Source: Cytophagaceae bacterium (GTDB lineage: Bacteria; Bacteroidota; Bacteroidia; Cytophagales; Flexibacteraceae). From it: 64,000 bases of DNA. This document shows positions 1-64,000 of the stretch, piece after piece. The translations under genes were made by a program, and so were the position numbers. Below the pieces are notes generated by a model. It made no database searches. It saw only the letters and a list, made by a program, of their open reading frames with translations, and was not told where the DNA came from. Position 1 is the stretch's first letter; every line of letters starts with the position of its first letter. The DNA lies in contig JAIYDB010000038.1 in assembly GCA_027487695.1 (NCBI GenBank), forward strand, positions 1 through 64,000, in the 5' to 3' direction.

Positions 1-1602
1 ATTTATGGTATCGGTAATCCTGATGAGTTTGCGAAAAACGTAATCCGTTTAACGGTTGGCGATGTAGTAAGTCGTAACCGTTTCCTACATGGTTTAGTAG
101 ATATTTTATACTCTCGTACTGAGGCTGATTTTAAGCGGGGTAGCTTCCGAGTAAAAGGCGATACGGTTGATGTATATCCTGCTTATGCCGATTTTGCCTT
201 CCGCATTACCTTTTGGGGCGATGATATTGAACGTATTACACGTATCAATCCTGAAACAGGGGCAACCCTAAGTAACGAGGTGGGTATTACCATATATCCC
301 GCCAACCTATTCGTTACGGGTAAGGAACTCTTGCACCAATCGATGCGTGAAATCCAAGATGATTTGGTAGAGCAAATCAAATTCTTTGAATCAGAAGGTA
401 GGTTCCAAGAGGCTACTCGTATTAGGGAGCGTACGGAATTTGACTTGGAAATGATGCGTGAATTAGGCTATTGCAGTGGTATTGAGAACTACTCTCGGTA
501 TTTTGATAAGCGACAGCCGGGTATGCGTCCCTTCTGTTTGATAGATTATTTCCCTGACGATTTCCTTTTGGTGGTTGATGAAAGCCACGTTACCCTTCCC
601 CAAATTAGGGCGATGTGGGGAGGAGATAGAAGCCGTAAAGTAAACTTAGTGGATTATGGTTTCCGTTTGCCAAGTGCTATGGATAACCGTCCACTTACTT
701 TTAATGAGTTTGAAGCAATGATTCCGCAGTCTATGTTTGTAAGTGCTACCCCTAGTGAATATGAAATCAGGAAGTGCGAAGGTGTGGTAGTGGAACAAGT
801 AATAAGACCAACAGGCCTATTAGACCCTATCATTGAAGTTCGACCAACAGGCGATCAAATTGAAAACCTATTGGAGGAAATAGATATCCGTATCAAACAA
901 GGCGATAGGGTGCTCATAACCACGCTAACCAAGCGAATGGCGGAGGAGCTTACCAAGTTTATGGAAAGGCTAAACCTCAAAGTAAAGTATATCCATAGCG
1001 AAGTAAAAACCTTGGATCGGGTAGAAATTCTGCGGGAATTACGTCTGGGTATTATTGATGTATTGGTAGGGGTGAACTTGTTACGTGAAGGCTTGGACTT
1101 ACCTGAAGTATCGTTAGTAGCGATTATGGATGCCGATAAAGAAGGTTTCTTGCGTGACCAAAGGAGTATGATACAAACCATAGGTAGGGCAGCTCGTAAT
1201 GAAAACGGGATGGTGATTATGTATGCAGATAGAATGACTGGCAGTATGGAACAAGCCATTGAAGAAACCCGCCGACGTAGGGCTAAACAGGAAATTTACA
1301 ACACAGAACACGGCATTACCCCGAAAACTATCCGTAAATCTGCTGAGGCTATTATGCAGCAAACTAAGGTAGCAGATAGCCGTAAGGATGCTAAAGTTTA
1401 TGCCTTCGATGATATGGAGGATAACTTGATGATTGCCGCAGATCCTGTAGTTGCCTATATGCCTAAGCAAGATCTTGAAAAGCTCGCCACCAAAACCCAA
1501 AAGGATATGGAAAAGGCAGCCAAAGAACTTGACTTTATAACTGCAGCCAGATTACGTGATGAACTTGCCCAACTTAAAGAATTACTGAAACAGAAGGGTT
1601 AA
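1..1602 (+). CDS. uvrB: UvrABC excision nuclease subunit B, 3' part
   Basis: UvrB is the damage-verifying helicase-like subunit of nucleotide excision repair. It loads with UvrA onto lesions and recruits UvrC. The frame is open from base 1, so the N-terminus with the Walker A motif lies upstream of the window. The visible 533 residues compare with about 670 in the family. They contain the SATPSEYE segment (motif III region), the C-terminal helicase lobe with LLREGLDLPEVSLVAI and QTIGRAARN (motifs V and VI), and a terminal UVR domain (KAAKELDFITAARLRDEL) that binds UvrC. An ATG at 280 lies inside the open frame and is an internal Met, not the start. The gene reads as intact; only the window edge cuts it. 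Confidence 0.97.
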   Translation: MYGIGNPDEFAKNVIRLTVGDVVSRNRFLHGLVDILYSRTEADFKRGSFRVKGDTVDVYPAYADFAFRITFWGDDIERITRINPETGATLSNEVGITIYPANLFVTGKELLHQSMREIQDDLVEQIKFFESEGRFQEATRIRERTEFDLEMMRELGYCSGIENYSRYFDKRQPGMRPFCLIDYFPDDFLLVVDESHVTLPQIRAMWGGDRSRKVNLVDYGFRLPSAMDNRPLTFNEFEAMIPQSMFVSATPSEYEIRKCEGVVVEQVIRPTGLLDPIIEVRPTGDQIENLLEEIDIRIKQGDRVLITTLTKRMAEELTKFMERLNLKVKYIHSEVKTLDRVEILRELRLGIIDVLVGVNLLREGLDLPEVSLVAIMDADKEGFLRDQRSMIQTIGRAARNENGMVIMYADRMTGSMEQAIEETRRRRAKQEIYNTEHGITPKTIRKSAEAIMQQTKVADSRKDAKVYAFDDMEDNLMIAADPVVAYMPKQDLEKLATKTQKDMEKAAKELDFITAARLRDELAQLKELLKQKG

Positions 1603-1653
1603 GCCTCAACTTATTCGGCAGTTCTGAAAATTTGATGTTAATTTGAAGTTGAA

Positions 1654-1669
1654 TGTCACCAAGGTGACA
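1654..1669. promoter_or_regulatory. 16-bp perfect palindrome upstream of dsbD
   Basis: TGTCACC-AA-GGTGACA is a perfect inverted repeat with 7-base arms and a 2-base centre, about 80 bases before the chosen dsbD start and 52 bases after the uvrB stop. No T-run follows, so it does not look like a terminator. Its compact symmetry suits a dimeric repressor or activator. The regulator is unknown. Confidence 0.4.
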
Positions 1670-1750
1670 AAGTTACGTTTACTTATTTCCGAGGTTTGCA
1701 TTTGTAAACCCACCGAACTTAAAAATATGACCCACCTCCTTACCTTGAAA

Positions 1751-3865
1751 ATGAATCGTGTTTTTACCTCGCTAATCGTGCTATTAGCATTGGTTTTGAA
1801 CACTTATACCGCAACGGCTCAAATTTTAGAGCCTAGCAAATGGAGCTTTTCTTATTCAAAATCCTCAGCTAAGGTAGGCGATGAATTAGATGTAATTATC
1901 AAGGTTAAGTTAGATGAAGGCTGGTATTTATATAGCTCAGATTTCGATCCGAACTTAGGACCAATTATTACCGCGCTAACTTGGAAAGCACATCCAAGTT
2001 TTAAAACCCTTGGTAAGCTAAAACCAATTGGCGCTAAGAAAAAATACGACGATTTATGGGGTGGTGAATATACCTACTTCACTAAAACAGCAGAATTCCG
2101 TCAGAAAATAAAGGTTCTAGCAGCCAATCCAGTAATTAAAGGTACCTACGAAGGACAAGTTTGTACCGAAAAAGACGGCAAATGTATAACAGTAAATGGC
2201 GATTTTGAAGTTAAAGGACTTACAGTTGCAGGAGCAGAAAGTGCACCTGCGCCAACTCCTACAAAAACGGACGCAACCAATTCAGATACTACAAGTGCCA
2301 ATACACCAGTAAGTTCAGATACTGGGAGTGCGGTTTCAACAGTAAATACTACCCCAACAGATACCGCAAAAGCTGAAACAACCATAGCAGGAACAACCCC
2401 AAAAAAGGAAGATGAAAGCATTTTCGGCTTCTTCTTATTGGCTATGGGTGCAGGCTTTTTAGCTTTATTAACACCTTGCGTATTCCCGCTAATCCCAATG
2501 ACTGTAACCTTCTTTACAAAAAGAAGTGGCACCAGAGCACAAGGCATCAGAAACGCATTTATTTATGGTTTAAGTATCATTGCCATCTATGTGATTGCAG
2601 GTACTATCGTCGCTAAAATTAATGGTCCGGGCTTTGCTAATTTCTTGGCAACTCACTGGTTTCCAAATATATTGTTTACAGTAATCTTTGTAATCTTCGG
2701 TCTTAGCTTCTTAGGTCTTTTTGAAATTGTATTGCCATCAGGTATGGTAAACAGCGTAGATAGACTTGGCGATAAAGGTGGCTTTATAGGAATCTTCTTT
2801 ATGGCCTTTACCTTAGTGCTAGTATCGTTTTCGTGTACAGGTCCTATCGTAGGAAGTATCCTAGTTGAAAGTGCTGGAGGGGCATTCCTCAAACCTATAG
2901 TGGGGATGTTTGGCTTCTCGTTAGCCTTGTCGTTACCGTTTATGTTCTTTGCTTTGTTCCCGCAGGCATTAAGCGAATTGCCAAAAAGTGGTGGTTGGTT
3001 AAATTCAGTAAAGGTTGTTTTAGGTTTTGCTGAATTGGCTTTAGCACTAAAATACTTCTCAACGGCTGACCTTTCTTACCACTGGGGTATCTTAAATAGA
3101 GATACCTATCTTTCTATTTGGATAGTAATTTTTGCCTTAATAGGCTTCTATTTGTTAGGTAAAATCAGAATGCCTAAGGACGATAAACTCGAGAAAATTC
3201 CTGTGTTCAGAATGATTATGGCAATCATTGTTTTCTCGTTCACAGTCTATTTAATTCCTGGTTTATGGGGTGCTCCATTGCCTGCTTTATCAGGTTATTT
3301 GCCTCCGCAAAGCACGCAAGCGTTTACCCTTGTTGCTGGTTCAGAAGAAAGTGGTCATACCAATTCAGTCGCTACAACTGGTGCTTGCAGCAATCCTAAG
3401 TACGCCGATTTTCTTCACGTACCTCACGGTATCCAAGGTTACTTCGATTATAAGCAAGCGTTAGCATGCGCTAAGGAACAGAAAAAGCCTTTGTTTATTG
3501 ATTTCACAGGTCACGGTTGTGTGAACTGTAGGGAAATGGAAGCCAATGTATGGTCAGATCCTGAGGTTTTGCGTCGCTTAAAAGAAGATTTTGTTGTCGT
3601 TTCTTTATATGTTGATGATAAAAAGGAATTGCCAGAGTCTGAGTGGTACACTAGTGCTTACGATAACAAGGTTAAAAAATCAATTGGCGACCAAAATGCA
3701 GATTTCCAAATCATCAAATACAAGACTAATTCACAGCCTTTGTACGTTATAGTTGATGAAAAGGGCGAACAATTGAACGCTCCTCGTGCTTATGATAAAG
3801 ATGTACAAGCCTACATCAAATTCCTAGACGAAGCCAAACTAAAATACCAGCAATTTGTAAATTGA
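1751..3865 (+). CDS. dsbD: Thiol:disulfide interchange protein DsbD
   Basis: DsbD passes electrons from cytoplasmic thioredoxin across the inner membrane to periplasmic thiol pathways such as disulfide isomerisation and cytochrome c maturation. All three modules are visible. A signal peptide ends near TATAQ. The periplasmic DsbD-alpha domain has a cysteine pair at about residues 138 and 145 (VCTEKDGKC). A Thr/Ala/Pro-rich linker of about 60 residues follows. The membrane domain carries one cysteine in LTPCVFPLIP and one in SFSCTGPIVGS. The C-terminal thioredoxin domain has a CVNC active site at about 590-593. The start chosen is the ATG directly before MNRVFTSLIVLL; an ATG 24 bases upstream (1727) is possible, and a TTG at 1643 would add a non-signal-like extension. 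The next gene overlaps the stop codon. Confidence 0.95.
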   Translation: MNRVFTSLIVLLALVLNTYTATAQILEPSKWSFSYSKSSAKVGDELDVIIKVKLDEGWYLYSSDFDPNLGPIITALTWKAHPSFKTLGKLKPIGAKKKYDDLWGGEYTYFTKTAEFRQKIKVLAANPVIKGTYEGQVCTEKDGKCITVNGDFEVKGLTVAGAESAPAPTPTKTDATNSDTTSANTPVSSDTGSAVSTVNTTPTDTAKAETTIAGTTPKKEDESIFGFFLLAMGAGFLALLTPCVFPLIPMTVTFFTKRSGTRAQGIRNAFIYGLSIIAIYVIAGTIVAKINGPGFANFLATHWFPNILFTVIFVIFGLSFLGLFEIVLPSGMVNSVDRLGDKGGFIGIFFMAFTLVLVSFSCTGPIVGSILVESAGGAFLKPIVGMFGFSLALSLPFMFFALFPQALSELPKSGGWLNSVKVVLGFAELALALKYFSTADLSYHWGILNRDTYLSIWIVIFALIGFYLLGKIRMPKDDKLEKIPVFRMIMAIIVFSFTVYLIPGLWGAPLPALSGYLPPQSTQAFTLVAGSEESGHTNSVATTGACSNPKYADFLHVPHGIQGYFDYKQALACAKEQKKPLFIDFTGHGCVNCREMEANVWSDPEVLRRLKEDFVVVSLYVDDKKELPESEWYTSAYDNKVKKSIGDQNADFQIIKYKTNSQPLYVIVDEKGEQLNAPRAYDKDVQAYIKFLDEAKLKYQQFVN

Positions 3866-4923
3866 TTTCAAATAAATTTATAAGCATTTTATTCATTGCC
3901 TTTATCTCTTTAGGGATAACTGCTTTTGCCCAGCCAACCAATGAATTAGACCAAAAAGTAGTAAATCATTTCAACGGAAAAACTGTTGATAAATCTACTT
4001 TAGTGAAGTGGTTAAATGAAAATACAAAAACCGATTTGGAGTATTCCAGAGCGGTTTTTGCGTTTCTAAGTACCCAGATTAACTACAATATGGCTGCCTT
4101 TGAACAAGGCATTAATTTAAATGTAACGCCTGAGGCAGTGCTTAAAACGGGTAATTCTGTTTGTCAGGGTTATGCTAACTTGTTTAAAGCCCTTTGTGAT
4201 GCCAAAAAGATTAAGTGCTATGTGGTCACAGGTCACGGAGAAGGACTTGCAGCCCGTGCCAGAGCGTTCGATAACCACGCTTGGAATTGCTTTCAAATTG
4301 ATGGCAAATGGTATTTAGCAGAAGCCACTTGGGCTGGTTTCTTATACCGTCAGTTTGGTCTTTCGGGTATTCAGGGGAATACTTACAATAAGTTTTGGAT
4401 GCCCAATCCTGCCAACTTTGTTTGGGAACATTTACCCAATGTACCTGAATTTCAGCTTCTAGATCCTGTGATTACTATTGAAGATTACAAAAAAGGCGAG
4501 AAACATGTAAATGAATTAGCCGCAAAAGCAGCTCATGAACCTTCCTTATTAATGGACATTTATTTGAATGAAACCATTGGTCTTGAGGATCATCGTCGTA
4601 ACCTATCCTTGGCAGAAAGGGCTTATACCTTTAACCCTAATAACCCAATGACTTATGCTTTTGCCTTGCTAAATAACACAGTTCATAAGCATGAAACCTT
4701 TAGGCAAAAAGCTACTAAAGATAATTTAGATACTTGTATAGCCTTTGAAAAAGAAGTCCTAAAGGGGTATGAAAAAAGCCTTGAATTGATGGAAGCGGTG
4801 CGTCCACGAGATGCAGTGATTGAAAAGGCGATTGATACCAATGAATTCAACATCAAAAGCACGAGAAAATACATTGCCGATCTGCAGAAAATGAAAGAAT
4901 TCTACGAAAAGCAGGCTCGCTAA
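3862..4923 (+). CDS. Exported transglutaminase-like protein
   Basis: This is a predicted secreted or periplasmic protein of the transglutaminase/protease-like superfamily. A clean signal peptide (FISILFIAFISLGITAFAQ) follows a TTG start that overlaps the dsbD stop codon, so the two genes are probably translationally coupled. The core has the expected order: Cys101 in SVCQGY, His139 in NHAWN, and an acidic residue before the TW pair. That acidic residue is Glu154 (AEATWA), where the family usually has Asp. The 150 residues after the core look helical and have no recognised domain. Because it follows DsbD, an envelope thiol or protein-processing role is conceivable, but the substrate is unknown. 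Confidence 0.75.
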   Translation: MISNKFISILFIAFISLGITAFAQPTNELDQKVVNHFNGKTVDKSTLVKWLNENTKTDLEYSRAVFAFLSTQINYNMAAFEQGINLNVTPEAVLKTGNSVCQGYANLFKALCDAKKIKCYVVTGHGEGLAARARAFDNHAWNCFQIDGKWYLAEATWAGFLYRQFGLSGIQGNTYNKFWMPNPANFVWEHLPNVPEFQLLDPVITIEDYKKGEKHVNELAAKAAHEPSLLMDIYLNETIGLEDHRRNLSLAERAYTFNPNNPMTYAFALLNNTVHKHETFRQKATKDNLDTCIAFEKEVLKGYEKSLELMEAVRPRDAVIEKAIDTNEFNIKSTRKYIADLQKMKEFYEKQAR

Positions 4924-4956
4924 TATTTCCTTATATAACAAGCACCTGCATCTGCT

Positions 4957-4964
4957 TATATTTG
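4957..4964 (+). promoter_or_regulatory. -7 element (TATATTTG) directly before purC
   Basis: This matches the Bacteroidota -7 consensus TAnnTTTG and ends only 4 bases before the purC ATG. Transcription would begin at or next to the start codon, implying a leaderless mRNA. No TTG at the usual -33 position is seen, so the promoter call is moderate. Confidence 0.5.
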
Positions 4965-4968
4965 GGCA

Positions 4969-5907
4969 ATGCAAGCGCTTAAAGAAACTAACTTCCAATT
5001 CCCAGGGCAAACTGCCTTTTACAAAGGTAAAGTCCGCGATGTTTATACCATTGGCAATAAGCTAGTCATGGTGGCATCTGACCGTATTTCAGCTTTTGAT
5101 GTAGTATTGCCCAAGGCTATTCCTTTCAAAGGAGAAGTACTAAACAGAACAGCTGCCCACTTTTTAGCCGCTACTGCCGATATCGTTCCTAATTGGGTAG
5201 TATCGGTTCCAGATCCAAACGTAACTATCGGACTAGCTTGCGAGCCTTTTAAGGTGGAAATGGTAGTACGCGGTTACTTAGCGGGACACGCCGCCAGAGA
5301 ATATGCACTAGGTAAAAGATCAGTTTGTGGCGTTGCTTTACCAGAAGGCCTAAAGGAGAACGATAAACTTCCCCACCCTATCATTACGCCTACAACAAAG
5401 GCTTCTGAAGGACACGATGAAGATATTAGTCGTGAAGCAATTATTGCCCAAGGCATCGTTTCGGAGGCTGATTATAGTCAGCTAGAGGCATATACCCTTG
5501 CATTGTACCAAAGAGGTACAGAAATGGCTGCTAAACAAGGGCTTATATTAGTAGATACTAAGTATGAGTTTGGAAAAATGGATGATCAAATTATTTTGAT
5601 AGACGAAATTCATACCCCTGATAGTTCTCGTTATTTCTATGCAGAAGGCTACGAAGAACGCCAAGCTAATAATGAACCACAAAAGCAGTTAAGCAAAGAA
5701 TTTGTCCGTAAATGGCTCATTGAAAACGGTTTCCAAGGAAAGGACGGTCAGCAAGTGCCTGAAATGTCAGAGGAATGGATAACCGAAATAAGCAATCGTT
5801 ACATTGAATTATTTGAAAAAGTAACAGGCCATACCTTCAATAAAGAAACTTCAGAAGAAGCCATTACCGATCGTATTTACAAGAATATCCTAAACGCACT
5901 AAGCTAA
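4969..5907 (+). CDS. purC: Phosphoribosylaminoimidazole-succinocarboxamide synthase
   Basis: PurC (SAICAR synthetase) condenses CAIR with aspartate using ATP in de novo purine synthesis. The 312-residue protein is of the longer, ADE1-like type. It carries [13 protein letters not shown] at the N-terminus, [11 protein letters not shown], the nucleotide/substrate segment [18 protein letters not shown], and [10 protein letters not shown] followed by [14 protein letters not shown]. The N-terminus [13 protein letters not shown] aligns with the usual family start, so the ATG at 4969 is well supported despite the missing leader. The stop TAA shares its last base with the ATG of the STAS-like gene, so the two are cotranscribed and probably coupled. 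Confidence 0.97.
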
Positions 5908-6263
5908 TGAACATTATAAAAGAAGAAAATCATTGGCAAATTACCGCCACCGCCACTGAATTATTGAATGCGAATTGGCTAGTTACCCTTACTGATGCGC
6001 CTGCATTTACCATTTTAGATATTTCAGAACTAATTGAATCAGAATTAAATTCAGTTGCTGAAAGTATTAGAGAATGGATGGAATACAACTTAGAATTAGG
6101 TGGAAAGGGTGTTTTAGTTACTGCCTTTGAAACAGAAATAAGAGACCTACTTTCAGCCACCGAAGAAAGCCTTATCGTAATGCCTACCCTTGAAGAAGCT
6201 GTGGATGCGGTATTCTTCGCCATTATAGAAAACGACCTATTGAATGGGTCAGATTTTGAATAA
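5907..6263 (+). CDS. STAS-like small protein next to RNase Z
   Basis: This 118-residue soluble protein resembles a minimal STAS (anti-sigma factor antagonist) fold. It has alternating hydrophobic strands and helices, with the core strand FTILDIS followed by a helix, then strand GVLVTAF, a helix, and ESLIVMPTLEEAVDAVF, which matches the late STAS pattern. The usual phosphorylatable serine of antagonists (the DSSG motif) is not apparent, so it may not act in a partner-switch cascade. It overlaps purC by one base and is followed 9 bases later by RNase Z. From memory, a STAS-like gene beside rnz is common in this phylum. The function is unknown. Confidence 0.55.
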   Translation: MNIIKEENHWQITATATELLNANWLVTLTDAPAFTILDISELIESELNSVAESIREWMEYNLELGGKGVLVTAFETEIRDLLSATEESLIVMPTLEEAVDAVFFAIIENDLLNGSDFE

Positions 6264-6272
6264 GTAAACCTA

Positions 6273-7208
6273 TTGGATTTTAAAGTTACCGTTCTCGGCA
6301 CCTGTTCTGCCACCTTTGCTTGGGGCCGACACCAAAGTGCAACCTTAGTGCAATTCGATAACCTCCACTTTCTTATTGATTGCGGTGAGGGCACCCAATT
6401 GCAGTTTATTGACCATAAAGTAAAAACTGCCAAGTTAGAAGCCATATTTATCTCTCACCTCCACGGCGATCATTACCTTGGTTTAGTAGGTTTACTTGGC
6501 ACTATGAGTATGGGTGGACGTAAAAAGCCACTTACTATTTATAGTCCTGTCGGGTTAAAAGAAATCATAGAAGTTCAGTTTAAGCACTCGGGAACCATTT
6601 TAAACTATGAACTCAATATACTTGAACACCAAGCCAATAGTCCCGAAGTAATAGCACAATTTCAATACTTTAAGGTAAGCACCTTACCATTGCAACATCG
6701 AGTGCCTTGCACAGGCTACTTGTTTGAGGAAACCATTGCCAAGCGCAAATTCCGATCAGACCGCAACCTAGAGGTAGTTCCAGTTCCTGCAATCAAAGCA
6801 ATGAAGGAAGGCGAGGACTATGATGGTCCAGAAGGCAAATACTTCGCTGCCGATTGGATAGAAGAAACGAGACCGCCCCGCAAGTTTGCTTATTGTTCTG
6901 ATACTATTTACCTGCCTCATTTAGCGGCCCAAATACAAGGTGTAGATTTATTGTATCACGAGGCTACTTTTGATCAAGAACATATTACAAGAGCCAAAGA
7001 AACCTTCCATTCCACAGCCATAGAAGCAGCAACAGTAGCTAAGGATGCAGGTGCAGGAAGACTAATTCTTAGCCATTTCAGTTCTAGATTTAAAGAGTTA
7101 GATGTCTTGGTAAATGAAGCAAAATCAGTTTTCCTAAATTCAGAGGCAGCAGTTGAAGGTGCCGAATACCCAATTTTAGTGAACCGAACGGTTACCAATA
7201 CCAAGTAA
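6273..7208 (+). CDS. rnz: Ribonuclease Z
   Basis: RNase Z is the zinc-dependent tRNA 3'-processing endonuclease of the metallo-beta-lactamase fold. The 311 residues show the family hallmarks: an N-terminal strand FKVTVLGTCSA, LIDCGEGTQLQF, the metal motif SHLHGDHYLGL (HxHxDH), LPLQHRVPCTGYL, YCSDTIY, LLYHEATF and a late LILSHFSSR. A TTG start is chosen because family members begin right before this first strand and no ATG is suitable. It sits in the purC / STAS-like / rnz run with a 9-base gap, so it is probably part of that operon. Confidence 0.95.
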   Translation: MDFKVTVLGTCSATFAWGRHQSATLVQFDNLHFLIDCGEGTQLQFIDHKVKTAKLEAIFISHLHGDHYLGLVGLLGTMSMGGRKKPLTIYSPVGLKEIIEVQFKHSGTILNYELNILEHQANSPEVIAQFQYFKVSTLPLQHRVPCTGYLFEETIAKRKFRSDRNLEVVPVPAIKAMKEGEDYDGPEGKYFAADWIEETRPPRKFAYCSDTIYLPHLAAQIQGVDLLYHEATFDQEHITRAKETFHSTAIEAATVAKDAGAGRLILSHFSSRFKELDVLVNEAKSVFLNSEAAVEGAEYPILVNRTVTNTK

Positions 7209-7233
7209 AAGCGTATTTAACCTAAATTAGCTT

Positions 7234-8970
7234 ATGAAAAACTTTTACCTTTTTCTATTCCTGTTCTTGGTATCGTTCGCTACAAATGCGCAAAGTTTGT
7301 ACGTGCCTTACAATCCTGAAACCTATCATCTGATTCAACGGTATGAAGTTTTAGGAGGAGTAAGCGTTAACAATACCACTAACGGAATTAGACCTTATAC
7401 CAGAAAGGGTGTGGTGCAAATGGCTCAAGGAAATATGCCTATGCTAAGTCGTAAGTTTATTCCTGAAGCTGATTTCAATTTAGAATACCTAGTAACTGAT
7501 AGTCCTGAGCAAAGCCTTGGCAGTAGCGTTTATACGGAAAGCAGATACAAATTTACTGGTCCTATTTACCGCACAAAGAACGATTTATTTACTCATTCAG
7601 ATTCGGTATTCGACCTGCACATAAACCCTGTTTTATTACTTTCAACTGGAAAAGACAGTGAAACTTCAAGTAGGCTTTATCAAAATACCAGAGGTGTAGA
7701 ATTAAGGGCAACCATAGATAATAAAGTAGGACTTTATACCTATCTCACCACCACCCAAATGCAGATTCCTGAGTACATAAGAATGTACACTGAAATGAAT
7801 GAGACCGTGCAAGGGGAAGGTTTCTGGAAATCATTAAATGGTAAAGGGTATGATTTTTTCACCGCCCGTGGGTACCTAACCTTTGCGCTAACTAAGCATA
7901 TAGATGTGCAAGCAGGTCACGATAAAATCTTTGTAGGACAGGGTTATCGTAGTATGATATTGAGCGACAATGCTAATAATTACAACTTCTTAAGAGTTAA
8001 TACCAATATCTGGAAACTGAATTACACGAATATCTATGCCCAACTAAAAGCCAATACTTTTGCAAATCCTAACCTAAATGGCAGCCTTGCAGGTGTTCGC
8101 TATCCAGATAAATATATGGCATTCCATCACTTAGGGATGCAGGTAACCAAAAACTTGAATATCGGACTGTTTGAATCTGTGATATTCGGACGAGGCGATA
8201 GTGCCAGCGGCGGTACCTTCGATTGGGCATATATGAATCCTCTTATCTTTTACAGGGCAATGGAAAGCAATATGGGCAGTCCAGATAATGCCTCGATAGG
8301 AGCAGACTTTAGCTGGCGCATCAAAAACAGAGTACTCGTTTACGGTCAGTTCTTCTTAGACGAATACCTGCACAAAGAAGTTTGGGGTGGTAAAGATTGG
8401 TGGGCTAATAAATGGGCAACCCAAATTGGGGCTAAGTACTTTGCAGCCTTCGGCATCAGTAGGCTTGATTTACAGGCCGAATACAATAGCGCTAGGCCTT
8501 ATACCTATACTCACTTGAATAATCAGAATGCTTATATCCATTATAACCAACCCCTCGCCCACCCTTACGGAGCAAACTTCAGGGAGTTTATTGGAATTGC
8601 GAGGTACCAACCTTTGAATCGGTTGTTTATTGTAGCGAAATTGTTTGTAGCTGAAAGAGGTTTGGATTTTGACCTTCTTAATAACACCACTACAAATTAT
8701 GGAAGTAACCTATTAAAGCCTTACAATACCCGTGAAAGTGAATATGGAAATATAATTGGTCAGGGTTACAACAACATAATTATGACTAGGGCATTAACTG
8801 TAAGTTATATGTTTAAACATAATTGGTGGCTTGATTTGAATTGGGTAGTTAGAGAAATTAGTAGTGGTGTATTTACTGCCGACCGTACAGGAGAGTTTAA
8901 ACTTCGTAACGGTAATGTTTTAAGCTTTACTCTCAGAGCTAATATTGGTCGTCGGGAAGATGCTTTATAG
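7234..8970 (+). CDS. Wzi/RemB-like outer-membrane beta-barrel protein
   Basis: A signal peptide (YLFLFLFLVSFATNAQ) precedes 555 residues rich in alternating aromatic strands such as TFDWAYMNPLIFYRAME and RVLVYGQFFLDEY. These segments are typical of the capsule-assembly Wzi family. Wzi in E. coli is an 18-strand outer-membrane lectin that anchors capsule; Bacteroidota members include the gliding-motility-associated RemB-type proteins. Which role applies here cannot be told. No capsule export genes flank it, which argues for a general surface role. It starts 25 bases after rnz and may be read from the same transcript. Confidence 0.75.
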   Translation: MKNFYLFLFLFLVSFATNAQSLYVPYNPETYHLIQRYEVLGGVSVNNTTNGIRPYTRKGVVQMAQGNMPMLSRKFIPEADFNLEYLVTDSPEQSLGSSVYTESRYKFTGPIYRTKNDLFTHSDSVFDLHINPVLLLSTGKDSETSSRLYQNTRGVELRATIDNKVGLYTYLTTTQMQIPEYIRMYTEMNETVQGEGFWKSLNGKGYDFFTARGYLTFALTKHIDVQAGHDKIFVGQGYRSMILSDNANNYNFLRVNTNIWKLNYTNIYAQLKANTFANPNLNGSLAGVRYPDKYMAFHHLGMQVTKNLNIGLFESVIFGRGDSASGGTFDWAYMNPLIFYRAMESNMGSPDNASIGADFSWRIKNRVLVYGQFFLDEYLHKEVWGGKDWWANKWATQIGAKYFAAFGISRLDLQAEYNSARPYTYTHLNNQNAYIHYNQPLAHPYGANFREFIGIARYQPLNRLFIVAKLFVAERGLDFDLLNNTTTNYGSNLLKPYNTRESEYGNIIGQGYNNIIMTRALTVSYMFKHNWWLDLNWVVREISSGVFTADRTGEFKLRNGNVLSFTLRANIGRREDAL

Positions 8971-9018
8971 TAACTCTATTTTGTAATCAAAAGCTAAAGT
9001 TCTAACTTAGTTCACACT

Positions 9019-9291
9019 ATGGAAACCCCAACCCACCCATTTACTCAAAGCCTGTTCTGGGATATTAACTTAGCTGAATTAGACCTTGAAAAGCACGAAG
9101 TGTTTATTTTAAAGCGAGTCTTCGAACGGGGAGATATAGATCAGATAAGGTTTATATTCAAATACTATGGCTTAGATAGAATTAGCGCCTTTGTGGAAAG
9201 TAAGCCTAGAATGGATAAGCGAGGATTTTCCTTTGCTGAAAACTTGGTGTTAGGCATGAAAGAAAATAATAGGACTGATTTTTGTTATTAA
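9019..9291 (+). CDS. DUF6922-type small protein
   Basis: This 90-residue cytoplasmic protein begins with a FTQSLFWDINLAELDLEKHE segment, followed by the ILKRVFERGDIDQIRFIFKYYG stretch. Both match the small DUF6922 family, whose members are often found near nucleotidyltransferase- or toxin-antitoxin-type genes elsewhere. Here no such partner is present. It lies alone between the Wzi-like gene and a convergent terminator. No function is known, and none is suggested by the neighbours. Confidence 0.6.
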   Translation: METPTHPFTQSLFWDINLAELDLEKHEVFILKRVFERGDIDQIRFIFKYYGLDRISAFVESKPRMDKRGFSFAENLVLGMKENNRTDFCY

Positions 9292-9292
9292 C

Positions 9293-9321
9293 AAAAAAAA
9301 CGGGGACTAATAGCCCCCGTT
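9293..9321 (-). terminator. Intrinsic terminator of pruA
   Basis: On the minus strand AACGGGG-(9 bases)-CCCCGTT is followed by an unbroken T-run, 20 bases after the pruA stop. The orientation of the T-run assigns it to pruA; it may also slow transcripts arriving from the DUF6922 gene. Confidence 0.85.
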
Positions 9322-9340
9322 ATGCATTATAATTAACGGC

Positions 9341-10972
9341 TTATTCTTCTCCTAAGAAGGCATATCTATAATCTGTAGGGGGTACCAAGTTTTCCTTAAT
9401 TGCCTGCGCACTTACCCATCGTAACAGGTTTAACTTACTGCCTGCTTTATCGTTAGTGCCGCTTGCACGTGCACCACCGAATGGCTGCTGACCAACAACT
9501 GCGCCTGTTGGCTTATCGTTAATATAGAAGTTACCAGCAGCGTGCTTTAAAACCTTACTAGCGTGTTCTATCACATATCTATCTTGTGAGAAAATTGCAC
9601 CAGTTAAAGCATACGGAGAAGTGCTATCTACCAACTCCAAGCTTTGCTCCCAATAATCTGGGTGATAAACATAAATGGTAAGCACTGGACCGAACAATTC
9701 CTCGCACATAGTCACATACATAGGATCTTGTACTGCAATTACAGTTGGCTGAATAAAATAGCCTGTTTCTTTGCTATAACCACCACCGAAAACTATTTCG
9801 TTGGTTTCATCGGCTTTAGCGGCATCAATATACTTAGCAAGCTTATCGAATGCTTTTTCGTCAATTACTGCATTTACAAAGTTGGTAAAGTCTTCTACTG
9901 GACCAACCTTAATAGTTTCTAAATCGGCCACCATAAAGGCTTTTACTTCCTCCCAAATATTTGAAGGGATATAGGCTCTTGAAGCAGCTGAACATTTCTG
10001 TCCTTGGTATTCAAAGGCACCACGTACTAGGGCTACCGCTAAAGCTTTAGGGTCAGCACTTGGGTGTGCCCACACAAAGTCCTTACCGCCAGTTTCGCCA
10101 ACAATTCTTGGGTAGCTCTTATACTTATGAATATTGGCACCTACTGTTTTCCAGATGTTTTGGAATACGCCAGTACTACCTGTAAAGTGAATACCTGCAA
10201 ATTCTGGATGGTTAAAAATCACATCGCCAGCGGTAGGACCATCAACATAAATTAGGTTGATAACCCCTGCTGGTAAGCCTGCTTCCATAAACAGTTCCAT
10301 CAGCACTTGCGCACTGTAGATTTGGGTATTGCTTGGCTTCCAAACTACAGTATTTCCCATAAGGGCCGCACTTGTAGGTAGGTTACCAGCAATGGCAGTA
10401 AAGTTGAACGGAGTTAGAGCAAATACAAAACCTTCAAGCGGTCTGTAATCCATTCTATTCCAAATACCAGGACTGCTTATAGGTTGCTCTGAATAAATTT
10501 CAGTAGCGTATTGGACGTTAAAACGCAAGAAATCGATTAATTCACAAGCACTATCAATTTCTGCTTGATATGCATTTTTGCTTTGTGCTAGCATGGTAGC
10601 TGCATTAACTTTAGCTCTGTATTTACCAGCTAATAAATCCGCAGCTTTTAGGAAAATGGTAGCCCGTTGTTCCCAACTCATATTTTCCCACTCGTACTTA
10701 GCACGAAGGGCTGCATTGATTGCCTGCTCTACGTGACCTGCATCACCTGCACTGTAGTGACCTAAAATATGCTTATGGTCGTGTGGAGGTGAAAGTGGCT
10801 TTTTAGTTTCGGTATAAACCTTTTCGCCACCTATGTACATAGGGATATCTATTACTTGACTTCTGGCTTCAGCCAAAGCAGCTTTTAAAGCTAACTTTTC
10901 AGGCGAACCAGGTGCATATTCTTTTACAGGTTCGTTCTTTGGAGCGGGAACTTGGAAAAATCCTTTAATCAT
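9341..10972 (-). CDS. pruA: L-glutamate gamma-semialdehyde dehydrogenase
   Basis: PruA (1-pyrroline-5-carboxylate dehydrogenase) oxidises glutamate semialdehyde to glutamate with NAD+, the second step of proline catabolism. The 543-residue single-domain enzyme lacks the proline dehydrogenase half found in PutA. Visible motifs are the cofactor region WKPSNTQIYSAQ and FTGSTGVF, the general-base Glu in GETGGKDFVW, the nucleophile Cys in GQKCSAASRAYI, and EELFGPVLTIYVY. The start is placed at MIKGFFQVP; an ATG 30 bases further upstream would add residues unlike the family. It is a single gene with its own terminator. No proline dehydrogenase gene is in the window. Confidence 0.95.
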   Translation of the reverse strand: MIKGFFQVPAPKNEPVKEYAPGSPEKLALKAALAEARSQVIDIPMYIGGEKVYTETKKPLSPPHDHKHILGHYSAGDAGHVEQAINAALRAKYEWENMSWEQRATIFLKAADLLAGKYRAKVNAATMLAQSKNAYQAEIDSACELIDFLRFNVQYATEIYSEQPISSPGIWNRMDYRPLEGFVFALTPFNFTAIAGNLPTSAALMGNTVVWKPSNTQIYSAQVLMELFMEAGLPAGVINLIYVDGPTAGDVIFNHPEFAGIHFTGSTGVFQNIWKTVGANIHKYKSYPRIVGETGGKDFVWAHPSADPKALAVALVRGAFEYQGQKCSAASRAYIPSNIWEEVKAFMVADLETIKVGPVEDFTNFVNAVIDEKAFDKLAKYIDAAKADETNEIVFGGGYSKETGYFIQPTVIAVQDPMYVTMCEELFGPVLTIYVYHPDYWEQSLELVDSTSPYALTGAIFSQDRYVIEHASKVLKHAAGNFYINDKPTGAVVGQQPFGGARASGTNDKAGSKLNLLRWVSAQAIKENLVPPTDYRYAFLGEE

Positions 10973-11083
10973 TGCCGTGTTATACGTTTTGGTGTAATGC
11001 AATTACTGGTGTAAAGCTATGGTTTTTTCTAATGCAGAAAGTGCCTGATTTCATTCGTAAATTGCCAACCTTAATATTACAGC

Positions 11084-11536
11084 GTGCAACAAACTCTATT
11101 ACCTATTGAAATAGTTTCAGGAACTGCCGAGGCATTGTTTACTGAAACCTACAAAATTCGGTCCCTCGTATTTGTAGAGGAGCAAAATGTTCCTGAAGAT
11201 GAAGAAAAGGACGAATACGAAGCTATCTGTAGGCACTATTTAGCCACTTTGGCAGGAGAGCCAATGGGTACTGCTCGTTGGCGAACAACCGACAAGGGCA
11301 TAAAACTAGAACGCTTTGCCGTTATGCCTACTGCTAGAAAAAAAGGAATTGGGGCAGCCATAGCTAAACAAGTACTTCAAGATATTCTGATTGAGTACCC
11401 TGAAAAGATTACGATTTACTGCCACGCCCAAGTTTCTGCCTTGGCGTTTTGGGAAAGCCAAGGCTTTGTTGCCGAAGGTGAAGTTTTCTACGAGGCTAAT
11501 ATTGCCCATTACTTAATGAAATACGCTGCCAAATAA
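11084..11536 (+). CDS. GNAT-family N-acetyltransferase
   Basis: This 150-residue protein has the GNAT fold. An N-terminal region (IRSLVFVEEQNVPEDEE) resembles the ElaA/YjcF-like branch. Then come strand ERFAVMPTARKKGIG, which holds the acetyl-CoA pyrophosphate loop (RKKGIGAAI), and the terminal IYCHAQVSALAFWESQGF strand-helix. Translation appears to start at GTG; no ATG precedes the conserved region. The substrate is not predictable. The stop codon overlaps the tsaD start (TAATG), so the two are read together. Confidence 0.85.
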   Translation: MQQTLLPIEIVSGTAEALFTETYKIRSLVFVEEQNVPEDEEKDEYEAICRHYLATLAGEPMGTARWRTTDKGIKLERFAVMPTARKKGIGAAIAKQVLQDILIEYPEKITIYCHAQVSALAFWESQGFVAEGEVFYEANIAHYLMKYAAK

Positions 11537-12546
11537 TGATTGATAAGCCTATTATAATTCTTGCTATTGAAAGCAGTTGCGATGAAACCAGTGCATCAGT
11601 CATTGTTGATGGTATTGTTAAAAGCAATATCGTTGCGGGGCAGGAGGTACACAGTATTTACGGTGGTGTAGTGCCAGAATATGCCAGCAGAGCCCACCAA
11701 TTACATATTGTTCCTGTAATACACCAATCACTTTCGGAAGCTGGAGTTACCCAAGACCAACTATCGGCTATTGCTTACACTAAAGGACCGGGTTTATTAG
11801 GAGCTTTACTTGTAGGACATTCCTTTGCTAAGGGAATGGCGATGGGATTAGGTATTCCTTTAATTGGAGTTAACCACATGCAAGCGCATATTCTGGCGCA
11901 TTTTATTGATGAGCCAAAGCCTGAATTTCCGTTTCTCTGTCTTACGGTCAGTGGCGGACATACCCAGTTGGTATGGGTAAAATCAGTTTTAGAATTTGAA
12001 ATTATTGGTGAAACTAACGACGATGCCGTAGGCGAAGCCTTCGATAAAGCAGCTAAAACACTTGGGTTAGGCTACCCTGGCGGTCCTTTGGTAGATAAGT
12101 ACGCAAAATTGGGTAACCCTAAAGCTTATAAATTCCCTATTCCTGAGGTAGAAGATTTCAACTTTTCATTTAGTGGGATAAAAACCGCATTCCTATATTT
12201 TGCAAGAGAAAAGGGACCCGAGTTTATTCAAGAAAACATAGCCGATGTTTGTGCCAGCGTTCAATATACCCTTGTTGAAATGCTCATGAAGAAGCTGATT
12301 AAGGCTGCCAAACATTTGAATACCAAGCAAATTGCAATTGCAGGAGGTGTTTCTGCTAACAGTGGTTTACGAACTCGCTTACAAGTGGAGGCCCAAAAAC
12401 AAGGTTGGCAAGTATTTATTCCTGCCTTTGAATACTGTACCGATAATGCCGCTATGGTAGCTATTACTGCACATTTCCTTTATCAAAACAAACAATTCAG
12501 CAGCCTGCACGATAGCCCAATGCCAAGGTTACACTTGAATAGTTAG
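11536..12546 (+). CDS. tsaD: tRNA N6-threonylcarbamoyladenosine synthase subunit TsaD
   Basis: TsaD transfers the threonylcarbamoyl group to A37 of ANN-decoding tRNAs, working with TsaB, TsaE and the TsaC product. The 336-residue length is that of E. coli TsaD. Diagnostic segments are AIESSCDETSASV, the metal-binding HMQAHILAH (HxxxH), LTVSGGHTQLV, the GYPGGP loop, FSFSGIKTA, AGGVSANSGLR and CTDNAAMVA. It overlaps the GNAT gene by one base. tsaB and tsaE are not in the window. Confidence 0.97.
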   Translation: MIDKPIIILAIESSCDETSASVIVDGIVKSNIVAGQEVHSIYGGVVPEYASRAHQLHIVPVIHQSLSEAGVTQDQLSAIAYTKGPGLLGALLVGHSFAKGMAMGLGIPLIGVNHMQAHILAHFIDEPKPEFPFLCLTVSGGHTQLVWVKSVLEFEIIGETNDDAVGEAFDKAAKTLGLGYPGGPLVDKYAKLGNPKAYKFPIPEVEDFNFSFSGIKTAFLYFAREKGPEFIQENIADVCASVQYTLVEMLMKKLIKAAKHLNTKQIAIAGGVSANSGLRTRLQVEAQKQGWQVFIPAFEYCTDNAAMVAITAHFLYQNKQFSSLHDSPMPRLHLNS

Positions 12547-12590
12547 CAGTTTTCCTTATTTAGATTAAATCAAAATACAGGATTTCTAGT

Positions 12591-12598
12591 TATATTTG
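12591..12598 (+). promoter_or_regulatory. -7 promoter element of feoAB
   Basis: TATATTTG followed by CA matches the phylum -7 consensus TAnnTTTG and lies 32 bases before the feoA ATG. It implies a leader of about 30 bases. No TTG at the expected -33 spacing is seen, as would fit an activator-dependent promoter. Confidence 0.55.
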
Positions 12599-12630
12599 CA
12601 GACAACTGCACTATTTAAAAGAACAACCTA

Positions 12631-12870
12631 ATGAACCCTAAACATACCTTAGCCGATTTGAAACCTGGTGAAACTGGTGTTATCAAGGGTTTTGACGATG
12701 AGGAGCTTTCTTTGAAACTTCTGGAAATGGGTTGTTTACCAGGTGCATCGGTAACCATGAGCCACTCGGCTCCGCTTGGTTGCCCAATTTGTATCAATGT
12801 TGGAGGCTGTTTATTAAGCCTAAGAAAAGAAGAAGCTGCCGAAGTATTGTTGCAGTACATTAATAAGTAA
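12631..12870 (+). CDS. feoA: Ferrous iron transport accessory protein FeoA
   Basis: FeoA is a small SH3-like cytosolic protein that assists the FeoB ferrous iron permease. The 79 residues show the standard layout: LADLKPGETGVIKGF, then LLEMGCLPGASVTMSHSAPLGCPI, then a C-terminal LLSLRKEEAAEVLL. feoB follows after a 21-base gap, forming the classic feoAB pair. No feoC is present, which is normal outside gammaproteobacteria. Confidence 0.93.
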   Translation: MNPKHTLADLKPGETGVIKGFDDEELSLKLLEMGCLPGASVTMSHSAPLGCPICINVGGCLLSLRKEEAAEVLLQYINK

Positions 12871-12891
12871 GTTGAAATTTTTAATTGAGTA

Positions 12892-15003
12892 ATGAGCGAT
12901 TGGTACAAACATGTAGCTTTAGTAGGCAACCCAAATGTTGGTAAATCGTCGTTATTCAATCAATTAACTGGCTTAAGCCAGAAAATAGGCAACTTCCCCG
13001 GAGTAACCGTTGAGAAAAAAGAGGGTGTTTTCAATCACGATAACAAGAAAATACTAGTTACTGATTTACCTGGAACCTATTCTCTTTACCCAAAATCGCC
13101 TGATGAGCAGGTAGTTACCGACTTCCTAAGTCACGCTTCTACTACCAAACCAGATATTATTCTTTGCCTGATAGATGCTTCAAACTTGAAGCGTAATCTA
13201 TTGCTTTTCACCCAACTATCAGATCTTGGCTACCCTATTGTAGTGGCTCTGAATATGTTAGATGTAGCTGAAAAAGCAGGGGCAAACATCAATGTAGATT
13301 TATTACAGCAAAAACTAAACTGCCCAGTTATTCCTATCAATGCCCGTACAGGTATGGGTTTAGATGCGGTGAAGGCAGCTTTGATTTATGCGACAACTTC
13401 TAGCAGACCATCGTTTTTTCAGCCTGAAGAATTTAATCCTCATTTGGCAGATGAACTTAGAACTAGATTTGAAGTAAACAATGAATATGCAGCTCTTTTG
13501 CTAGCCCATCAGTATTTGAATAGCAATAGCATTTCAGAAACCGATAAGCAGGAAGTAGCCCAAGTTTTAAACAAGTACCAATTCAAAGGCAAAAGTCTGC
13601 AAGCTGCTGAGACCATTAGGCGCTATTCTCTAATCCACGAGTTATTGATGGGCGTACTATCTATAATGCCACCTCCCCACCCGGGCTGGTCGGTGCAATT
13701 AGATAAAGTATTTACCCATAAAATTTTTGGGTATGTAGCGTTTATCGCCATCCTCACAATCATGTTTCAAGCCATATTTTCTTGGGCGAGTATCCCAATG
13801 GATTTGATTGATGGTGGTTTTACAGCTGCAAACAATTGGCTAAAATCGGTTTTACCTGATAATGATTTATCTAGCCTTATTACGGATGGACTTGTAGCTG
13901 GTCTTGGTGGCATTGTGATATTCATCCCTCAAATAGCTTTACTGTTTGCTTTCATTACCATTTTGGAAGAAACAGGCTATATGGCGAGGGTAATGTTTAT
14001 CATGGATAAAATTATGCGCCGTTTTGGGCTTAATGGTCGTTCCGTAGTACCCATGGTTTCAGGTGTGGCCTGTGCCGTTCCTGCCCTAATGAGTACCCGT
14101 GTAATTGATAACCGTAGGGATAGGCTCATTACCATAATGGTCACCCCATTAATGAGTTGTAGTGCCCGCTTACCAGTTTTTGCAGTATTGATAGGCCTAA
14201 TAGTACCAAGTGGCAGGCTATTTGGCTTTATGAGCTACCAAGGATTAGCTTTAATGGGTGCATATTTATTAGGTTTAATAGGTGCGATTGTAGCTGCTTG
14301 GGTATTTAGCAAGTTCATTCCTCAAAAGCAAAAGAGCTTTTTTATAATGGAACTACCTGTTTATCAGGTACCAAGATTTAAGAATGTATTGCAAGCCATG
14401 TATAGTAGAAGCCTTGTTTTCGTAACAGAGGCAGGTAAAATAATCTTAGCCATAAGTATTTTGCTTTGGGCTTTAGCTACTTACGGTCCTTCAGAGTCTA
14501 TGAAATCAGCCGAAACCAAAGTTGCAACTCAAGTTGCCCAAGGAATTATTACTGCTGACCAAGCTGATGGAGCACTAGCTTCTGCAAAATTAGAAGCCTC
14601 TTATGCAGGAATTATGGGAAAAGCTATTGAACCTGCTATAAGACCATTAGGGTACGATTGGAAAATAGGTATAGCCCTCATCACTTCATTCGCTGCTAGA
14701 GAGGTATTTGTAGGTACCATTAGCACCATTTATAATATAGGTGCAGAAGACGATGATACTGATACCGTAAAAGAAAGACTTCGCAAAGAAGTAAACCCAG
14801 AAACAGGAAAGCCTACTTATACCCCTGCTTTGGGAGGTTCATTAATTGTGTTCTATATTTTTGCTATGCAATGTATTAGCACCATTGCAACCACTTACAG
14901 GGAAACAAAAAGTGTGAAATGGACTGCAATTCAGTTTGCTTATATGACAGTAGCGGCTTGGGTATTTGCATTCCTCACCTTCAGATTGTTAGGGGGAATT
15001 TAA
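12892..15003 (+). CDS. feoB: Ferrous iron uptake transporter FeoB
   Basis: FeoB imports Fe2+ across the inner membrane. The 703-residue protein has an N-terminal G domain with G1 GNPNVGKSS, G3 DLPGTYSLYP and G4 NMLD. A helical GDI-like domain follows, then the polytopic region with the two gate repeats (EETGYMARVMFIMD and SFAAREVFVGTI) and the conserved PMVSGVACAVPA and PLMSCSARLPV segments that line the pore. It is read with feoA from the promoter upstream of feoA. No terminator hairpin is seen before der. Confidence 0.97.
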   Translation: MSDWYKHVALVGNPNVGKSSLFNQLTGLSQKIGNFPGVTVEKKEGVFNHDNKKILVTDLPGTYSLYPKSPDEQVVTDFLSHASTTKPDIILCLIDASNLKRNLLLFTQLSDLGYPIVVALNMLDVAEKAGANINVDLLQQKLNCPVIPINARTGMGLDAVKAALIYATTSSRPSFFQPEEFNPHLADELRTRFEVNNEYAALLLAHQYLNSNSISETDKQEVAQVLNKYQFKGKSLQAAETIRRYSLIHELLMGVLSIMPPPHPGWSVQLDKVFTHKIFGYVAFIAILTIMFQAIFSWASIPMDLIDGGFTAANNWLKSVLPDNDLSSLITDGLVAGLGGIVIFIPQIALLFAFITILEETGYMARVMFIMDKIMRRFGLNGRSVVPMVSGVACAVPALMSTRVIDNRRDRLITIMVTPLMSCSARLPVFAVLIGLIVPSGRLFGFMSYQGLALMGAYLLGLIGAIVAAWVFSKFIPQKQKSFFIMELPVYQVPRFKNVLQAMYSRSLVFVTEAGKIILAISILLWALATYGPSESMKSAETKVATQVAQGIITADQADGALASAKLEASYAGIMGKAIEPAIRPLGYDWKIGIALITSFAAREVFVGTISTIYNIGAEDDDTDTVKERLRKEVNPETGKPTYTPALGGSLIVFYIFAMQCISTIATTYRETKSVKWTAIQFAYMTVAAWVFAFLTFRLLGGI

Positions 15004-15050
15004 GGTTTGCAAAACATTGAAAAGCAGTAGGTTAAATCAATTTCTTTTCA

Positions 15051-15058
15051 TACCTTTG
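15051..15058 (+). promoter_or_regulatory. -7 promoter element of der
   Basis: TACCTTTG followed by CA matches TAnnTTTG and lies 29 bases before the GTG start of der, in the 84-base gap after feoB. This suggests der is transcribed separately. A TTG at standard spacing is not present. Confidence 0.55.
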
Positions 15059-15087
15059 CACCCTTAAATAGCGTAAATCCAAAATTT

Positions 15088-16401
15088 GTGGGAAATATAG
15101 TAGCAATAGTCGGCCGTCCGAATGTAGGGAAAAGTACCTTTTTCAACCGACTAATAGGGGAAAGAAAAGCCATTATGGACGACGAAAGCGGGGTAACTCG
15201 CGATCGCCATTACGGGCGTTCAGATTGGGGTGGAAAGTTCTTCACTGTAATAGATACTGGCGGTTATGTAGTTGGTTCAGACGATGTGTTTGAAGAAGCA
15301 ATTCGTGAACAAGTAGAAATTGCCGTAGAAGAATGTACCGTAATATTATTTATGGTTGATATTAGGGCAGGTGTACTTGACCTTGATAAAGAATTTGCAG
15401 AAGTATTGCGTAGGCATAAAAAGCCTGTGATTATGATAGCAAACAAAGCTGATATGCCCGATATGGACGTATATGCTGCGGAGTTCTATTCATTAGGAAT
15501 GGGTGATATTTTCCCAATCTCTTCACAAACTGGTCATGGTACTGGTGAACTTTTGGAAGAAGTAATTAAATACTTCCCTGAAGCTGAAACCGAAAATCCG
15601 TATGAAGGCATCCCACGTATTTCTATCATCGGCAGACCAAATGCTGGAAAGAGTAGCTTTATAAACGTGCTACTTGGCAAAGAAAGAAATATCGTTACCG
15701 ATGTAGCTGGCACCACCCGCGATTCTATCGATACCCACTATAAAGCCTACGGTAAAGAATTTATCCTGACCGATACGGCAGGTATCAGAAGAAAAAGCAA
15801 ACTACGTGATCAGAACATTGAGTTTTACTCAGTGCTACGTTCAGTAAAGGCTTTAGAAGATAGCGATATCTGTATTGTAATGATTGATGCCACCAGAGGT
15901 GTTGAAGCCCAAGATGTGAGCATTATCTCCTTAGCAGAACGCAACAAAAAAGGGATAGTAATACTGGTAAACAAATGGGACCTTATTGAAAACAAGGAAA
16001 CCAACACCAGCGAAGAATTCAAGAAGGAAATATATGAGCGCATAAAACCAATTGATTATGTGCCTATTTTATTTGTTAGCTGTGTAACTAAGCAACGTAT
16101 ATTCCAAGCCATTGAAAAGGCAATTGAAGTATATGAACACCGCAGCACTAAGATTTCAACAAGTCAGTTGAATGATAAAATGCTACCTGAAATTAAGTTT
16201 TACCCGCCACCAGGAACCAAGGGCAAGACTATTTCAATTAAGTATGCCACCCAATTACCTTTGCATTCACCAACCTTTGCATTCTTTTGTAACCTACCAC
16301 AATATGTTACAGAAAGCTATGGCAGGTTCTTAGAAAACAAAATGAGGGAGCACTTTAATTTTGAAGGCGTGCCACTGCAAATATTTTTCAGAAAAAAATA
16401 G
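15088..16401 (+). CDS. der: Ribosome biogenesis GTPase Der (EngA)
   Basis: Der is the essential tandem GTPase that helps mature the 50S subunit. Two G domains are plain: GRPNVGKSTFFNRLIG with DTGG and NKAD, then GRPNAGKSSFINVLLG with DTAG and NKWD. A C-terminal KH-like domain (LPEIKFYPPPGTKGKTISIKYATQ) completes the 437 residues, the usual length. The GTG start is chosen because the protein begins at the first strand NIVAIVGRP. A -7 element lies 29 bases upstream. Confidence 0.97.
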   Translation: MGNIVAIVGRPNVGKSTFFNRLIGERKAIMDDESGVTRDRHYGRSDWGGKFFTVIDTGGYVVGSDDVFEEAIREQVEIAVEECTVILFMVDIRAGVLDLDKEFAEVLRRHKKPVIMIANKADMPDMDVYAAEFYSLGMGDIFPISSQTGHGTGELLEEVIKYFPEAETENPYEGIPRISIIGRPNAGKSSFINVLLGKERNIVTDVAGTTRDSIDTHYKAYGKEFILTDTAGIRRKSKLRDQNIEFYSVLRSVKALEDSDICIVMIDATRGVEAQDVSIISLAERNKKGIVILVNKWDLIENKETNTSEEFKKEIYERIKPIDYVPILFVSCVTKQRIFQAIEKAIEVYEHRSTKISTSQLNDKMLPEIKFYPPPGTKGKTISIKYATQLPLHSPTFAFFCNLPQYVTESYGRFLENKMREHFNFEGVPLQIFFRKK

Positions 16402-16409
16402 GTTTACTA

Positions 16410-16439
16410 TTGCAGATATAGATTTAATGCTTAGATTTG
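16410..16439 (+). promoter_or_regulatory. Full promoter (TTG-N19-TAGATTTG) of the small lipoprotein gene
   Basis: TTG at 16410-16412 is separated by 19 bases from TAGATTTG at 16432-16439. This is a complete -33/-7 pair in the Bacteroidota pattern, placing the RNA start about 29 bases before the ATG at 16472. Confidence 0.75.
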
Positions 16440-16471
16440 CAAAGTTTTAACCTAAAAAATCATAATCCAAT

Positions 16472-16690
16472 ATGAAAAAGGTATTTGCGTTATTCGTTAT
16501 TGCTTCAGCTTTCACATTCGCCGCTTGTGGTGGTAAAAAGACTGAAGGCGCTGAAGGTGGTGATACTACTGCTATTGACACTTTAGCACCAGCTACTGAA
16601 ATGGCTCCAGTTGATACTGCTGCTGCTGATACAACTGCTAAAGTTGATTCTGCTGCTGCTCCAGCTGCTGAAGCTCCAGCTGCTCACTAA
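16472..16690 (+). CDS. Small Ala/Thr/Asp-rich lipoprotein
   Basis: The 72-residue precursor has a lipoprotein signal peptide with lipobox FAAC (Cys19). A mature chain of about 54 residues follows, made almost only of Ala, Thr, Asp, Pro, Glu, Gly and Val, with DTTA/DTAA-like repeats and a terminal AAAPAAEAPAAH. Such low-complexity sequence is probably unstructured and extended in the periplasm or on the surface. No catalytic motif exists. It is monocistronic, with its own consensus promoter and a strong terminator 20 bases after the stop. This suggests abundant independent expression, perhaps as a structural envelope lipoprotein. The function is unknown. Confidence 0.85.
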   Translation: MKKVFALFVIASAFTFAACGGKKTEGAEGGDTTAIDTLAPATEMAPVDTAAADTTAKVDSAAAPAAEAPAAH

Positions 16691-16710
16691 TTCAGTGACC
16701 CAAAAATTAA

Positions 16711-16740
16711 AAAGTCCTGACCAACGTCAGGACTTTTTTT
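16711..16740 (+). terminator. Intrinsic terminator of the small lipoprotein gene
   Basis: AAAGTCCTGAC and GTCAGGACTTT form an 11-bp stem around a CAAC loop, followed by a T-run. It is one of the strongest hairpins in the window. Confidence 0.92.
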
Positions 16741-16791
16741 ATGTGCCAACTTTTAGGTTTTACTTATTGATTGTCAAATAACAAGTCATTT

Positions 16792-19305
16792 TTAAAAGTC
16801 AAAAAATTCTTCTGGTCCTTCAGGAGTTTTAGTTGGCTCGGCAGTTTTTTCCTTCATAACTTCTTTGTCCTTTTTAAATAGGTTCAAAAATTCCTGTTTT
16901 TCCTCCTGCCAGCTTTTACGCAGTTGCTCTTTGATAGCCTGCTTATCAGGAACTACCTTCAGATTTCCTTCTTTGCCATAGATATGCAAGATAAGGTTGC
17001 CATCAGAGCCTGCATTGGCTTTAATCTCGCCAAACTTCGCATCAGGATCGGACTTACGGAAGTTCTTTAAAGGCACCTTTACCCTGTAATCCATCACTTG
17101 GTCAAAGGTGTGGGTTCCCAATACACTAAAGGTGATAAGACTGCTCTTCACCTCCATTTCTGGAATGGTTAAGACACTATTGGCAATACTAAACTGATTC
17201 TCTAGTTTATCGAAACTAAGGTTCATCAGCTTCTCCTCTTTAAAGAATCTGCTCATTGCCATTAAGGGTTCAAATTTGAGCAGTTTGCCTTCTTCTAGTT
17301 TTACCTTAGCCGTTAACAAAACAGAATTGGCTATTACTTCTTTATTCGCATCCAGACTAAAACTGCCCTCAGTGCTACCTGAAAGTCTTCCTTTGATTTG
17401 GTTAGCAGTAAGGTATTGCTGACCAAAATTATCAAGCATATAAAATACGGTATCCACTAAAACCGATTCCGTTTTCAGGTTACCGCTTGCCTTCCATTGC
17501 TTAGGATTTCGGGTATCCATTAACAAGTTAATTTGAAACTTACCTCCAGCAGCATTGGCCTTAAAGTCTTCCAACTTAAAGCCATTTTTATTGATCAGTA
17601 ATTTACCTGCAATATTACTTGCCCTTATTTTATTGAAAGCTAGTGCCTTTGCATCTAAATTAAGCTTTAAGGCGATATGATCTAGCCATTGATTGCTTTC
17701 TTTAGGGTTATTCGTTATTGTTGTTTGGGTGGCGCTTGGGGCTTGTGGGCTATCAAAGAAGGCATCTACATTTAAGAAAGGACTTGCAACGTCTGCTTCT
17801 ATAAATACTGCCTTATTTTTATTGAGAAACAGAGGAATAATCTTCTGCAAATTCGCACTTACCGAAAGAGCATTCACTCCTAGGTAACCCTTCAAATTAC
17901 TTATGGCTATGTCCTTATTATCAAACAGTATAGTACCCACCAATTGCTTTAGGGCATACTGTTGTTTCACAGAAGGAATAGATACATTATTCAAAACTAC
18001 TTCCCCAGAAAACTGCACCTTATTCCAAGTAGCAGGATTTTGAAGGTTATACCCAGGACCTTTGTAGTTCAGTTGTACACTGGTTTCGCCTGATGCTCCT
18101 TTCAAGGGCGTATTTTTTAGAAATGAGGCTACCCCCTTTAATGATAAATCGCCCTCAAATCCTAGCTCTACTTCTGGCATTTGAAGGTTTTGGAGCTTTA
18201 AAAATCCTGAAAAAGGCTTACCATCTAGTGAACCGTTTAGGTCGGTCAGACTTAAACTGCCTTCATCTTTATTATTAAACAAGCCAACACAGTTCACTTT
18301 AGAAAGCTGAATTTTAGTATCAGGGTCGGTAAAGCTGGCATTTTTACACCCAAATGAGACTGAAACATCTGGATTCTCAGTTGAGGATAAAGGTCCGTTT
18401 GCCTTGGCTAGAAAGTAAACTTCTCCCCCACTCTTATAAGGTGCTAAAGGCTCTGTGATATATTGCGGCAATAGCGATACCAAGTGTTGAAAGCTGGTAT
18501 TTTTACCCTCCAAGGTCAAATTAACTGATGCTTTTTTGCTGTAATTGAACTTCCCTGCTAAAGCAAATGCTGCTTTTTCTACTAGTAGTTCCAAATCGGC
18601 AATGGCTATGGTACTAGAATCATTATTTAAATCAAAACTAGTATTGATGGCTAAGTTCTTATTGGTAAAAAACTGATTTCTGCTGCCTGTTCCTAGCAAC
18701 ATTTGTTTTACCAGTAGGTTGGTATTAACGCTGCAATGGTACTGTTCACCTTTAGCTACCAAATTACTATTCAGCTCTTTAACTATAGTATTGGTCTGCC
18801 AACCTAAGGGTGCATTTTGGTAATTGATCTCTATGTTTTGTAGTTTGATATGGTGAAGATTAAAGTCGGATTTTCCTTTACCTGAATTGTTATTATCTAA
18901 ATCTGTTTTCCAGAAAGTCCAGTTATTACCGCCATTCGGCAAGGTTTTTAAATTAAGAATACCGGTAGAAATACCGACTTCCTTAATTTCATATACCCCA
19001 TTCCAAAGCTTCCAAAAATCGAAGGAAAGGTATATTTTCTCCACATCGGCCATAACTAAGGCACTATCCTTCCGAGGTTCATAAATACGAACATCGTTAA
19101 TCACAATGCTTGATTGCGGAAAATTCTCCCAAAAATCAACTGCTATAGGACCAACATCTATACGGCTTTCAACATACTTATTAGCCTCATTCAGAAATAG
19201 TTGCACCCATTTATCTTGATAATACCACACCAAAGCACCAACACCCATTACTATCAGCAATAGGGTAATTGTTAGCCACTTAATGATTGATTTTACCGTT
19301 TTCAA
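16792..19305 (-). CDS. AsmA-family envelope protein
   Basis: This 837-residue protein has one N-terminal membrane anchor (IIKWLTITLLLIVMGVGALVWYY) and a long periplasmic region. It is made of AsmA-like beta repeats in which short amphipathic strands alternate with glycine turns, and the later part resembles the AsmA C-terminal region (GKLLKFEPLMAMSRFF). AsmA-like proteins such as YhdP and TamB form lipid-conducting bridges between the two membranes. A phospholipid-transport or outer-membrane homeostasis role is therefore likely by family. The Lys/Glu-rich tail ends in GPEEFFDF. The gene is single and divergent from the PstS-like operon. Confidence 0.8.
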   Translation of the reverse strand: MKTVKSIIKWLTITLLLIVMGVGALVWYYQDKWVQLFLNEANKYVESRIDVGPIAVDFWENFPQSSIVINDVRIYEPRKDSALVMADVEKIYLSFDFWKLWNGVYEIKEVGISTGILNLKTLPNGGNNWTFWKTDLDNNNSGKGKSDFNLHHIKLQNIEINYQNAPLGWQTNTIVKELNSNLVAKGEQYHCSVNTNLLVKQMLLGTGSRNQFFTNKNLAINTSFDLNNDSSTIAIADLELLVEKAAFALAGKFNYSKKASVNLTLEGKNTSFQHLVSLLPQYITEPLAPYKSGGEVYFLAKANGPLSSTENPDVSVSFGCKNASFTDPDTKIQLSKVNCVGLFNNKDEGSLSLTDLNGSLDGKPFSGFLKLQNLQMPEVELGFEGDLSLKGVASFLKNTPLKGASGETSVQLNYKGPGYNLQNPATWNKVQFSGEVVLNNVSIPSVKQQYALKQLVGTILFDNKDIAISNLKGYLGVNALSVSANLQKIIPLFLNKNKAVFIEADVASPFLNVDAFFDSPQAPSATQTTITNNPKESNQWLDHIALKLNLDAKALAFNKIRASNIAGKLLINKNGFKLEDFKANAAGGKFQINLLMDTRNPKQWKASGNLKTESVLVDTVFYMLDNFGQQYLTANQIKGRLSGSTEGSFSLDANKEVIANSVLLTAKVKLEEGKLLKFEPLMAMSRFFKEEKLMNLSFDKLENQFSIANSVLTIPEMEVKSSLITFSVLGTHTFDQVMDYRVKVPLKNFRKSDPDAKFGEIKANAGSDGNLILHIYGKEGNLKVVPDKQAIKEQLRKSWQEEKQEFLNLFKKDKEVMKEKTAEPTKTPEGPEEFFDF

Positions 19306-19509
19306 AAATTAGGAAAGGTGAAGGAATAAGGCACAAAGTAATAAATTTTGCCGTTGCTACATCGGTCAGCTTATTTGTGAGTTCAAATTACTTAACGAAC
19401 TTACTCAGTTAACGTAAAACAAAAGCAGTATTATCAGTGGCACCAATTCAATAATATCTTCATTTTTAAGTTCTAGTTAAACATTCAAGAATTTTGCAAA
19501 CTCATATAT

Positions 19510-19557
19510 AAACTTTGCCTAATTTAAGCTGTAAATTAGCCCTGCACAAAACTTTGC
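19510..19557 (+). promoter_or_regulatory. Candidate operator/promoter before the PstS-like gene
   Basis: CTAATTTA-AGCTG-TAAATTAG (19519-19539) is a perfect inverted repeat with 8-base arms. It is bracketed by two identical copies of AAACTTTGC, at 19510-19518 and 19549-19557. The AAACTTTG copies are one base off the -7 consensus TAnnTTTG; the second lies 8 bases before the ATG. Palindrome plus direct repeats suggests regulated transcription. The regulator is unknown. Confidence 0.4.
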
Positions 19558-19564
19558 GATCACA

Positions 19565-20530
19565 ATGAAAATTACTTCTTTCTTGCTTTTAGGTATTGTT
19601 ATCGGCATTCTGTCTTGCTCTGAACCCAAAAGCGGACAAACCGATACTTACAATACAGGCAGTATTACTATCGCTGCCGATGAAAGCTATAAGCCAATTA
19701 TTGACCAAGAATTAGAAGTTTTTGGGAATAGCTATCCAAAGACTAAAGTCATCTTTAAAACAACTTCTCAACAAGAAGCTTTAAATCTTTTGTTTAAAGA
19801 TAGTGTGCGGGTAATTATAGCCAACCGAGAGTTTACTCCAGCCGAACTTGCTGAAATAAAGGAAAAGCGCAAAGGAACCCGTGGTAAAAGCATTAAAATT
19901 GCTGAAGATGCTGTGGCTGTTGTGGTTAACTTAGCCAATAAAGATAGTCTGCTTTCTATGGATGATCTAAAGGGAATCCTTTCAGGCACCATAACCGAAT
20001 GGAGCCAAATTGATGGATCTAATAAAAGTGGGAAAATTGTACCTGTTTTTGATAATCCCAATTCAAGCAACTTATATACCATGGCTGAAAAGCTCAAGCT
20101 TAATGTTGAAAAACTTCAGGCTAGTATCTATTCAAGTGGAGGACAAGCAGCAGTGATTGACTACGTGAATACCCACCAAAATGCCATCGGCTTTATTGGA
20201 GTAAACTGGATTATCGACCAGGATAGTCCTACACAAATGGACTTTAACAGAAAAATCAGAGTTGCAAGCATAAAAAGTAAAGCAACTGATAGCGCAGGTT
20301 ACCAACCTTACCAAGCCTACCTAAAGACCGATTTTTATCCTTTAGAGCGTAGTATGTATGCGCTTACTTTAGAGGCAAGACAAGGGCTAGGAAGTAGCTT
20401 TATCAATTGGTTAACATCAGATACTGGTCAGCGAATTATCTTAAAAGCAGGATTATTGCCAGCCAATGCCCCTATCAGAGTAATAGAACTAAGCAAAGAC
20501 GATCCTACAACTGTAAAGAAAGAGCGTTAA
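19565..20530 (+). CDS. PstS-like substrate-binding lipoprotein
   Basis: The 321-residue precursor has a lipobox LSCS (Cys18) and the periplasmic binding protein fold of the PstS branch. It has SITIAADESYKPIIDQE, VRVIIANREFTPAE, DAVAVVVNLANKDSLLSMDDLKGILSGTITEW and the late NAIGFIGVNW. PstS proteins bind phosphate for an ABC transporter, but no pstCAB genes follow here. Instead two lipoproteins follow at 22 bases and by overlap. A sensory or envelope role with the partner lipoproteins is as likely as transport. The divergent upstream region carries a palindrome. Confidence 0.75.
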   Translation: MKITSFLLLGIVIGILSCSEPKSGQTDTYNTGSITIAADESYKPIIDQELEVFGNSYPKTKVIFKTTSQQEALNLLFKDSVRVIIANREFTPAELAEIKEKRKGTRGKSIKIAEDAVAVVVNLANKDSLLSMDDLKGILSGTITEWSQIDGSNKSGKIVPVFDNPNSSNLYTMAEKLKLNVEKLQASIYSSGGQAAVIDYVNTHQNAIGFIGVNWIIDQDSPTQMDFNRKIRVASIKSKATDSAGYQPYQAYLKTDFYPLERSMYALTLEARQGLGSSFINWLTSDTGQRIILKAGLLPANAPIRVIELSKDDPTTVKKER

Positions 20531-20551
20531 AAACAAGCTTAAATACCCTCC

Positions 20552-21142
20552 ATGCCAAAGGTTACCACCTATCATTATATAAAAACAAGCCTATTGCTGC
20601 TATCGTTAGTGGCAATAGGATGTTTTAATGTACGGGAACCAGGGCAACCTTCGGGCGATAGCGGCTTTATTTCGCCCACCTCCCCCGAGGTACTAATCAA
20701 TAACTTTTCAGATGCTTATGTATCGTTAAATGCGGAGAACTTTACCCGCTGCTTTAATGAAAACCGATTTCAGTTTATCCCAGAACCTGAAGTAATTGGC
20801 TCTGTAAACGTTTTTCAGAACTGGACTTTGCGCAAGGAAGAACGCGATGTAATTATCAACATCCGCAATCGAACAGTACAAGGCAATATGAATCGCCTTC
20901 AATTTAGTTCGCCCAGATTAAACTACCTTACTCCTGATAGTCTAGAATACACTACTAATTACAGCCTGCAATTATTCACCACCGATACCCTTTTTAGCAC
21001 CACTGAACTACAAGGCACAGCCCGTTTTATTATGGTAAGAAATATTGCTCGTAATGAATGGTTTATTAACTTGTGGCAGGATAATAAAACTGGCAATGCC
21101 CAATGCTGGACCCAACTCAAGCAACGCTTTGTAGCCCCTTAG
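20552..21142 (+). CDS. Lipoprotein with NTF2-like layout (first of pair)
   Basis: The 196-residue precursor has a hydrophobic signal and lipobox AIGC. The mature part starts with a helix (EVLINNFSDAYVSLNAENFTRCF) and continues into strands ending in ARFIMVRNIARNEWFINLWQDNK, a helix-then-curved-sheet layout typical of the NTF2/SnoaL-like fold. No catalytic residues can be named. It sits 21 bases after the PstS-like gene and overlaps the next lipoprotein by 40 bases. The two share the same overall pattern (helix, DF/RF strand, G-x-ARF/ARL strand, W-I/N-x-W-x-D end) and are probably ancient duplicates. Confidence 0.7.
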   Translation: MPKVTTYHYIKTSLLLLSLVAIGCFNVREPGQPSGDSGFISPTSPEVLINNFSDAYVSLNAENFTRCFNENRFQFIPEPEVIGSVNVFQNWTLRKEERDVIINIRNRTVQGNMNRLQFSSPRLNYLTPDSLEYTTNYSLQLFTTDTLFSTTELQGTARFIMVRNIARNEWFINLWQDNKTGNAQCWTQLKQRFVAP

Positions 21143-21651
21143 TTAAAAAGGCTATAGTTGCGTTTATTTTATTGGTGGGATTAAATGGTTGCAATCCGTT
21201 TGCGCCAGGGCTTGACGATGCCGTAACCGACCCTAACTTGCTTTTAGGGGATAGAAGAAAGATAGAAGGCTTCTTCGATTACTTCAAAAATACCTATGAA
21301 ATGAGGGATAGCACCTTATATGGCAGGTTGTTAGCGAATGATTTTATTTTCACGTACACCGATTTTGACCAAAACAACCAGGTTTTCTGGGGACGTGATC
21401 AAGAAATGCAGCTTACCCACGCCATGTTTAGGTCGGTTAAGCAGGTGAATTTGACTTGGAATAGCTTTACCGCAGTTGATACAGCCACTTCAGACACTAT
21501 AGCCTCAGTAGAGCGTTTCTTTAACCTGAACATCATACAGAACGACCAAACCATACTCCGCAGCACAGGCAGGGCTAGGCTAACCCTTTACCGCAAGTTT
21601 AAGGGTGCAGAATGGCGCATTAAATATTGGACGGACGATTCTGGGTTTTAA
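21103..21651 (+). CDS. Lipoprotein with NTF2-like layout (second of pair)
   Basis: The 182-residue precursor starts inside the 3' end of the previous gene. The ATG at 21103 gives a signal segment KKAIVAFILLVGLNGC with lipobox LNGC. The mature chain has IEGFFDYFKNTYEMRDSTLYGRLLANDFIFTYTDF, then strands ending in GRARLTLYRKFKGAEWRIKYWTDD, which parallels the preceding protein. The 40-base overlap implies translational coupling. It is the last gene of the 19.5-21.6 kb operon and is followed at once by a hairpin. The role is unknown; it could form a complex with the PstS-like lipoprotein. Confidence 0.7.
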   Translation: MLDPTQATLCSPLVKKAIVAFILLVGLNGCNPFAPGLDDAVTDPNLLLGDRRKIEGFFDYFKNTYEMRDSTLYGRLLANDFIFTYTDFDQNNQVFWGRDQEMQLTHAMFRSVKQVNLTWNSFTAVDTATSDTIASVERFFNLNIIQNDQTILRSTGRARLTLYRKFKGAEWRIKYWTDDSGF

Positions 21652-21654
21652 GCA

Positions 21655-21683
21655 CATAAAAAAAGGGAGCCTCAGCTCCCTTT
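21655..21683 (-). terminator. Terminator between the lipoprotein operon and yicC
   Basis: AAAGGGAGC-CTCA-GCTCCCTTT forms a 9-bp stem between convergent genes. On the minus strand a run of seven T follows, which makes it the yicC terminator; on the plus strand only TTTC follows, so plus-strand termination would be weaker. Confidence 0.85.
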
Positions 21684-21687
21684 CTAA

Positions 21688-22566
21688 TTACATTACATTT
21701 AAGCTTTGCTCTTTTATTTTTTCAAGTTCTTCTTTCATTTCTACTACCCAACGTTGAATAACCGCATCGTTTACTTTACTGCCGATAGTATTTATTTCTC
21801 TGCCTATTTCTTGGCTAATAAAACCTAGTTTCTTACCATTGCCACTTTGCAAGGCTTCAGAGAAATAATTTAAGTGGCTACGAAGTCTTACTTTTTCTTC
21901 GTTTATATCTAACTTTTCAATGTAATAGATGAGTTCTTGCTCAAATCTATTATTGTCAATTGGGGTATCTAATGCTAATTCTTGCAGTCGCTCTCTAATC
22001 CTAGTACGAGTTTGCTGCATACGCTGAGGATCAGCTTCTTCTACTTTATTAAGTAAGGTTGCAATTGTATCTATATACTCTTGCAATTTTTGAGCTAATA
22101 CCGCGCCTTCATCTTCTCTAAACTTATTGCAGTTCTCTAGGGCAAGTTGTAAGCCTTGGGTAAGCAATTGTTGCTCACCTTCATTGCTACCAGTGCTTAT
22201 TTCACTGGTGGTAGCATCTGGCAAGCTAAAAGCTAACTTAAATAACTCTTCAGAACTTTGGGCACCTACTGCTTCAGCAGCATCTTTCAGCATATTGTAG
22301 TAGCTGGTAAACAAAGGCAGATTTATCTGGACTTTAGGCTTTACGCTACCCTTATTAATACGCTCAATTACTACTAATACCTTACCACGTTCAAGGGAAT
22401 TTGTTACTACATTCCTTATTTCCAGTTCCTTATCGTTATAATCGCGAGGCGTTTTAAGGGTAAGTTCCAGAAATTTGGAGTTTAAGCTTTTTACTTCAAT
22501 TGATAGTGTGAAGTTATCAGATTCTACGGTTGCGTTGCCGTAGCCAGTCATTGAACGGATGGCCAT
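21688..22566 (-). CDS. YicC-family endoribonuclease
   Basis: The 292-residue protein opens with IRSMTGYGNATVE, the family signature, and has the typical SLNSKFLELTLKTPRDYNDKELEIR segment. The C-terminal domain is also recognisable (FEQELIYYIEKLDINEEKVRLRSHLNYF, then GKKLGFISQEIGREINTIGSK). E. coli YicC is a hexameric endoribonuclease linked to small-RNA turnover. It is single in this window, divergent neither from nor coupled to lipA, and bounded by a hairpin on its 3' side. In many genomes gmk follows yicC, but not here. Confidence 0.92.
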   Translation of the reverse strand: MAIRSMTGYGNATVESDNFTLSIEVKSLNSKFLELTLKTPRDYNDKELEIRNVVTNSLERGKVLVVIERINKGSVKPKVQINLPLFTSYYNMLKDAAEAVGAQSSEELFKLAFSLPDATTSEISTGSNEGEQQLLTQGLQLALENCNKFREDEGAVLAQKLQEYIDTIATLLNKVEEADPQRMQQTRTRIRERLQELALDTPIDNNRFEQELIYYIEKLDINEEKVRLRSHLNYFSEALQSGNGKKLGFISQEIGREINTIGSKVNDAVIQRWVVEMKEELEKIKEQSLNVM

Positions 22567-22657
22567 AAGAGTAGTTTTAACTGCACGAAGGTACTACTAT
22601 TGCGGTAATTTGAGTGGCTTTACTGCGGTTATATTCAAATAAGCTTAAATCTAACCA

Positions 22658-22684
22658 ATAAAAAAGGAGCCTTGGTGGCTCCTT
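22658..22684 (-). terminator. Intrinsic terminator of lipA
   Basis: On the minus strand AAGGAGCC-(5 bases)-GGCTCCTT is followed by TTTTATTGG, about 20 bases after the lipA stop. Confidence 0.85.
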
Positions 22685-22704
22685 AAAATGTATAAAATTA
22701 AAAC

Positions 22705-23583
22705 CTATACGTGCTTTTCGGCATGGTAGCTACTGCGTACCAAAGGACCACTTTCTACATAAGCCAATCCTTTAGCCAAGCCTATTTCTTTGTATTCAGC
22801 AAATACATCAGGATGTATATACTCAATCACTTCGTGGTGCATTTTAGTAGGTTGTAGGTATTGACCTAAGGTAAGTACATCTAAGCCAACAGCTACCAAA
22901 TCGTCCATTGCTTTCAATACTTCGTCCTTAGTTTCGCCTAGGCCTAGCATAATACCTGTTTTAGAACGCTTGCCAAATTCCTTAATACGCTTTAGTTCTT
23001 CTAATGAACGTTCATACTTAGCTTGAGGACGTACATTTCTGTAAAGACGTTCTACTGTTTCCATATTATGGCTTACTACCTCTTGACCTCCGCTAATCAT
23101 TCTAATTAAAGCATCCCAGTTGCCTTTCACATCTGGAATAAGGGTTTCAATTGTAGTGCTTGGCGATTCTTGCTTAACCTGAACTACAGTTTGGTACCAA
23201 ACTTCTGCACCCCTATCCTTTAGCTCATCACGGTTTACAGAAGTTATTACTGCGTGCTTTACACCCATAAGCCTAATGGCTTCGGCAACTCTTCTTGGTT
23301 CGTCGGTATCATATTCAGTTGGTCGGCCGGTAGCAACCGCACAAAAAGTGCAGCTTCTAGTACATACATTTCCCAAAATCATAAATGTAGCGGTACCAGC
23401 TCCCCAACATTCTCCCATATTAGGACAATTACCACTCTCGCAAATGGTATGAAGCTTATGCTCATCAACCAATTGCCTAACTTTTACATATTCTTTACCT
23501 ATAGGAAGTTTAACTCTTAACCAGTCTGGCTTGCGTTTATGCTTGCTGCTGGCTTCCGGAGAGATAACAGGAAGCTCTATCAT
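22705..23583 (-). CDS. lipA: Lipoyl synthase
   Basis: LipA is the radical SAM enzyme that inserts two sulfurs into protein-bound octanoate to make lipoate. Both iron-sulfur cluster motifs are present: the auxiliary cluster residues in [12 protein letters not shown] and the radical [11 protein letters not shown]. The 292-residue length is normal. The C-terminal RSSYHAEKH carries the conserved Arg-Ser-Ser-Tyr that binds the auxiliary cluster serine. It is monocistronic, with a consensus promoter just upstream and a terminator downstream. The lipoate transferase gene lipB is not in the window. Confidence 0.97.
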
Positions 23584-23602
23584 AATTATGTAATCTTAAT
23601 TG

Positions 23603-23632
23603 CAAAGGTATTTATTAAACACCAAAAGCCAA
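23603..23632 (-). promoter_or_regulatory. Full promoter (TTG-N19-TACCTTTG) of lipA
   Basis: On the minus strand TTG (23632-23630) is followed after 19 bases by TACCTTTG (23610-23603), putting the RNA start about 16 bases before the lipA ATG. It has the same geometry as the promoters at 16410 and 36400. Confidence 0.75.
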
Positions 23633-23808
23633 TAAAGGTTAATGATACAAGAAGGCAATAAAGCATAATGGCATAATTTTGGCGATATCTTACAACCTCC
23701 CTTGGCTAAATTACAACCAAAGGAAAGCTGTATTGTAGTATGATAGTTATATTGCGGTGCGCACTAATACCTTCTCTCTCTCTAATTCTCTGAAACAATT
23801 AACTCTAA

Positions 23809-25596
23809 ATGAAATCTAAAAACCTACTGCTCTGTAGTACTAATCCTGAACAATTTGGTTTGTTGGAACAAAATGGGCATCGGGTTACTTTGTTTACCGA
23901 TTTAGCTGCCTTAGAAAAACTGCTATATGAAGACCAGCCAAACGGTTTTCTGATAGACTATACCATTGATATAAGCATAGTTAAAAAGATACTTGATTAT
24001 AAAAAGAAGCTACAACATCAGTACATACCTGTATTTTATGTAATGGAAGAAGGTGCCTCGCCAGAACGGTATAGGTACAGAATTTTAGGTATGGATGCTG
24101 TTTTTCAAGCCCATGAAGTTGAAAAGTATTTGTTGGGGATTATTGATATTGAATGTGATAAATACGAAACTGAACGAGATAGAAATAGTAATCTAGCCAC
24201 TTTCCCAGAAATTGCCCAAGCACCTGTATGCTTAATTAATAACAAAGGCGATTTGTTGTACTCTAACAACAAATTTTACGAAAATATAACTTGGGATAGG
24301 TGGGAAGAGCTTAAAGAACTGCTATTGACTGAAAAAGATAAAGCTACCTCAGATAATCAGTTCTCTAGAATAACTTGGGCTAACAACGATAGAGTTTATT
24401 TAGTTTCTATTATCAAAAACCCAAAGCGTGATTGGTATAATATTTACTTTGCCGATATCACAACTCAAAAAATGCTCGAAAAAGAAATTCAGGAAAAAAC
24501 TGAGTTTTACAAAAACATACTAGATAATATCCCCGCCGATATTGGAGTATTCTCAAAAGAGCATAAGTACCTGTATGTGAATTCATTAGGTATTCAAAAT
24601 ACTGAAATACGAAATTGGATGATTGGTAAAACTGATTTCGATTATGTAAAATTCAGGAATTCAAGTCCTGAAATGGCAATCAGAAGACGGGAATACTTTA
24701 ACAGTGCTATTTTCACCAAAAAAGATGCTGAATGGGTAGATGAAGTAAAAAGACCAGATGGATCAATCAAGCACGTTATCAGACGCTTTCACCCTGTTTT
24801 TGATGAAAATGAAGAACTTAAACTGATGATTGGTTACGGTATTGATATTTCAGAACGTACTAAAATAACTAATGAGCTTCGTCACCTTACCGATACCTTA
24901 TCTAAGCAAAACGAAGAACTTCGTAAATTTACTTACATCATTTCACATGATTTAAAGTCGCCTTTAATCAATTTAACTGCCTTAGTAGATTTACTTAAAA
25001 ACCCTGCAATGGTACAAGAAGCCAAAGAGCAAGCTATTACTATGATTGGTAATAATGCTACAAAGCTTATCAATACCATTACTGAACTCGCAAGTACCAT
25101 TCAGATAAAGGATAATGCAATTTCAGATACCAAAATTTTCTTTAACTGGTATGAAACTGTAAACGAGATACTCACCTCCTTTAAATATCTTATTGCAAAA
25201 AAATCAATGCTAGTTGAACTGGGAATACCAGTAACTGCTGAAGTATATTTTTCAAAGTCTGGTTTACAAAGTATTATCCAGAACTTGGTTTCTAATGCAG
25301 TTAAGTTCAAATCGCCAGACAGAAAATTAAAGGTTCAAATTTCTTTATTCAATACCTCAGACTATCAAATACTATCAATTTCAGACAATGGGCTAGGAAT
25401 TGACCTCGAAAAATATGGCGAAAGGCTATTTAATTTATACCAAAGGTTTCATCCAGAAACCGAAGGTAAAGGATTAGGCTTATATTTGGTGCGAAGTATA
25501 ATTGAAAGTGCAGGCGGCCGCATTGAAGTTGAAAGCGAAATAAATGTAGGCACCACCTTTAAACTATACTTTCCTAATAAGCCCCTCAAATACTAG
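23809..25596 (+). CDS. PAS-domain sensor histidine kinase with degenerate N-terminal receiver
   Basis: The 595 residues are arranged as follows. A receiver-like domain (about 1-115) keeps the acceptor-position Asp in FLIDYT but lacks the usual acidic pair after its first strand. A PAS-like segment (about 130-215) and a second PAS with PAC (about 225-350, PADIGVFSKEHKYLYVNSLG then HVIRRFHPVFDENEELKLMIGYG) follow. Then come a coiled linker, HisKA with His380 in IISHDLKSPL, and an ATPase domain with NLVSNAVKF, DNGLGID and GKGLGLYLV. No membrane segment exists, so it is a cytosolic sensor. The cognate response regulator starts on the base after its stop. The signal is unknown. Confidence 0.9.
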   Translation: MKSKNLLLCSTNPEQFGLLEQNGHRVTLFTDLAALEKLLYEDQPNGFLIDYTIDISIVKKILDYKKKLQHQYIPVFYVMEEGASPERYRYRILGMDAVFQAHEVEKYLLGIIDIECDKYETERDRNSNLATFPEIAQAPVCLINNKGDLLYSNNKFYENITWDRWEELKELLLTEKDKATSDNQFSRITWANNDRVYLVSIIKNPKRDWYNIYFADITTQKMLEKEIQEKTEFYKNILDNIPADIGVFSKEHKYLYVNSLGIQNTEIRNWMIGKTDFDYVKFRNSSPEMAIRRREYFNSAIFTKKDAEWVDEVKRPDGSIKHVIRRFHPVFDENEELKLMIGYGIDISERTKITNELRHLTDTLSKQNEELRKFTYIISHDLKSPLINLTALVDLLKNPAMVQEAKEQAITMIGNNATKLINTITELASTIQIKDNAISDTKIFFNWYETVNEILTSFKYLIAKKSMLVELGIPVTAEVYFSKSGLQSIIQNLVSNAVKFKSPDRKLKVQISLFNTSDYQILSISDNGLGIDLEKYGERLFNLYQRFHPETEGKGLGLYLVRSIIESAGGRIEVESEINVGTTFKLYFPNKPLKY

Positions 25597-26025
25597 ATGA
25601 GTCGTAAGTTAAGAAATGTAATGTTGGTGGATGACGATCCTGCCTTAAACTGGATTAGCACCAAAATAATTGAGCTAGGAGGATACTCCGATTCAATTAT
25701 TGATTTTACAAATCCATTAGATGGATTAGAGTATCTTAAAAATAACTCAGAGGAAGGAAATATACTTCCATGTGTTCTTTTTTTGGATATTAATATGCCA
25801 TATATGAATGGTTGGGACTTCTTAACTGAACTAAAAATTATAAGTCCTGAACTTCCTAAAACTACGCTCATATATATACTTACTTCTTCAGACTTTAATG
25901 AAGATGTAGAGAAGTCAAAATCCTTTACTGAACTATCAGGTTATTTCGTTAAGCCGTTGGCTCCTGAATATTTCGAGAAGGTGTTTAGTGAATTAGATGC
26001 GAAGCAACCAGGTTGGGATAAATAA
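25597..26025 (+). CDS. Stand-alone response regulator receiver
   Basis: The 142-residue protein is a single receiver domain with no output domain. Markers are the acidic pocket VDDDP, acceptor Asp64 in FLDINMPYMNGW, the TSS switch residue segment (YILTSSDFNEDV), and the conserved Lys in YFVKPL. Its ATG follows the kinase stop with no gap, so it is the likely phospho-target. It may act as a shuttle or by protein-protein contact, as do many single-domain regulators of this phylum (RcpA-like type). Confidence 0.92.
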   Translation: MSRKLRNVMLVDDDPALNWISTKIIELGGYSDSIIDFTNPLDGLEYLKNNSEEGNILPCVLFLDINMPYMNGWDFLTELKIISPELPKTTLIYILTSSDFNEDVEKSKSFTELSGYFVKPLAPEYFEKVFSELDAKQPGWDK

Positions 26026-26027
26026 AT

Positions 26028-26630
26028 TTATCCTTGTTTTATTCTGTTTAAGATACTTCTGCCAAGAGTAACTTCATCGGCATATTCCAATTCACCTCCT
26101 ATAGGCACACCTCGGGCAATAGTGCTTACTGTCAAGTTAAAACTGCTTAGTTTTCTGTTCAAATAAAATGCAGTGGTATCGCCCTCCATGTTTGGGCTAA
26201 GCGCGAGAATTACTTCGGTAATGGTACCATCTAATCTTCCTAAAAGCGATTCAATCTGCAAATCTGCTGGTCCCACTCCATCCATTGGGGAAATTAGTCC
26301 ACCCAAAACATGATACATTCCATGGTACTGATGGGTGTTTTCGATAGCCATAACATCCCTAAAATCTTCAACTACACATAAAATGTGTCGGTCTCTATTA
26401 TCAGATGAGCAGAAGTTGCATTCTACCTCATCGCTCAGATTATGACACGTTTTACAGAATTTAGTATCTGATTTAAGCTTAGTCAAAGCATCAACCAACT
26501 GAAGTGTAAAAAGCTCTTCCTGCTTTAAAAGATGTAAAGCCAACCTTAAAGCACTTTTTTTACCAATACCAGGTAGTTTACTAATTTGCTCAACTGCTTT
26601 TTCAACCGATTTTGATGGATAACTCTGCAT
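26028..26630 (-). CDS. recR: Recombination protein RecR
   Basis: RecR works with RecF and RecO in loading RecA at gaps. The 200 residues show a helix-hairpin-helix (ISKLPGIGKKSALRLALHLL), a C4 zinc motif (CKTCHNLSDEVECNFC), and a Toprim domain with CVVEDFRDVMAIE and LIPR-like ARGVPIGGELEYADEVTL. The start is set at MQSYPSKSVEKAV; an upstream ATG at 26705 would add 25 residues unlike the family and overlaps the divergent cmk start. The stop lies 2 bases from the convergent response regulator stop, with no terminator between them. Confidence 0.95.
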   Translation of the reverse strand: MQSYPSKSVEKAVEQISKLPGIGKKSALRLALHLLKQEELFTLQLVDALTKLKSDTKFCKTCHNLSDEVECNFCSSDNRDRHILCVVEDFRDVMAIENTHQYHGMYHVLGGLISPMDGVGPADLQIESLLGRLDGTITEVILALSPNMEGDTTAFYLNRKLSSFNLTVSTIARGVPIGGELEYADEVTLGRSILNRIKQG

Positions 26631-26704
26631 AACTGCAAAATAACAAAGCAAACAGTAGTTAGTGTTTTTTATCTTGCCAATTATTTCATAATTGTATTTT
26701 AGCA

Positions 26705-27397
26705 ATGCAAAACATCATCATTGCCATCGATGGCTACTCCGCCTGTGGTAAAAGTACCACAGCAAAATTGGTGGCAGAAAAACTTGGGTTTACCTATATT
26801 GATACTGGAGCTATGTATAGGGCAGTAACTCTTTATTTTTTGCAACACTATATTTCATTAGATAACCCGAAAGAAGTAAGTAAAGCATTAAGCAACATAC
26901 ATTTAACTTTTCAAAAAACGGCTTCATCCACCAATGCCGATATGTTTTTAAACGGGCTTAATGTAGAAGATGAGATTCGTAAAATGTATATCAGTGACCA
27001 AGTAAGCCAAGTATCTGCTCTTAAAGATGTACGTGTGGCGATGGTAGATCAGCAACAACGCATGGGCAAAAAGAAGGCTATTGTGATGGATGGTAGAGAT
27101 ATTGGAACCCACGTATTTCCCCAAGCTGAGCTAAAAATATTTATGAGTGCCGATATGGAAATAAGAGCAGGACGTAGGCAACAGGAATTACTTGAAAAGG
27201 GACAGCTTGTACCTTTAACTGAAGTAATAGAGAATATCAGAAAACGAGATGCCATTGATACCACCCGCAAAGAAAGTCCATTGGTGCAAGCCAGCGATGC
27301 AGTCTTAGTTGATACTTCTCACCTTACCATTGAAGAACAAGTAGATATTGTGCTGCATTACGCTACAGAAGTAGTTACTGCCAAAATGAAAGGATGA
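26705..27397 (+). CDS. cmk: Cytidylate kinase
   Basis: Cmk phosphorylates CMP and dCMP. The 230-residue protein has the P-loop DGYSACGKSTTAK, in which the canonical G-x-S-G-x-G-K-S is written G-Y-S-A-C-G-K-S. It also has GAMYRAVTLYFL, the CMP-specific NMP-binding insert, MDGRDIGTHVFP and the lid segment RKRDAIDTTRKESPLV. It is divergent from recR across 74 bases and overlaps the DUF167 gene by 4 bases (ATGA). Confidence 0.95.
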   Translation: MQNIIIAIDGYSACGKSTTAKLVAEKLGFTYIDTGAMYRAVTLYFLQHYISLDNPKEVSKALSNIHLTFQKTASSTNADMFLNGLNVEDEIRKMYISDQVSQVSALKDVRVAMVDQQQRMGKKKAIVMDGRDIGTHVFPQAELKIFMSADMEIRAGRRQQELLEKGQLVPLTEVIENIRKRDAIDTTRKESPLVQASDAVLVDTSHLTIEEQVDIVLHYATEVVTAKMKG

Positions 27398-27618
27398 TTT
27401 TACACCTTAAAGTAAAAGCTGGCGCCAGAAAAAGTGAGCTTACCCAATCAGAGGCAGGAGAATGGCAACTTAAAATTGCGGCTCCTCCTGTAGATGGAAA
27501 AGCCAATGAGGCAATCATTGAATTTTTGGCCGAGCACTACAAGGTTCCTAAACGGGCAGTTACCATATTAAGTGGACATACTGCACCCTTCAAAAAAATA
27601 GAAATTGACGGAATTTAA
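27394..27618 (+). CDS. DUF167/YggU-family protein
   Basis: The 74-residue protein matches the small DUF167 (YggU) family: LHLKVKAGARKSELT, then LKIAAPPVDGKANEAIIEFLAEHYKVPKRAVTILSGHTAPFKKIEI. Members have a compact alpha/beta fold and no assigned activity. The ATG overlaps the cmk stop, so the pair is translationally coupled. The next gene (DUF3817) begins 6 bases after its stop. Confidence 0.92.
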   Translation: MILHLKVKAGARKSELTQSEAGEWQLKIAAPPVDGKANEAIIEFLAEHYKVPKRAVTILSGHTAPFKKIEIDGI

Positions 27619-27624
27619 TTACTC

Positions 27625-27912
27625 ATGACTAATTCAAATAAATCTAATAGCATTTTCAAAGCCATAGCCTACGCAGAAGGAATTTCTTTCCTACTTCTTC
27701 TTGGCATTGCTATGCCGCTGAAATATATGGCAGGTATTCCAGAACCAGTAAAGTACCTAGGTTGGGCTCACGGAGTGCTATTTATCCTCTATATGGTAGC
27801 TTTAGTTCAAGTATTCTTTACGCAAAGGTTAAGTATTTTAAAACTTGGCTTAGGCGTAATTGCTGCCTTTTTACCATTCGGACCATTTCTATTCCATAGA
27901 AATTTGAAGTAG
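27625..27912 (+). CDS. DUF3817 integral membrane protein
   Basis: The 95-residue protein has three predicted membrane helices (ISFLLLLGIAMPLKYMAG, GVLFILYMVALVQVFF, LGLGVIAAFLPFGPFLF) and the DUF3817 signature order AEGISFLLLLG, then GWAHGVLFILY. Activity is unknown. It is the last gene of the cmk run. Directly after its stop the sequence changes to the toxin-like remnant, so this is a likely insertion boundary. Confidence 0.88.
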   Translation: MTNSNKSNSIFKAIAYAEGISFLLLLGIAMPLKYMAGIPEPVKYLGWAHGVLFILYMVALVQVFFTQRLSILKLGLGVIAAFLPFGPFLFHRNLK

Positions 27913-28025
27913 AAATACCATCAGGTTCATTGGATAGCCCACCATATATTGGTGTACAAGATTTAATGAAACTAGCTGCCATTTATGATGCGCTTACTCT
28001 TTTAAAGCTACTTTTAGATAATTGA
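27912..28025 (+). pseudogene. Upstream remnant in frame with the toxin-like ORF
   Basis: From right after the DUF3817 stop, an open stretch encodes EVEIPSGSLDSPPYIGVQDL, then MKLAAIYDALTLLKLLLDN, and ends at an in-frame TGA (28023-28025). The toxin-like ORF continues in the same frame three codons later. It looks like protein-coding sequence that has lost its start and been cut by a stop, so it is probably the decayed N-terminal flank of the following module. Confidence 0.45.
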
Positions 28026-28034
28026 TACGTTTTT

Positions 28035-28490
28035 TTGGAGGGCACAAGCCTTTCAGAAAATGGAGCTTTTATAATTCATCCTGCTAACTGGCCAAAATCA
28101 GATATCGAAAGTGCCAAAAAGTGTTGGCCAGCCATGGAAAGGGCAGATTTACAGTTTGTGGGAGTAAATGCACCTGAAAGTGTAAACGGACATACTCCAA
28201 AACATTTTGATGGGATACTAAATGGTATGGCTTGTGAATTAAAGTTTATTGAACCAAAATCTCAAAAAATATCTCAAGACAAATTATTAGGCCATATAAA
28301 AGATCATGTTTTAAAAGCTAACAAGCAAGGAGCTGAAATAGCAGTAATAATTATTTCTAAGCATATTAGTCATGAAAACATGGATTGGAAAGTTTTTGAT
28401 ACTCGTATTGCAGGTGTAGTAAAAAAGCAGTATCAGACACTAAAAAAGGCAATCATACTTCCTGGAAACGGAAAAAGCATCAATGAATGA
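28035..28490 (+). CDS. Orphan toxin-like nuclease module (CdiA-CT-like), probably a remnant
   Basis: The 151 residues start at a TTG, because no ATG is available. They carry FDGILNGMACELKF, an Asp59-x8-Glu68-x-Lys70 pattern like PD-(D/E)XK or CdiA-C-type nucleases. Then come a basic helix (LLGHIKDHVLKANKQGAE) and strand IAVIIISKHIS, the order seen in C-terminal toxin modules of polymorphic and phage MuF-type toxins. No delivery domain is fused and no obvious immunity gene follows. The reading frame extends upstream through a TGA. The likely reading is a displaced toxin C-terminus; it may be non-functional. The family assignment is by eye. Confidence 0.5.
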   Translation: MEGTSLSENGAFIIHPANWPKSDIESAKKCWPAMERADLQFVGVNAPESVNGHTPKHFDGILNGMACELKFIEPKSQKISQDKLLGHIKDHVLKANKQGAEIAVIIISKHISHENMDWKVFDTRIAGVVKKQYQTLKKAIILPGNGKSINE

Positions 28491-28601
28491 CGCCTTTTCG
28501 TGGAGCTTTCAAGATCCCGTCAATAGACGCTGCCCCCCAAAAGCCATTGCAGTATAGAAATATACCAACTAATTCAATTTCTTTAAAATACACCTAAAAT
28601 A

Positions 28602-28666
28602 AATTACCCAAACCTGCCTATTAGCAAACCACCTTACAGTTCAATAATTGGTTAGTTTGGGTAATT
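28602..28666 (-). repeat. 12-bp perfect inverted repeat with 41-base loop
   Basis: AATTACCCAAAC (28602-28613) and GTTTGGGTAATT (28655-28666) are exact reverse complements in the gap between the toxin-like ORF and the hmgA stop. On the minus strand the distal arm is followed by TATTTTAGG, so it could be the hmgA terminator, though the loop is long. It may also be an operator pair or an insertion scar. Confidence 0.5.
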
Positions 28667-28683
28667 GTTTAGTTAACAACTTA

Positions 28684-29844
28684 TTACATCCAGCTATATG
28701 GGTAATTACCATCGTTCCATTCCATAGCCTGTGTGGTTAGGAATAGTGGCTTAAAGGTATCTACCATCACAGCTAGCTCGTGAGTTTCTTTAGCACCAAT
28801 GCTGGCTTCTACTGTACCAGGGTGTGGACCGTGAGGCAACCCACCCGGGTGCAAAGTAAAGCTGGCAACATCTATTCCTTTTCTGCTCATAAAGTTTCCT
28901 TCCACGTAATACAGCACTTCATCAGAATCAATGTTACTGTGGTTATAAGGTGCAGGAATTGATAGTGGATGGTAGTCAAACAACCTAGGCACAAAGCTAC
29001 AAACCACAAAACCATTGGCTTGGAATGTTTGGTGTATTGGTGGTGGCAAGTGTAACCTACCAGTGATAGGTTCAAAGTCATGTATAGAAAGGCAATAAGG
29101 ATATAAGAATCCATCCCAACCCACAACATCTAATGGGGAAGTTTCGTATACGAAGCTGTGCATAAAGCCTTGCTTCTTTACTTTAATGGTATGTTCGCCT
29201 TTAGTATCGTCAATCGCTAAATATTGAGGGCCTCTAATATCACGTTCGCAATATGGGCTATGCTCCATTAGCTGACCAAGTTCATTTCTGTAACGCTTTA
29301 CAGTTTCAACTGGTCCCATAGCTTCAATATACAAGAAACGAGGCGGAACATCTTTCTGGAACTGCATTTTATAGATAGTAGTCCTAGGAATAACTATATA
29401 ATCTCCCGGTTCAAAAGGCAATACCCCAAACTGACTTATTAGTTCTCCCCTACCCTCGTGGATAAAAAGAATTTCATCAGCCTCGCCGTTTTTGTAAAAG
29501 TAATCAGTATCAGCAAACAAGGGTAAGCATATACCCATTACCAAATCGTTATTGAACATAAGCGGAACCCTCCCGCTTATAGGGTCGCCATTTCTAGTTT
29601 GAGCAGTACTAGTTTTTAAATGCACTGGCGAAAGCTTATAATCTTCAGACTTGGTTATAGGCATAGGAACGGGCTCCCCTACCCTAATTATCCTAGTAGG
29701 CGCATTCTTATGATAAAGGTTGGAGTAAACACCACTAAAACCTTCACTACTCACTAGCTCCTCTTTATATAAACTGCCATCAGGCTGGCGAAACTGGGTA
29801 TGTCTTTTTCTAGGGATTTCGCCTAGCTTGAAATAATAACTCAT
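28684..29844 (-). CDS. hmgA: Homogentisate 1,2-dioxygenase
   Basis: This non-heme iron enzyme opens the aromatic ring of homogentisate in tyrosine and phenylalanine breakdown. The 386-residue protein shows the cupin-like layout: an N-terminal YYFKLGEIPRKRHTQFR, a middle GDYIVIPRTTIYKMQF, and the iron-ligand segments NHSNIDSDEVLYYVEG and GGLPHGPHPGTVEASIG. The start is taken at MSYYFKLG; an ATG 57 bases upstream (29901) adds a non-homologous leader. It is a lone gene; other homogentisate-pathway genes are not in the window. Confidence 0.93.
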   Translation of the reverse strand: MSYYFKLGEIPRKRHTQFRQPDGSLYKEELVSSEGFSGVYSNLYHKNAPTRIIRVGEPVPMPITKSEDYKLSPVHLKTSTAQTRNGDPISGRVPLMFNNDLVMGICLPLFADTDYFYKNGEADEILFIHEGRGELISQFGVLPFEPGDYIVIPRTTIYKMQFQKDVPPRFLYIEAMGPVETVKRYRNELGQLMEHSPYCERDIRGPQYLAIDDTKGEHTIKVKKQGFMHSFVYETSPLDVVGWDGFLYPYCLSIHDFEPITGRLHLPPPIHQTFQANGFVVCSFVPRLFDYHPLSIPAPYNHSNIDSDEVLYYVEGNFMSRKGIDVASFTLHPGGLPHGPHPGTVEASIGAKETHELAVMVDTFKPLFLTTQAMEWNDGNYPYSWM

Positions 29845-29938
29845 AGCAAAATGCTTTTTGTTAAGGTGTATCGTTATGTTATAGCACTCAAAATTAAGCA
29901 AAATTGTAGCTGAATATTATGATGAATATCAGTTCCAT

Positions 29939-29946
29939 TACCTTTG
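29939..29946 (+). promoter_or_regulatory. -7 element (TACCTTTG) before the small membrane protein
   Basis: TACCTTTG followed by CA lies 26 bases before the ATG at 29973. It falls inside the longer open frame that begins at 29919, which supports the downstream start. A -33 TTG at 19 bases is not present. Confidence 0.5.
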
Positions 29947-29972
29947 CAACATTAACAATTGAAAAGCCTCTA

Positions 29973-30569
29973 ATGCGCTACCTAATTTTTCTATGCCTAT
30001 TCTGCCTAATAAGCAGTTTTGCTAGCGCGCAATCGCCCGATCAAATTGCCTTTAACGGCAAATTAATGGAGGTTAGCTTGATAAAATTAGATAGTGGTTT
30101 TGTTTACTTCACCCAAAACGGACAAACCAATAGGCTGAAACTTACTAATGTTGATTTTATAATTATTGGCTTTGTCCCAAGAACAGATAAATACAAGAAA
30201 CAAGATTCTGTATTCGCCCCTTATATACTCCGAGCCGATGAAGCAGTTGAACTTATTTCAACTAAACCCATAAGCTTTAAAAACGATTATAGGCAGCATG
30301 CCAATATCATAAATAACCAATTTGGCTATAGCGCTTCAGACTTAGAAGAACTTGCCTCGGAAAATAAGCGATCATACAAAAGGAATTTAGTTGGTGGTAG
30401 CAGTTTACTTGTCCTAGGTTTAACAAGCAGTTTATATTTAAGTAATACGTGGCGAATAATACCCACTATCTTTGGCACCGCAAGTGGTACTGCGCTACTT
30501 GTGAGATGCGGCATTAAAAAGAAAAGAGCCGCTCAATATAAATCTTTGGCAAAGAGTACAGAAGAATGA
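29973..30569 (+). CDS. Exported membrane-associated protein coupled to the MORN_2 protein
   Basis: The 198-residue precursor has a signal peptide (FLCLFCLISSFASAQ). A small beta-rich segment (KLMEVSLIKLDSGFVYFTQNGQTNRLKLTNVDFIII) resembles a short SH3-like barrel of the kind found in phylum proteins that sense or bind surface material. Then come a charged linker, two hydrophobic segments (NLVGGSSLLVLGLTSSLYL and IPTIFGTASGTALLV) and a basic tail, KKKRAAQYKS. It overlaps the MORN_2 gene by 4 bases (ATGA), so they are coupled and probably work together in the envelope. No named family was recognised. Confidence 0.65.
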   Translation: MRYLIFLCLFCLISSFASAQSPDQIAFNGKLMEVSLIKLDSGFVYFTQNGQTNRLKLTNVDFIIIGFVPRTDKYKKQDSVFAPYILRADEAVELISTKPISFKNDYRQHANIINNQFGYSASDLEELASENKRSYKRNLVGGSSLLVLGLTSSLYLSNTWRIIPTIFGTASGTALLVRCGIKKKRAAQYKSLAKSTEE

Positions 30570-32335
30570 TTTGGAGGTGTATTATTTTATTTTTGTTTGT
30601 TTCCACAAATGTGGTAGCACAAGAAAGTATTGCACCACAATTACTTAAGCCTTTAAAAAGGTGGTTTAGAACCGATTCTGTTAATATTCAAAACCAGAAA
30701 GTTGTTTCTTACACCGATACGCTTAGCCATTTATGCAGACTTCGCTTTGTATATGAGCCAAACGGCAAACTCTCAGAAACTTACCGTTTTTTTCCCGAAG
30801 GAAGTTTAGAATATTACTCCAATTTTGATAGCACTACTGGCTGCGGCAGAATAACATGGTTTTCAGAGCCTGACTTAGGCATATATGACAAAGCTTTTGA
30901 CGGCTATTTACCAGAAGGTGTATGGATTGAATATCACCCAAATGGAGCTATTGCTAACATTAGTTATTACTCAGACGGTGTACAAGTAGGAGATTATGAG
31001 GAGTTTAATGAAAGCGAGCAGCTCTCTATGGCTGGTTACTTGATTAATGGTAAACGAGATGGAGAATGGGAAATTTATAGCCCCAATGGCAGATTGCTTC
31101 GGATTGAAGAATACCAAAATGGAGCTCTAGTAAACATTTTAAAAAGTGTTGATGGTAAAGATAAACCATTGAAATATGGCAACTTTAAAAACGGTAATGG
31201 CAGGCTAATCCATTACCACGAAAACGGAAAACCAAATTCTATTCTTAACTATAAAAACGGATTCCCTACCGATACTGCCAAATTCTTTCATCCTAATGGA
31301 AATTTGAGTGCATTAGGCTTTTATAAAGATACTCTACTTCAAGGTCCATTCTTTACTTACGATACCTTAGGCAACTTAGAAAGCTTTACAACCTTAGTTA
31401 ATGGTGAAAAAAATGGAAAGTATTTTGAGTATGACCCAAATGGCAACCTAATTACTCTTGGCCATTACACTGATGATTTAGAAGATTCATTATGGGTAGA
31501 GCTTTACCCAGATAGCACTGTTGAGCGCATAGGTATATTTAAACTAGGCAAACCGCAGGGATGGTGGCAAACCTTTTATGATACTGGCGAACTAGCCTTA
31601 GAGCAATACTTTAATAATGGCTTATTAGATAGTGCAGAAACAGAATGGTTTCCAGATGGTGCCCTGTCTTATGAAGGAGACTTTGTAAATGGATTACGGG
31701 AAGGAGCATGGGTAAGCTTCTTTGAAAATGGGTTAATGGCCGATTCAATCACCTATTCCGAAGGACTTGAGGTTGGAAATTGCTTCTTTTATAATGAAGA
31801 TGGTTACCTAGAAGCAGTAGGTCCAATGCGTTTTGGGCTATGCCATGGCTATTGGAAAGAATATTATCCAGATGGTATTATTAAACTAGAAGGCAATTAC
31901 CTGAACGATGAAAAACAAGGAATATGGAAGTTAAATTGGGCAAGTGGTGCTCAATGCCAGTTACTTACCTATGAAAATGGGGCTTTAATGGAAGTATCTG
32001 ACTTTATAACCCCAAAAGGCAAGAACCTTGATAAAGGCACGCTTGTAAAAGGAAACGGAACAAGGCTTGTTTATTCTTTAAAAGGGAAATTGCTCACAGA
32101 AACTAATTATGTAAACGGATTGGCTGAAGGAAAAGCAACTGCCTTTAATGAAAAAGGCAAAAAGCAAGCTGAAGGAAAATTCCTAAATGGGAAGAAAAAT
32201 GGTATATGGTTGTTCTACGATGAAAAAGGCAAACTACATACCGAAGGAAACTACCAAAATGGAAAGCCACTTGGAATTTGGAAATACTTTAATGCCGAAG
32301 GGAAAGAAGTTGAAAGGCAAACAATTAGGGAATAA
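30566..32335 (+). CDS. Secreted MORN_2 repeat protein (YwqK-like)
   Basis: After a signal peptide (IILFLFVSTNVVAQ) the 589 residues consist almost entirely of about 23-residue repeats of the MORN_2 type. Typical examples are LPEGVWIEYHPNGAIANISYY, KRDGEWEIYSPNG and KNGIWLFYDEKGKLHTEG. Such repeats form a long beta-hairpin solenoid. Databases often name this family YwqK toxin-antitoxin antitoxin, but secretion and length argue against an antitoxin role here. A surface-binding or scaffold role is more likely. It is coupled by ATGA overlap to the preceding membrane protein. Confidence 0.85.
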   Translation: MIWRCIILFLFVSTNVVAQESIAPQLLKPLKRWFRTDSVNIQNQKVVSYTDTLSHLCRLRFVYEPNGKLSETYRFFPEGSLEYYSNFDSTTGCGRITWFSEPDLGIYDKAFDGYLPEGVWIEYHPNGAIANISYYSDGVQVGDYEEFNESEQLSMAGYLINGKRDGEWEIYSPNGRLLRIEEYQNGALVNILKSVDGKDKPLKYGNFKNGNGRLIHYHENGKPNSILNYKNGFPTDTAKFFHPNGNLSALGFYKDTLLQGPFFTYDTLGNLESFTTLVNGEKNGKYFEYDPNGNLITLGHYTDDLEDSLWVELYPDSTVERIGIFKLGKPQGWWQTFYDTGELALEQYFNNGLLDSAETEWFPDGALSYEGDFVNGLREGAWVSFFENGLMADSITYSEGLEVGNCFFYNEDGYLEAVGPMRFGLCHGYWKEYYPDGIIKLEGNYLNDEKQGIWKLNWASGAQCQLLTYENGALMEVSDFITPKGKNLDKGTLVKGNGTRLVYSLKGKLLTETNYVNGLAEGKATAFNEKGKKQAEGKFLNGKKNGIWLFYDEKGKLHTEGNYQNGKPLGIWKYFNAEGKEVERQTIRE

Positions 32336-32438
32336 TTCCCATTATAAAACAAAGCCCTAAAAAAGAAATTTTTTGTATTTTTTTGGGAATAATATTTCTT
32401 TTTTGCAAGTTTACCTTAAGAATTCAAACTATTTTAAT

Positions 32439-33797
32439 ATGATTAGCCAAAATTTTAAGGTTTTTGCCGTTGAAGACGATCCCATTTTTAGCCGAATGTT
32501 GCGTTATTTATTAGAATTAGACCCTGAAAACGAGGTACAAATTTTTAATAAAGGCAGCGAAATGCTTAATTTTCTGCATGAAAAGCCTAGTTTGGTTACT
32601 ATTGACTACTCTTTACCAGATACCAATGGGGCCGATTTACTTAAAAAGATAAAAGCTGAAAATCCTGATATACCAGTAATTGTTATTTCAGGTCAGGAAG
32701 ATATTACAACTGCCGTACAGCTATTAAAACTTGGGGCATTTGACTATATCTGTAAAGATACAGAGTTGAAAGACAGGCTACTTAATACACTGAGGCATGC
32801 AAAGCGCAATGAATCGTTAGTTACCCAAATAGAATTACTGAAAGAAGAAGTAAGCAGGAAGTATGATTTTGAAAAGAGTATAATAGGACAAAGCGTTGCC
32901 ATTAGGCGTATATTCTCTTTATTAGAAAAGGCAACGGGTACCAATATTACAGTTTCAATAACTGGTGAAACTGGTTCTGGTAAAGAAGTGGTGGCCAAAG
33001 CTGTACATTATAATAGCCAGCGCAAAAGCAAGCCTTTTGTAGCTGTAAACGTAGCCGCCATACCAGAAGACTTGCTAGAATCTGAATTGTTTGGCTATGA
33101 AAAAGGAGCATTTACAGGAGCCGTTAGCAGGCGCATAGGAAAATTTGAAGAAGCTAATACAGGCACTATTTTTCTAGATGAAATAGGAGAAATGCCTTTA
33201 CACCTTCAAGCCAAAATTCTTAGGGTTTTACAAGAACGTGAGGTTGTGCGTATTGGAGGCAATGCATCAGTAAAAATTGATGTAAGGGTAATAGTTGCTA
33301 CTCACCGCAACCTAGCAGAGGAAGTAAAGTCAGGTAATTTCCGCCAAGATTTATACTACCGTTTATTAGGTTTACCTATTCACCTTCCTCCATTAAGAGA
33401 TAGGGATAATGATATCCTTATTTTAGCTAAGCATTTCCTTGATAGCTTTACTAAAGAAAATAAAATGGGGGCAGTAAAAATTTCGGTAGAAGCAGCTGCC
33501 AAACTTAAAAAATACACCTATCCAGGTAATGTTCGTGAGCTAAAAGCAGTAATTGAGCTTGCATCAGTAATGAGTAGCGACGGGATAATTGAAGAATCAG
33601 ATATAATTTTTGACGAGACATCGGCTAACGAAGAACTGCTTAATACTGAAATGACCTTAGATGATTATACCTACCGTATTATTAGGCACTATTTACAGAA
33701 ATATGATGATAATGTAATTCAGGTTGCTTCAAAATTAAACATAGGTAAAAGCACTATTTACAGGTATTTAAAGCAAATGGAAGCCCTAGGTATTTAG
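32439..33797 (+). CDS. Sigma-54-dependent response regulator (NtrC type)
   Basis: The 452 residues have three modules. The receiver holds Asp56 in [11 protein letters not shown]. The AAA+ domain holds Walker A GETGSGKE (176-183), the sigma-54-contacting GAFTGA loop (223-228) and Walker [11 protein letters not shown]. The C-terminal Fis-type helix-turn-helix reads [23 protein letters not shown]. The loop is intact, so it should activate RpoN-dependent promoters. The start is set at [14 protein letters not shown]; a longer frame from 32373 adds a non-homologous leader. The Hpt gene follows after 116 bases. No histidine kinase is adjacent. Confidence 0.93.
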
Positions 33798-33913
33798 TTT
33801 AATTCAAAACCTGACTGATGTAAGAAATGGGTTGGTTTTCGCAATGTCTATAATTGAAAGAAGCCGTTCCTTTGTAACATACAAACAGGAAATATAAAAA
33901 CCCATTTACCACT

Positions 33914-34288
33914 ATGATTACTACTACATTGAACAACCGAGGAAGTATGAATTTAACAGACCTAACCTTTTTAAGACAGTACAGTGGTAACGATGAGCCA
34001 TTTGTTTTAGAAATGGTTTCAATGTTTGTAAAACGTACAACATTAGAAATTCCCGAGTTACTTCGTGCTACCCAATCAGCCAATTGGCCTGCTGTTAAAA
34101 GCGCAGTACATAAACTAAAGAGTACCATTAACTTTATGGGCATTACATGTATTAAAGACAAAATTCAGTTATGTGAAGATTTGGCTTTAGAGGGCAAGGA
34201 TGGTCCATATATCACAGAATTAGTTGGTGAAATTGCCGATACTTGCATGCAAGCTGCAGTTGAACTAGAAGAACAAGTGCTTCATTAA
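33914..34288 (+). CDS. Hpt-domain phosphotransfer protein
   Basis: The 124-residue all-helical protein is a single histidine phosphotransfer domain. The phosphoaccepting His66 lies in AVHKLKSTINFMG, the standard H-K-L-K-S pattern. It would shuttle phosphate between a hybrid kinase and a receiver; the sigma-54 regulator just upstream is the natural partner. The start at 33914 is used; ATG 33947 (MNLTDLTF) is possible because the first 11 residues are not part of the domain. A strong terminator follows. Confidence 0.88.
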   Translation: MITTTLNNRGSMNLTDLTFLRQYSGNDEPFVLEMVSMFVKRTTLEIPELLRATQSANWPAVKSAVHKLKSTINFMGITCIKDKIQLCEDLALEGKDGPYITELVGEIADTCMQAAVELEEQVLH

Positions 34289-34312
34289 AATTTACTCATT
34301 ACTATTCCATAT

Positions 34313-34350
34313 AAAAGAGGGCTTACCACTATGGCAAACCCTCTTTTTTT
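34313..34350 (+). terminator. Terminator after the Hpt gene
   Basis: AAAAGAGGG pairs with CCCTCTTTT (34339-34347). Inside it, TT-x-CCA and TGG-x-AA add further pairs. A T-run follows. It lies 25 bases after the Hpt stop. Confidence 0.88.
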
Positions 34351-34401
34351 GTGCTTTAACTTTTAAGATTACGATTTACTACAACCTAACATTAGTAAAT
34401 C

Positions 34402-36360
34402 CTAATGCCCTTTTGGCTCTTCTCTAATCAAACTAAAGTTTGATACTGGCGAAATAATTAGCGGAATCTTTTCAATAGTAAGGTTGCTACTATCTAGTCC
34501 AAATAGTTCGCTATCTGTAAGTGAGAACTGGTCAAATACAAAGTAACTACCCATGAGCAAGCGTTCGTCCCAATCTAAATCATTCTCGTAACTCAAGAAA
34601 TACTTCATCAGTACGAAACGGAAATCGGCACTCATCTTGTTTTTACCAACACTTTGGTATGGACTATCAATGTTAACCTCACCATTACGAACTAGGTCTT
34701 CAACTACCAACCTAAAGAACAAACCAACTCTTGGTTCTATACGGAAGCCAAGGTTAAAGGTTACCCAGATTACATCGTGTTCTGCTTTGTGCTCCACGCT
34801 ATATTTCATGGTATAAGGCTCATCAACTACGTTTACGTGGATAAACCAGAATACTTCAGCACGTTTAGGCCCTCGCTTAAATATGGAATAGATAATCCTG
34901 CTTTCGATGTAGTTACTGCTACCACTGGCAGTCATATAAACCAAGTGGGTAGAGTAACGAGGTACTTCCATATCGTTACTAAGCTCTTCTAGCTTAGGCA
35001 AGTAGGTATTTAAGCTTTCAAAATCGATGAATTTTTGCTTAATCTGGCGGGCACGGTACCAGGCATACATCACATAAATAAGTAGCCCACCCATAATCAT
35101 AGATATGAAACCACCTTCTTGAAACTTAATTGAGTTGGCAATTAAAAAGGATGCTTCTATGATGAAGAAAATGGAAGTAATAGCTACCACCAACACCATA
35201 GGAGTTCTTCTGATTGTCAGATAAGCAGCAATCAAGAAAGTACTCATCATCATGGTTAGCGTTACAGCTAAACCGTATGCCGCTTCCATATTGCTAGATT
35301 CTTCAAAGTAAAGCACTACGCCAATAGTACCAAACATTAAAAACCAGTTGATGAATGGCACATATAACTGCCCCTTAAAAGTGCTCGGATAAATCACTTT
35401 GAGTTTTGGCCAAACGCCTAAACGCATTGCTTCACCCACTAAGGTAAATGAGCCTGAAATCAATGCCTGTGAAGCAATAACCGTAGCAAGGGTCGCTAAT
35501 ATGATCGTTGGCAATTCTAAACCTTCTGGTACAATTCTAAAGAAAGGCTTAATTACATCGAACTGAATACCTGGATTTTCTAAAACAAAGGCTGTTTGAC
35601 CTGCATAACTTAATAATAAACAAAGCTTTACATAACCCCACGTTGCTCTAATATTACCTCTTCCGCAGTGCCCAATATCTGAATACAAGGCCTCTGCTCC
35701 TGTGGTACAAAGGAATACACCTCCTAGTAACCAAAAACCACCCGGATATTCTGCCAACATTTTATAGGCATACATTGGGTTTACTGCTGCAAGTACACCT
35801 GGCGCCTTAATTGCTTCTAAAAGACCAAAAACACCAATGGTGGTAAACCAAAACACCATTACAGGTCCAAAGAATTTACCAATAAAGTTGGTACCAAATT
35901 GCTGTATAGTAAACAGCATTACCAAAATTGCTATTACAATAGGCACCGTGTTTATCTCAGGATTTATAGCCTTAAGTCCTTCAATTGCCGATGAAACCGA
36001 AATGGGTGGGGTAATTATACCATCGGCCAAGAGGAAACCGCCGCCTATAATTGCCGGGAATAAGGTCCACTTATAATACCTGCGTACTAAAGCAAACAAC
36101 GAGAAAATCCCCCCTTCACCGTTGTTATCGGCTCGGAGAGTAATAATTACATACTTAATAGTGGTTTGGAGTGTTAAAGTCCAAAAAACTGCACTTAAAG
36201 CCCCTAGGGCTAGTTCTGGACTTACGTGCTTGTCGCCAAAAATGGCGCCCAAGGCATAAAGTGGTGATGTACCGATATCGCCATATACAATACCGAAAGC
36301 AATTAAGCTACCAGCAAGGGATACCTTATCGAAATTTGATTTATCTGGATGTTGACCCAT
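34402..36360 (-). CDS. kup: Low-affinity potassium transporter Kup
   Basis: Kup/TrkD is a proton-coupled K+ uptake protein. The 652 residues have about 12 membrane helices in the N-terminal two thirds, with family segments YGDIGTSPLYALGAIF, NGEGGIFSLFALV, LLADGIITPPISVSSAIEGL and GAEALYSDIGHCGR. A cytosolic tail of about 190 residues follows. No other K+ uptake genes are adjacent, though a K+ channel-like gene lies two genes away. A complete -33/-7 promoter sits between it and rnr. Confidence 0.96.
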   Translation of the reverse strand: MGQHPDKSNFDKVSLAGSLIAFGIVYGDIGTSPLYALGAIFGDKHVSPELALGALSAVFWTLTLQTTIKYVIITLRADNNGEGGIFSLFALVRRYYKWTLFPAIIGGGFLLADGIITPPISVSSAIEGLKAINPEINTVPIVIAILVMLFTIQQFGTNFIGKFFGPVMVFWFTTIGVFGLLEAIKAPGVLAAVNPMYAYKMLAEYPGGFWLLGGVFLCTTGAEALYSDIGHCGRGNIRATWGYVKLCLLLSYAGQTAFVLENPGIQFDVIKPFFRIVPEGLELPTIILATLATVIASQALISGSFTLVGEAMRLGVWPKLKVIYPSTFKGQLYVPFINWFLMFGTIGVVLYFEESSNMEAAYGLAVTLTMMMSTFLIAAYLTIRRTPMVLVVAITSIFFIIEASFLIANSIKFQEGGFISMIMGGLLIYVMYAWYRARQIKQKFIDFESLNTYLPKLEELSNDMEVPRYSTHLVYMTASGSSNYIESRIIYSIFKRGPKRAEVFWFIHVNVVDEPYTMKYSVEHKAEHDVIWVTFNLGFRIEPRVGLFFRLVVEDLVRNGEVNIDSPYQSVGKNKMSADFRFVLMKYFLSYENDLDWDERLLMGSYFVFDQFSLTDSELFGLDSSNLTIEKIPLIISPVSNFSLIREEPKGH

Positions 36361-36399
36361 TTTGAATTACCTACCAACAGATAGGCGTGTTGACATTCG

Positions 36400-36429
36400 C
36401 AAATGTAATACGCAAGAATTATCTAACAA
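36400..36429 (-). promoter_or_regulatory. Full promoter (TTG-N19-TACATTTG) of kup
   Basis: On the minus strand TTG (36429-36427, within AATTTG) is followed after 19 bases by TACATTTG (36407-36400). The RNA start would be about 36 bases before the kup ATG. Its position in the rnr-kup gap shows kup is not only read through from rnr. Confidence 0.75.
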
Positions 36430-36435
36430 ATTTAT

Positions 36436-38673
36436 TTAGCTACCTCTTTTCTTAAGTCCAGCAGCTTGAGGTGGAACATAGCCTCCCCTACCCTTTTTCA
36501 TGGTCGAATAGTACTCAAGGTCTTCATCAACTAGGCTAAGATCTATGATACGCTTTTCAAGATTACAGTTTTTCACCTTTACTTCTACCTTATCGCCAAA
36601 GGCAATTACTCGCTTGGTGCGGGTACCAATAAGGCGGTAGTTATCAGCATCTAACTCGTAATAATCGTCTTGAAGGTCGCTTATACGCACCATACCTTCG
36701 CATTTGGTGGCAACTATTTCTACATAGAAGCCATATTCAGTAACACCACTTACAATGCCATCCCAAACCTTAGTTTCTTGGAGCATCATAAACTGTACCT
36801 GCTTATACTTGATAGAAGCACGTTCAGCCTCAGCTGCACGCTTTTCTTGTTCGCTGCTGTGCTTACACTGCTTTTCCCATTCCTCTGCATCAACCGATTC
36901 ACCACCTTCTATATAATGTTCAAGTAAACGGTGAGCCATCACATCTGGGTACCTTCTTATTGGTGAAGTAAAGTGAGAGTAATGATCGAAAGCTAAACCA
37001 AAGTGCCCAGAAGCTTCTGTGGTGTATTTGGCCTTACTCATAGTACGCACCGCCAAGTTTTGCAGAATATCTTGTTCTGGTTTATTCTCTAAAGCCGTGA
37101 TAAAGCTATTGAACTGGGTTGCTAACTCATCGTGTTCAGGATCTAACCTATAACCAAACTTCTTAGCAAAGGCAGAAAACACTTTTAAACGATCAGGATC
37201 TGGTGCTTCGTGCACCCTGTAAACCATCGTATTACGGTTTTTACCTTTACGCATATTGAAAACAAACTCTGCCACCTTTTTATTGGCAAGCAACATATAG
37301 TCTTCTATTAACTTATGGGCATCTTTCCTGATTTTAGGGGTAACCGCTAAAGGAGTACCTTTTTCATCAAGCACAAACTTTACTTCTGGGGTTTCAAAGG
37401 CTATAGAACCTTTTTTAAACCGTGCATCTCTTAGAATATAGGCTAACCTATTGAGCAATAACAATTCTTCTTTAAAGTCGCCTTCGGCACATTCCAATAT
37501 TTCTTGGGCTTGTTCGTATGAAAAGCGTCTGTCGCTATGAATTACAGTACGACCGAACCACTGCGATTTTATATTAGCCTGATCGTCTAACTCAAATACT
37601 GCACTAAAAGTAAGCTTATCTTCATTCGGTCTTAGCGAACAAAGGTTATTGCTTAGCTTTTCAGGTAGCATTGGGATAGTTCTATCTACTAAATAAACGG
37701 AAGTAGCTCGTTTATAAGCTTCCTTTTCGAGTTCGGTATTTGGCAATACATAATGGCTAACATCGGCTATATGCACACCTATTTCCCAATTACCATTACT
37801 TAGCTTTTGGATAGATAGCGCATCGTCAAAATCTTTTGCATCGGCAGGGTCAATGGTAAAAGTAGTTACCGAGCGCATATCTCTACGCTTGGCTATTTCT
37901 GCTTCTGATATAGTTTCAGGAATAGCTTGGGCTTCTGCTTCTACTACATCTGGAAATTCATACGGCAAGCCGAATTCCGCCACAATAGCGTGCATTTCGG
38001 TATCATTATCGCCAGCAGGTCCTAACACGGAAGTTACTATACCTACAGGGTTTCTGTCAGAATTACCCCAATCTGTTATCTTAACAATAACCTTATCCGA
38101 GTTTTTGGCCCCGTTAAGATCATCTCTATTTACAAATATATCAAAGTGAGTACGCTTGTTATCAGGAATAACAAAAGCGAACGACCTTCCAATTTCAATT
38201 CTACCGACAAATTCTTGCCTTTTGCGGGCTATGATTTCGGAAACTTCACCCTCAATTTTTCTATTAGCACGACGAGTGAAAAGCCTTACTTTAACAGTAT
38301 CGCCATCTAAGGCACTGCGTAAATTTTCAGCAGCTATAAATATATCTTGCTCCCTACCTTCTACTACAACGTAAGCAAATTTAGGGTTAACAAAATCTAG
38401 TCTTCCCTCAACAAATCTCAATCCAGTACCGCTTTGTAAAGAACCATCGCCAAGCATAAAAATGTCCTTACCATCTACCATTTTGCGTAGAATATCGGCA
38501 AGTTCAATTTTTTCTTCTTTGGTTATGATACCTAACTCTCTGGATAGCTGCTTGAAAGAGTAAGAATTTAGGTTGTTGCGCTCCAGAAAATCTTGGATAA
38601 CAAGGGCATTTAATGCTCTTTTAGATTGTGGGGCCGCTTTAGACTTAGGCGCTGTGGCCTTCGGTTTCTTCAT
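36436..38673 (-). CDS. rnr: Ribonuclease R
   Basis: RNase R is the processive 3'-5' exoribonuclease that digests structured RNA. The 745-residue protein has a short N-terminal helix-turn-helix-like region and cold-shock domains. The RNB catalytic domain opens with TIDPADAKDFDDALSI, where the Asp cluster binds the metals, and includes HIADVSHYV and a SSxxxR-like FTSPIRRYPDVMAHRLL. The C-terminal S1 domain (VWDGIVSGVTEYGFYVEI) is followed by a basic, Gly-rich tail, KKGRGGYVPP. Start and length fit the family. It is divergent from the ion channel gene. Confidence 0.95.
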   Translation of the reverse strand: MKKPKATAPKSKAAPQSKRALNALVIQDFLERNNLNSYSFKQLSRELGIITKEEKIELADILRKMVDGKDIFMLGDGSLQSGTGLRFVEGRLDFVNPKFAYVVVEGREQDIFIAAENLRSALDGDTVKVRLFTRRANRKIEGEVSEIIARKRQEFVGRIEIGRSFAFVIPDNKRTHFDIFVNRDDLNGAKNSDKVIVKITDWGNSDRNPVGIVTSVLGPAGDNDTEMHAIVAEFGLPYEFPDVVEAEAQAIPETISEAEIAKRRDMRSVTTFTIDPADAKDFDDALSIQKLSNGNWEIGVHIADVSHYVLPNTELEKEAYKRATSVYLVDRTIPMLPEKLSNNLCSLRPNEDKLTFSAVFELDDQANIKSQWFGRTVIHSDRRFSYEQAQEILECAEGDFKEELLLLNRLAYILRDARFKKGSIAFETPEVKFVLDEKGTPLAVTPKIRKDAHKLIEDYMLLANKKVAEFVFNMRKGKNRNTMVYRVHEAPDPDRLKVFSAFAKKFGYRLDPEHDELATQFNSFITALENKPEQDILQNLAVRTMSKAKYTTEASGHFGLAFDHYSHFTSPIRRYPDVMAHRLLEHYIEGGESVDAEEWEKQCKHSSEQEKRAAEAERASIKYKQVQFMMLQETKVWDGIVSGVTEYGFYVEIVATKCEGMVRISDLQDDYYELDADNYRLIGTRTKRVIAFGDKVEVKVKNCNLEKRIIDLSLVDEDLEYYSTMKKGRGGYVPPQAAGLKKRGS

Positions 38674-38693
38674 TTATCGAAATACAATTGCAG

Positions 38694-38701
38694 CAAATTT
38701 A
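38694..38701 (-). promoter_or_regulatory. -7 element (TAAATTTG) of rnr
   Basis: On the minus strand TAAATTTG followed by CTG lies 20 bases before the rnr ATG, matching TAnnTTTG. No TTG at 19-base spacing is present. Confidence 0.45.
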
Positions 38702-38848
38702 AGGTTTTTTTAACCATTGTTATGATTTTAGCCTTTTAATTAAAAGGATAATAAAAAGGTAACAGGAATTGTTAATAAAGGCAAAGTAAGCCTAACCCTT
38801 CCTATCCTCTTTAATTAGTATCTTTAGGTATTCATACTTGCACTTTCA

Positions 38849-39682
38849 ATGAATAATACATTCAGAAACAATCTATATAAGTTACTAGATCCTACAGCCT
38901 TGCGTAGGCATAGATCTAGCTTTGTTGTGGAGTTTATCATTCTAGGCTTGGTTCTAGTAAACTGCATCATTATATCCATAGAAACTATACCTGATATTGC
39001 CGATGATATTAGGCAAGAACTTCGGTATGCGGAATTATTCATAACAGCAGTTTTTGCTATTGAATATGTATTACGATTGTATGTAGCCCCAGAACGATAT
39101 TCTAAGGAGCTAACAAATACTGAAGCTAGGGTAAAATATATATTTACTACGGGTGCTATAATCGATTTTATTTCCATTACCCCTTTGTTCTTCTTTTCTG
39201 CACACGGTGGGGTTGTTAGAATTTTGAAAATAGTACGCATCCTTAGAATTTTAAAAGCAGTTCGTTATATGCGCTCACTTCGTGAGTTTGGCGATGTATT
39301 AAAAGGCAAAAGGGAGGAACTATTGATATCGTTCACTTTCATATTATTTCTACTCTTTATAGTTAGCTCTGTAATCTATGTAGTTGAGCATAAGGCACAG
39401 CCTGAAGTGTTTAAGTCAATACCGCACGCAATGTGGTATGGGGTATCTACGCTAACTACTGTCGGCTATGGCGATATGTACCCAATAACTCCCCTAGGCA
39501 AAATACTTGGTGGTCTGTCAGCTATTTTAGGTATAGGTTTATTCTCCTTACCTGCAGGTATCATAGCCGGTGGATTTGCGGAAAACATTACCCAAAAAAG
39601 AGTAAAAGCAGAACATACGAGAACTAGAAAACAAGCTGAAAGCTTTCATTACTGCCCTCATTGCGGTAAAAAGCTGAATTAA
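38849..39682 (+). CDS. Voltage-gated-type potassium channel
   Basis: The 277-residue protein is a six-helix ion channel. S1 is EFIILGLVLVNCIIISIE. S4 is rich in Arg/Lys (VRILKIVRILRILKAVRYMR), as in voltage sensors. The pore loop has the K+ selectivity filter TTVGYGDMYPITPLG, and the last helix is KILGGLSAILGIGLFSLPAGIIAGGF. The C-terminus ends in a zinc-ribbon-like YCPHCGKKL, an unusual tail for a channel. It would allow K+ flux, perhaps balancing Kup. It is divergent from rnr across 175 bases. Confidence 0.92.
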   Translation: MNNTFRNNLYKLLDPTALRRHRSSFVVEFIILGLVLVNCIIISIETIPDIADDIRQELRYAELFITAVFAIEYVLRLYVAPERYSKELTNTEARVKYIFTTGAIIDFISITPLFFFSAHGGVVRILKIVRILRILKAVRYMRSLREFGDVLKGKREELLISFTFILFLLFIVSSVIYVVEHKAQPEVFKSIPHAMWYGVSTLTTVGYGDMYPITPLGKILGGLSAILGIGLFSLPAGIIAGGFAENITQKRVKAEHTRTRKQAESFHYCPHCGKKLN

Positions 39683-39741
39683 TGTAAATTTTGTGAACTT
39701 TATAGCCTTACTATACGTTCATTATTTAGAACTTGATTCGT

Positions 39742-40374
39742 ATGGAAACTACTAAAGAACATTTACAGCATCAATTTACCGATTACTTACTGCGCCACGG
39801 CTCAGAACCTGCCTCAATTTATCTGTTTGCAGCTGATAACGGTATTTCGGAGGCCGATTTCTATGGACATTTTAATAGTTTCAAAGCCATACATCAAAGT
39901 ATTTGGGAGAGTTTGTTTAGCTCGGTTTATTCTAAATTAGAGGCCGACGAAACCTACCAAGCCTACACTGTAAGAGAAAAATTACTTGCATTTTACTATA
40001 CACTAGTTCAAGAGCTATTGAAACATAGGAGCTATGTGAACTGGTCTATAAAGCAAGTAAAAAATCCTGTTTCGTTACCTGCTGGTTTAGATATGGTAAA
40101 AAAGCACTTCGTTAACTATGCAAAAGACCTTGTAAGTAAAGGAGTAGAAACAGGAGAAATAGCCCAACGCCCAGTTATAACTGATAGATATGGCGATGCC
40201 CTTTGGTTACAATGGGTATTTGTTGTGCAGTTCTGGTTGAAAGATGAAACTAAGGATTTTGAACGTACCGATGCTGCCATTGAAAAGGCAGTGAATCTAA
40301 GTATGGATTTGATGGGCAGAAACACCCTTGATAGTGCCTTTGACTTTGCTAAGTTCTTAATTAACAGCAAGTAG
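39742..40374 (+). CDS. TetR-like transcriptional regulator
   Basis: The 210-residue protein has a TetR-type N-terminal region in which a helix-turn-helix can be made out (PASIYLFAADNGISEADFYGHFNSFKAIHQSIW), although its residues differ from the standard TetR pattern. An all-helical C-terminal domain follows. The start is placed at METTKEHL; a TTG at 39733 is 9 bases upstream. The AarF-like kinase gene follows 47 bases later in the same direction. The neighbourhood suggests it regulates, or is cotranscribed with, that gene. Its ligand is unknown. Confidence 0.75.
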   Translation: METTKEHLQHQFTDYLLRHGSEPASIYLFAADNGISEADFYGHFNSFKAIHQSIWESLFSSVYSKLEADETYQAYTVREKLLAFYYTLVQELLKHRSYVNWSIKQVKNPVSLPAGLDMVKKHFVNYAKDLVSKGVETGEIAQRPVITDRYGDALWLQWVFVVQFWLKDETKDFERTDAAIEKAVNLSMDLMGRNTLDSAFDFAKFLINSK

Positions 40375-40421
40375 TAATTACCAATTTCCTTAACTAACAA
40401 TTTATTTCTTGAAAGCATATT

Positions 40422-41762
40422 ATGCAAAAAGAACAAAGTAGTATCCCTACTACCAAGGTTGCTCGTGCATCCGAATTTGTAAAAACAGGTTTTAAAATTG
40501 GCGTTAATCACGTTAAGTATTATACTAAAAAGGCTTTTGACCCTTCTACTACCAAAGATGAGTTACACGAACTTAATGCGGTAGATATATATGATAGCCT
40601 TAGCCAACTTAAAGGTTCTGCTTTAAAGGTGGCTCAAATGATGAGTATGGATAGAAACATACTCCCTAAGCAATATTCTGAGCGGTTCCAATTAAGTCAG
40701 TATAGCGCTCCCCCACTATCAGGTCCTTTGGTAGTGAAAACATTTCAAAAATACTTCGGCAAATCGCCATCTGAGATGTACGATAAGTTTGAGATGAATG
40801 CCAATAATGCCGCATCTATCGGGCAGGTGCATATTGCCTATAAAAACGAAAAAAAACTGGCAGTAAAAGTTCAATATCCTGGCATAGCCGATAGTATTAG
40901 TTCTGACCTTAAGATGGTTAAGCCCTTTGCTGTTAGGCTTATGGGACTTAATGAAGCTGATATAGATAACTATATGGCTGAGGTTGAAATTAAGCTGATG
41001 GAAGAAACCGATTACTTATTAGAAGTAAAACGCGGAACGGAAATTTCAGAAGCCTGTGCGCACATTGAAGGTTTGTTTTTCCCTCAGTATTATCCTGAAT
41101 TATCTTGTCCTAAGATTATTACCATGGATTGGCTGGAAGGTAAACACCTGAAAGACTTTATGGAAACCAATCCTCCTCAAGAAGTATTGGATAGAATTGG
41201 ACAAACTCTTTGGGATTTCTATGAATTTCAATTGCACCGTTTGCGTTCCGTTCATGCCGATCCGCACCCGGGTAACTTCTATTTTACCCCAGATGGCAGA
41301 GTTGGTATTATAGATTTTGGTTGCGTGAAGGAAATTTCTGAGCAGTTTTATTATGATTACTTCTCTTTGATTAACCCTGAAACCGTTACGAATAGAGAAC
41401 GTTCAGATAGGCTTTTCAAAAAGCTAAAGTTCATTTACGATATTGAATCGGCCGCAGATAGAGATGTGTACTCAGGCATTTTTATTAGGATGATTGAAAT
41501 GCTAGGAAGACCATTCCACGAAGAATACTTCGATTTTGGTGACGATTCTTACTTTGATGAAGTATATGAATATGGCGAACAACTTACCCGTATGAAAGAG
41601 GTAAGAGATAGCAAGCACCCAAGAGGGGTAAGAGATGGTTTATATGTGAACCGTACTTATTACGGCCTATATAGCATCCTTAACCAATTGAGAGCTAGAG
41701 TAAAAACGCATAGCCGTTTTATGGAACCAGACTTTGAGCAAGAAGCGGCTGCATTTATGTAG
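40422..41762 (+). CDS. AarF/UbiB-family atypical kinase
   Basis: The 446-residue protein belongs to the ABC1/UbiB atypical kinase family (bacterial AarF, mitochondrial COQ8). Motifs are ALKVAQMMSMD, the family KxGQ position written K-V-A-Q, and an Ala-rich loop equivalent (NAASIGQVHIAY). The ATP lysine lies in KLAVKVQYPGI, the catalytic segment is VHADPHPGNFYF, and the metal-binding DFG is in IIDFGCVKEI. Family members support ubiquinone synthesis or lipid metabolism. Bacteroidota usually use menaquinone, so the role here is open. The preceding TetR-like gene is a likely partner. Confidence 0.9.
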   Translation: MQKEQSSIPTTKVARASEFVKTGFKIGVNHVKYYTKKAFDPSTTKDELHELNAVDIYDSLSQLKGSALKVAQMMSMDRNILPKQYSERFQLSQYSAPPLSGPLVVKTFQKYFGKSPSEMYDKFEMNANNAASIGQVHIAYKNEKKLAVKVQYPGIADSISSDLKMVKPFAVRLMGLNEADIDNYMAEVEIKLMEETDYLLEVKRGTEISEACAHIEGLFFPQYYPELSCPKIITMDWLEGKHLKDFMETNPPQEVLDRIGQTLWDFYEFQLHRLRSVHADPHPGNFYFTPDGRVGIIDFGCVKEISEQFYYDYFSLINPETVTNRERSDRLFKKLKFIYDIESAADRDVYSGIFIRMIEMLGRPFHEEYFDFGDDSYFDEVYEYGEQLTRMKEVRDSKHPRGVRDGLYVNRTYYGLYSILNQLRARVKTHSRFMEPDFEQEAAAFM

Positions 41763-41768
41763 TAGCTT

Positions 41769-41815
41769 AAGCCTCAAATAATTTTAGTGTCCTTGAAAAA
41801 GGGGGCTTTATTTTT
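41769..41815 (+). terminator. Probable terminator of the TetR/AarF operon
   Basis: AAGCCTC can pair with GGGGCTT (one G-T wobble) around a loop that contains a small CCTT-GAAA-AAGG hairpin. TTATTTTTGG follows. The structure is imperfect but correctly placed 7 bases after the stop. Confidence 0.5.
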
Positions 41816-41829
41816 GGATTAAAGAAATA

Positions 41830-42225
41830 CTAGTGTTTGTGGTCAATTTCGCAGGCTGCTCCCTTGTGCAACAATTTACTATCTGTTGTAAAGGCTATAA
41901 ACACAATGATTGCTGTAATTACAGAAGCCACAATTTCAGTAGTACCGTGAAAATGAAATGCAGCATTAGCAATGCTCTGTCCAATGATTGAGCCTAAAAA
42001 CAATAGCGATGGCAGCCAAGAACCGTGCAACCTTTGGTTTTTGAAGAATGTAAAATACCAAATCAGAAAAGTTGGAACTATCACCACCCCAGCAATTAGC
42101 CAATGATTGTGCTCAATATGAACAAAACTCGGTACCGTACTTATTAAAAAAGGAGTAGCCATACAGTGTATGGTGCATAAGCTCGATGCAACTAATCCCA
42201 TTAATCTGGTACCTACTTTTTTCAT
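41830..42225 (-). CDS. MerC-domain membrane protein
   Basis: The 131-residue protein has four membrane helices. The early LCTIHCMATPFL carries the Cys-x3-Cys pair of MerC proteins, and a His-rich stretch (VHIEHNHW) and terminus (CEIDHKH) could bind metal. MerC proteins were first known as mercury importers, but many Bacteroidota copies are probably involved in zinc or other metal handling. The promoter is overlaid by a perfect 27-bp palindrome, so metal-dependent repression is likely. It shares direction with the glycosyltransferase, 44 bases upstream, but has its own -7 element. Confidence 0.8.
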   Translation of the reverse strand: MKKVGTRLMGLVASSLCTIHCMATPFLISTVPSFVHIEHNHWLIAGVVIVPTFLIWYFTFFKNQRLHGSWLPSLLFLGSIIGQSIANAAFHFHGTTEIVASVITAIIVFIAFTTDSKLLHKGAACEIDHKH

Positions 42226-42232
42226 TAGAATG

Positions 42233-42240
42233 CAAAGATA
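42233..42240 (-). promoter_or_regulatory. -7 element (TATCTTTG) of merC
   Basis: On the minus strand TATCTTTG followed by CA lies 7 bases before the merC ATG, immediately downstream of the palindrome. The leader would be only a few bases long. Confidence 0.6.
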
Positions 42241-42243
42241 ATT

Positions 42244-42270
42244 GCTTTATGCAATTATGTTGCATAAAGC
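42244..42270 (-). promoter_or_regulatory. Perfect 27-bp palindromic operator of merC
   Basis: GCTTTATGCAA-TTATG-TTGCATAAAGC: both 11-base arms match exactly. It covers the region where the -33 element and spacer of the merC promoter should be, and its last base is the first base of the upstream gene's stop codon. The position is classic for a repressor site. The TGCAA/TTGCA core resembles Fur-superfamily (Zur-type) boxes as I recall them for this phylum. No T-run follows, so it is not a terminator. Confidence 0.7.
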
Positions 42271-43445
42271 TAATCAGAAACTTCCATTATTTTTATTAAT
42301 GAGGCTAACTTACTTATAGCCATATCGTTATTAAATTCCTTTGCTTGGGTAAAGGAGTTGCTTTTTACCTGTAAGTATGTCTGTTGGTCCTTAAACAAGG
42401 CAATGATTTCATTGGCACAAGTTTCATTTTCCACATGATTGCTTGGCTGATAAATGCCTAGTTTCTTAGTAGTGACTAATTCTTTGAGCCAACCTTCAAA
42501 GTTTAAAATGATTGGCACCCCAGCTACCAAACTATCAAAGAACTTATTCGGACTTCCACTCCCCAAAATAGGTGCCTCTTTATTGAACGACACATAACTA
42601 AAGTGGCACTTTTCTAGGTAGGTTTTAATGCCCGCTAAGTTGGTTCTAGGCCATTCTTCCAGATTATCAGATAGCCCTTCTGCTTTAATCTTATTCAAGA
42701 ACAACTCCTTTTCGTTACCCTCGCCAGCAAAAACAAAACGCCATTGGTTCGGAATTTTAGCTTGCAAGGCTTTTAGCAATGGAATAACCTGAGTTATTCT
42801 ATTAGCTAAACCCAATGTACCAAAATAGCCAATAGTTATGGGGTAGTCTATATTAACTGAATTACTGAGCTTAAAAAAATCAGTATTGGCTATGTTTGGG
42901 ATAACTGTAATTGGAGTTTTAATTCCTTGTTTTTCAATTACTTGCTGCATATCAGGAGATAGAACCACAATAGATTCAGCTTCCCGATAACCAGTTAACG
43001 CTAACCACTTTGCTATTGACCTTAAAAATCCATTTTTAATAAATCCCAAGGCAATAGGTGCCTCTGGCCATAAATCTCGTACTTCAAAAATAAAGGGTAT
43101 GCCTTTTGTCCATTTCAAGAACAGGGCCGGCACTAAAATAGTTAAGGGGGTAGAAGTAGCATAAATCAAATCAGGTTTTGGTAGTTTGGCGGCAAGCCAA
43201 TAAGCCTTCACCATAAAGCTAAAGAAAGCCATTATTCTGCCTAATACTCCCTTGTTATGGCTGTAATGGTCTTTGATATAATGTACGATAAAGCCATCAA
43301 ATTCAACTAATTTATTCGTTTTACCACCAGTTATAATGGTAACTAAATGTCCTTCCTTAACTAATCCATTAGCTAAATACCACGACCGTACCGCCCCGCT
43401 TTCTTCAGGAGTTTTAAAGTACTGATGTAAATAGATAATGCGCAC
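42270..43445 (-). CDS. Family 4 glycosyltransferase
   Basis: The 391-residue protein is a GT-B fold retaining glycosyltransferase. The N-terminal Rossmann half starts with IIYLHQYFKTPEESGAVRSWYLANGL, close to WbuB/colanic-type transferases, followed by IFEVRDLWPEAPI. The C-terminal half has YFGTLGLANR and a donor-binding GSGSPNKFFDSLVAGVPIILN, where the E-x7-E motif is replaced in part. A GTG start is used. It stands alone, without a polysaccharide cluster. The substrate could be a surface glycan or O-antigen unit, but is not predictable. Confidence 0.85.
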   Translation of the reverse strand: MRIIYLHQYFKTPEESGAVRSWYLANGLVKEGHLVTIITGGKTNKLVEFDGFIVHYIKDHYSHNKGVLGRIMAFFSFMVKAYWLAAKLPKPDLIYATSTPLTILVPALFLKWTKGIPFIFEVRDLWPEAPIALGFIKNGFLRSIAKWLALTGYREAESIVVLSPDMQQVIEKQGIKTPITVIPNIANTDFFKLSNSVNIDYPITIGYFGTLGLANRITQVIPLLKALQAKIPNQWRFVFAGEGNEKELFLNKIKAEGLSDNLEEWPRTNLAGIKTYLEKCHFSYVSFNKEAPILGSGSPNKFFDSLVAGVPIILNFEGWLKELVTTKKLGIYQPSNHVENETCANEIIALFKDQQTYLQVKSNSFTQAKEFNNDMAISKLASLIKIMEVSD

Positions 43446-43586
43446 CTTTTAGAATTGATATTTATGGCTACATAGTTAATAAAAAACAGAAATTATCAGT
43501 TGTATTTAAAATGTTTCTAAAGAAAATGTACCTTTAGGCATAGATTTAAAATCGAACTACTACCTACTCAATTACACTTACCCTTA

Positions 43587-44816
43587 ATGAATCCTATTAA
43601 ACTCGATACTATCGAAGAAGCCATTGAAGCAGTAAAAAATGGTCAAATGATAGTAGTGGTTGACGATGAAGACCGCGAAAACGAAGGCGATTTAATTTGC
43701 GCAGCAGAAGCAATTACACCTGAGATAGTAAACTTCATGAGCAAAGAAGCTAGAGGTCTTATTTGCTGTGCTTTAAGTGAAGAACGTTGCCAAGAATTAG
43801 GCTTGGAGTTAATGGTAGGTAATAATACAGCCCTACACGCTACCCCATTTACTGTTTCAGTAGATTTATTAGGAAAAGGAGTAACTACAGGAATATCGGC
43901 TTATGATAGGTATATGACCATCAAAGCATTAGCCGATCCAGCTACAAAACCAGAAGAACTAGGTAAACCAGGACATATTTTCCCTTTAAAGGCTAAAGAA
44001 GAAGGTGTATTACGCAGAACTGGTCATACAGAAGCATCAGCAGATTTTGCAAAACTTGCAGGGTTTAAACCTGCTGGTGTGTTAGTAGAGATTATGAATG
44101 AAGATGGGACGATGGCTCGCCTGCCTCAGCTTCGTGAATTTGCCGATAAGCACAAGTTAAAGCTAGTATCTATTAAAGATTTAGTAGCTTATAGAATCCG
44201 TACCGAAAGCCTTATTACCAGAGAAATAGGCGTTGAAATGCCAACAGAATTTGGTGAATTTCAACTAATCGCTTACCGTCAGAAAACAACTGGCGATATA
44301 CACTTGGCTATGATTAAGGGCACTTGGAATGCCGATGAACCTGTGATGGTGCGTGTGCATAGCAGCTGTGCTACTGGCGATATTTTTGGTTCTTGTCGTT
44401 GCGATTGCGGTCCTCAATTACACCATGCCTTACGTATGGTAGAAAAGGAAGGCAAAGGCGTAGTACTTTATATGAACCAAGAAGGCAGAGGTATTGGGTT
44501 ACTAAACAAACTTAAAGCATATAAACTACAAGAACAAGGAAGAGATACTGTTCAGGCTAACTTGGAATTGGGCTTTAAAATGGACGAAAGAGATTATGGT
44601 GTAGGTGCTCAGATACTAAGAGATTTAGGCATTCAAAAGATAAAGCTCATCAGTAATAATCCTAAAAAGCGTGCTGGTTTATTAGGCTATGGTTTAGAGA
44701 TTGTTGATACTATCCATATTGAGATAGCACCAAACTCTCATAATGAGGCATATTTACTCACGAAAAGAGATAAAATGGGTCATACCATTTTAAAAGATTA
44801 CGAAAATAATCTATAA
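43587..44816 (+). CDS. ribBA: Bifunctional DHBP synthase / GTP cyclohydrolase II
   Basis: This riboflavin pathway fusion has two halves. The N-terminal RibB half ([52 protein letters not shown]) makes dihydroxybutanone phosphate from ribulose 5-phosphate. The C-terminal RibA half ([24 protein letters not shown], with the three zinc cysteines, and [14 protein letters not shown]) converts GTP. Both active sites are intact in the 409 residues. No FMN riboswitch was evident in the 141-base upstream gap. It is divergent from the glycosyltransferase and followed 41 bases later by the thioredoxin-like gene. Confidence 0.96.
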
Positions 44817-44857
44817 TTGTAATTGCTACAAAAATTACGCTTACTCACAACACCTCA

Positions 44858-45508
44858 ATGATACTCGATATTTCATCTATTGACAGGCTTTTTTCTTGGC
44901 AAGAATATCTGGAGTTTTCCAGAAATTTATTCGACGCACAAGGAAGAACTACTTCAGAGTCTGACACCTACAACACTACAGAAATTCTAGATTATACCAA
45001 GTTAAACTTTGCCAGAATAAATAGAGTAAATAAACAGTTTGACTTTTCTAAAAACCTAGAAAATACAATATCGGAAATACCAACTAAATGGCGATGGATA
45101 ATGCTTGCTGAAAGTTGGTGTGGCGATGTAGCTCAAGTAGGTCCAGTAATTGCCCAAATTGCTGAAAGTTCAGAAAATATTGAATTCTCAGTCGTATTAC
45201 GCGATAAGAACATAGGTCTGATGGATAAGTTTTTAACCAATGGTGGACGGTCTATTCCTAAGTTAATTTGTTTAGAACCAAGTACTTATCAAGTAATTGG
45301 TTCTTGGGGACCTAGGCCTCAAGCTTTGCAAGAATTATTGAACATATGGAGTAGTGAACCACTTACCTTAATTCAAAAAGCTGAGAAACTCCATAAATGG
45401 TATGCAGATGATAAAACAGAACATACTCAACTTGAATTAAATGAAGTATTAAAGCAATGGATTGCACATTCTAGTTCTTTTGCTTATACGCCAGCGGTTT
45501 CTCGTTAA
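44858..45508 (+). CDS. Thioredoxin-like protein with a single-cysteine WCGD site
   Basis: The 216-residue cytosolic protein has a thioredoxin-fold domain (about 75-185) of the Thioredoxin_9 type, centred on LAESWCGDVAQVGPVIAQIA. The redox position has only Cys88, with Asp two residues later in place of the resolving cysteine, which is the norm for this subfamily. It also keeps a cis-Pro region (RSIPKLICL). It could be a monothiol reductase or bacilliredoxin-like. A strong terminator follows, and it is convergent with mutL. Confidence 0.85.
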   Translation: MILDISSIDRLFSWQEYLEFSRNLFDAQGRTTSESDTYNTTEILDYTKLNFARINRVNKQFDFSKNLENTISEIPTKWRWIMLAESWCGDVAQVGPVIAQIAESSENIEFSVVLRDKNIGLMDKFLTNGGRSIPKLICLEPSTYQVIGSWGPRPQALQELLNIWSSEPLTLIQKAEKLHKWYADDKTEHTQLELNEVLKQWIAHSSSFAYTPAVSR

Positions 45509-45530
45509 TAGCGTCACCGTTTACGATGAT

Positions 45531-45567
45531 AGCCACTCGTTTTTCGCGGGTGGCTTTTGTTTTTTTA
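45531..45567 (+). terminator. Terminator after the thioredoxin-like gene
   Basis: AGCCACTCG pairs with CGGGTGGCT (one G-T pair) around a 7-base loop, followed by TTTGTTTTTTT. There is no T-run on the other strand, so mutL is not served by it. Confidence 0.87.
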
Positions 45568-45578
45568 CTCGCATCTGA

Positions 45579-47486
45579 TTAAAAGAAACTACCTAACCTA
45601 TCGGCATTGAGCAGCACTAAAGTAGGTAATCCTTCTGGGGTATAATGAGGTATTTCGCAAGCAAAGAGACGGTCAATTGTTTCGCTCATTTCTTCTTTGG
45701 TCATTTGCTTGCCCCATTTTATAGCGGTACGTTTAGCAAAGGTTTTTGCAATAGCCTCTCTGTAATTGAGTTTCGTATCTGTCTTTTCTTCCTTGAATTG
45801 GCTTAATAAATCTTCAAAAACCAAGTGTTCCTCACCTGAAGGAATATCTGCTGGCAGACCAGAAAGCTTTATAGTATTTCCCCCAAATGGCTCAAAAACA
45901 AAATCGTGCTTAGCAAAATCTTCTTGTAGTTCCATCGCTAAACTATAGTCTGCCAAACTAAGATTCACCGTTTTCGGAAATAGCAATTGCTGACTTCCAC
46001 CTTTGCTTGTGCCCAACGTTTTCACTAATCGCTCATAGATGATGCGTTGATGGGCAGCGTTTTGGTCTATCATCATCAACCCACTTTTCACAGGGGTTAG
46101 AATATACCTTTGTTGGACCTGAAATACTTGCTTATCAGTATCAAGACTGGGTAAGTCAGAAGTACTTCTTTCATTGATAGCACTACCAAATGTAAGTTGT
46201 TGAGCAGGTTGATTTTGTGAAGAAGTAGAAGGAAAATTTTTGCCACTGATATTCTGAAACTCTTCAATAGCCTCATTCCTCGCTAAAGGATTATACAATT
46301 TACCCCAGTTTTTAAGGTTGTGAGCTTCTCTATTTGCATCAAAAGGATGCGTTTGTTTGCCCCAATTTTGAGCAGATGAACCACCCGTATTTTGACTTGG
46401 TGTATTCACCTCAAAAGAACCGGGGAAATTTCCCCCGTTACCCCCCGTTATATCGTTAATAAATGCGGCTTGCTCAAAATCAATACTTGGCAATAAGTTA
46501 TAGGCGCTCAATGTTTTACGAACGGCTGCCTTTATGATGGCATAAACCGTACGCTCATCGTCAAACTTGATTTCTGTTTTTGTGGGGTGTACGTTGATAT
46601 CTATATGAACTGGATCAAGCTCAATAAACAGCACATAAAATGGATGCGTTTCAGGTGCTAATAGTCCTTCAAAGGCAGCCACTACAGCACTATGTAATTG
46701 ATAGTTCTTTACATATCGATTATTAACAAAGAAGTACTGTTCGCCTCTTAATTTTTTGGCGAAGCCTGGCTTACCAACATAACCAATTACATTCATGAAA
46801 TCGGTTTGTTCTTGCGTAGTAGCCAATTGCTCTTTGTAGTTATTTCCAAAAAGTTCAACTATTCGGGCCGCTAGCTTACCTGGGGCAAGTTTTATGGTAA
46901 GTACATCGTTTATTACCAACGAAAACCCAATCTGAGGATTGGCTAAAACCACTCGATTGAACTCATCCATAATATGGCGAAGCTCAACTGAATTGCTTTT
47001 CAGGAAATTGCGTCTTGCAGGGACATTAAAGAACAAGTTTTTAACAGCAATACTGGTTCCTTCAGCAGTCGCAACTGGTTCAGATTTCTTTATTTCAGAA
47101 CCATCAATAATAACGAGGGTACCAATTTCCTCGCCTGTTTGTTTAGTCCGTAATTCAACCTGAGCCACAGCTGCAATACTCGCCATAGCCTCGCCCCTAA
47201 AGCCCATGGTTTTGATTTTAAACAAGTCTTCTGCTTGTTTAATTTTGCTTGTTGCGTGTCTAGCAAAGCACATAATGGCATCCGAAGGATTCATCCCAGA
47301 ACCATTATCTACCACCTGAATTAAGGTTCTGCCAGCATCTTTTACTATTAAACTAATCGAGGTTGCCTTGGCATCTACACTATTCTCCAGCAATTCCTTC
47401 ACTACCGATGCAGGCCTTTGCACCACCTCGCCTGCGGCAATTTGGTTGGCAATAGCTTCTGGCAAAAGGTTAATCAGATTGGGCAT
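45579..47486 (-). CDS. mutL: DNA mismatch repair protein MutL, endonuclease motifs lost
   Basis: MutL couples MutS recognition to downstream repair. The N-terminal GHKL ATPase is complete: ELLENSVDAKA, VVDNGSGM, RHATSKI and GFRGEAMASIA. A low-complexity linker (about 350-440, Asn/Gln/Ser-rich) leads to the dimerisation domain. The metal-dependent nicking motifs of endonuclease-type MutL are all altered: DQHA-x2-E-x4-E reads D474-QNA-AH-Q480-RIIY-E485, the ACR-type cysteine motif reads FAKRTAIKWG (583-592), and CPHGRP reads TPEGLP. This copy is therefore predicted to lack nicking activity. Divergent from the helix-hairpin-helix genes. Confidence 0.95.
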   Translation of the reverse strand: MPNLINLLPEAIANQIAAGEVVQRPASVVKELLENSVDAKATSISLIVKDAGRTLIQVVDNGSGMNPSDAIMCFARHATSKIKQAEDLFKIKTMGFRGEAMASIAAVAQVELRTKQTGEEIGTLVIIDGSEIKKSEPVATAEGTSIAVKNLFFNVPARRNFLKSNSVELRHIMDEFNRVVLANPQIGFSLVINDVLTIKLAPGKLAARIVELFGNNYKEQLATTQEQTDFMNVIGYVGKPGFAKKLRGEQYFFVNNRYVKNYQLHSAVVAAFEGLLAPETHPFYVLFIELDPVHIDINVHPTKTEIKFDDERTVYAIIKAAVRKTLSAYNLLPSIDFEQAAFINDITGGNGGNFPGSFEVNTPSQNTGGSSAQNWGKQTHPFDANREAHNLKNWGKLYNPLARNEAIEEFQNISGKNFPSTSSQNQPAQQLTFGSAINERSTSDLPSLDTDKQVFQVQQRYILTPVKSGLMMIDQNAAHQRIIYERLVKTLGTSKGGSQQLLFPKTVNLSLADYSLAMELQEDFAKHDFVFEPFGGNTIKLSGLPADIPSGEEHLVFEDLLSQFKEEKTDTKLNYREAIAKTFAKRTAIKWGKQMTKEEMSETIDRLFACEIPHYTPEGLPTLVLLNADRLGSFF

Positions 47487-47622
47487 AGTAGCAAGGAATA
47501 AACCGTAAAAATAGGGAAAGGAAAAGTATGGGCATCTTATTTTGTATTAGAAAGGCAATCTGAATTTTGCCTATATTGAAAAATAACAGATATTTAAGCA
47601 ACAAAAGCACATTTAATACTAC

Positions 47623-48516
47623 TTGAAACCTAACCAAAAGTCGTTTTTTAGCTCTGCCAAAGAACAAAGGGCGGCAATGGGGTTATTGGTTTTGGTGGTA
47701 TGTTTTTTACTTATCAGGTGGGGTATCAGTTCATTTACTGGTAGCAAACCAAATACTATTCTAATTACAGAAAGTGCCGAGGCTTTAGCCAAAAGTGGCA
47801 CCAATCAAACTAAGGCCAATTCCATAGAATACAATCCTTCCACTTTTGATCCTAATACCGCCAGTATAGAGGTATTACAGCAACAAGGCATCCCATTATG
47901 GTTGGCAAAACGCATAATTAATTACCGAACCAAGGGTGGTAAATTCAGAACCAAGGCAGACTTGCAGCGGATTTATGATTTTCCCGATTCGCTCTTTCAA
48001 AAGGTGGTTAGTTATATTCAACTGCCTGATTCTGCCGAAAAAAACTACACCAAATATCCCCAAAAGGAATACTACAAGCGATACCCAACCCACACAAACA
48101 AGCAAGTTTGTGCAACAGGCTTTAACATTAACAAAGCTGGCTTGGCTGAACTTGACCAACTGCCCGGTATTGGCGAAGCCCGTGCTAAATGGATATTGGA
48201 TTACCGTGACCGATTAGGTGGCTTTACAGATTTGCGTCAGCTTGAGGATATGGTAGGTTTAGATAGTCTTTCGTTAGCCTCGTTAAAGCAGTACGCCCAA
48301 ATTTTTCCTGACGATTTACCGAGAAAGCTTAACATTAACCTGATTGACTTAGAAGAATTGGCCAAACACCCCTACCTAACCCGTAGAAAGGCAAAGGCAA
48401 TTATCAATTTCAGAACGCAACACGGAGCTTACCAAGATATTGACGAGCTTACCTCAGTTCGGGTATTAACTGATAAGGAGCTTGAAAAAATACGTCCCTA
48501 TTTAAGTACGGAATAA
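47623..48516 (+). CDS. Membrane-anchored protein with three ComEA-like helix-hairpin-helix domains
   Basis: The 297 residues have an N-terminal helix (AAMGLLVLVVCFLLIRWGISSF) that anchors the rest outside the cytosol, a short linker, then three tandem ComEA-type HhH units. They begin FDPNTASIEVLQQQGIPLWLAKRIINYR, FNINKAGLAELDQLPGIGEARAKWILDYR and LNINLIDLEELAKHPYLTRRKAKAIINFR. Such units bind DNA backbone, as in the competence receptor ComEA. A TTG start is used; no ATG precedes the membrane helix. Eighteen bases downstream begins a second HhH protein. A DNA-uptake or envelope scaffold role is an inference. Confidence 0.85.
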   Translation: MKPNQKSFFSSAKEQRAAMGLLVLVVCFLLIRWGISSFTGSKPNTILITESAEALAKSGTNQTKANSIEYNPSTFDPNTASIEVLQQQGIPLWLAKRIINYRTKGGKFRTKADLQRIYDFPDSLFQKVVSYIQLPDSAEKNYTKYPQKEYYKRYPTHTNKQVCATGFNINKAGLAELDQLPGIGEARAKWILDYRDRLGGFTDLRQLEDMVGLDSLSLASLKQYAQIFPDDLPRKLNINLIDLEELAKHPYLTRRKAKAIINFRTQHGAYQDIDELTSVRVLTDKELEKIRPYLSTE

Positions 48517-48533
48517 ATTAACCGAGCGAGAAA

Positions 48534-50345
48534 TTGTTGTTAGGAGGTCTTTTCAATTCTTGTTGGCATAGTTGGTTGGTTTTTATCTGGCTAATAATTT
48601 TTCCGCTAATAAGTTTGGCGCAAGACCGTTACTTAGCTGATGAGGACTTTATACACACTACTGGCAACCAATTGAACTTGAATTGGCAAAATGAGAAAGA
48701 AGCCATTTATAGTCCACTTTGGGTGAATATCAACACAGCAACCGAAGAAGAATTACGCACCCTCGGAATACCTGACGAAGCCATAAGATCTGTTTTAGAA
48801 TACCGAAAAAACTATGGCAACTTTACCTTCATAGAGCAATTGCAAGGTTTAGAAGGTTGGGATCCTATCACCTTAGCGGCGTTACTCCCCTACCTCACCG
48901 TGGGTAATACGCAGCAAGAGGCATATTGGCAAGCCATCCGATATCCTAAACATTATCAATGGGCGGGAGCTACGGGACTTACACATAATGGTAAAAGTTA
49001 TACACAAATCAGTAATATCCGATTTAAGGTAGGGAACCCAAGTTCTTTGGTGCGATACGGTTTACAATTAAGACGGTCCTACTCCCAAGGCGAAGCCACG
49101 CATAAAGGCAGCTTTTACTTTCAGGCAAAAAATACGCTTTATCCTAAAATACCTGTGCAACAAGTAACCATCGGTCATTACAGACCTGATGTTGGCTTAG
49201 GCCTGAACTTAGGTGGCAATGCAGGTTTTACCCCTTGGTTAGGTTTAGCAGGACGATTATATAGTAGAAATGCCTCTGTAGTGCCGTGGCAATCGGCATT
49301 TAGTGATTATGCCTTACAAGGTTTGGCGGTTTCTGGCAACATTCAAAAAACACAATATATCAGTTGGTTACATATCAATACCCAGCCTTTATCAACAGCA
49401 AACGATTCCTTAGATAACCTCAGCATAAGACCAATTGGAGCCTTAGGTACTGTGGTTCAGCCTGGTTTACTTTTGGTACACCCTATTAAAAATGGGAACA
49501 TATTCGGCACTTACTTTCAAAATGGAAGTCAATACCAAACTGGGATAGGAGCAACTGTAGCCAACCAAAACCTTACCCACAACTTTGAAGCAGGCTTCAA
49601 AACTAAGGATGCCGCATTTATGTACTCCATGTTTTACCCTATCAATAAGCGATTTACACTTTCCACTTCTGCTAGGGCGTTTAGTGCTAATTGGCGAAAT
49701 AGCTTAGGTAATCCTTACGCGCAAAGCAGTAGTTTAGGGGGCGAAAAAGGGTGGTATTCAGTTCTTCAATATGAACAAAGTCGCAATAGAGTCTACTGGT
49801 TCACCACCGATATTTACCAAAGCACCAGAGGTTTAACTTTTACCCAACCAGCAATTCACGCCAATTTAAGTCAGCAAAATGGGACCAATATCAATAGTAG
49901 TCTGCAAGCACCTATTTCTAAAAACGGCGTTGAGTTATTATGCAAATTAGCCATCACCAAAATCCTATCTGAGGCATTTACCCTTGCCTTTCTGGTAAAT
50001 ATCAGAAAGCCAGCTACTAATGAAAAAACCAAAACCGTAATTGCCAACGGCTACGCCACCGAACTACGCTACCACAAAAACCGCCACCAGCTGCGAGTGA
50101 GAGTAACGGTATGGTCGGCACCTGAATTCAGGAATGCTGTTTACTTACCTGAACCAGATATCCAATTCTTTAACCGCACCATTGCTGCATACGAAGTAGG
50201 TAACCGCATAGCCCTTTTGTATAGGTACCAATTAGAAAACGGCGCAGTTTGGGAAAGCAAACTTGTATTAAACCAATTGACGAGAACTGAGAACCGATCA
50301 CCTTTGACTTTGGAGTTGCGGACAGGGGTTTGGTTGAGAAGATAG
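48534..50345 (+). CDS. Signal-peptide protein with HhH domain and outer-membrane-barrel-like region
   Basis: The 603 residues begin with a signal peptide (LVFIWLIIFPLISLAQ), a short linker, and one ComEA-type HhH (VNINTATEEELRTLGIPDEAIRSVLEYRKNYGNFTFIEQLQGLEG, about 65-110). About 450 residues of alternating strands follow, with aromatic girdles and Gly/Asn turns, for example GLYGLAV-like repeats and VTIGHYRPDVGLGLNLGG. That pattern is typical of an outer-membrane barrel. A TTG start is inferred. It is probably in one operon with the three-HhH protein. The combination of a DNA-binding-type domain with a barrel is notable; the function is unknown. Confidence 0.75.
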   Translation: MLLGGLFNSCWHSWLVFIWLIIFPLISLAQDRYLADEDFIHTTGNQLNLNWQNEKEAIYSPLWVNINTATEEELRTLGIPDEAIRSVLEYRKNYGNFTFIEQLQGLEGWDPITLAALLPYLTVGNTQQEAYWQAIRYPKHYQWAGATGLTHNGKSYTQISNIRFKVGNPSSLVRYGLQLRRSYSQGEATHKGSFYFQAKNTLYPKIPVQQVTIGHYRPDVGLGLNLGGNAGFTPWLGLAGRLYSRNASVVPWQSAFSDYALQGLAVSGNIQKTQYISWLHINTQPLSTANDSLDNLSIRPIGALGTVVQPGLLLVHPIKNGNIFGTYFQNGSQYQTGIGATVANQNLTHNFEAGFKTKDAAFMYSMFYPINKRFTLSTSARAFSANWRNSLGNPYAQSSSLGGEKGWYSVLQYEQSRNRVYWFTTDIYQSTRGLTFTQPAIHANLSQQNGTNINSSLQAPISKNGVELLCKLAITKILSEAFTLAFLVNIRKPATNEKTKTVIANGYATELRYHKNRHQLRVRVTVWSAPEFRNAVYLPEPDIQFFNRTIAAYEVGNRIALLYRYQLENGAVWESKLVLNQLTRTENRSPLTLELRTGVWLRR

Positions 50346-50387
50346 GTGCTAAAACACTAACTTGCGGTGATTTTTATTCACCTATTT

Positions 50388-51563
50388 ATGGAAACAGCAA
50401 ACGATTGGGTTTCATTGATATACACTCTAGTTGGATCTCACGCTATTTTCTTTGGGCTAATTGCCTACTTACAGAAAAAGGATACTAAGTCAATACCTTG
50501 GTTTAGTCTGTTTCTTTGGATTTTTGGTTTACCATCTATCTCATGGTTGCTACACGCCACACCAGTCTTTTACAGCTTACCAAGGTTTGCCTATTGGCCT
50601 ATTGGGTTATACTTCTGTGTGATGCCCACTTTTTATCTATACGTTAAAAGCCTAACGCAGATTATAACTTTTAAAGAAGTCCGAAAGCACTTGTTTTTTC
50701 CAATTCTGGAGTTTTGCAGTATGCTAACCATCTGTTTGCTACCTAGGGATATTTACGATAAGTTCATTTCTAGCGGAGCAAATCAAACTTGGGGGCTTGC
50801 CTTTGTTAGCGTACTTGGAGCGTATAACTTGTTCTATTGCTTCATTACCTTCAGACTATCAAACATCAGCATTAGGAAGTTTGAGAAAGTGTTTATTAAT
50901 GATTCTGTAAACTTATTCCAATGGACAAAGAGACTTTCAATATTATTAGGAATCCTTTATGGTTTAGAATTATTTCTCAGTTTCCCAATTACGCTCAGAA
51001 TAAATTATAGCATTGCAGTAGTAATAGCTGCAATACTTAACCTCGTATTTGTACTTACAGTATTGTTTGCAAGTTATAAATATCTGTTTAGCACTAATAA
51101 TCAATGGAACCAGCTAGCAGAGCTAGAGGAATCTAGCCCAGAATATTATGAAAGTGATACAGTTAAAGAATCCATATTGGACTCTAACCCAGCCTTCGTG
51201 ATTAATGAGAAGCTGGTAAAGCAACTCGAATACTTACTAGAAAATGGTGCCTACTTAAACCAAGAGGTATCGCTAATATCTTTAGCTCAAGAACTGGATG
51301 TTACTCCTAAAGTGCTTTCCAAAACCATTAGCGAAGCAAAAGGACTAAACTTCTCTGGCTTAATAAATGAGTACCGAGTTAACAGAGCAAAAGTATTGCT
51401 TAGCGGCAATGAACACGAATATCTTACTATTGAAGGCATAGGTTCGGAAGCTGGATTCCCTTCTAAATCTACATTTTTTTCAGTCTTCAAAAAGCATACT
51501 GGACTTACTCCTAAAGAGTTCCAGCTTTCAAAAACCAATGATTTAGTCCAGAAAAAGGGCTAA
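50388..51563 (+). CDS. Membrane-embedded AraC-family regulator
   Basis: The 391-residue protein starts with six or seven hydrophobic helices (about 8-235), including LIYTLVGSHAIFFGLIAYL and YSIAVVIAAILNLVFVLTVLFASYKYLF. After an acidic linker it ends in an AraC-type double helix-turn-helix (ISLAQELDVTPKVLSKTI and GSEAGFPSKSTFFSVFKKHTGLTPKEFQ). Such regulators sense a signal in or outside the membrane and bind DNA from the cytosolic side. The ATG at 50388 is preferred over a GTG at 50367. It lies directly upstream of the T9SS adhesin gene, which is its likely target. Confidence 0.88.
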   Translation: METANDWVSLIYTLVGSHAIFFGLIAYLQKKDTKSIPWFSLFLWIFGLPSISWLLHATPVFYSLPRFAYWPIGLYFCVMPTFYLYVKSLTQIITFKEVRKHLFFPILEFCSMLTICLLPRDIYDKFISSGANQTWGLAFVSVLGAYNLFYCFITFRLSNISIRKFEKVFINDSVNLFQWTKRLSILLGILYGLELFLSFPITLRINYSIAVVIAAILNLVFVLTVLFASYKYLFSTNNQWNQLAELEESSPEYYESDTVKESILDSNPAFVINEKLVKQLEYLLENGAYLNQEVSLISLAQELDVTPKVLSKTISEAKGLNFSGLINEYRVNRAKVLLSGNEHEYLTIEGIGSEAGFPSKSTFFSVFKKHTGLTPKEFQLSKTNDLVQKKG

Positions 51564-51661
51564 ATCCTTTTTCTGGAATCCTTCTTTGTAGTTCTCATTA
51601 TCTTGCTTTGAGTCCTTTGGGTAGTTTTGTAATACAACTTAATTACCCACTCCTTCACTCA

Positions 51662-54600
51662 ATGAAAAACGTGTTTACAACCAAGAATTTTTTATTTATT
51701 CTCCTAACGTTGGTAGGAGCTTTTCTCTATCCAAGCATAAAAGTGCATGCTGAAGGAAGTAAACAACTAACCCGTTTTGGGGTAGAAAGCCGAATACTTT
51801 TCGGGTTAAGAAACTTTGCCAGATTCAATTCTTTAGACACTAACGCCAGGCTTTGTTTTACTATTAAAAGTACCCAAGAAAGAGTGTATTTCGGTTTTGG
51901 GCTAGCAAGAAATCAGGATCAATTTAACGGATCAACAAACTTTAGCACATTTTTTAGAGTTAAAGATTCCTTTGGAAATATTGTAAGGAATACACAACGT
52001 TTACCTAGAACCTCGGCCGAGCCTGGCTTTATACAAAATAGTACACAGTCTTCCCCAAGCATAATTCAGGTAGGTGGGTACGATCCTGGGATTTCATTTA
52101 TCCCACCAAGCCCTGGAACCTACTATATTGAATTAACAGCAGATACAACAAGACCACAAGGAACCTTTAACCTTGAACATTTTGATGTTACAGTAATCAA
52201 TTCTAATACAAATCAAGAACAAATAGGACGCTTATGGAGTAGGCAATGGAGTATAACGGCTGGTGGTTTTAACAGACCTACTAGGGCTGAAATGTTTATT
52301 TATTCGGCTGATAGCGTGGTTACTAAAATTGACTTTAATGGAATGGAGCCCTTTAACTTTTTTATAGGCGCAAATTCTAAAGGGGTCAATTTCACTTCCA
52401 ATCCTCTTATAAATAGAAAGTCAAGACAAGGTGAAGCCATAAACCCAGATTATCTAGTTTTCTTGCAAAATCCTGATAGCACAATTTGGCCTAATGGTAC
52501 CGACTTTATTAGGTTTTTAGAGCAACCTGTTTTAGCCTTTTGTCCAAACAGGGGATACCGTCTAAAAATTTCTGTAAACAAAGGGCAAGAAGCTGATATT
52601 TACCTTGAGTTTAACGGCATAGCTGGTTACCAAGAAGGTACCTCAGATAGGAAGTTAACCGTTTCCTTACAAGCTGGTGTTAACCTAATCCCATTTGATG
52701 GTAGAGACGGTTTAGGTAATTTGTTAACAAATGCTATGCTTGTAAATGTTCCTATTGAATTAGTAGCTTACAGAGGTGTTACCCACCTGCCTTTATTTGA
52801 TGTAGAAAACAATGCGAACGGGTTTATCATTAGCCTAGTTAGACCCTTAACTGGAAATTTGAGAGTCTTTTGGGACGATACAAATTTACCAGACGGATTA
52901 GCAAATCTTTCTGGCTGCATTGGTTCTTGTCATTCATTTCCTAGCCCATTGTTTGGAAACGATAATACTATAAATACTTGGTGGAATACAGGTACCTATT
53001 TACCACTTACCAGTACTTTGATTTTGGATACACTATGCCCAACAATAAGCCTTTCAGCCAATGTGGTACGAGGAAGTTATTGTTCAGATTTAGGATATGC
53101 AATTCCAATTTATTCTGGTTATTCTGGCCGAGTTAAAATTACTTGGATAGAACAAGAAACAGGAATTGAATATCCAGGCTTTGGTCGGGATGAACGTTTA
53201 ATCTTTTCTTATTTTACCCCTTACTTATTGATAGCAAAGGATTTATACACTGAATATTCTGATACAGTTATTGTAAGCCCACTACCTCAGCCCGATTCAA
53301 TCGTTTTCTATAACGCCGAAGTAGTTGAAGCACCTTTTTGTAGTTATGGAGTTGCTGACGTAAGGATATTTGGTTTGTCGTCTGTTCAATATAGATGGAG
53401 AGACTTAAGCTCAGGGCGAATTTTACCTGCACCAGATACATTCCAGCAACTTTCTGCATATCCTGGCAGATACAGACTTATAGCTACAAGCCTTGAGTTT
53501 GGCTGTAAAGATTCACTTGATTTTGAGATACTTGGAAGTGGTTCAGCAGTAGATGTTTCTCTTAATAGATTAGTCCAACCAAGGTTCTGCTCTGATTCAG
53601 GAATGGTAAAATGTTCAGTAAACTTCCCAGTAGAGCAAGCGGGCTTCAGATGGAAAAATTTGGAAACTGGAGCTATTCTATCAACTACTTCAGATTCTTT
53701 AAAAGCTTTGCCAGGGAGGTATAGAGTTATAGCTTTTAAGTTAAGTGAAGGGATAAATATCTGTTCAGATTCCTTAGATGTTGAAATTATAAAAAGTGAT
53801 TCAATTAAAACTTTGGCGAATATCGTTCAGCCAAATACTTGTGGGAGCCTAGGTAGAGCCTACATACAACTTGTTGATTCTGTTGGTAATTACTCATTCA
53901 CTTGGAAAAGAAGAGCCGATCAGGTTGTAGTAAATAACTGTTGTAATAGGGTTGAACTTCCTGAAGGTGAATATGTTGCCTTAATAAGGAATGAAACCTT
54001 TGGTTGTTCGGATTCAACCTTAATCAAGATTATATCGCCAGGCAATCCTAACATTGAATTAGACTCAATAGTTCAACCAACCTGCACTAATCCTAAAGGT
54101 CTGTTGAAAGTAAAAGTTAGCACTGGTTCTACCTCCTTAATTTATAGATGGAGGAGATTACCTGATGGTCTTGTCTTGCCAGATACGGCTCAAAACAGGA
54201 TTAAACTTAATCCCGGAGTTTATAGATTAGTGGTTAAAGATTTAGGCGGTATTTGTTCGGATTCTATTGACCTCACTTTAAATGAACCAGTTATACCCAA
54301 TATTGATTTTTCTGGGCTACCAGACAGTACTTGTATAAGTAGTGGATCGTTTAATCTGAGTTCTGAATTTGCAGGTGGAAGGTTTAGTGGCACTGGGATA
54401 TCAGGAAACGTATTTACTCCAACAAAAGATGGTGTTTTTGAAATAACCTATTCCCTAAATTTGGGATCTTGTAGGGTAAGCAGAATTAGAACAATTAAAG
54501 TAAATTCTATCCCCAATTCTAATTTTTCCATTCCAGATAAAGTCTGCTTAAACAGCGAACCAGTTAGTTTAGTGCCAGACCAAATTGGTGGTTTATTTGA

Positions 54601-55195
54601 AGGTGGAAATGTAGTTTCAGCGTCGTATTTTCCTAATAGCATAGGTACTGATTCTGTGAAATACAGCATTTCAATTAATGGTTGTAGTTCAACTTTAACG
54701 AAAAAAATCAATGTAATTCCCAATCCTTCCTTAGAAACGTCAAATACTGAATTGGAAATTGAAAAGGGAAATTCAGTTAATCTGAATGTGCAAAGTGATG
54801 GAAAGGTCAAATGGACTCCTTCAACTGGGCTAAGTACCGATACAGGCTTAAATGTAATCGCATTCCCTCTTTCTGATACTACTTATACCATCATAGCTAC
54901 CAATGATTTAGGATGCTTTAAAACGTTAACAATCAAAATTCGAGTGAATACCAATATTAAAATTCCTAATGTATTCACCCCAAATGGCGATTTAGTGAAC
55001 GAATACTTTGCCATAAAAAACTTGCCCGATAACTCCAATCTTTCCATATACAATAGATATGGAAGTTTGGTTTATGAGAAAAATGGTTATTCAAACGATT
55101 GGTCCGCTAACAACTTACCTGAAGGGATGTATTACTATTTATTAAGTACAAGTGGCAACCAAACTTTTAAAGGTTGGGTACAGGTGATGAAGTAA
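51662..55195 (+). CDS. Large T9SS type B cargo protein with tandem Ig-like repeats
   Basis: The 1,177-residue protein has a signal peptide (FLFILLTLVGAFLYPSIKVHA) and an N-terminal domain of about 450 residues. At least four Ig-like repeats follow, opening with VQPxxC-type segments (LVQPRFCSDSG, IVQPNTCGSLG, IVQPTCTNPKG) and containing GRYR-like strands. Two more repeats (ISGNVFTPTKDGVFEITYSL type) and a PKD-like unit (WTPSTGLSTDTGLN) lead to the CHU_C gliding-associated domain (IPNVFTPNGDLVNEYF to FKGWVQVMK). That terminus is a T9SS type B signal, so the protein should reach the cell surface. Adhesion is inferred from repeat architecture. The ATG at 51662 gives the best signal peptide. Confidence 0.88.
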   Translation: MKNVFTTKNFLFILLTLVGAFLYPSIKVHAEGSKQLTRFGVESRILFGLRNFARFNSLDTNARLCFTIKSTQERVYFGFGLARNQDQFNGSTNFSTFFRVKDSFGNIVRNTQRLPRTSAEPGFIQNSTQSSPSIIQVGGYDPGISFIPPSPGTYYIELTADTTRPQGTFNLEHFDVTVINSNTNQEQIGRLWSRQWSITAGGFNRPTRAEMFIYSADSVVTKIDFNGMEPFNFFIGANSKGVNFTSNPLINRKSRQGEAINPDYLVFLQNPDSTIWPNGTDFIRFLEQPVLAFCPNRGYRLKISVNKGQEADIYLEFNGIAGYQEGTSDRKLTVSLQAGVNLIPFDGRDGLGNLLTNAMLVNVPIELVAYRGVTHLPLFDVENNANGFIISLVRPLTGNLRVFWDDTNLPDGLANLSGCIGSCHSFPSPLFGNDNTINTWWNTGTYLPLTSTLILDTLCPTISLSANVVRGSYCSDLGYAIPIYSGYSGRVKITWIEQETGIEYPGFGRDERLIFSYFTPYLLIAKDLYTEYSDTVIVSPLPQPDSIVFYNAEVVEAPFCSYGVADVRIFGLSSVQYRWRDLSSGRILPAPDTFQQLSAYPGRYRLIATSLEFGCKDSLDFEILGSGSAVDVSLNRLVQPRFCSDSGMVKCSVNFPVEQAGFRWKNLETGAILSTTSDSLKALPGRYRVIAFKLSEGINICSDSLDVEIIKSDSIKTLANIVQPNTCGSLGRAYIQLVDSVGNYSFTWKRRADQVVVNNCCNRVELPEGEYVALIRNETFGCSDSTLIKIISPGNPNIELDSIVQPTCTNPKGLLKVKVSTGSTSLIYRWRRLPDGLVLPDTAQNRIKLNPGVYRLVVKDLGGICSDSIDLTLNEPVIPNIDFSGLPDSTCISSGSFNLSSEFAGGRFSGTGISGNVFTPTKDGVFEITYSLNLGSCRVSRIRTIKVNSIPNSNFSIPDKVCLNSEPVSLVPDQIGGLFEGGNVVSASYFPNSIGTDSVKYSISINGCSSTLTKKINVIPNPSLETSNTELEIEKGNSVNLNVQSDGKVKWTPSTGLSTDTGLNVIAFPLSDTTYTIIATNDLGCFKTLTIKIRVNTNIKIPNVFTPNGDLVNEYFAIKNLPDNSNLSIYNRYGSLVYEKNGYSNDWSANNLPEGMYYYLLSTSGNQTFKGWVQVMK

Positions 55196-55359
55196 TAGAG
55201 GGCTTACAATTTATCTTTTGGTGGTTCCATAATTAGTTTCAAATCTAAAGTACCCTTTCCCTCATCCAAACCAGCCGTTGCATTATTTTTAGTTGATAGT
55301 TTTAAACCTTCTATGGCCCAAACTTATCTTAGATACAAACATAAATAAAACACGAAACT

Positions 55360-56277
55360 ATGAAAAAGTTATTGGCTATCAGTTTATTACTAAGTACCTC
55401 GCTATTCTTCCAAGGTTGTAGGAAGGACGATGATAACGAACCGAACCTTTCTTCTCAGTTCTTTCAACAAAGTGCCGATGAATCTGGAGTAAGTGCTGAA
55501 AATGATTTGGTTTTTGAAAACGTAAATACCGTTTTCCAAACTACGGAGGCTCCTGGTGGTGGCAGGGCTGCTGCTATCAATATATGTGGAGCAACAACCT
55601 CAATTGCTGGTAATGTTGTAACGCTTACTTTTGATGGTACCACTGCTTGCGATGGCAGAATAAGAACTGGGGTAGTTATTATTCAATTAATTGAAGGTGC
55701 TAGGTTTCGCGATGTAAATGCTGTTGCCAAAGTGAGCTATAATAACTATTCGGTACAAAGAACTATTGCTGGAACCAGCAGAACTATTGTGTTTAATGGT
55801 ACCCAATACGTGAAAAACATTAGCGGCGGAAATGTGATTGACTTGGCTGCAGGTGGCAGTTTAGTACATAAAATCAGCGGCAACTTAAGTGCACAATTCG
55901 ATGGACAAGCAACCCGCAGAACTTGGTCTTTAAGCAGATTACGTACTTATACAAAAACTGGCGAAAATCAATATGAGCTAACTATTGTTGGCGATACTAC
56001 CTACAACGGTCAGTCGGGTGTAGATGTAATCGGTACCAACCGTTTTGGCGATAGATTCTGGGCTATAACTGCAACTCCTATCAAAGTGAATAATAATTGT
56101 GGTTGGGGCAGGCCAACCCAAGGCAAAAGAGCTCATTATAATGATAACGATGCTAGCCTAATTGTAACCTTTGGTACAAACTTAAATGGTATATTAGATA
56201 GTAGCAATTGCCCTGCTTTTTATAAGGTAGATTATACCCGTAGAAATAGAAGTTATACAGCGGTGTATCCGTACTAA
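55360..56277 (+). CDS. Putative surface lipoprotein (unknown family)
   Basis: The 305-residue precursor has a signal peptide with lipobox FQGC (Cys20), followed by RKDDDNEP, an acidic start that fits surface export of Bacteroidota lipoproteins. The rest is beta-rich with Gly-rich strand turns: GNVVTLTFDGTTACDGRIRTG, IDLAAGGSLVHKISGNLSAQFDG and ASLIVTFGTNLNGILDSSNCPAFY. It has about five cysteines, perhaps disulfide linked. The internal pattern recalls secreted Bacteroidota proteins of about 250-300 residues that have no known role. It follows the T9SS cargo by 164 bases and may be coregulated. Confidence 0.7.
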   Translation: MKKLLAISLLLSTSLFFQGCRKDDDNEPNLSSQFFQQSADESGVSAENDLVFENVNTVFQTTEAPGGGRAAAINICGATTSIAGNVVTLTFDGTTACDGRIRTGVVIIQLIEGARFRDVNAVAKVSYNNYSVQRTIAGTSRTIVFNGTQYVKNISGGNVIDLAAGGSLVHKISGNLSAQFDGQATRRTWSLSRLRTYTKTGENQYELTIVGDTTYNGQSGVDVIGTNRFGDRFWAITATPIKVNNNCGWGRPTQGKRAHYNDNDASLIVTFGTNLNGILDSSNCPAFYKVDYTRRNRSYTAVYPY

Positions 56278-56306
56278 GACATCGCTTTTAATTACTCCTC
56301 AAAATA

Positions 56307-56339
56307 AAATCCCCGATTGCTTATCACAACCGGGGATTT
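56307..56339. terminator. Bidirectional terminator between the lipoprotein and ABC-F genes
   Basis: AAATCCCCG pairs with CGGGGATTT across a 15-base loop between two convergent genes. T-rich tracts flank it on both strands (TTTCTTATG on plus, TTTTATTTT on minus). Confidence 0.8.
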
Positions 56340-56359
56340 CTTATGTTAACATTCAAGAT

Positions 56360-58114
<1,755 letters not shown>

Positions 58115-58152
58115 CTACTTTACAGTATATTGAACCGAAAATCTCCTGAAAA

Positions 58153-58737
58153 ATGAAAAAACTCTCAATTGTTCTAGGTTTTTGCCTGCTGGCAATAAAC
58201 CTATTTAGTTGTTCATCGTCCAAGCAATTGGTGATAAATAGTCACCAGCCTGAATCTATTGAAGCACCATTACCCCAAAAAGAAATTCCCAATAAAGAAA
58301 ATCATGTTGGATTTGCTAGTTTGCTCGAAACCCCATTTGAAGCACCTGTTTCGATAAGTACAGCGGAACCTTCTCCTGCTTTATTCAAAGCAGTTCCTGA
58401 TAGCATATTAAACTTAATTCCTACTTATACCGAATTAAAAGAGGAAACAAAACTGGTAGAACAACAACCAGCTTCCGATCCTTTTGCAAGAAACCCAAAT
58501 CACTATGCACGCTTGTCTTTAACATTTGGATTAATTGGTTTTTTTACAGCGATTACATTTTATGGACCCATAATTTTTGGAACAATGGCTATAATTTATG
58601 CTAAAAGATCTAGACAAAATAATGAGCCAAATCAGAAAAAGGCCAGAGCAGGAAGGTTTTGGGGTATCGCTTCGTTTGTAGCGATTCCATTGAGTATTTT
58701 AGCGGTGTTAGTACTAGAATATATATTTTTCTTTTAA
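58153..58737 (+). CDS. Lipoprotein with two C-terminal membrane helices (paralogue A)
   Basis: The 194-residue precursor has a lipobox FSCS and a conserved start after the Cys (SSSKQLVINSHQP). A linker of about 100 residues contains VGFASLLET and IPTYTE, and two hydrophobic helices close the protein (LTFGLIGFFTAITFYGPIIFGTMAIIYA and FWGIASFVAIPLSILAVLVLEYIFFF). A lipid anchor at one end and two membrane helices at the other would tether both ends of the linker to the inner membrane. The helix pair resembles DUF4190-like segments. Its paralogue lies two genes downstream. The function is unknown. Confidence 0.75.
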   Translation: MKKLSIVLGFCLLAINLFSCSSSKQLVINSHQPESIEAPLPQKEIPNKENHVGFASLLETPFEAPVSISTAEPSPALFKAVPDSILNLIPTYTELKEETKLVEQQPASDPFARNPNHYARLSLTFGLIGFFTAITFYGPIIFGTMAIIYAKRSRQNNEPNQKKARAGRFWGIASFVAIPLSILAVLVLEYIFFF

Positions 58738-58741
58738 AAAA

Positions 58742-59287
58742 ATGAGGTATTTCATTGTGCTTATAGTACTGATAAGTACCAATTTGATATTAGCTCAACC
58801 AATCAGAGTTAAGGTTAATCCTGCCAGCGTATTGTTTTCTACCATCAATATGCAAGTTGAAGTAGGTACTTATAAAGAGCATTCAGTACAAGTAGGGATT
58901 ATGTATTATAACCTTACCCTATGGAAAAACAATGTCCACGGCATAGGAATTACTCCAGAGTACCGCTTTTACATGGATTCTAGTAAAACTCATTTGTTTT
59001 TTGGTCCCTTTTTAAGGTATATGAATTACAAAGAAACCATCAACAAAAAAGGAGATGGAATTTTCGGATCAAGTAATATTGAAAAGTTTGGTGGTGGACT
59101 AATGGTAGGAAAAGTTTATACCATAAAGAAAAACATTCTATTTGAAATTTTGGGAGGGCCTGAAATTCACTTTATTAAGTATTCTATAAGACCTGGGGCT
59201 ACACAAGAATATTTAGAGGAAGCAAAGGATTTTCCAAAGGTTAGAAACGCTATGAGGTTAGCTTGCTCGTTTATCGCTGTTTTTTAA
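58742..59287 (+). CDS. DUF3575-like small barrel protein
   Basis: The 181-residue precursor has a signal peptide (VLIVLISTNLILAQ). It is followed by amphipathic strands: VKVNPASVLFSTINMQVEVGTY, HSVQVGIMYYN, ITPEYRFYMDSSKTHLFFGPFLRYMNY and GGGLMVGKVYTIKKNILFEILGGPE. This order is that of the DUF3575 outer-membrane beta-barrel family, whose members are small and often lie with envelope lipoproteins. It starts 4 bases after the previous gene, so the two are probably cotranscribed. Confidence 0.75.
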   Translation: MRYFIVLIVLISTNLILAQPIRVKVNPASVLFSTINMQVEVGTYKEHSVQVGIMYYNLTLWKNNVHGIGITPEYRFYMDSSKTHLFFGPFLRYMNYKETINKKGDGIFGSSNIEKFGGGLMVGKVYTIKKNILFEILGGPEIHFIKYSIRPGATQEYLEEAKDFPKVRNAMRLACSFIAVF

Positions 59288-59347
59288 CAGTTTATTTTGC
59301 TATATTGTGGTTATGTACAATAACGTACCTAACTCATATTCTCACAG

Positions 59348-59998
59348 ATGAAGAACCTAATACTAATTTTGGCAGTATCTGCAACATTATTTTCTTGCAG
59401 TGCAGATAAGCTTACTATAAATAGTAAAGCACCTAACACAACAATACAAGCATCAACAGCTAATAAAAACAATAAGGTAAGCTTTGCCTCTCAAATAGAA
59501 TCTACTGATATTGAAGCCAATGACTTACCCAAAACAGAAAATTCAGTGCCAGAGGAAGCGGCAGTTGAGGCATCTACAACGAAATCAATAGCTAAGTACA
59601 TGCCAGTTTATGCCGAAAGTAATAATTCAGTTACGGCAAATTTAAACTCAGGCACACAAAAGTTAACTTTTCGACAACGGTTAAAAATTAGAGCCATTAA
59701 GGCTATTGTAGGCGTAACCGGAAAGCAAAGCAAGGCAAGTTCAGAACTAACTATGGTTGGTACTTTATTAAATAAGTTTAGCTTTTGGTTTGGGCTTATT
59801 AGTATAATTGCAGCAATCTTCTTACCGGGCTTAGGATTAACCTTAGGTATATTAGGACTCATATTCGGTATCACCGGAACTACCATTTCTTCTAGTAATA
59901 AAGAGACTGGCATGCTTGGAATATTGCTATCAGCAGTTGGAATATTACTTAGTATCGTATTTTCTGCAATTTACAATGTACTTTTCTTTAATGATTAG
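59348..59998 (+). CDS. Lipoprotein with two C-terminal membrane helices (paralogue B)
   Basis: The 216-residue precursor has lipobox FSCS and the same features as paralogue A in the same order: ADKLTINSKAP after the Cys, VSFASQIEST, MPVYAES, then a basic segment (FRQRLKIRAIKAIVG). Two membrane regions follow (FGLISIIAAIFLPGLGLTLGILGLIFGI and LGILLSAVGILLSIVFSAIYNVLFF). The order of motifs supports duplication with a barrel gene retained between the copies. The function is unknown. Confidence 0.72.
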   Translation: MKNLILILAVSATLFSCSADKLTINSKAPNTTIQASTANKNNKVSFASQIESTDIEANDLPKTENSVPEEAAVEASTTKSIAKYMPVYAESNNSVTANLNSGTQKLTFRQRLKIRAIKAIVGVTGKQSKASSELTMVGTLLNKFSFWFGLISIIAAIFLPGLGLTLGILGLIFGITGTTISSSNKETGMLGILLSAVGILLSIVFSAIYNVLFFND

Positions 59999-60059
59999 TT
60001 TGGAAATTAAGAATTACTAATTATTATTGCACAAGAGTTAACCAAACTTAATCATCATC

Positions 60060-60341
60060 ATGAAAAAACTAGTTACATTAGTACTCGTAGCAGCATCTCT
60101 GACTACACTATCTTCTTGTTCAATTACGCTACCAGTAGCGGCAACATCTAACCCAATTGGGTCTAAGGTAGGTCAACAATCTGCTGACATTTTCTTAGGT
60201 GTATTTTGCTTTGATGGCGACGCCTCAATCAGAGGCGCTGCAAAAAATGGTGGTATAACTAAAGTTTCCACAGTTGACATAAAAACTTATACCTTCTTGG
60301 GACTTTATCAAAAAGTAACCACTATAGTTACAGGCGAGTAA
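60060..60341 (+). CDS. TRL-like family lipoprotein
   Basis: The 93-residue precursor has lipobox LSSC (Cys20) and the TRL-like family pattern: TSNPIGSKVGQQSADIFLG, then GDASIRGAAKNGGITKVSTVDIKTY. Family members are small lipoproteins of the outer membrane found in tandem in some Bacteroidota and Proteobacteria. No function is known. The first genes of the cluster lie upstream, and a terminator follows 10 bases after its stop. Confidence 0.85.
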   Translation: MKKLVTLVLVAASLTTLSSCSITLPVAATSNPIGSKVGQQSADIFLGVFCFDGDASIRGAAKNGGITKVSTVDIKTYTFLGLYQKVTTIVTGE

Positions 60342-60350
60342 TTAACGAAT

Positions 60351-60386
60351 AAAAAAAGGCGAGTAAGCAATTATTCGCCTTTTTTT
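60351..60386 (+). terminator. Terminator of the TRL-like gene
   Basis: AAAAAAAGGCGA pairs with TCGCCTTTTTTT (60375-60386), with TAA and TTA adding inner pairs. The 3' arm ends in the T-run. Confidence 0.9.
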
Positions 60387-60398
60387 ATAACAAAACAC

Positions 60399-60887
60399 AT
60401 GAATTCGAAATTATTAATACTATCGCTGTTTGTTTTGTTTACTTCTTGTAAAACAAATACTAACAATTCAGTACTCATTGGATCGTCTCAGAAATTATTG
60501 TTATTAAACGGTGAAAGAGTAGTCGAGCGCACAAAACCAATTATAAAACATTATGAATTGAAATACAACCATGATAACACGTTACAATTGCCGCTTTTAT
60601 ACGTATTGATTGATTCTAATAATGATACTACTTTTATAGGTTTAGATATCGACAAAAATAAAGCATCTGACGTCTATAAGTTACTTAAAAACACCTCAAA
60701 TCAAGACACTTCAATAATATCTATGAATAGTAAATTTATTTATACCTATGGTAAAAAATACAATGAAGAAAGAGTAATTTTTGATAGCGATAATACAGTA
60801 GTTATTTTTAAAAGATCTAAAGATTTGAAAAACATCGTCCTTAAAGATAATATTAAGGCATGGGAATCAAGATTTATTAATGATTAA
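60399..60887 (+). CDS. Lipoprotein, unknown
   Basis: The 162-residue precursor has lipobox FTSC (Cys17). The mature part is rich in Lys, Asn, Asp and Ile (LIDSNNDTTFIGLDIDKNKASDVY) and has no recognised motif. Its DNA is clearly more A+T-rich than the housekeeping genes nearby. It overlaps the next lipoprotein by 8 bases, so the two are translationally coupled. The pair may be recently acquired. No function can be named. Confidence 0.6.
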   Translation: MNSKLLILSLFVLFTSCKTNTNNSVLIGSSQKLLLLNGERVVERTKPIIKHYELKYNHDNTLQLPLLYVLIDSNNDTTFIGLDIDKNKASDVYKLLKNTSNQDTSIISMNSKFIYTYGKKYNEERVIFDSDNTVVIFKRSKDLKNIVLKDNIKAWESRFIND

Positions 60888-61449
60888 ATTTATGACAATG
60901 TTAAAAAAAGTAATAGCTACATCCATATTATCATTTTTTTTAATTGCTTGCCTCACTCCAAATTCATACGAAAAAGGAAGCAGAACTTTAGGTTCAAGTA
61001 TATTTGAAGAATATTTTATTGAAAAAGGCAGAACTCAGTACTTTATCAAACCATTAACGTTTGCGGATCAAGACAACAACAAAATTATTGTAGATTTTAC
61101 ATTTAGGACTACTCCTGTATTAACTTCAGTAATTGTTGCTTCTAATTTTTCAATAATATGTTCAGAAAACAATCTTGACTCAATGGTTGTTTTTTTGAAT
61201 TCAAAAGAAAAAATCATCCTTGACTCGGTAGAACTTTTTTACAAGAAACCGTACAAAAAAAATAAGTATTTTCATCGTTATGGGTCAAAATTTTCCACCA
61301 TTCAACCTTTCGTAGATATCTCAGAATTGGTAAACGGTAATTTTCAGATAAAATCTGGTAATAAAATTTATATTTTAATACCAACGAAGAAATCAAAGAA
61401 AAAACTAGCTCATCTGGTAAATATGGCAAAAGATGGTAATTTTAATTAA
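60880..61449 (+). CDS. Lipoprotein, unknown
   Basis: The 189-residue precursor has lipobox LIAC. Candidate starts are ATG 60880, 60892 and 60898; the last gives the most typical signal (MLKKVIATSILSFFLIAC), while the first couples with the previous gene. The mature chain is basic and Asn/Ser/Phe-rich, with a Lys-rich tail (LIPTKKSKKKLAHLVNMAK). It shares the high A+T and unusual codon use of its partner. No family is recognised, and no terminator is seen directly after it. Confidence 0.6.
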   Translation: MIKFMTMLKKVIATSILSFFLIACLTPNSYEKGSRTLGSSIFEEYFIEKGRTQYFIKPLTFADQDNNKIIVDFTFRTTPVLTSVIVASNFSIICSENNLDSMVVFLNSKEKIILDSVELFYKKPYKKNKYFHRYGSKFSTIQPFVDISELVNGNFQIKSGNKIYILIPTKKSKKKLAHLVNMAKDGNFN

Positions 61450-61734
61450 TGGAGTTTAATTTTTTTTATTACATAATATTATTATGAAATTCTGTTTCTT
61501 GACCATAATATCACAATTTTAATCTAACTTACTTAACCGTGATATTTAATTTATATATAAAAATTAAATTAGAAATAACATAGTGTAACTTGCCAACTAT
61601 CAAACTTTTTTTTATAAACTACATGAATAAAACATCTACAAGAGATATGCTATTTAGCTAATTCAATTAAAGAATGTTACTACTAAAATTAACCAAATAG
61701 ATAGGATCAATCGTATTCAAAATATCACCCACCA
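61450..61734. other. A+T-rich intergenic region without a gene
   Basis: Together with the following terminator this makes 333 bases between convergent genes. The sequence is very A+T-rich with short A and T tracts and no convincing ORF, RNA fold or promoter. It looks like the decaying 3' edge of the preceding A+T-rich lipoprotein pair. Confidence 0.6.
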
Positions 61735-61767
61735 ACAAAAACCCTGCTCATTGAGCAGGGTTTTTGT
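61735..61767 (-). terminator. Strong terminator of the T9SS type A cargo gene
   Basis: ACAAAAACCCTGCTC-ATT-GAGCAGGGTTTTTGT is a perfect 15-bp stem with a 3-base loop. On the minus strand it lies 16 bases after the stop of the cargo gene and its distal arm ends in a T-run. The symmetry lets it act on both strands. Confidence 0.92.
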
Positions 61768-61782
61768 GTCCGCATATATTCC

Positions 61783-64000
61783 TTACTGTTTAATAAATCT
61801 TTTTATGATTTGGCTACCATCACTTTGTAACTTAAGCATATAGGTTCCTTTTAAGAGTTTACTTATATCCAAAGTTTGGGTTAACGTGCCATTGGAATTT
61901 AAGCTTTCTTCAAGAACAACCTGACCTAAGGTATTTACTATTTGAAGTGTTGCTTCTCCTATAATACCATCGGCAATGATATGAAGGTTATCTTTAGCTG
62001 GATTAGGATAAAACTCTACTTTTAGTGCTGTTTCAGAACCAGAAGCTAGTAATGTGGCAGTTGGAGAGTACATAAACTTTCCATCAAAATCTACCTGACG
62101 TAGGCGATAGTATATTGTTTGCGTACTAGGTGCAGTAACATCTAAGTACTCATAGGTTAACTTACTATTGCTATTACCTGCTGCGTTAAGCGTGCTTATT
62201 TTATCCCAATTCTTACCATCTAAACTTCTTTCCACTTCAAAGTGACTAGCATTTAATTCCATTCCTGTAGCCCAGATAAGTTTTGCACTTGCATCTACTC
62301 TGTTTGCTCTTGTATATAGGAAGGTTACTGGCAACGTATTATTTTGAGGACCTAATACAAACGGGCTAAAATCTGTTTGACCAGTAATAGTAGCAGATCC
62401 TATACCTGATTTTACTCCAGGGGTACCTACTTGCGTAATCAATACATCGTCCCAACGGTTGTAAATACTACTCCAGTGCTGAGGAACTAGTGCATCTGTA
62501 CCATTGCCCGGTAAAGTATTTTCTATACCTGCATAGCTAAAGGTAATATCGGCACCTGGAGCTGGTAAAGGATTAACTGATGTTGTAATATGCCACCAAC
62601 GGTCAATAATTAGATTTGAAACGTCTTGACCATTTCTCATTAAATTAGTTCCTGTTGTATTTGGCGTATTATTGGCGCCAGTTCTGCGGGTACTCATACA
62701 AATGGTTGTATTTGCGTTTGTCCTCTTATTAAAGCTTATAGGTATGTAAGTTGCGTTATCTACCCCAAAAGGATAAACATATGTACCCGTATTACTTCCT
62801 GTGTTCCAGCATACTATACTAGGATTTGTTGCTAAGTTTGTTTCACTTCTAATGTAACCTGTACCTCTACTTATGGTAGTTAATGCACTATTATTTAAGG
62901 TTAAGGTTCTTGAATTCAGGTTTAATTCACCACGAGATAGATTTAATCCTGTTCTTATTACAACCGGACAATTCAGCTGAAAATTATTTACACTGTTTAG
63001 TAACAAATTTGGAATACTTGGGGTAGAAGATGAATTAATAGTTGCCAAACTAGTACTACCAGCCATTTCAATAATGCCATTATCACCAGCAATAGTTGCT
63101 CCATTTACAGTTAGGTTTCCTGCAACTGTTAGTGTTTGATTACCTGAAAAAGTAAGTGTAGTACCTTGACCCAAAACTAAATTTCTACAAGCTGCTCCAG
63201 AACCGTTTATTACAGGATTAAACCCAATATTGGTTGGTATTGTAACATTATCATTAATAGTAGGTACAGCATTCTTAGTCCAGTTAGTTGTTTCTAACCA
63301 ATCGTTATTTGAAGTTTGAGGATTCCAAACATTGGTGTTAGTAGAAACCAACGTTTGAGTAAATGACAATCCTACATAACCTGGACCACCTGTATTATTA
63401 AAGCGAACTTCAAACCTGGAATTTGTATTCAAATAAACATTCAAAATCGAAGGTGTAGGACTAGATACACAACAACCTCGCGTATAAACAAGTCTATTAT
63501 CTATGTAAATCCAGATGTTATCATCAATCCAAGTTAAATCTACTTGGTATAAACCTTCTGTAAAACCTGTACGTCTAATAGATAGACCATAAACTGCATT
63601 TGTAGGACAGCCAGTGTAAGCAGCACCACCAGTTGAATTTGCTTGAGATGGATGCCCACCTGTACCAAATCTTGAGCCTGTATTAAAGTTTAGGGCTGTA
63701 TTGGTGAAAAAGCCATTATACTTTCCGAACTGATTAACACCACCTCCATCTAAATCAAAAGCATAAATATTCCATTGATTAGTTGGATAAAAGTTAGGGT
63801 CGCCTGGGGCTGGGGTAATTGTTATTGTAACAAATTCAGTATCGGTTTCACAACCATTAGAGCCAATAACTCTGTAGGTAGTTGTTTGTAATGGTAATGC
63901 AGTTACAGAAGCAGAAGTTGAATCAGATAGACCAGTAGAAGGGAACCATCTGAAACTTCTTCCGCCTCTGGCTGAAAGGGTTACACCAGTAGGTCTTGAA
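61783..64000 (-). CDS. T9SS type A cargo protein, C-terminal part
   Basis: The frame stays open on the minus strand to the window edge, so at least 738 codons belong to one gene whose 5' end is missing. It contains a PKD/Ig-like unit (WFPSTGLSDSTSASVTALPL), a ligand-binding-type beta domain with paired cysteines (YTRGCCVSSPTPS), a repetitive Asn/Thr-rich region, and a beta-sandwich unit (AKLIWATGMELNASHFEVERSLDGKNWDKI). The terminal Por_Secre_tail domain reads VEFYPNPAKDNLHIIADG to FIKQ. That domain is the T9SS type A signal, so the protein is exported through the outer membrane and probably anchored or released. The ligand or enzymatic role is unknown. Confidence 0.88.
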   Translation of the reverse strand, partial: SRPTGVTLSARGGRSFRWFPSTGLSDSTSASVTALPLQTTTYRVIGSNGCETDTEFVTITITPAPGDPNFYPTNQWNIYAFDLDGGGVNQFGKYNGFFTNTALNFNTGSRFGTGGHPSQANSTGGAAYTGCPTNAVYGLSIRRTGFTEGLYQVDLTWIDDNIWIYIDNRLVYTRGCCVSSPTPSILNVYLNTNSRFEVRFNNTGGPGYVGLSFTQTLVSTNTNVWNPQTSNNDWLETTNWTKNAVPTINDNVTIPTNIGFNPVINGSGAACRNLVLGQGTTLTFSGNQTLTVAGNLTVNGATIAGDNGIIEMAGSTSLATINSSSTPSIPNLLLNSVNNFQLNCPVVIRTGLNLSRGELNLNSRTLTLNNSALTTISRGTGYIRSETNLATNPSIVCWNTGSNTGTYVYPFGVDNATYIPISFNKRTNANTTICMSTRRTGANNTPNTTGTNLMRNGQDVSNLIIDRWWHITTSVNPLPAPGADITFSYAGIENTLPGNGTDALVPQHWSSIYNRWDDVLITQVGTPGVKSGIGSATITGQTDFSPFVLGPQNNTLPVTFLYTRANRVDASAKLIWATGMELNASHFEVERSLDGKNWDKISTLNAAGNSNSKLTYEYLDVTAPSTQTIYYRLRQVDFDGKFMYSPTATLLASGSETALKVEFYPNPAKDNLHIIADGIIGEATLQIVNTLGQVVLEESLNSNGTLTQTLDISKLLKGTYMLKLQSDGSQIIKRFIKQ

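Follow-up and report, generated by a model that had tools for sequence, protein, structure and literature searches.

HhH-barrel proteins of Bacteroidota as a likely outer-membrane entry for DNA, seen beside a triple-HhH receptor gene in a Cytophagaceae genome

Two genes on the forward strand of a Cytophagaceae contig encode envelope proteins with HhH domains. Within the window, by which we mean the whole 64,000-nucleotide stretch analysed, the first open reading frame (47623..48516) encodes protein 1, of 297 amino acids, and the second (48534..50345) encodes protein 2, of 603 amino acids; both are intact and start with TTG. A preliminary description of this DNA had the two genes adjacent and 18 bases apart; the adjacency stands, and the spacing is 17 bases. 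Upstream of the protein 1 gene and on the opposite strand is mutL, recognized by eye from its translation. The gene for an AraC-type regulator with a hydrophobic N-terminal half (50367..51563, forward strand) starts 21 bases 3' of the protein 2 gene; it could be co-transcribed with the pair, or possibly control it. Beyond this gene, at 51608-55195, the window encodes a protein of 1195 aa that carries a CHU_C signal for type IX secretion (Pfam, 1.4e-21). The domain content of the pair is far beyond chance; its adjacency is not kept in relatives.

Protein 1 has three HHH_3 stretches (Pfam, E = 2.7e-44), preceded by a hydrophobic membrane anchor read from the sequence at about residues 19–38 (47677..47736, forward strand); translation could alternatively begin at an in-frame ATG at 47680. 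Domain search placed all three HhH units on the forward strand: unit 1 at 47842..48018, with a net charge of about +4 by charge count; unit 2 at 48112..48294, where alignment reveals a canonical LPGIGEARA hairpin; and unit 3 at 48325..48504 (residues 235–294), which matches PDB entry 8dss, ComE operon protein 1, at 1.2e-6. The protein scores 97.4 bits against TIGR00426, above the cut-off of 53.1, and 111.6 bits against the NCBIfam comE full-protein model, under the curated cut-off of 152.35, so we class it as a three-unit relative rather than a classical ComEA. An N-terminal hydrophobic stretch followed by HhH units is common to the aligned relatives of protein 1, with topology judged by inspection. 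The anchor and the three HHH_3 units agree with the original proposal that this protein holds three ComEA-type HhH units outside the inner membrane. By analogy, protein 1 is very probably an inner-membrane-anchored, periplasmic ComEA-like DNA receptor, a role we consider well supported.

Protein 2 begins with a signal peptide ending in ...PLISLAQ (48534..48623, forward strand), assigned from sequence and found at the same position in relatives. Residues 64–122 (48723..48899, forward strand) form an acidic HhH domain (HHH_3, E = 1.4e-7; pLDDT about 84–95). The following stretch of about 480 residues (48903..50342, forward strand), with a net charge of about +26, was assigned as a barrel region from the structural model, Foldseek and profile matches; it has no match in Pfam, NCBIfam or PHROGs, and protein 2 as a whole has none among the phage families of PHROGs. 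The AlphaFold2 model of protein 2 is weak (pLDDT 62, pTM 0.55). Foldseek searches with this model returned almost exclusively outer-membrane barrels, with a best E of 5.6e-7.

We defined an HhH-barrel family by alignment A4 as proteins with a signal peptide, an HhH domain and a barrel of ~24 strands. Its members are ~700 aa long, and protein 2 is only ~21% identical to them. Since an earlier profile match had been partly circular, the window protein being in the alignment, we excluded that protein from the profile. The profile built without it still found protein 2, at 3.7e-15 for the whole protein and 1.5e-4 for the barrel part alone, while none of 200 shuffled barrels was reported; hhalign gave 7.5e-5, with a probability of 62%. 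On these scores, membership of protein 2 in the family is likely but distant. No closer relative was found among 11 genomes of its own taxonomic family.

A typical family member, from Marinoscillum sp. (locus L115), gave a confident model (pLDDT 86.6, pTM 0.83) with a signal peptide, an HhH domain and 24 strands of at least nine residues. Its structural matches are outer-membrane barrels at low TM-score, which indicates a barrel, yet one belonging to none of the solved families. A sequence search of solved structures in the PDB matched the HhH regions only and gave no sequence relative of the barrel. The description of protein 2 as a signal peptide and one HhH unit joined to a barrel is thus borne out by the HHH_3 match, the barrel-type Foldseek matches and the family model; structure prediction, which had been suggested as a check, is weak for protein 2 itself and confident for the ~24-strand barrel of the family.

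The HhH domain of the barrel family differs from that of a DNA receptor. In ComEA, the GxG of the first HhH hairpin holds DNA. In the barrel family this GxG is gone, replaced by an invariant L and a nearly invariant Q, and protein 2 reads LGIPDEAI at the first-hairpin position. The domain is also acidic (mean charge −2.4 for the family, −5 for protein 2), whereas the barrel region is basic (family mean +19). These features make DNA binding by the barrel's own HhH doubtful, and the earlier picture, in which domains binding DNA flank the periplasm on either side, is not supported.

Both proteins are widespread. Of the 59 genomes in the order set, 54 have triple-HhH homologs and 55 have barrel homologs. 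Every one of the 37 genomes of the class, those of the window's own order among them, gave a match to the triple-HhH profile; beyond the class, the profile mostly picked up either the barrels or short frames with a single HhH. In a sample of the phylum, 114 of 148 Bacteroidota genomes carried the barrel. The presence of ComEC was tried as a phylum-wide correlate and set aside as uninformative, all 148 genomes carrying ComEC. Three genomes of the order, of about 1.5 Mb and 87–93% complete, lack triple-HhH protein, barrel and ComEC alike; all three belong to one family (f8), so this joint absence counts as a single event.

Conserved adjacency of the triple-HhH and barrel genes was considered and rejected: the two lie apart in all relatives of the order that carry both. 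Neither a triple-HhH gene nor comEC was found near the barrel at any of 80 named loci, and we found no conserved neighbourhood of the triple-HhH gene within the order. The preliminary description had treated the two genes as one unit, but the barrel's usual neighbour in relatives is a PorV/PorQ-like gene. This gene, of ~280 aa, is directly upstream of the barrel in 62 of the 80 named loci, where the two usually overlap by 4 bases, and it is upstream in 65 of the 80 phylum genomes having both. It is nearly confined to barrel carriers (80 of the 82 parsed). Its product scores as a member of the PorV/PorQ family at 4.3e-15, which is below the curated cut-off. The window genome lacks this partner, and the protein 1 gene occupies its place. 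The conserved unit is the barrel with its PorV-like partner, with operon links to comEC, and not the pair; the window, where barrel and receptor happen to stand together, is an unusual and divergent example.

Two variants of the barrel neighbourhood were observed. Genome G088 encodes a 926-aa protein (L175:6560-9340, minus strand) with a PorV-like end, whose gene overlaps the start of the barrel gene; its extra ~640 residues have no Pfam match. In genus g5 of the window's family there is a second divergent barrel, of 731 aa and ~25% identical to the family representative (L044:3482-5677 and L046:4976-7171), which has no PorV-like partner and adjoins a gene with a LON-substrate domain. As with protein 2, its change seems to have gone together with loss of the partner.

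The genomic link to DNA uptake is with comEC. In one family (f23), three genomes (L157, L158 and L159) have the PorV-like, barrel and comEC genes in an unbroken row on one strand, with overlaps or with gaps of at most ~80 bases, and in a fourth (L156) barrel and comEC overlap; the ComEC domains were confirmed for L157. This barrel–comEC operon occurs in that single family, 4 of the 114 barrel-bearing genomes. In two genomes of another family (f27; L160 and L161), comEC is directly adjoined by a triple-HhH gene; the encoded proteins, of 360–387 aa, carry three to four HhH units. The barrel profile matches HhH domains as well; these two genes encode HhH receptors, not barrels. The receptor gene L161:5782-6945 (minus strand) overlaps comEC and has four HhH units, not three. 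Each pair among triple-HhH, barrel and comEC is thus joined somewhere, in f23, in f27 or in the window. For a genome of 4,000 genes, we roughly estimate the chance of lying directly beside one named gene at about 1 in 2,000 per lineage.

Association with competence genes, comEC included, had been set beforehand as a check on the pair. The outcome was divided: each protein family has a link to DNA uptake, the barrel by its operon with comEC and the triple-HhH protein by abutting comEC, while conservation of the pair was not found. The preliminary description had named as evidence against a DNA-handling role a C-terminal region with no predicted barrel, or a pair that relatives lack and that has no link to competence; we found instead a barrel fold, both proteins in nearly all relatives, and links of each to comEC.

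That description knew of no characterised system of this composition, but genetic work in other Bacteroidota supplies close parallels. In Riemerella anatipestifer, RA0C_RS02645, a protein with three HhH, is essential for transformation together with ComEC, DprA, ComF and RecA, as are the outer-membrane or surface proteins RA0C_RS04915 and RA0C_RS04920 (DUF5689) and a DUF1343 protein; pilus homologs were not found there (PMC8459023). Transformation of Porphyromonas gingivalis requires ComEA and ComEC; the route of DNA to the periplasm is stated to be unknown, a pilus is not involved, and no T2SS or T4SS is known (PMC11532111). We count this unexplained outer-membrane step in both organisms in favour of the barrel as an entry.

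Strong DUF5689 homologs, taken as those with E below 1e-40, were found in 18 of 20 Bacteroidia genomes without a barrel and in 3 of 17 with one (n = 37; Fisher 1e-5, phylogeny ignored), although most of the 20 barrel-less genomes belong to one family, so that this p overstates the case. Within one family holding both states (f24), three genomes have DUF5689 and no barrel, two have the barrel and no DUF5689, and one has both, which is not significant alone. The pattern is consistent with one outer-membrane entry having taken the place of another. This anti-correlation and the co-loss with comEC both rest on few independent lineages.

We think it probable that the two genes encode successive stations of a DNA uptake path for natural transformation that works without a pilus, with the barrel as the outer-membrane entry; no pilus genes were noticed in the barrel loci. 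This reading draws on the domain content, the fold computed for the family, conservation across the phylum, the comEC operons and the joint absence with comEC. Its steps and its direction are ones we infer. Double-stranded DNA would cross the outer membrane through the barrel, which elsewhere works with the PorV/PorQ-like partner. The barrel's HhH domain, at the periplasmic mouth, would be a gate or docking site rather than a strong DNA binder. The HhH units of protein 1 would then bind the incoming duplex, pull it by binding, as a ratchet, and pass it to ComEC, which would import one strand. We judge the barrel itself a likely entry, counting in its favour the 24 strands, as in pilus ushers, and the basic charge. 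The family spans the phylum and some of its members share an operon with comEC, so the barrel may be the door for DNA that has long been missing in Bacteroidota. There is perhaps an even chance of a wider generalization, in which the single-chain, ~24-strand HhH-barrel with its PorV-like partner is the pilus-free translocon for double-stranded DNA of most Bacteroidota (in the wide GTDB sense), with other outer-membrane proteins taking its place in lineages that have the Riemerella-type DUF5689 system.

Known PorV/PorQ relatives belong to type IX protein secretion, and the barrel could accordingly serve proteins instead. Barrel and partner would then form a type IX-like transporter of proteins or glycans, the HhH would be a protein–protein module, and the comEC links would be incidental. 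The partner's kinship to PorV and the acidic HhH, devoid of the hairpin-1 GxG, make this the main rival to DNA entry, and the Foldseek matches do include protein-exporting ushers and TonB receptors. We nonetheless consider it unlikely, given the contiguous comEC operon in four genomes, where no secretion gene was noticed, the absence of the barrel jointly with comEC, and its scarcity where DUF5689 is present.

A second doubt concerns protein 2 alone. At ~21% identity its function may differ from that of its family, with protein 1 remaining a ComEA-type receptor, protein 2 diverged to another job, and their adjacency an accident of rearrangement. The pair is adjacent in no other genome checked, and the PorV-like partner is gone. 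Against such a drift, the frame is intact over 603 codons, family-conserved residues are still present, and the new neighbour is another DNA-uptake gene rather than a random one; we put its probability about as low as that of the type IX-like transporter.

Less probable again is that the barrel imports extracellular DNA mainly as a nutrient, or imports a nucleic-acid breakdown product, with transformation as a by-product. The same genomic evidence would apply, uptake for food and for recombination sharing the outer-membrane step, but we noticed neither nuclease nor nucleoside-transport genes among the barrel's conserved neighbours, and the comEC link points to strand import. Export of DNA by the pair, for biofilms or conjugation, is very improbable: a two-membrane path with DNA-binding units could in principle run either way, but ComEC, its genomic partner, is an importer, and no relaxase, coupling protein or T4SS genes were noticed near the loci read, so the export half of the original uptake-or-export proposal is not favoured.

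For outer-membrane DNA entry in Bacteroidota, a step that work on Riemerella and Porphyromonas leaves without a pilus or secretion-type machine (PMC8459023, PMC11532111), a conserved barrel in a comEC operon is a concrete candidate. Were the proposed entry real, it would give a pilus-free route of natural transformation to a phylum whose members are common in gut, soil and sea and exchange resistance genes.

Several known systems resemble parts of the proposed path. RA0C_RS02645 of R. anatipestifer resembles protein 1 by description: another Bacteroidota protein, it has three HhH, the last at 236–301 (235–294 in protein 1), and is predicted to be periplasmic, but unlike in the window no barrel gene is beside it as far as PMC8459023 reports. 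ComEA of Bacillus and Vibrio cholerae, and PGN_0421 of P. gingivalis, are likewise periplasmic or membrane-anchored HhH receptors for DNA that act with ComEC, although classical ComEA has one HhH unit where protein 1 has three. RA0C_RS04915 and RA0C_RS04920 share with the barrel a proposed role in outer-membrane DNA entry in Bacteroidota lacking a pilus; they differ in having no HhH reported, RA0C_RS04915 is reported only in Flavobacteriaceae (PMC8459023), and in occurrence DUF5689 proteins and the barrel largely complement each other. The PilQ secretin with its type IV pilus performs the outer-membrane step of transformation, but as a multimeric ring moved by the pilus, whereas the barrel is a single chain with no Pfam match to a secretin domain. 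The PorV-like partner resembles the PorV/PorQ family of the type IX secretion system and differs from it in its sub-cut-off score and in adjoining the barrel and, in f23, comEC. Like the barrel, FimD/PapC ushers and TonB-dependent receptors are large single-chain outer-membrane barrels, the ushers with 24 strands, but identity to the barrel is about 10% and TM about 0.3–0.4; Pfam searches of the barrel gave no match to usher domains, a TonB plug domain or a TonB receptor, and TonB-dependent receptors have 22 strands against 24 in the barrel-family model. We found no report of this barrel in the literature, subscription journals and preprints being outside the scope of that search. The triple-HhH protein is of a periplasmic receptor type already known from Bacteroidota; the phylum-wide HhH-barrel family, a candidate for the entry, is unnamed.
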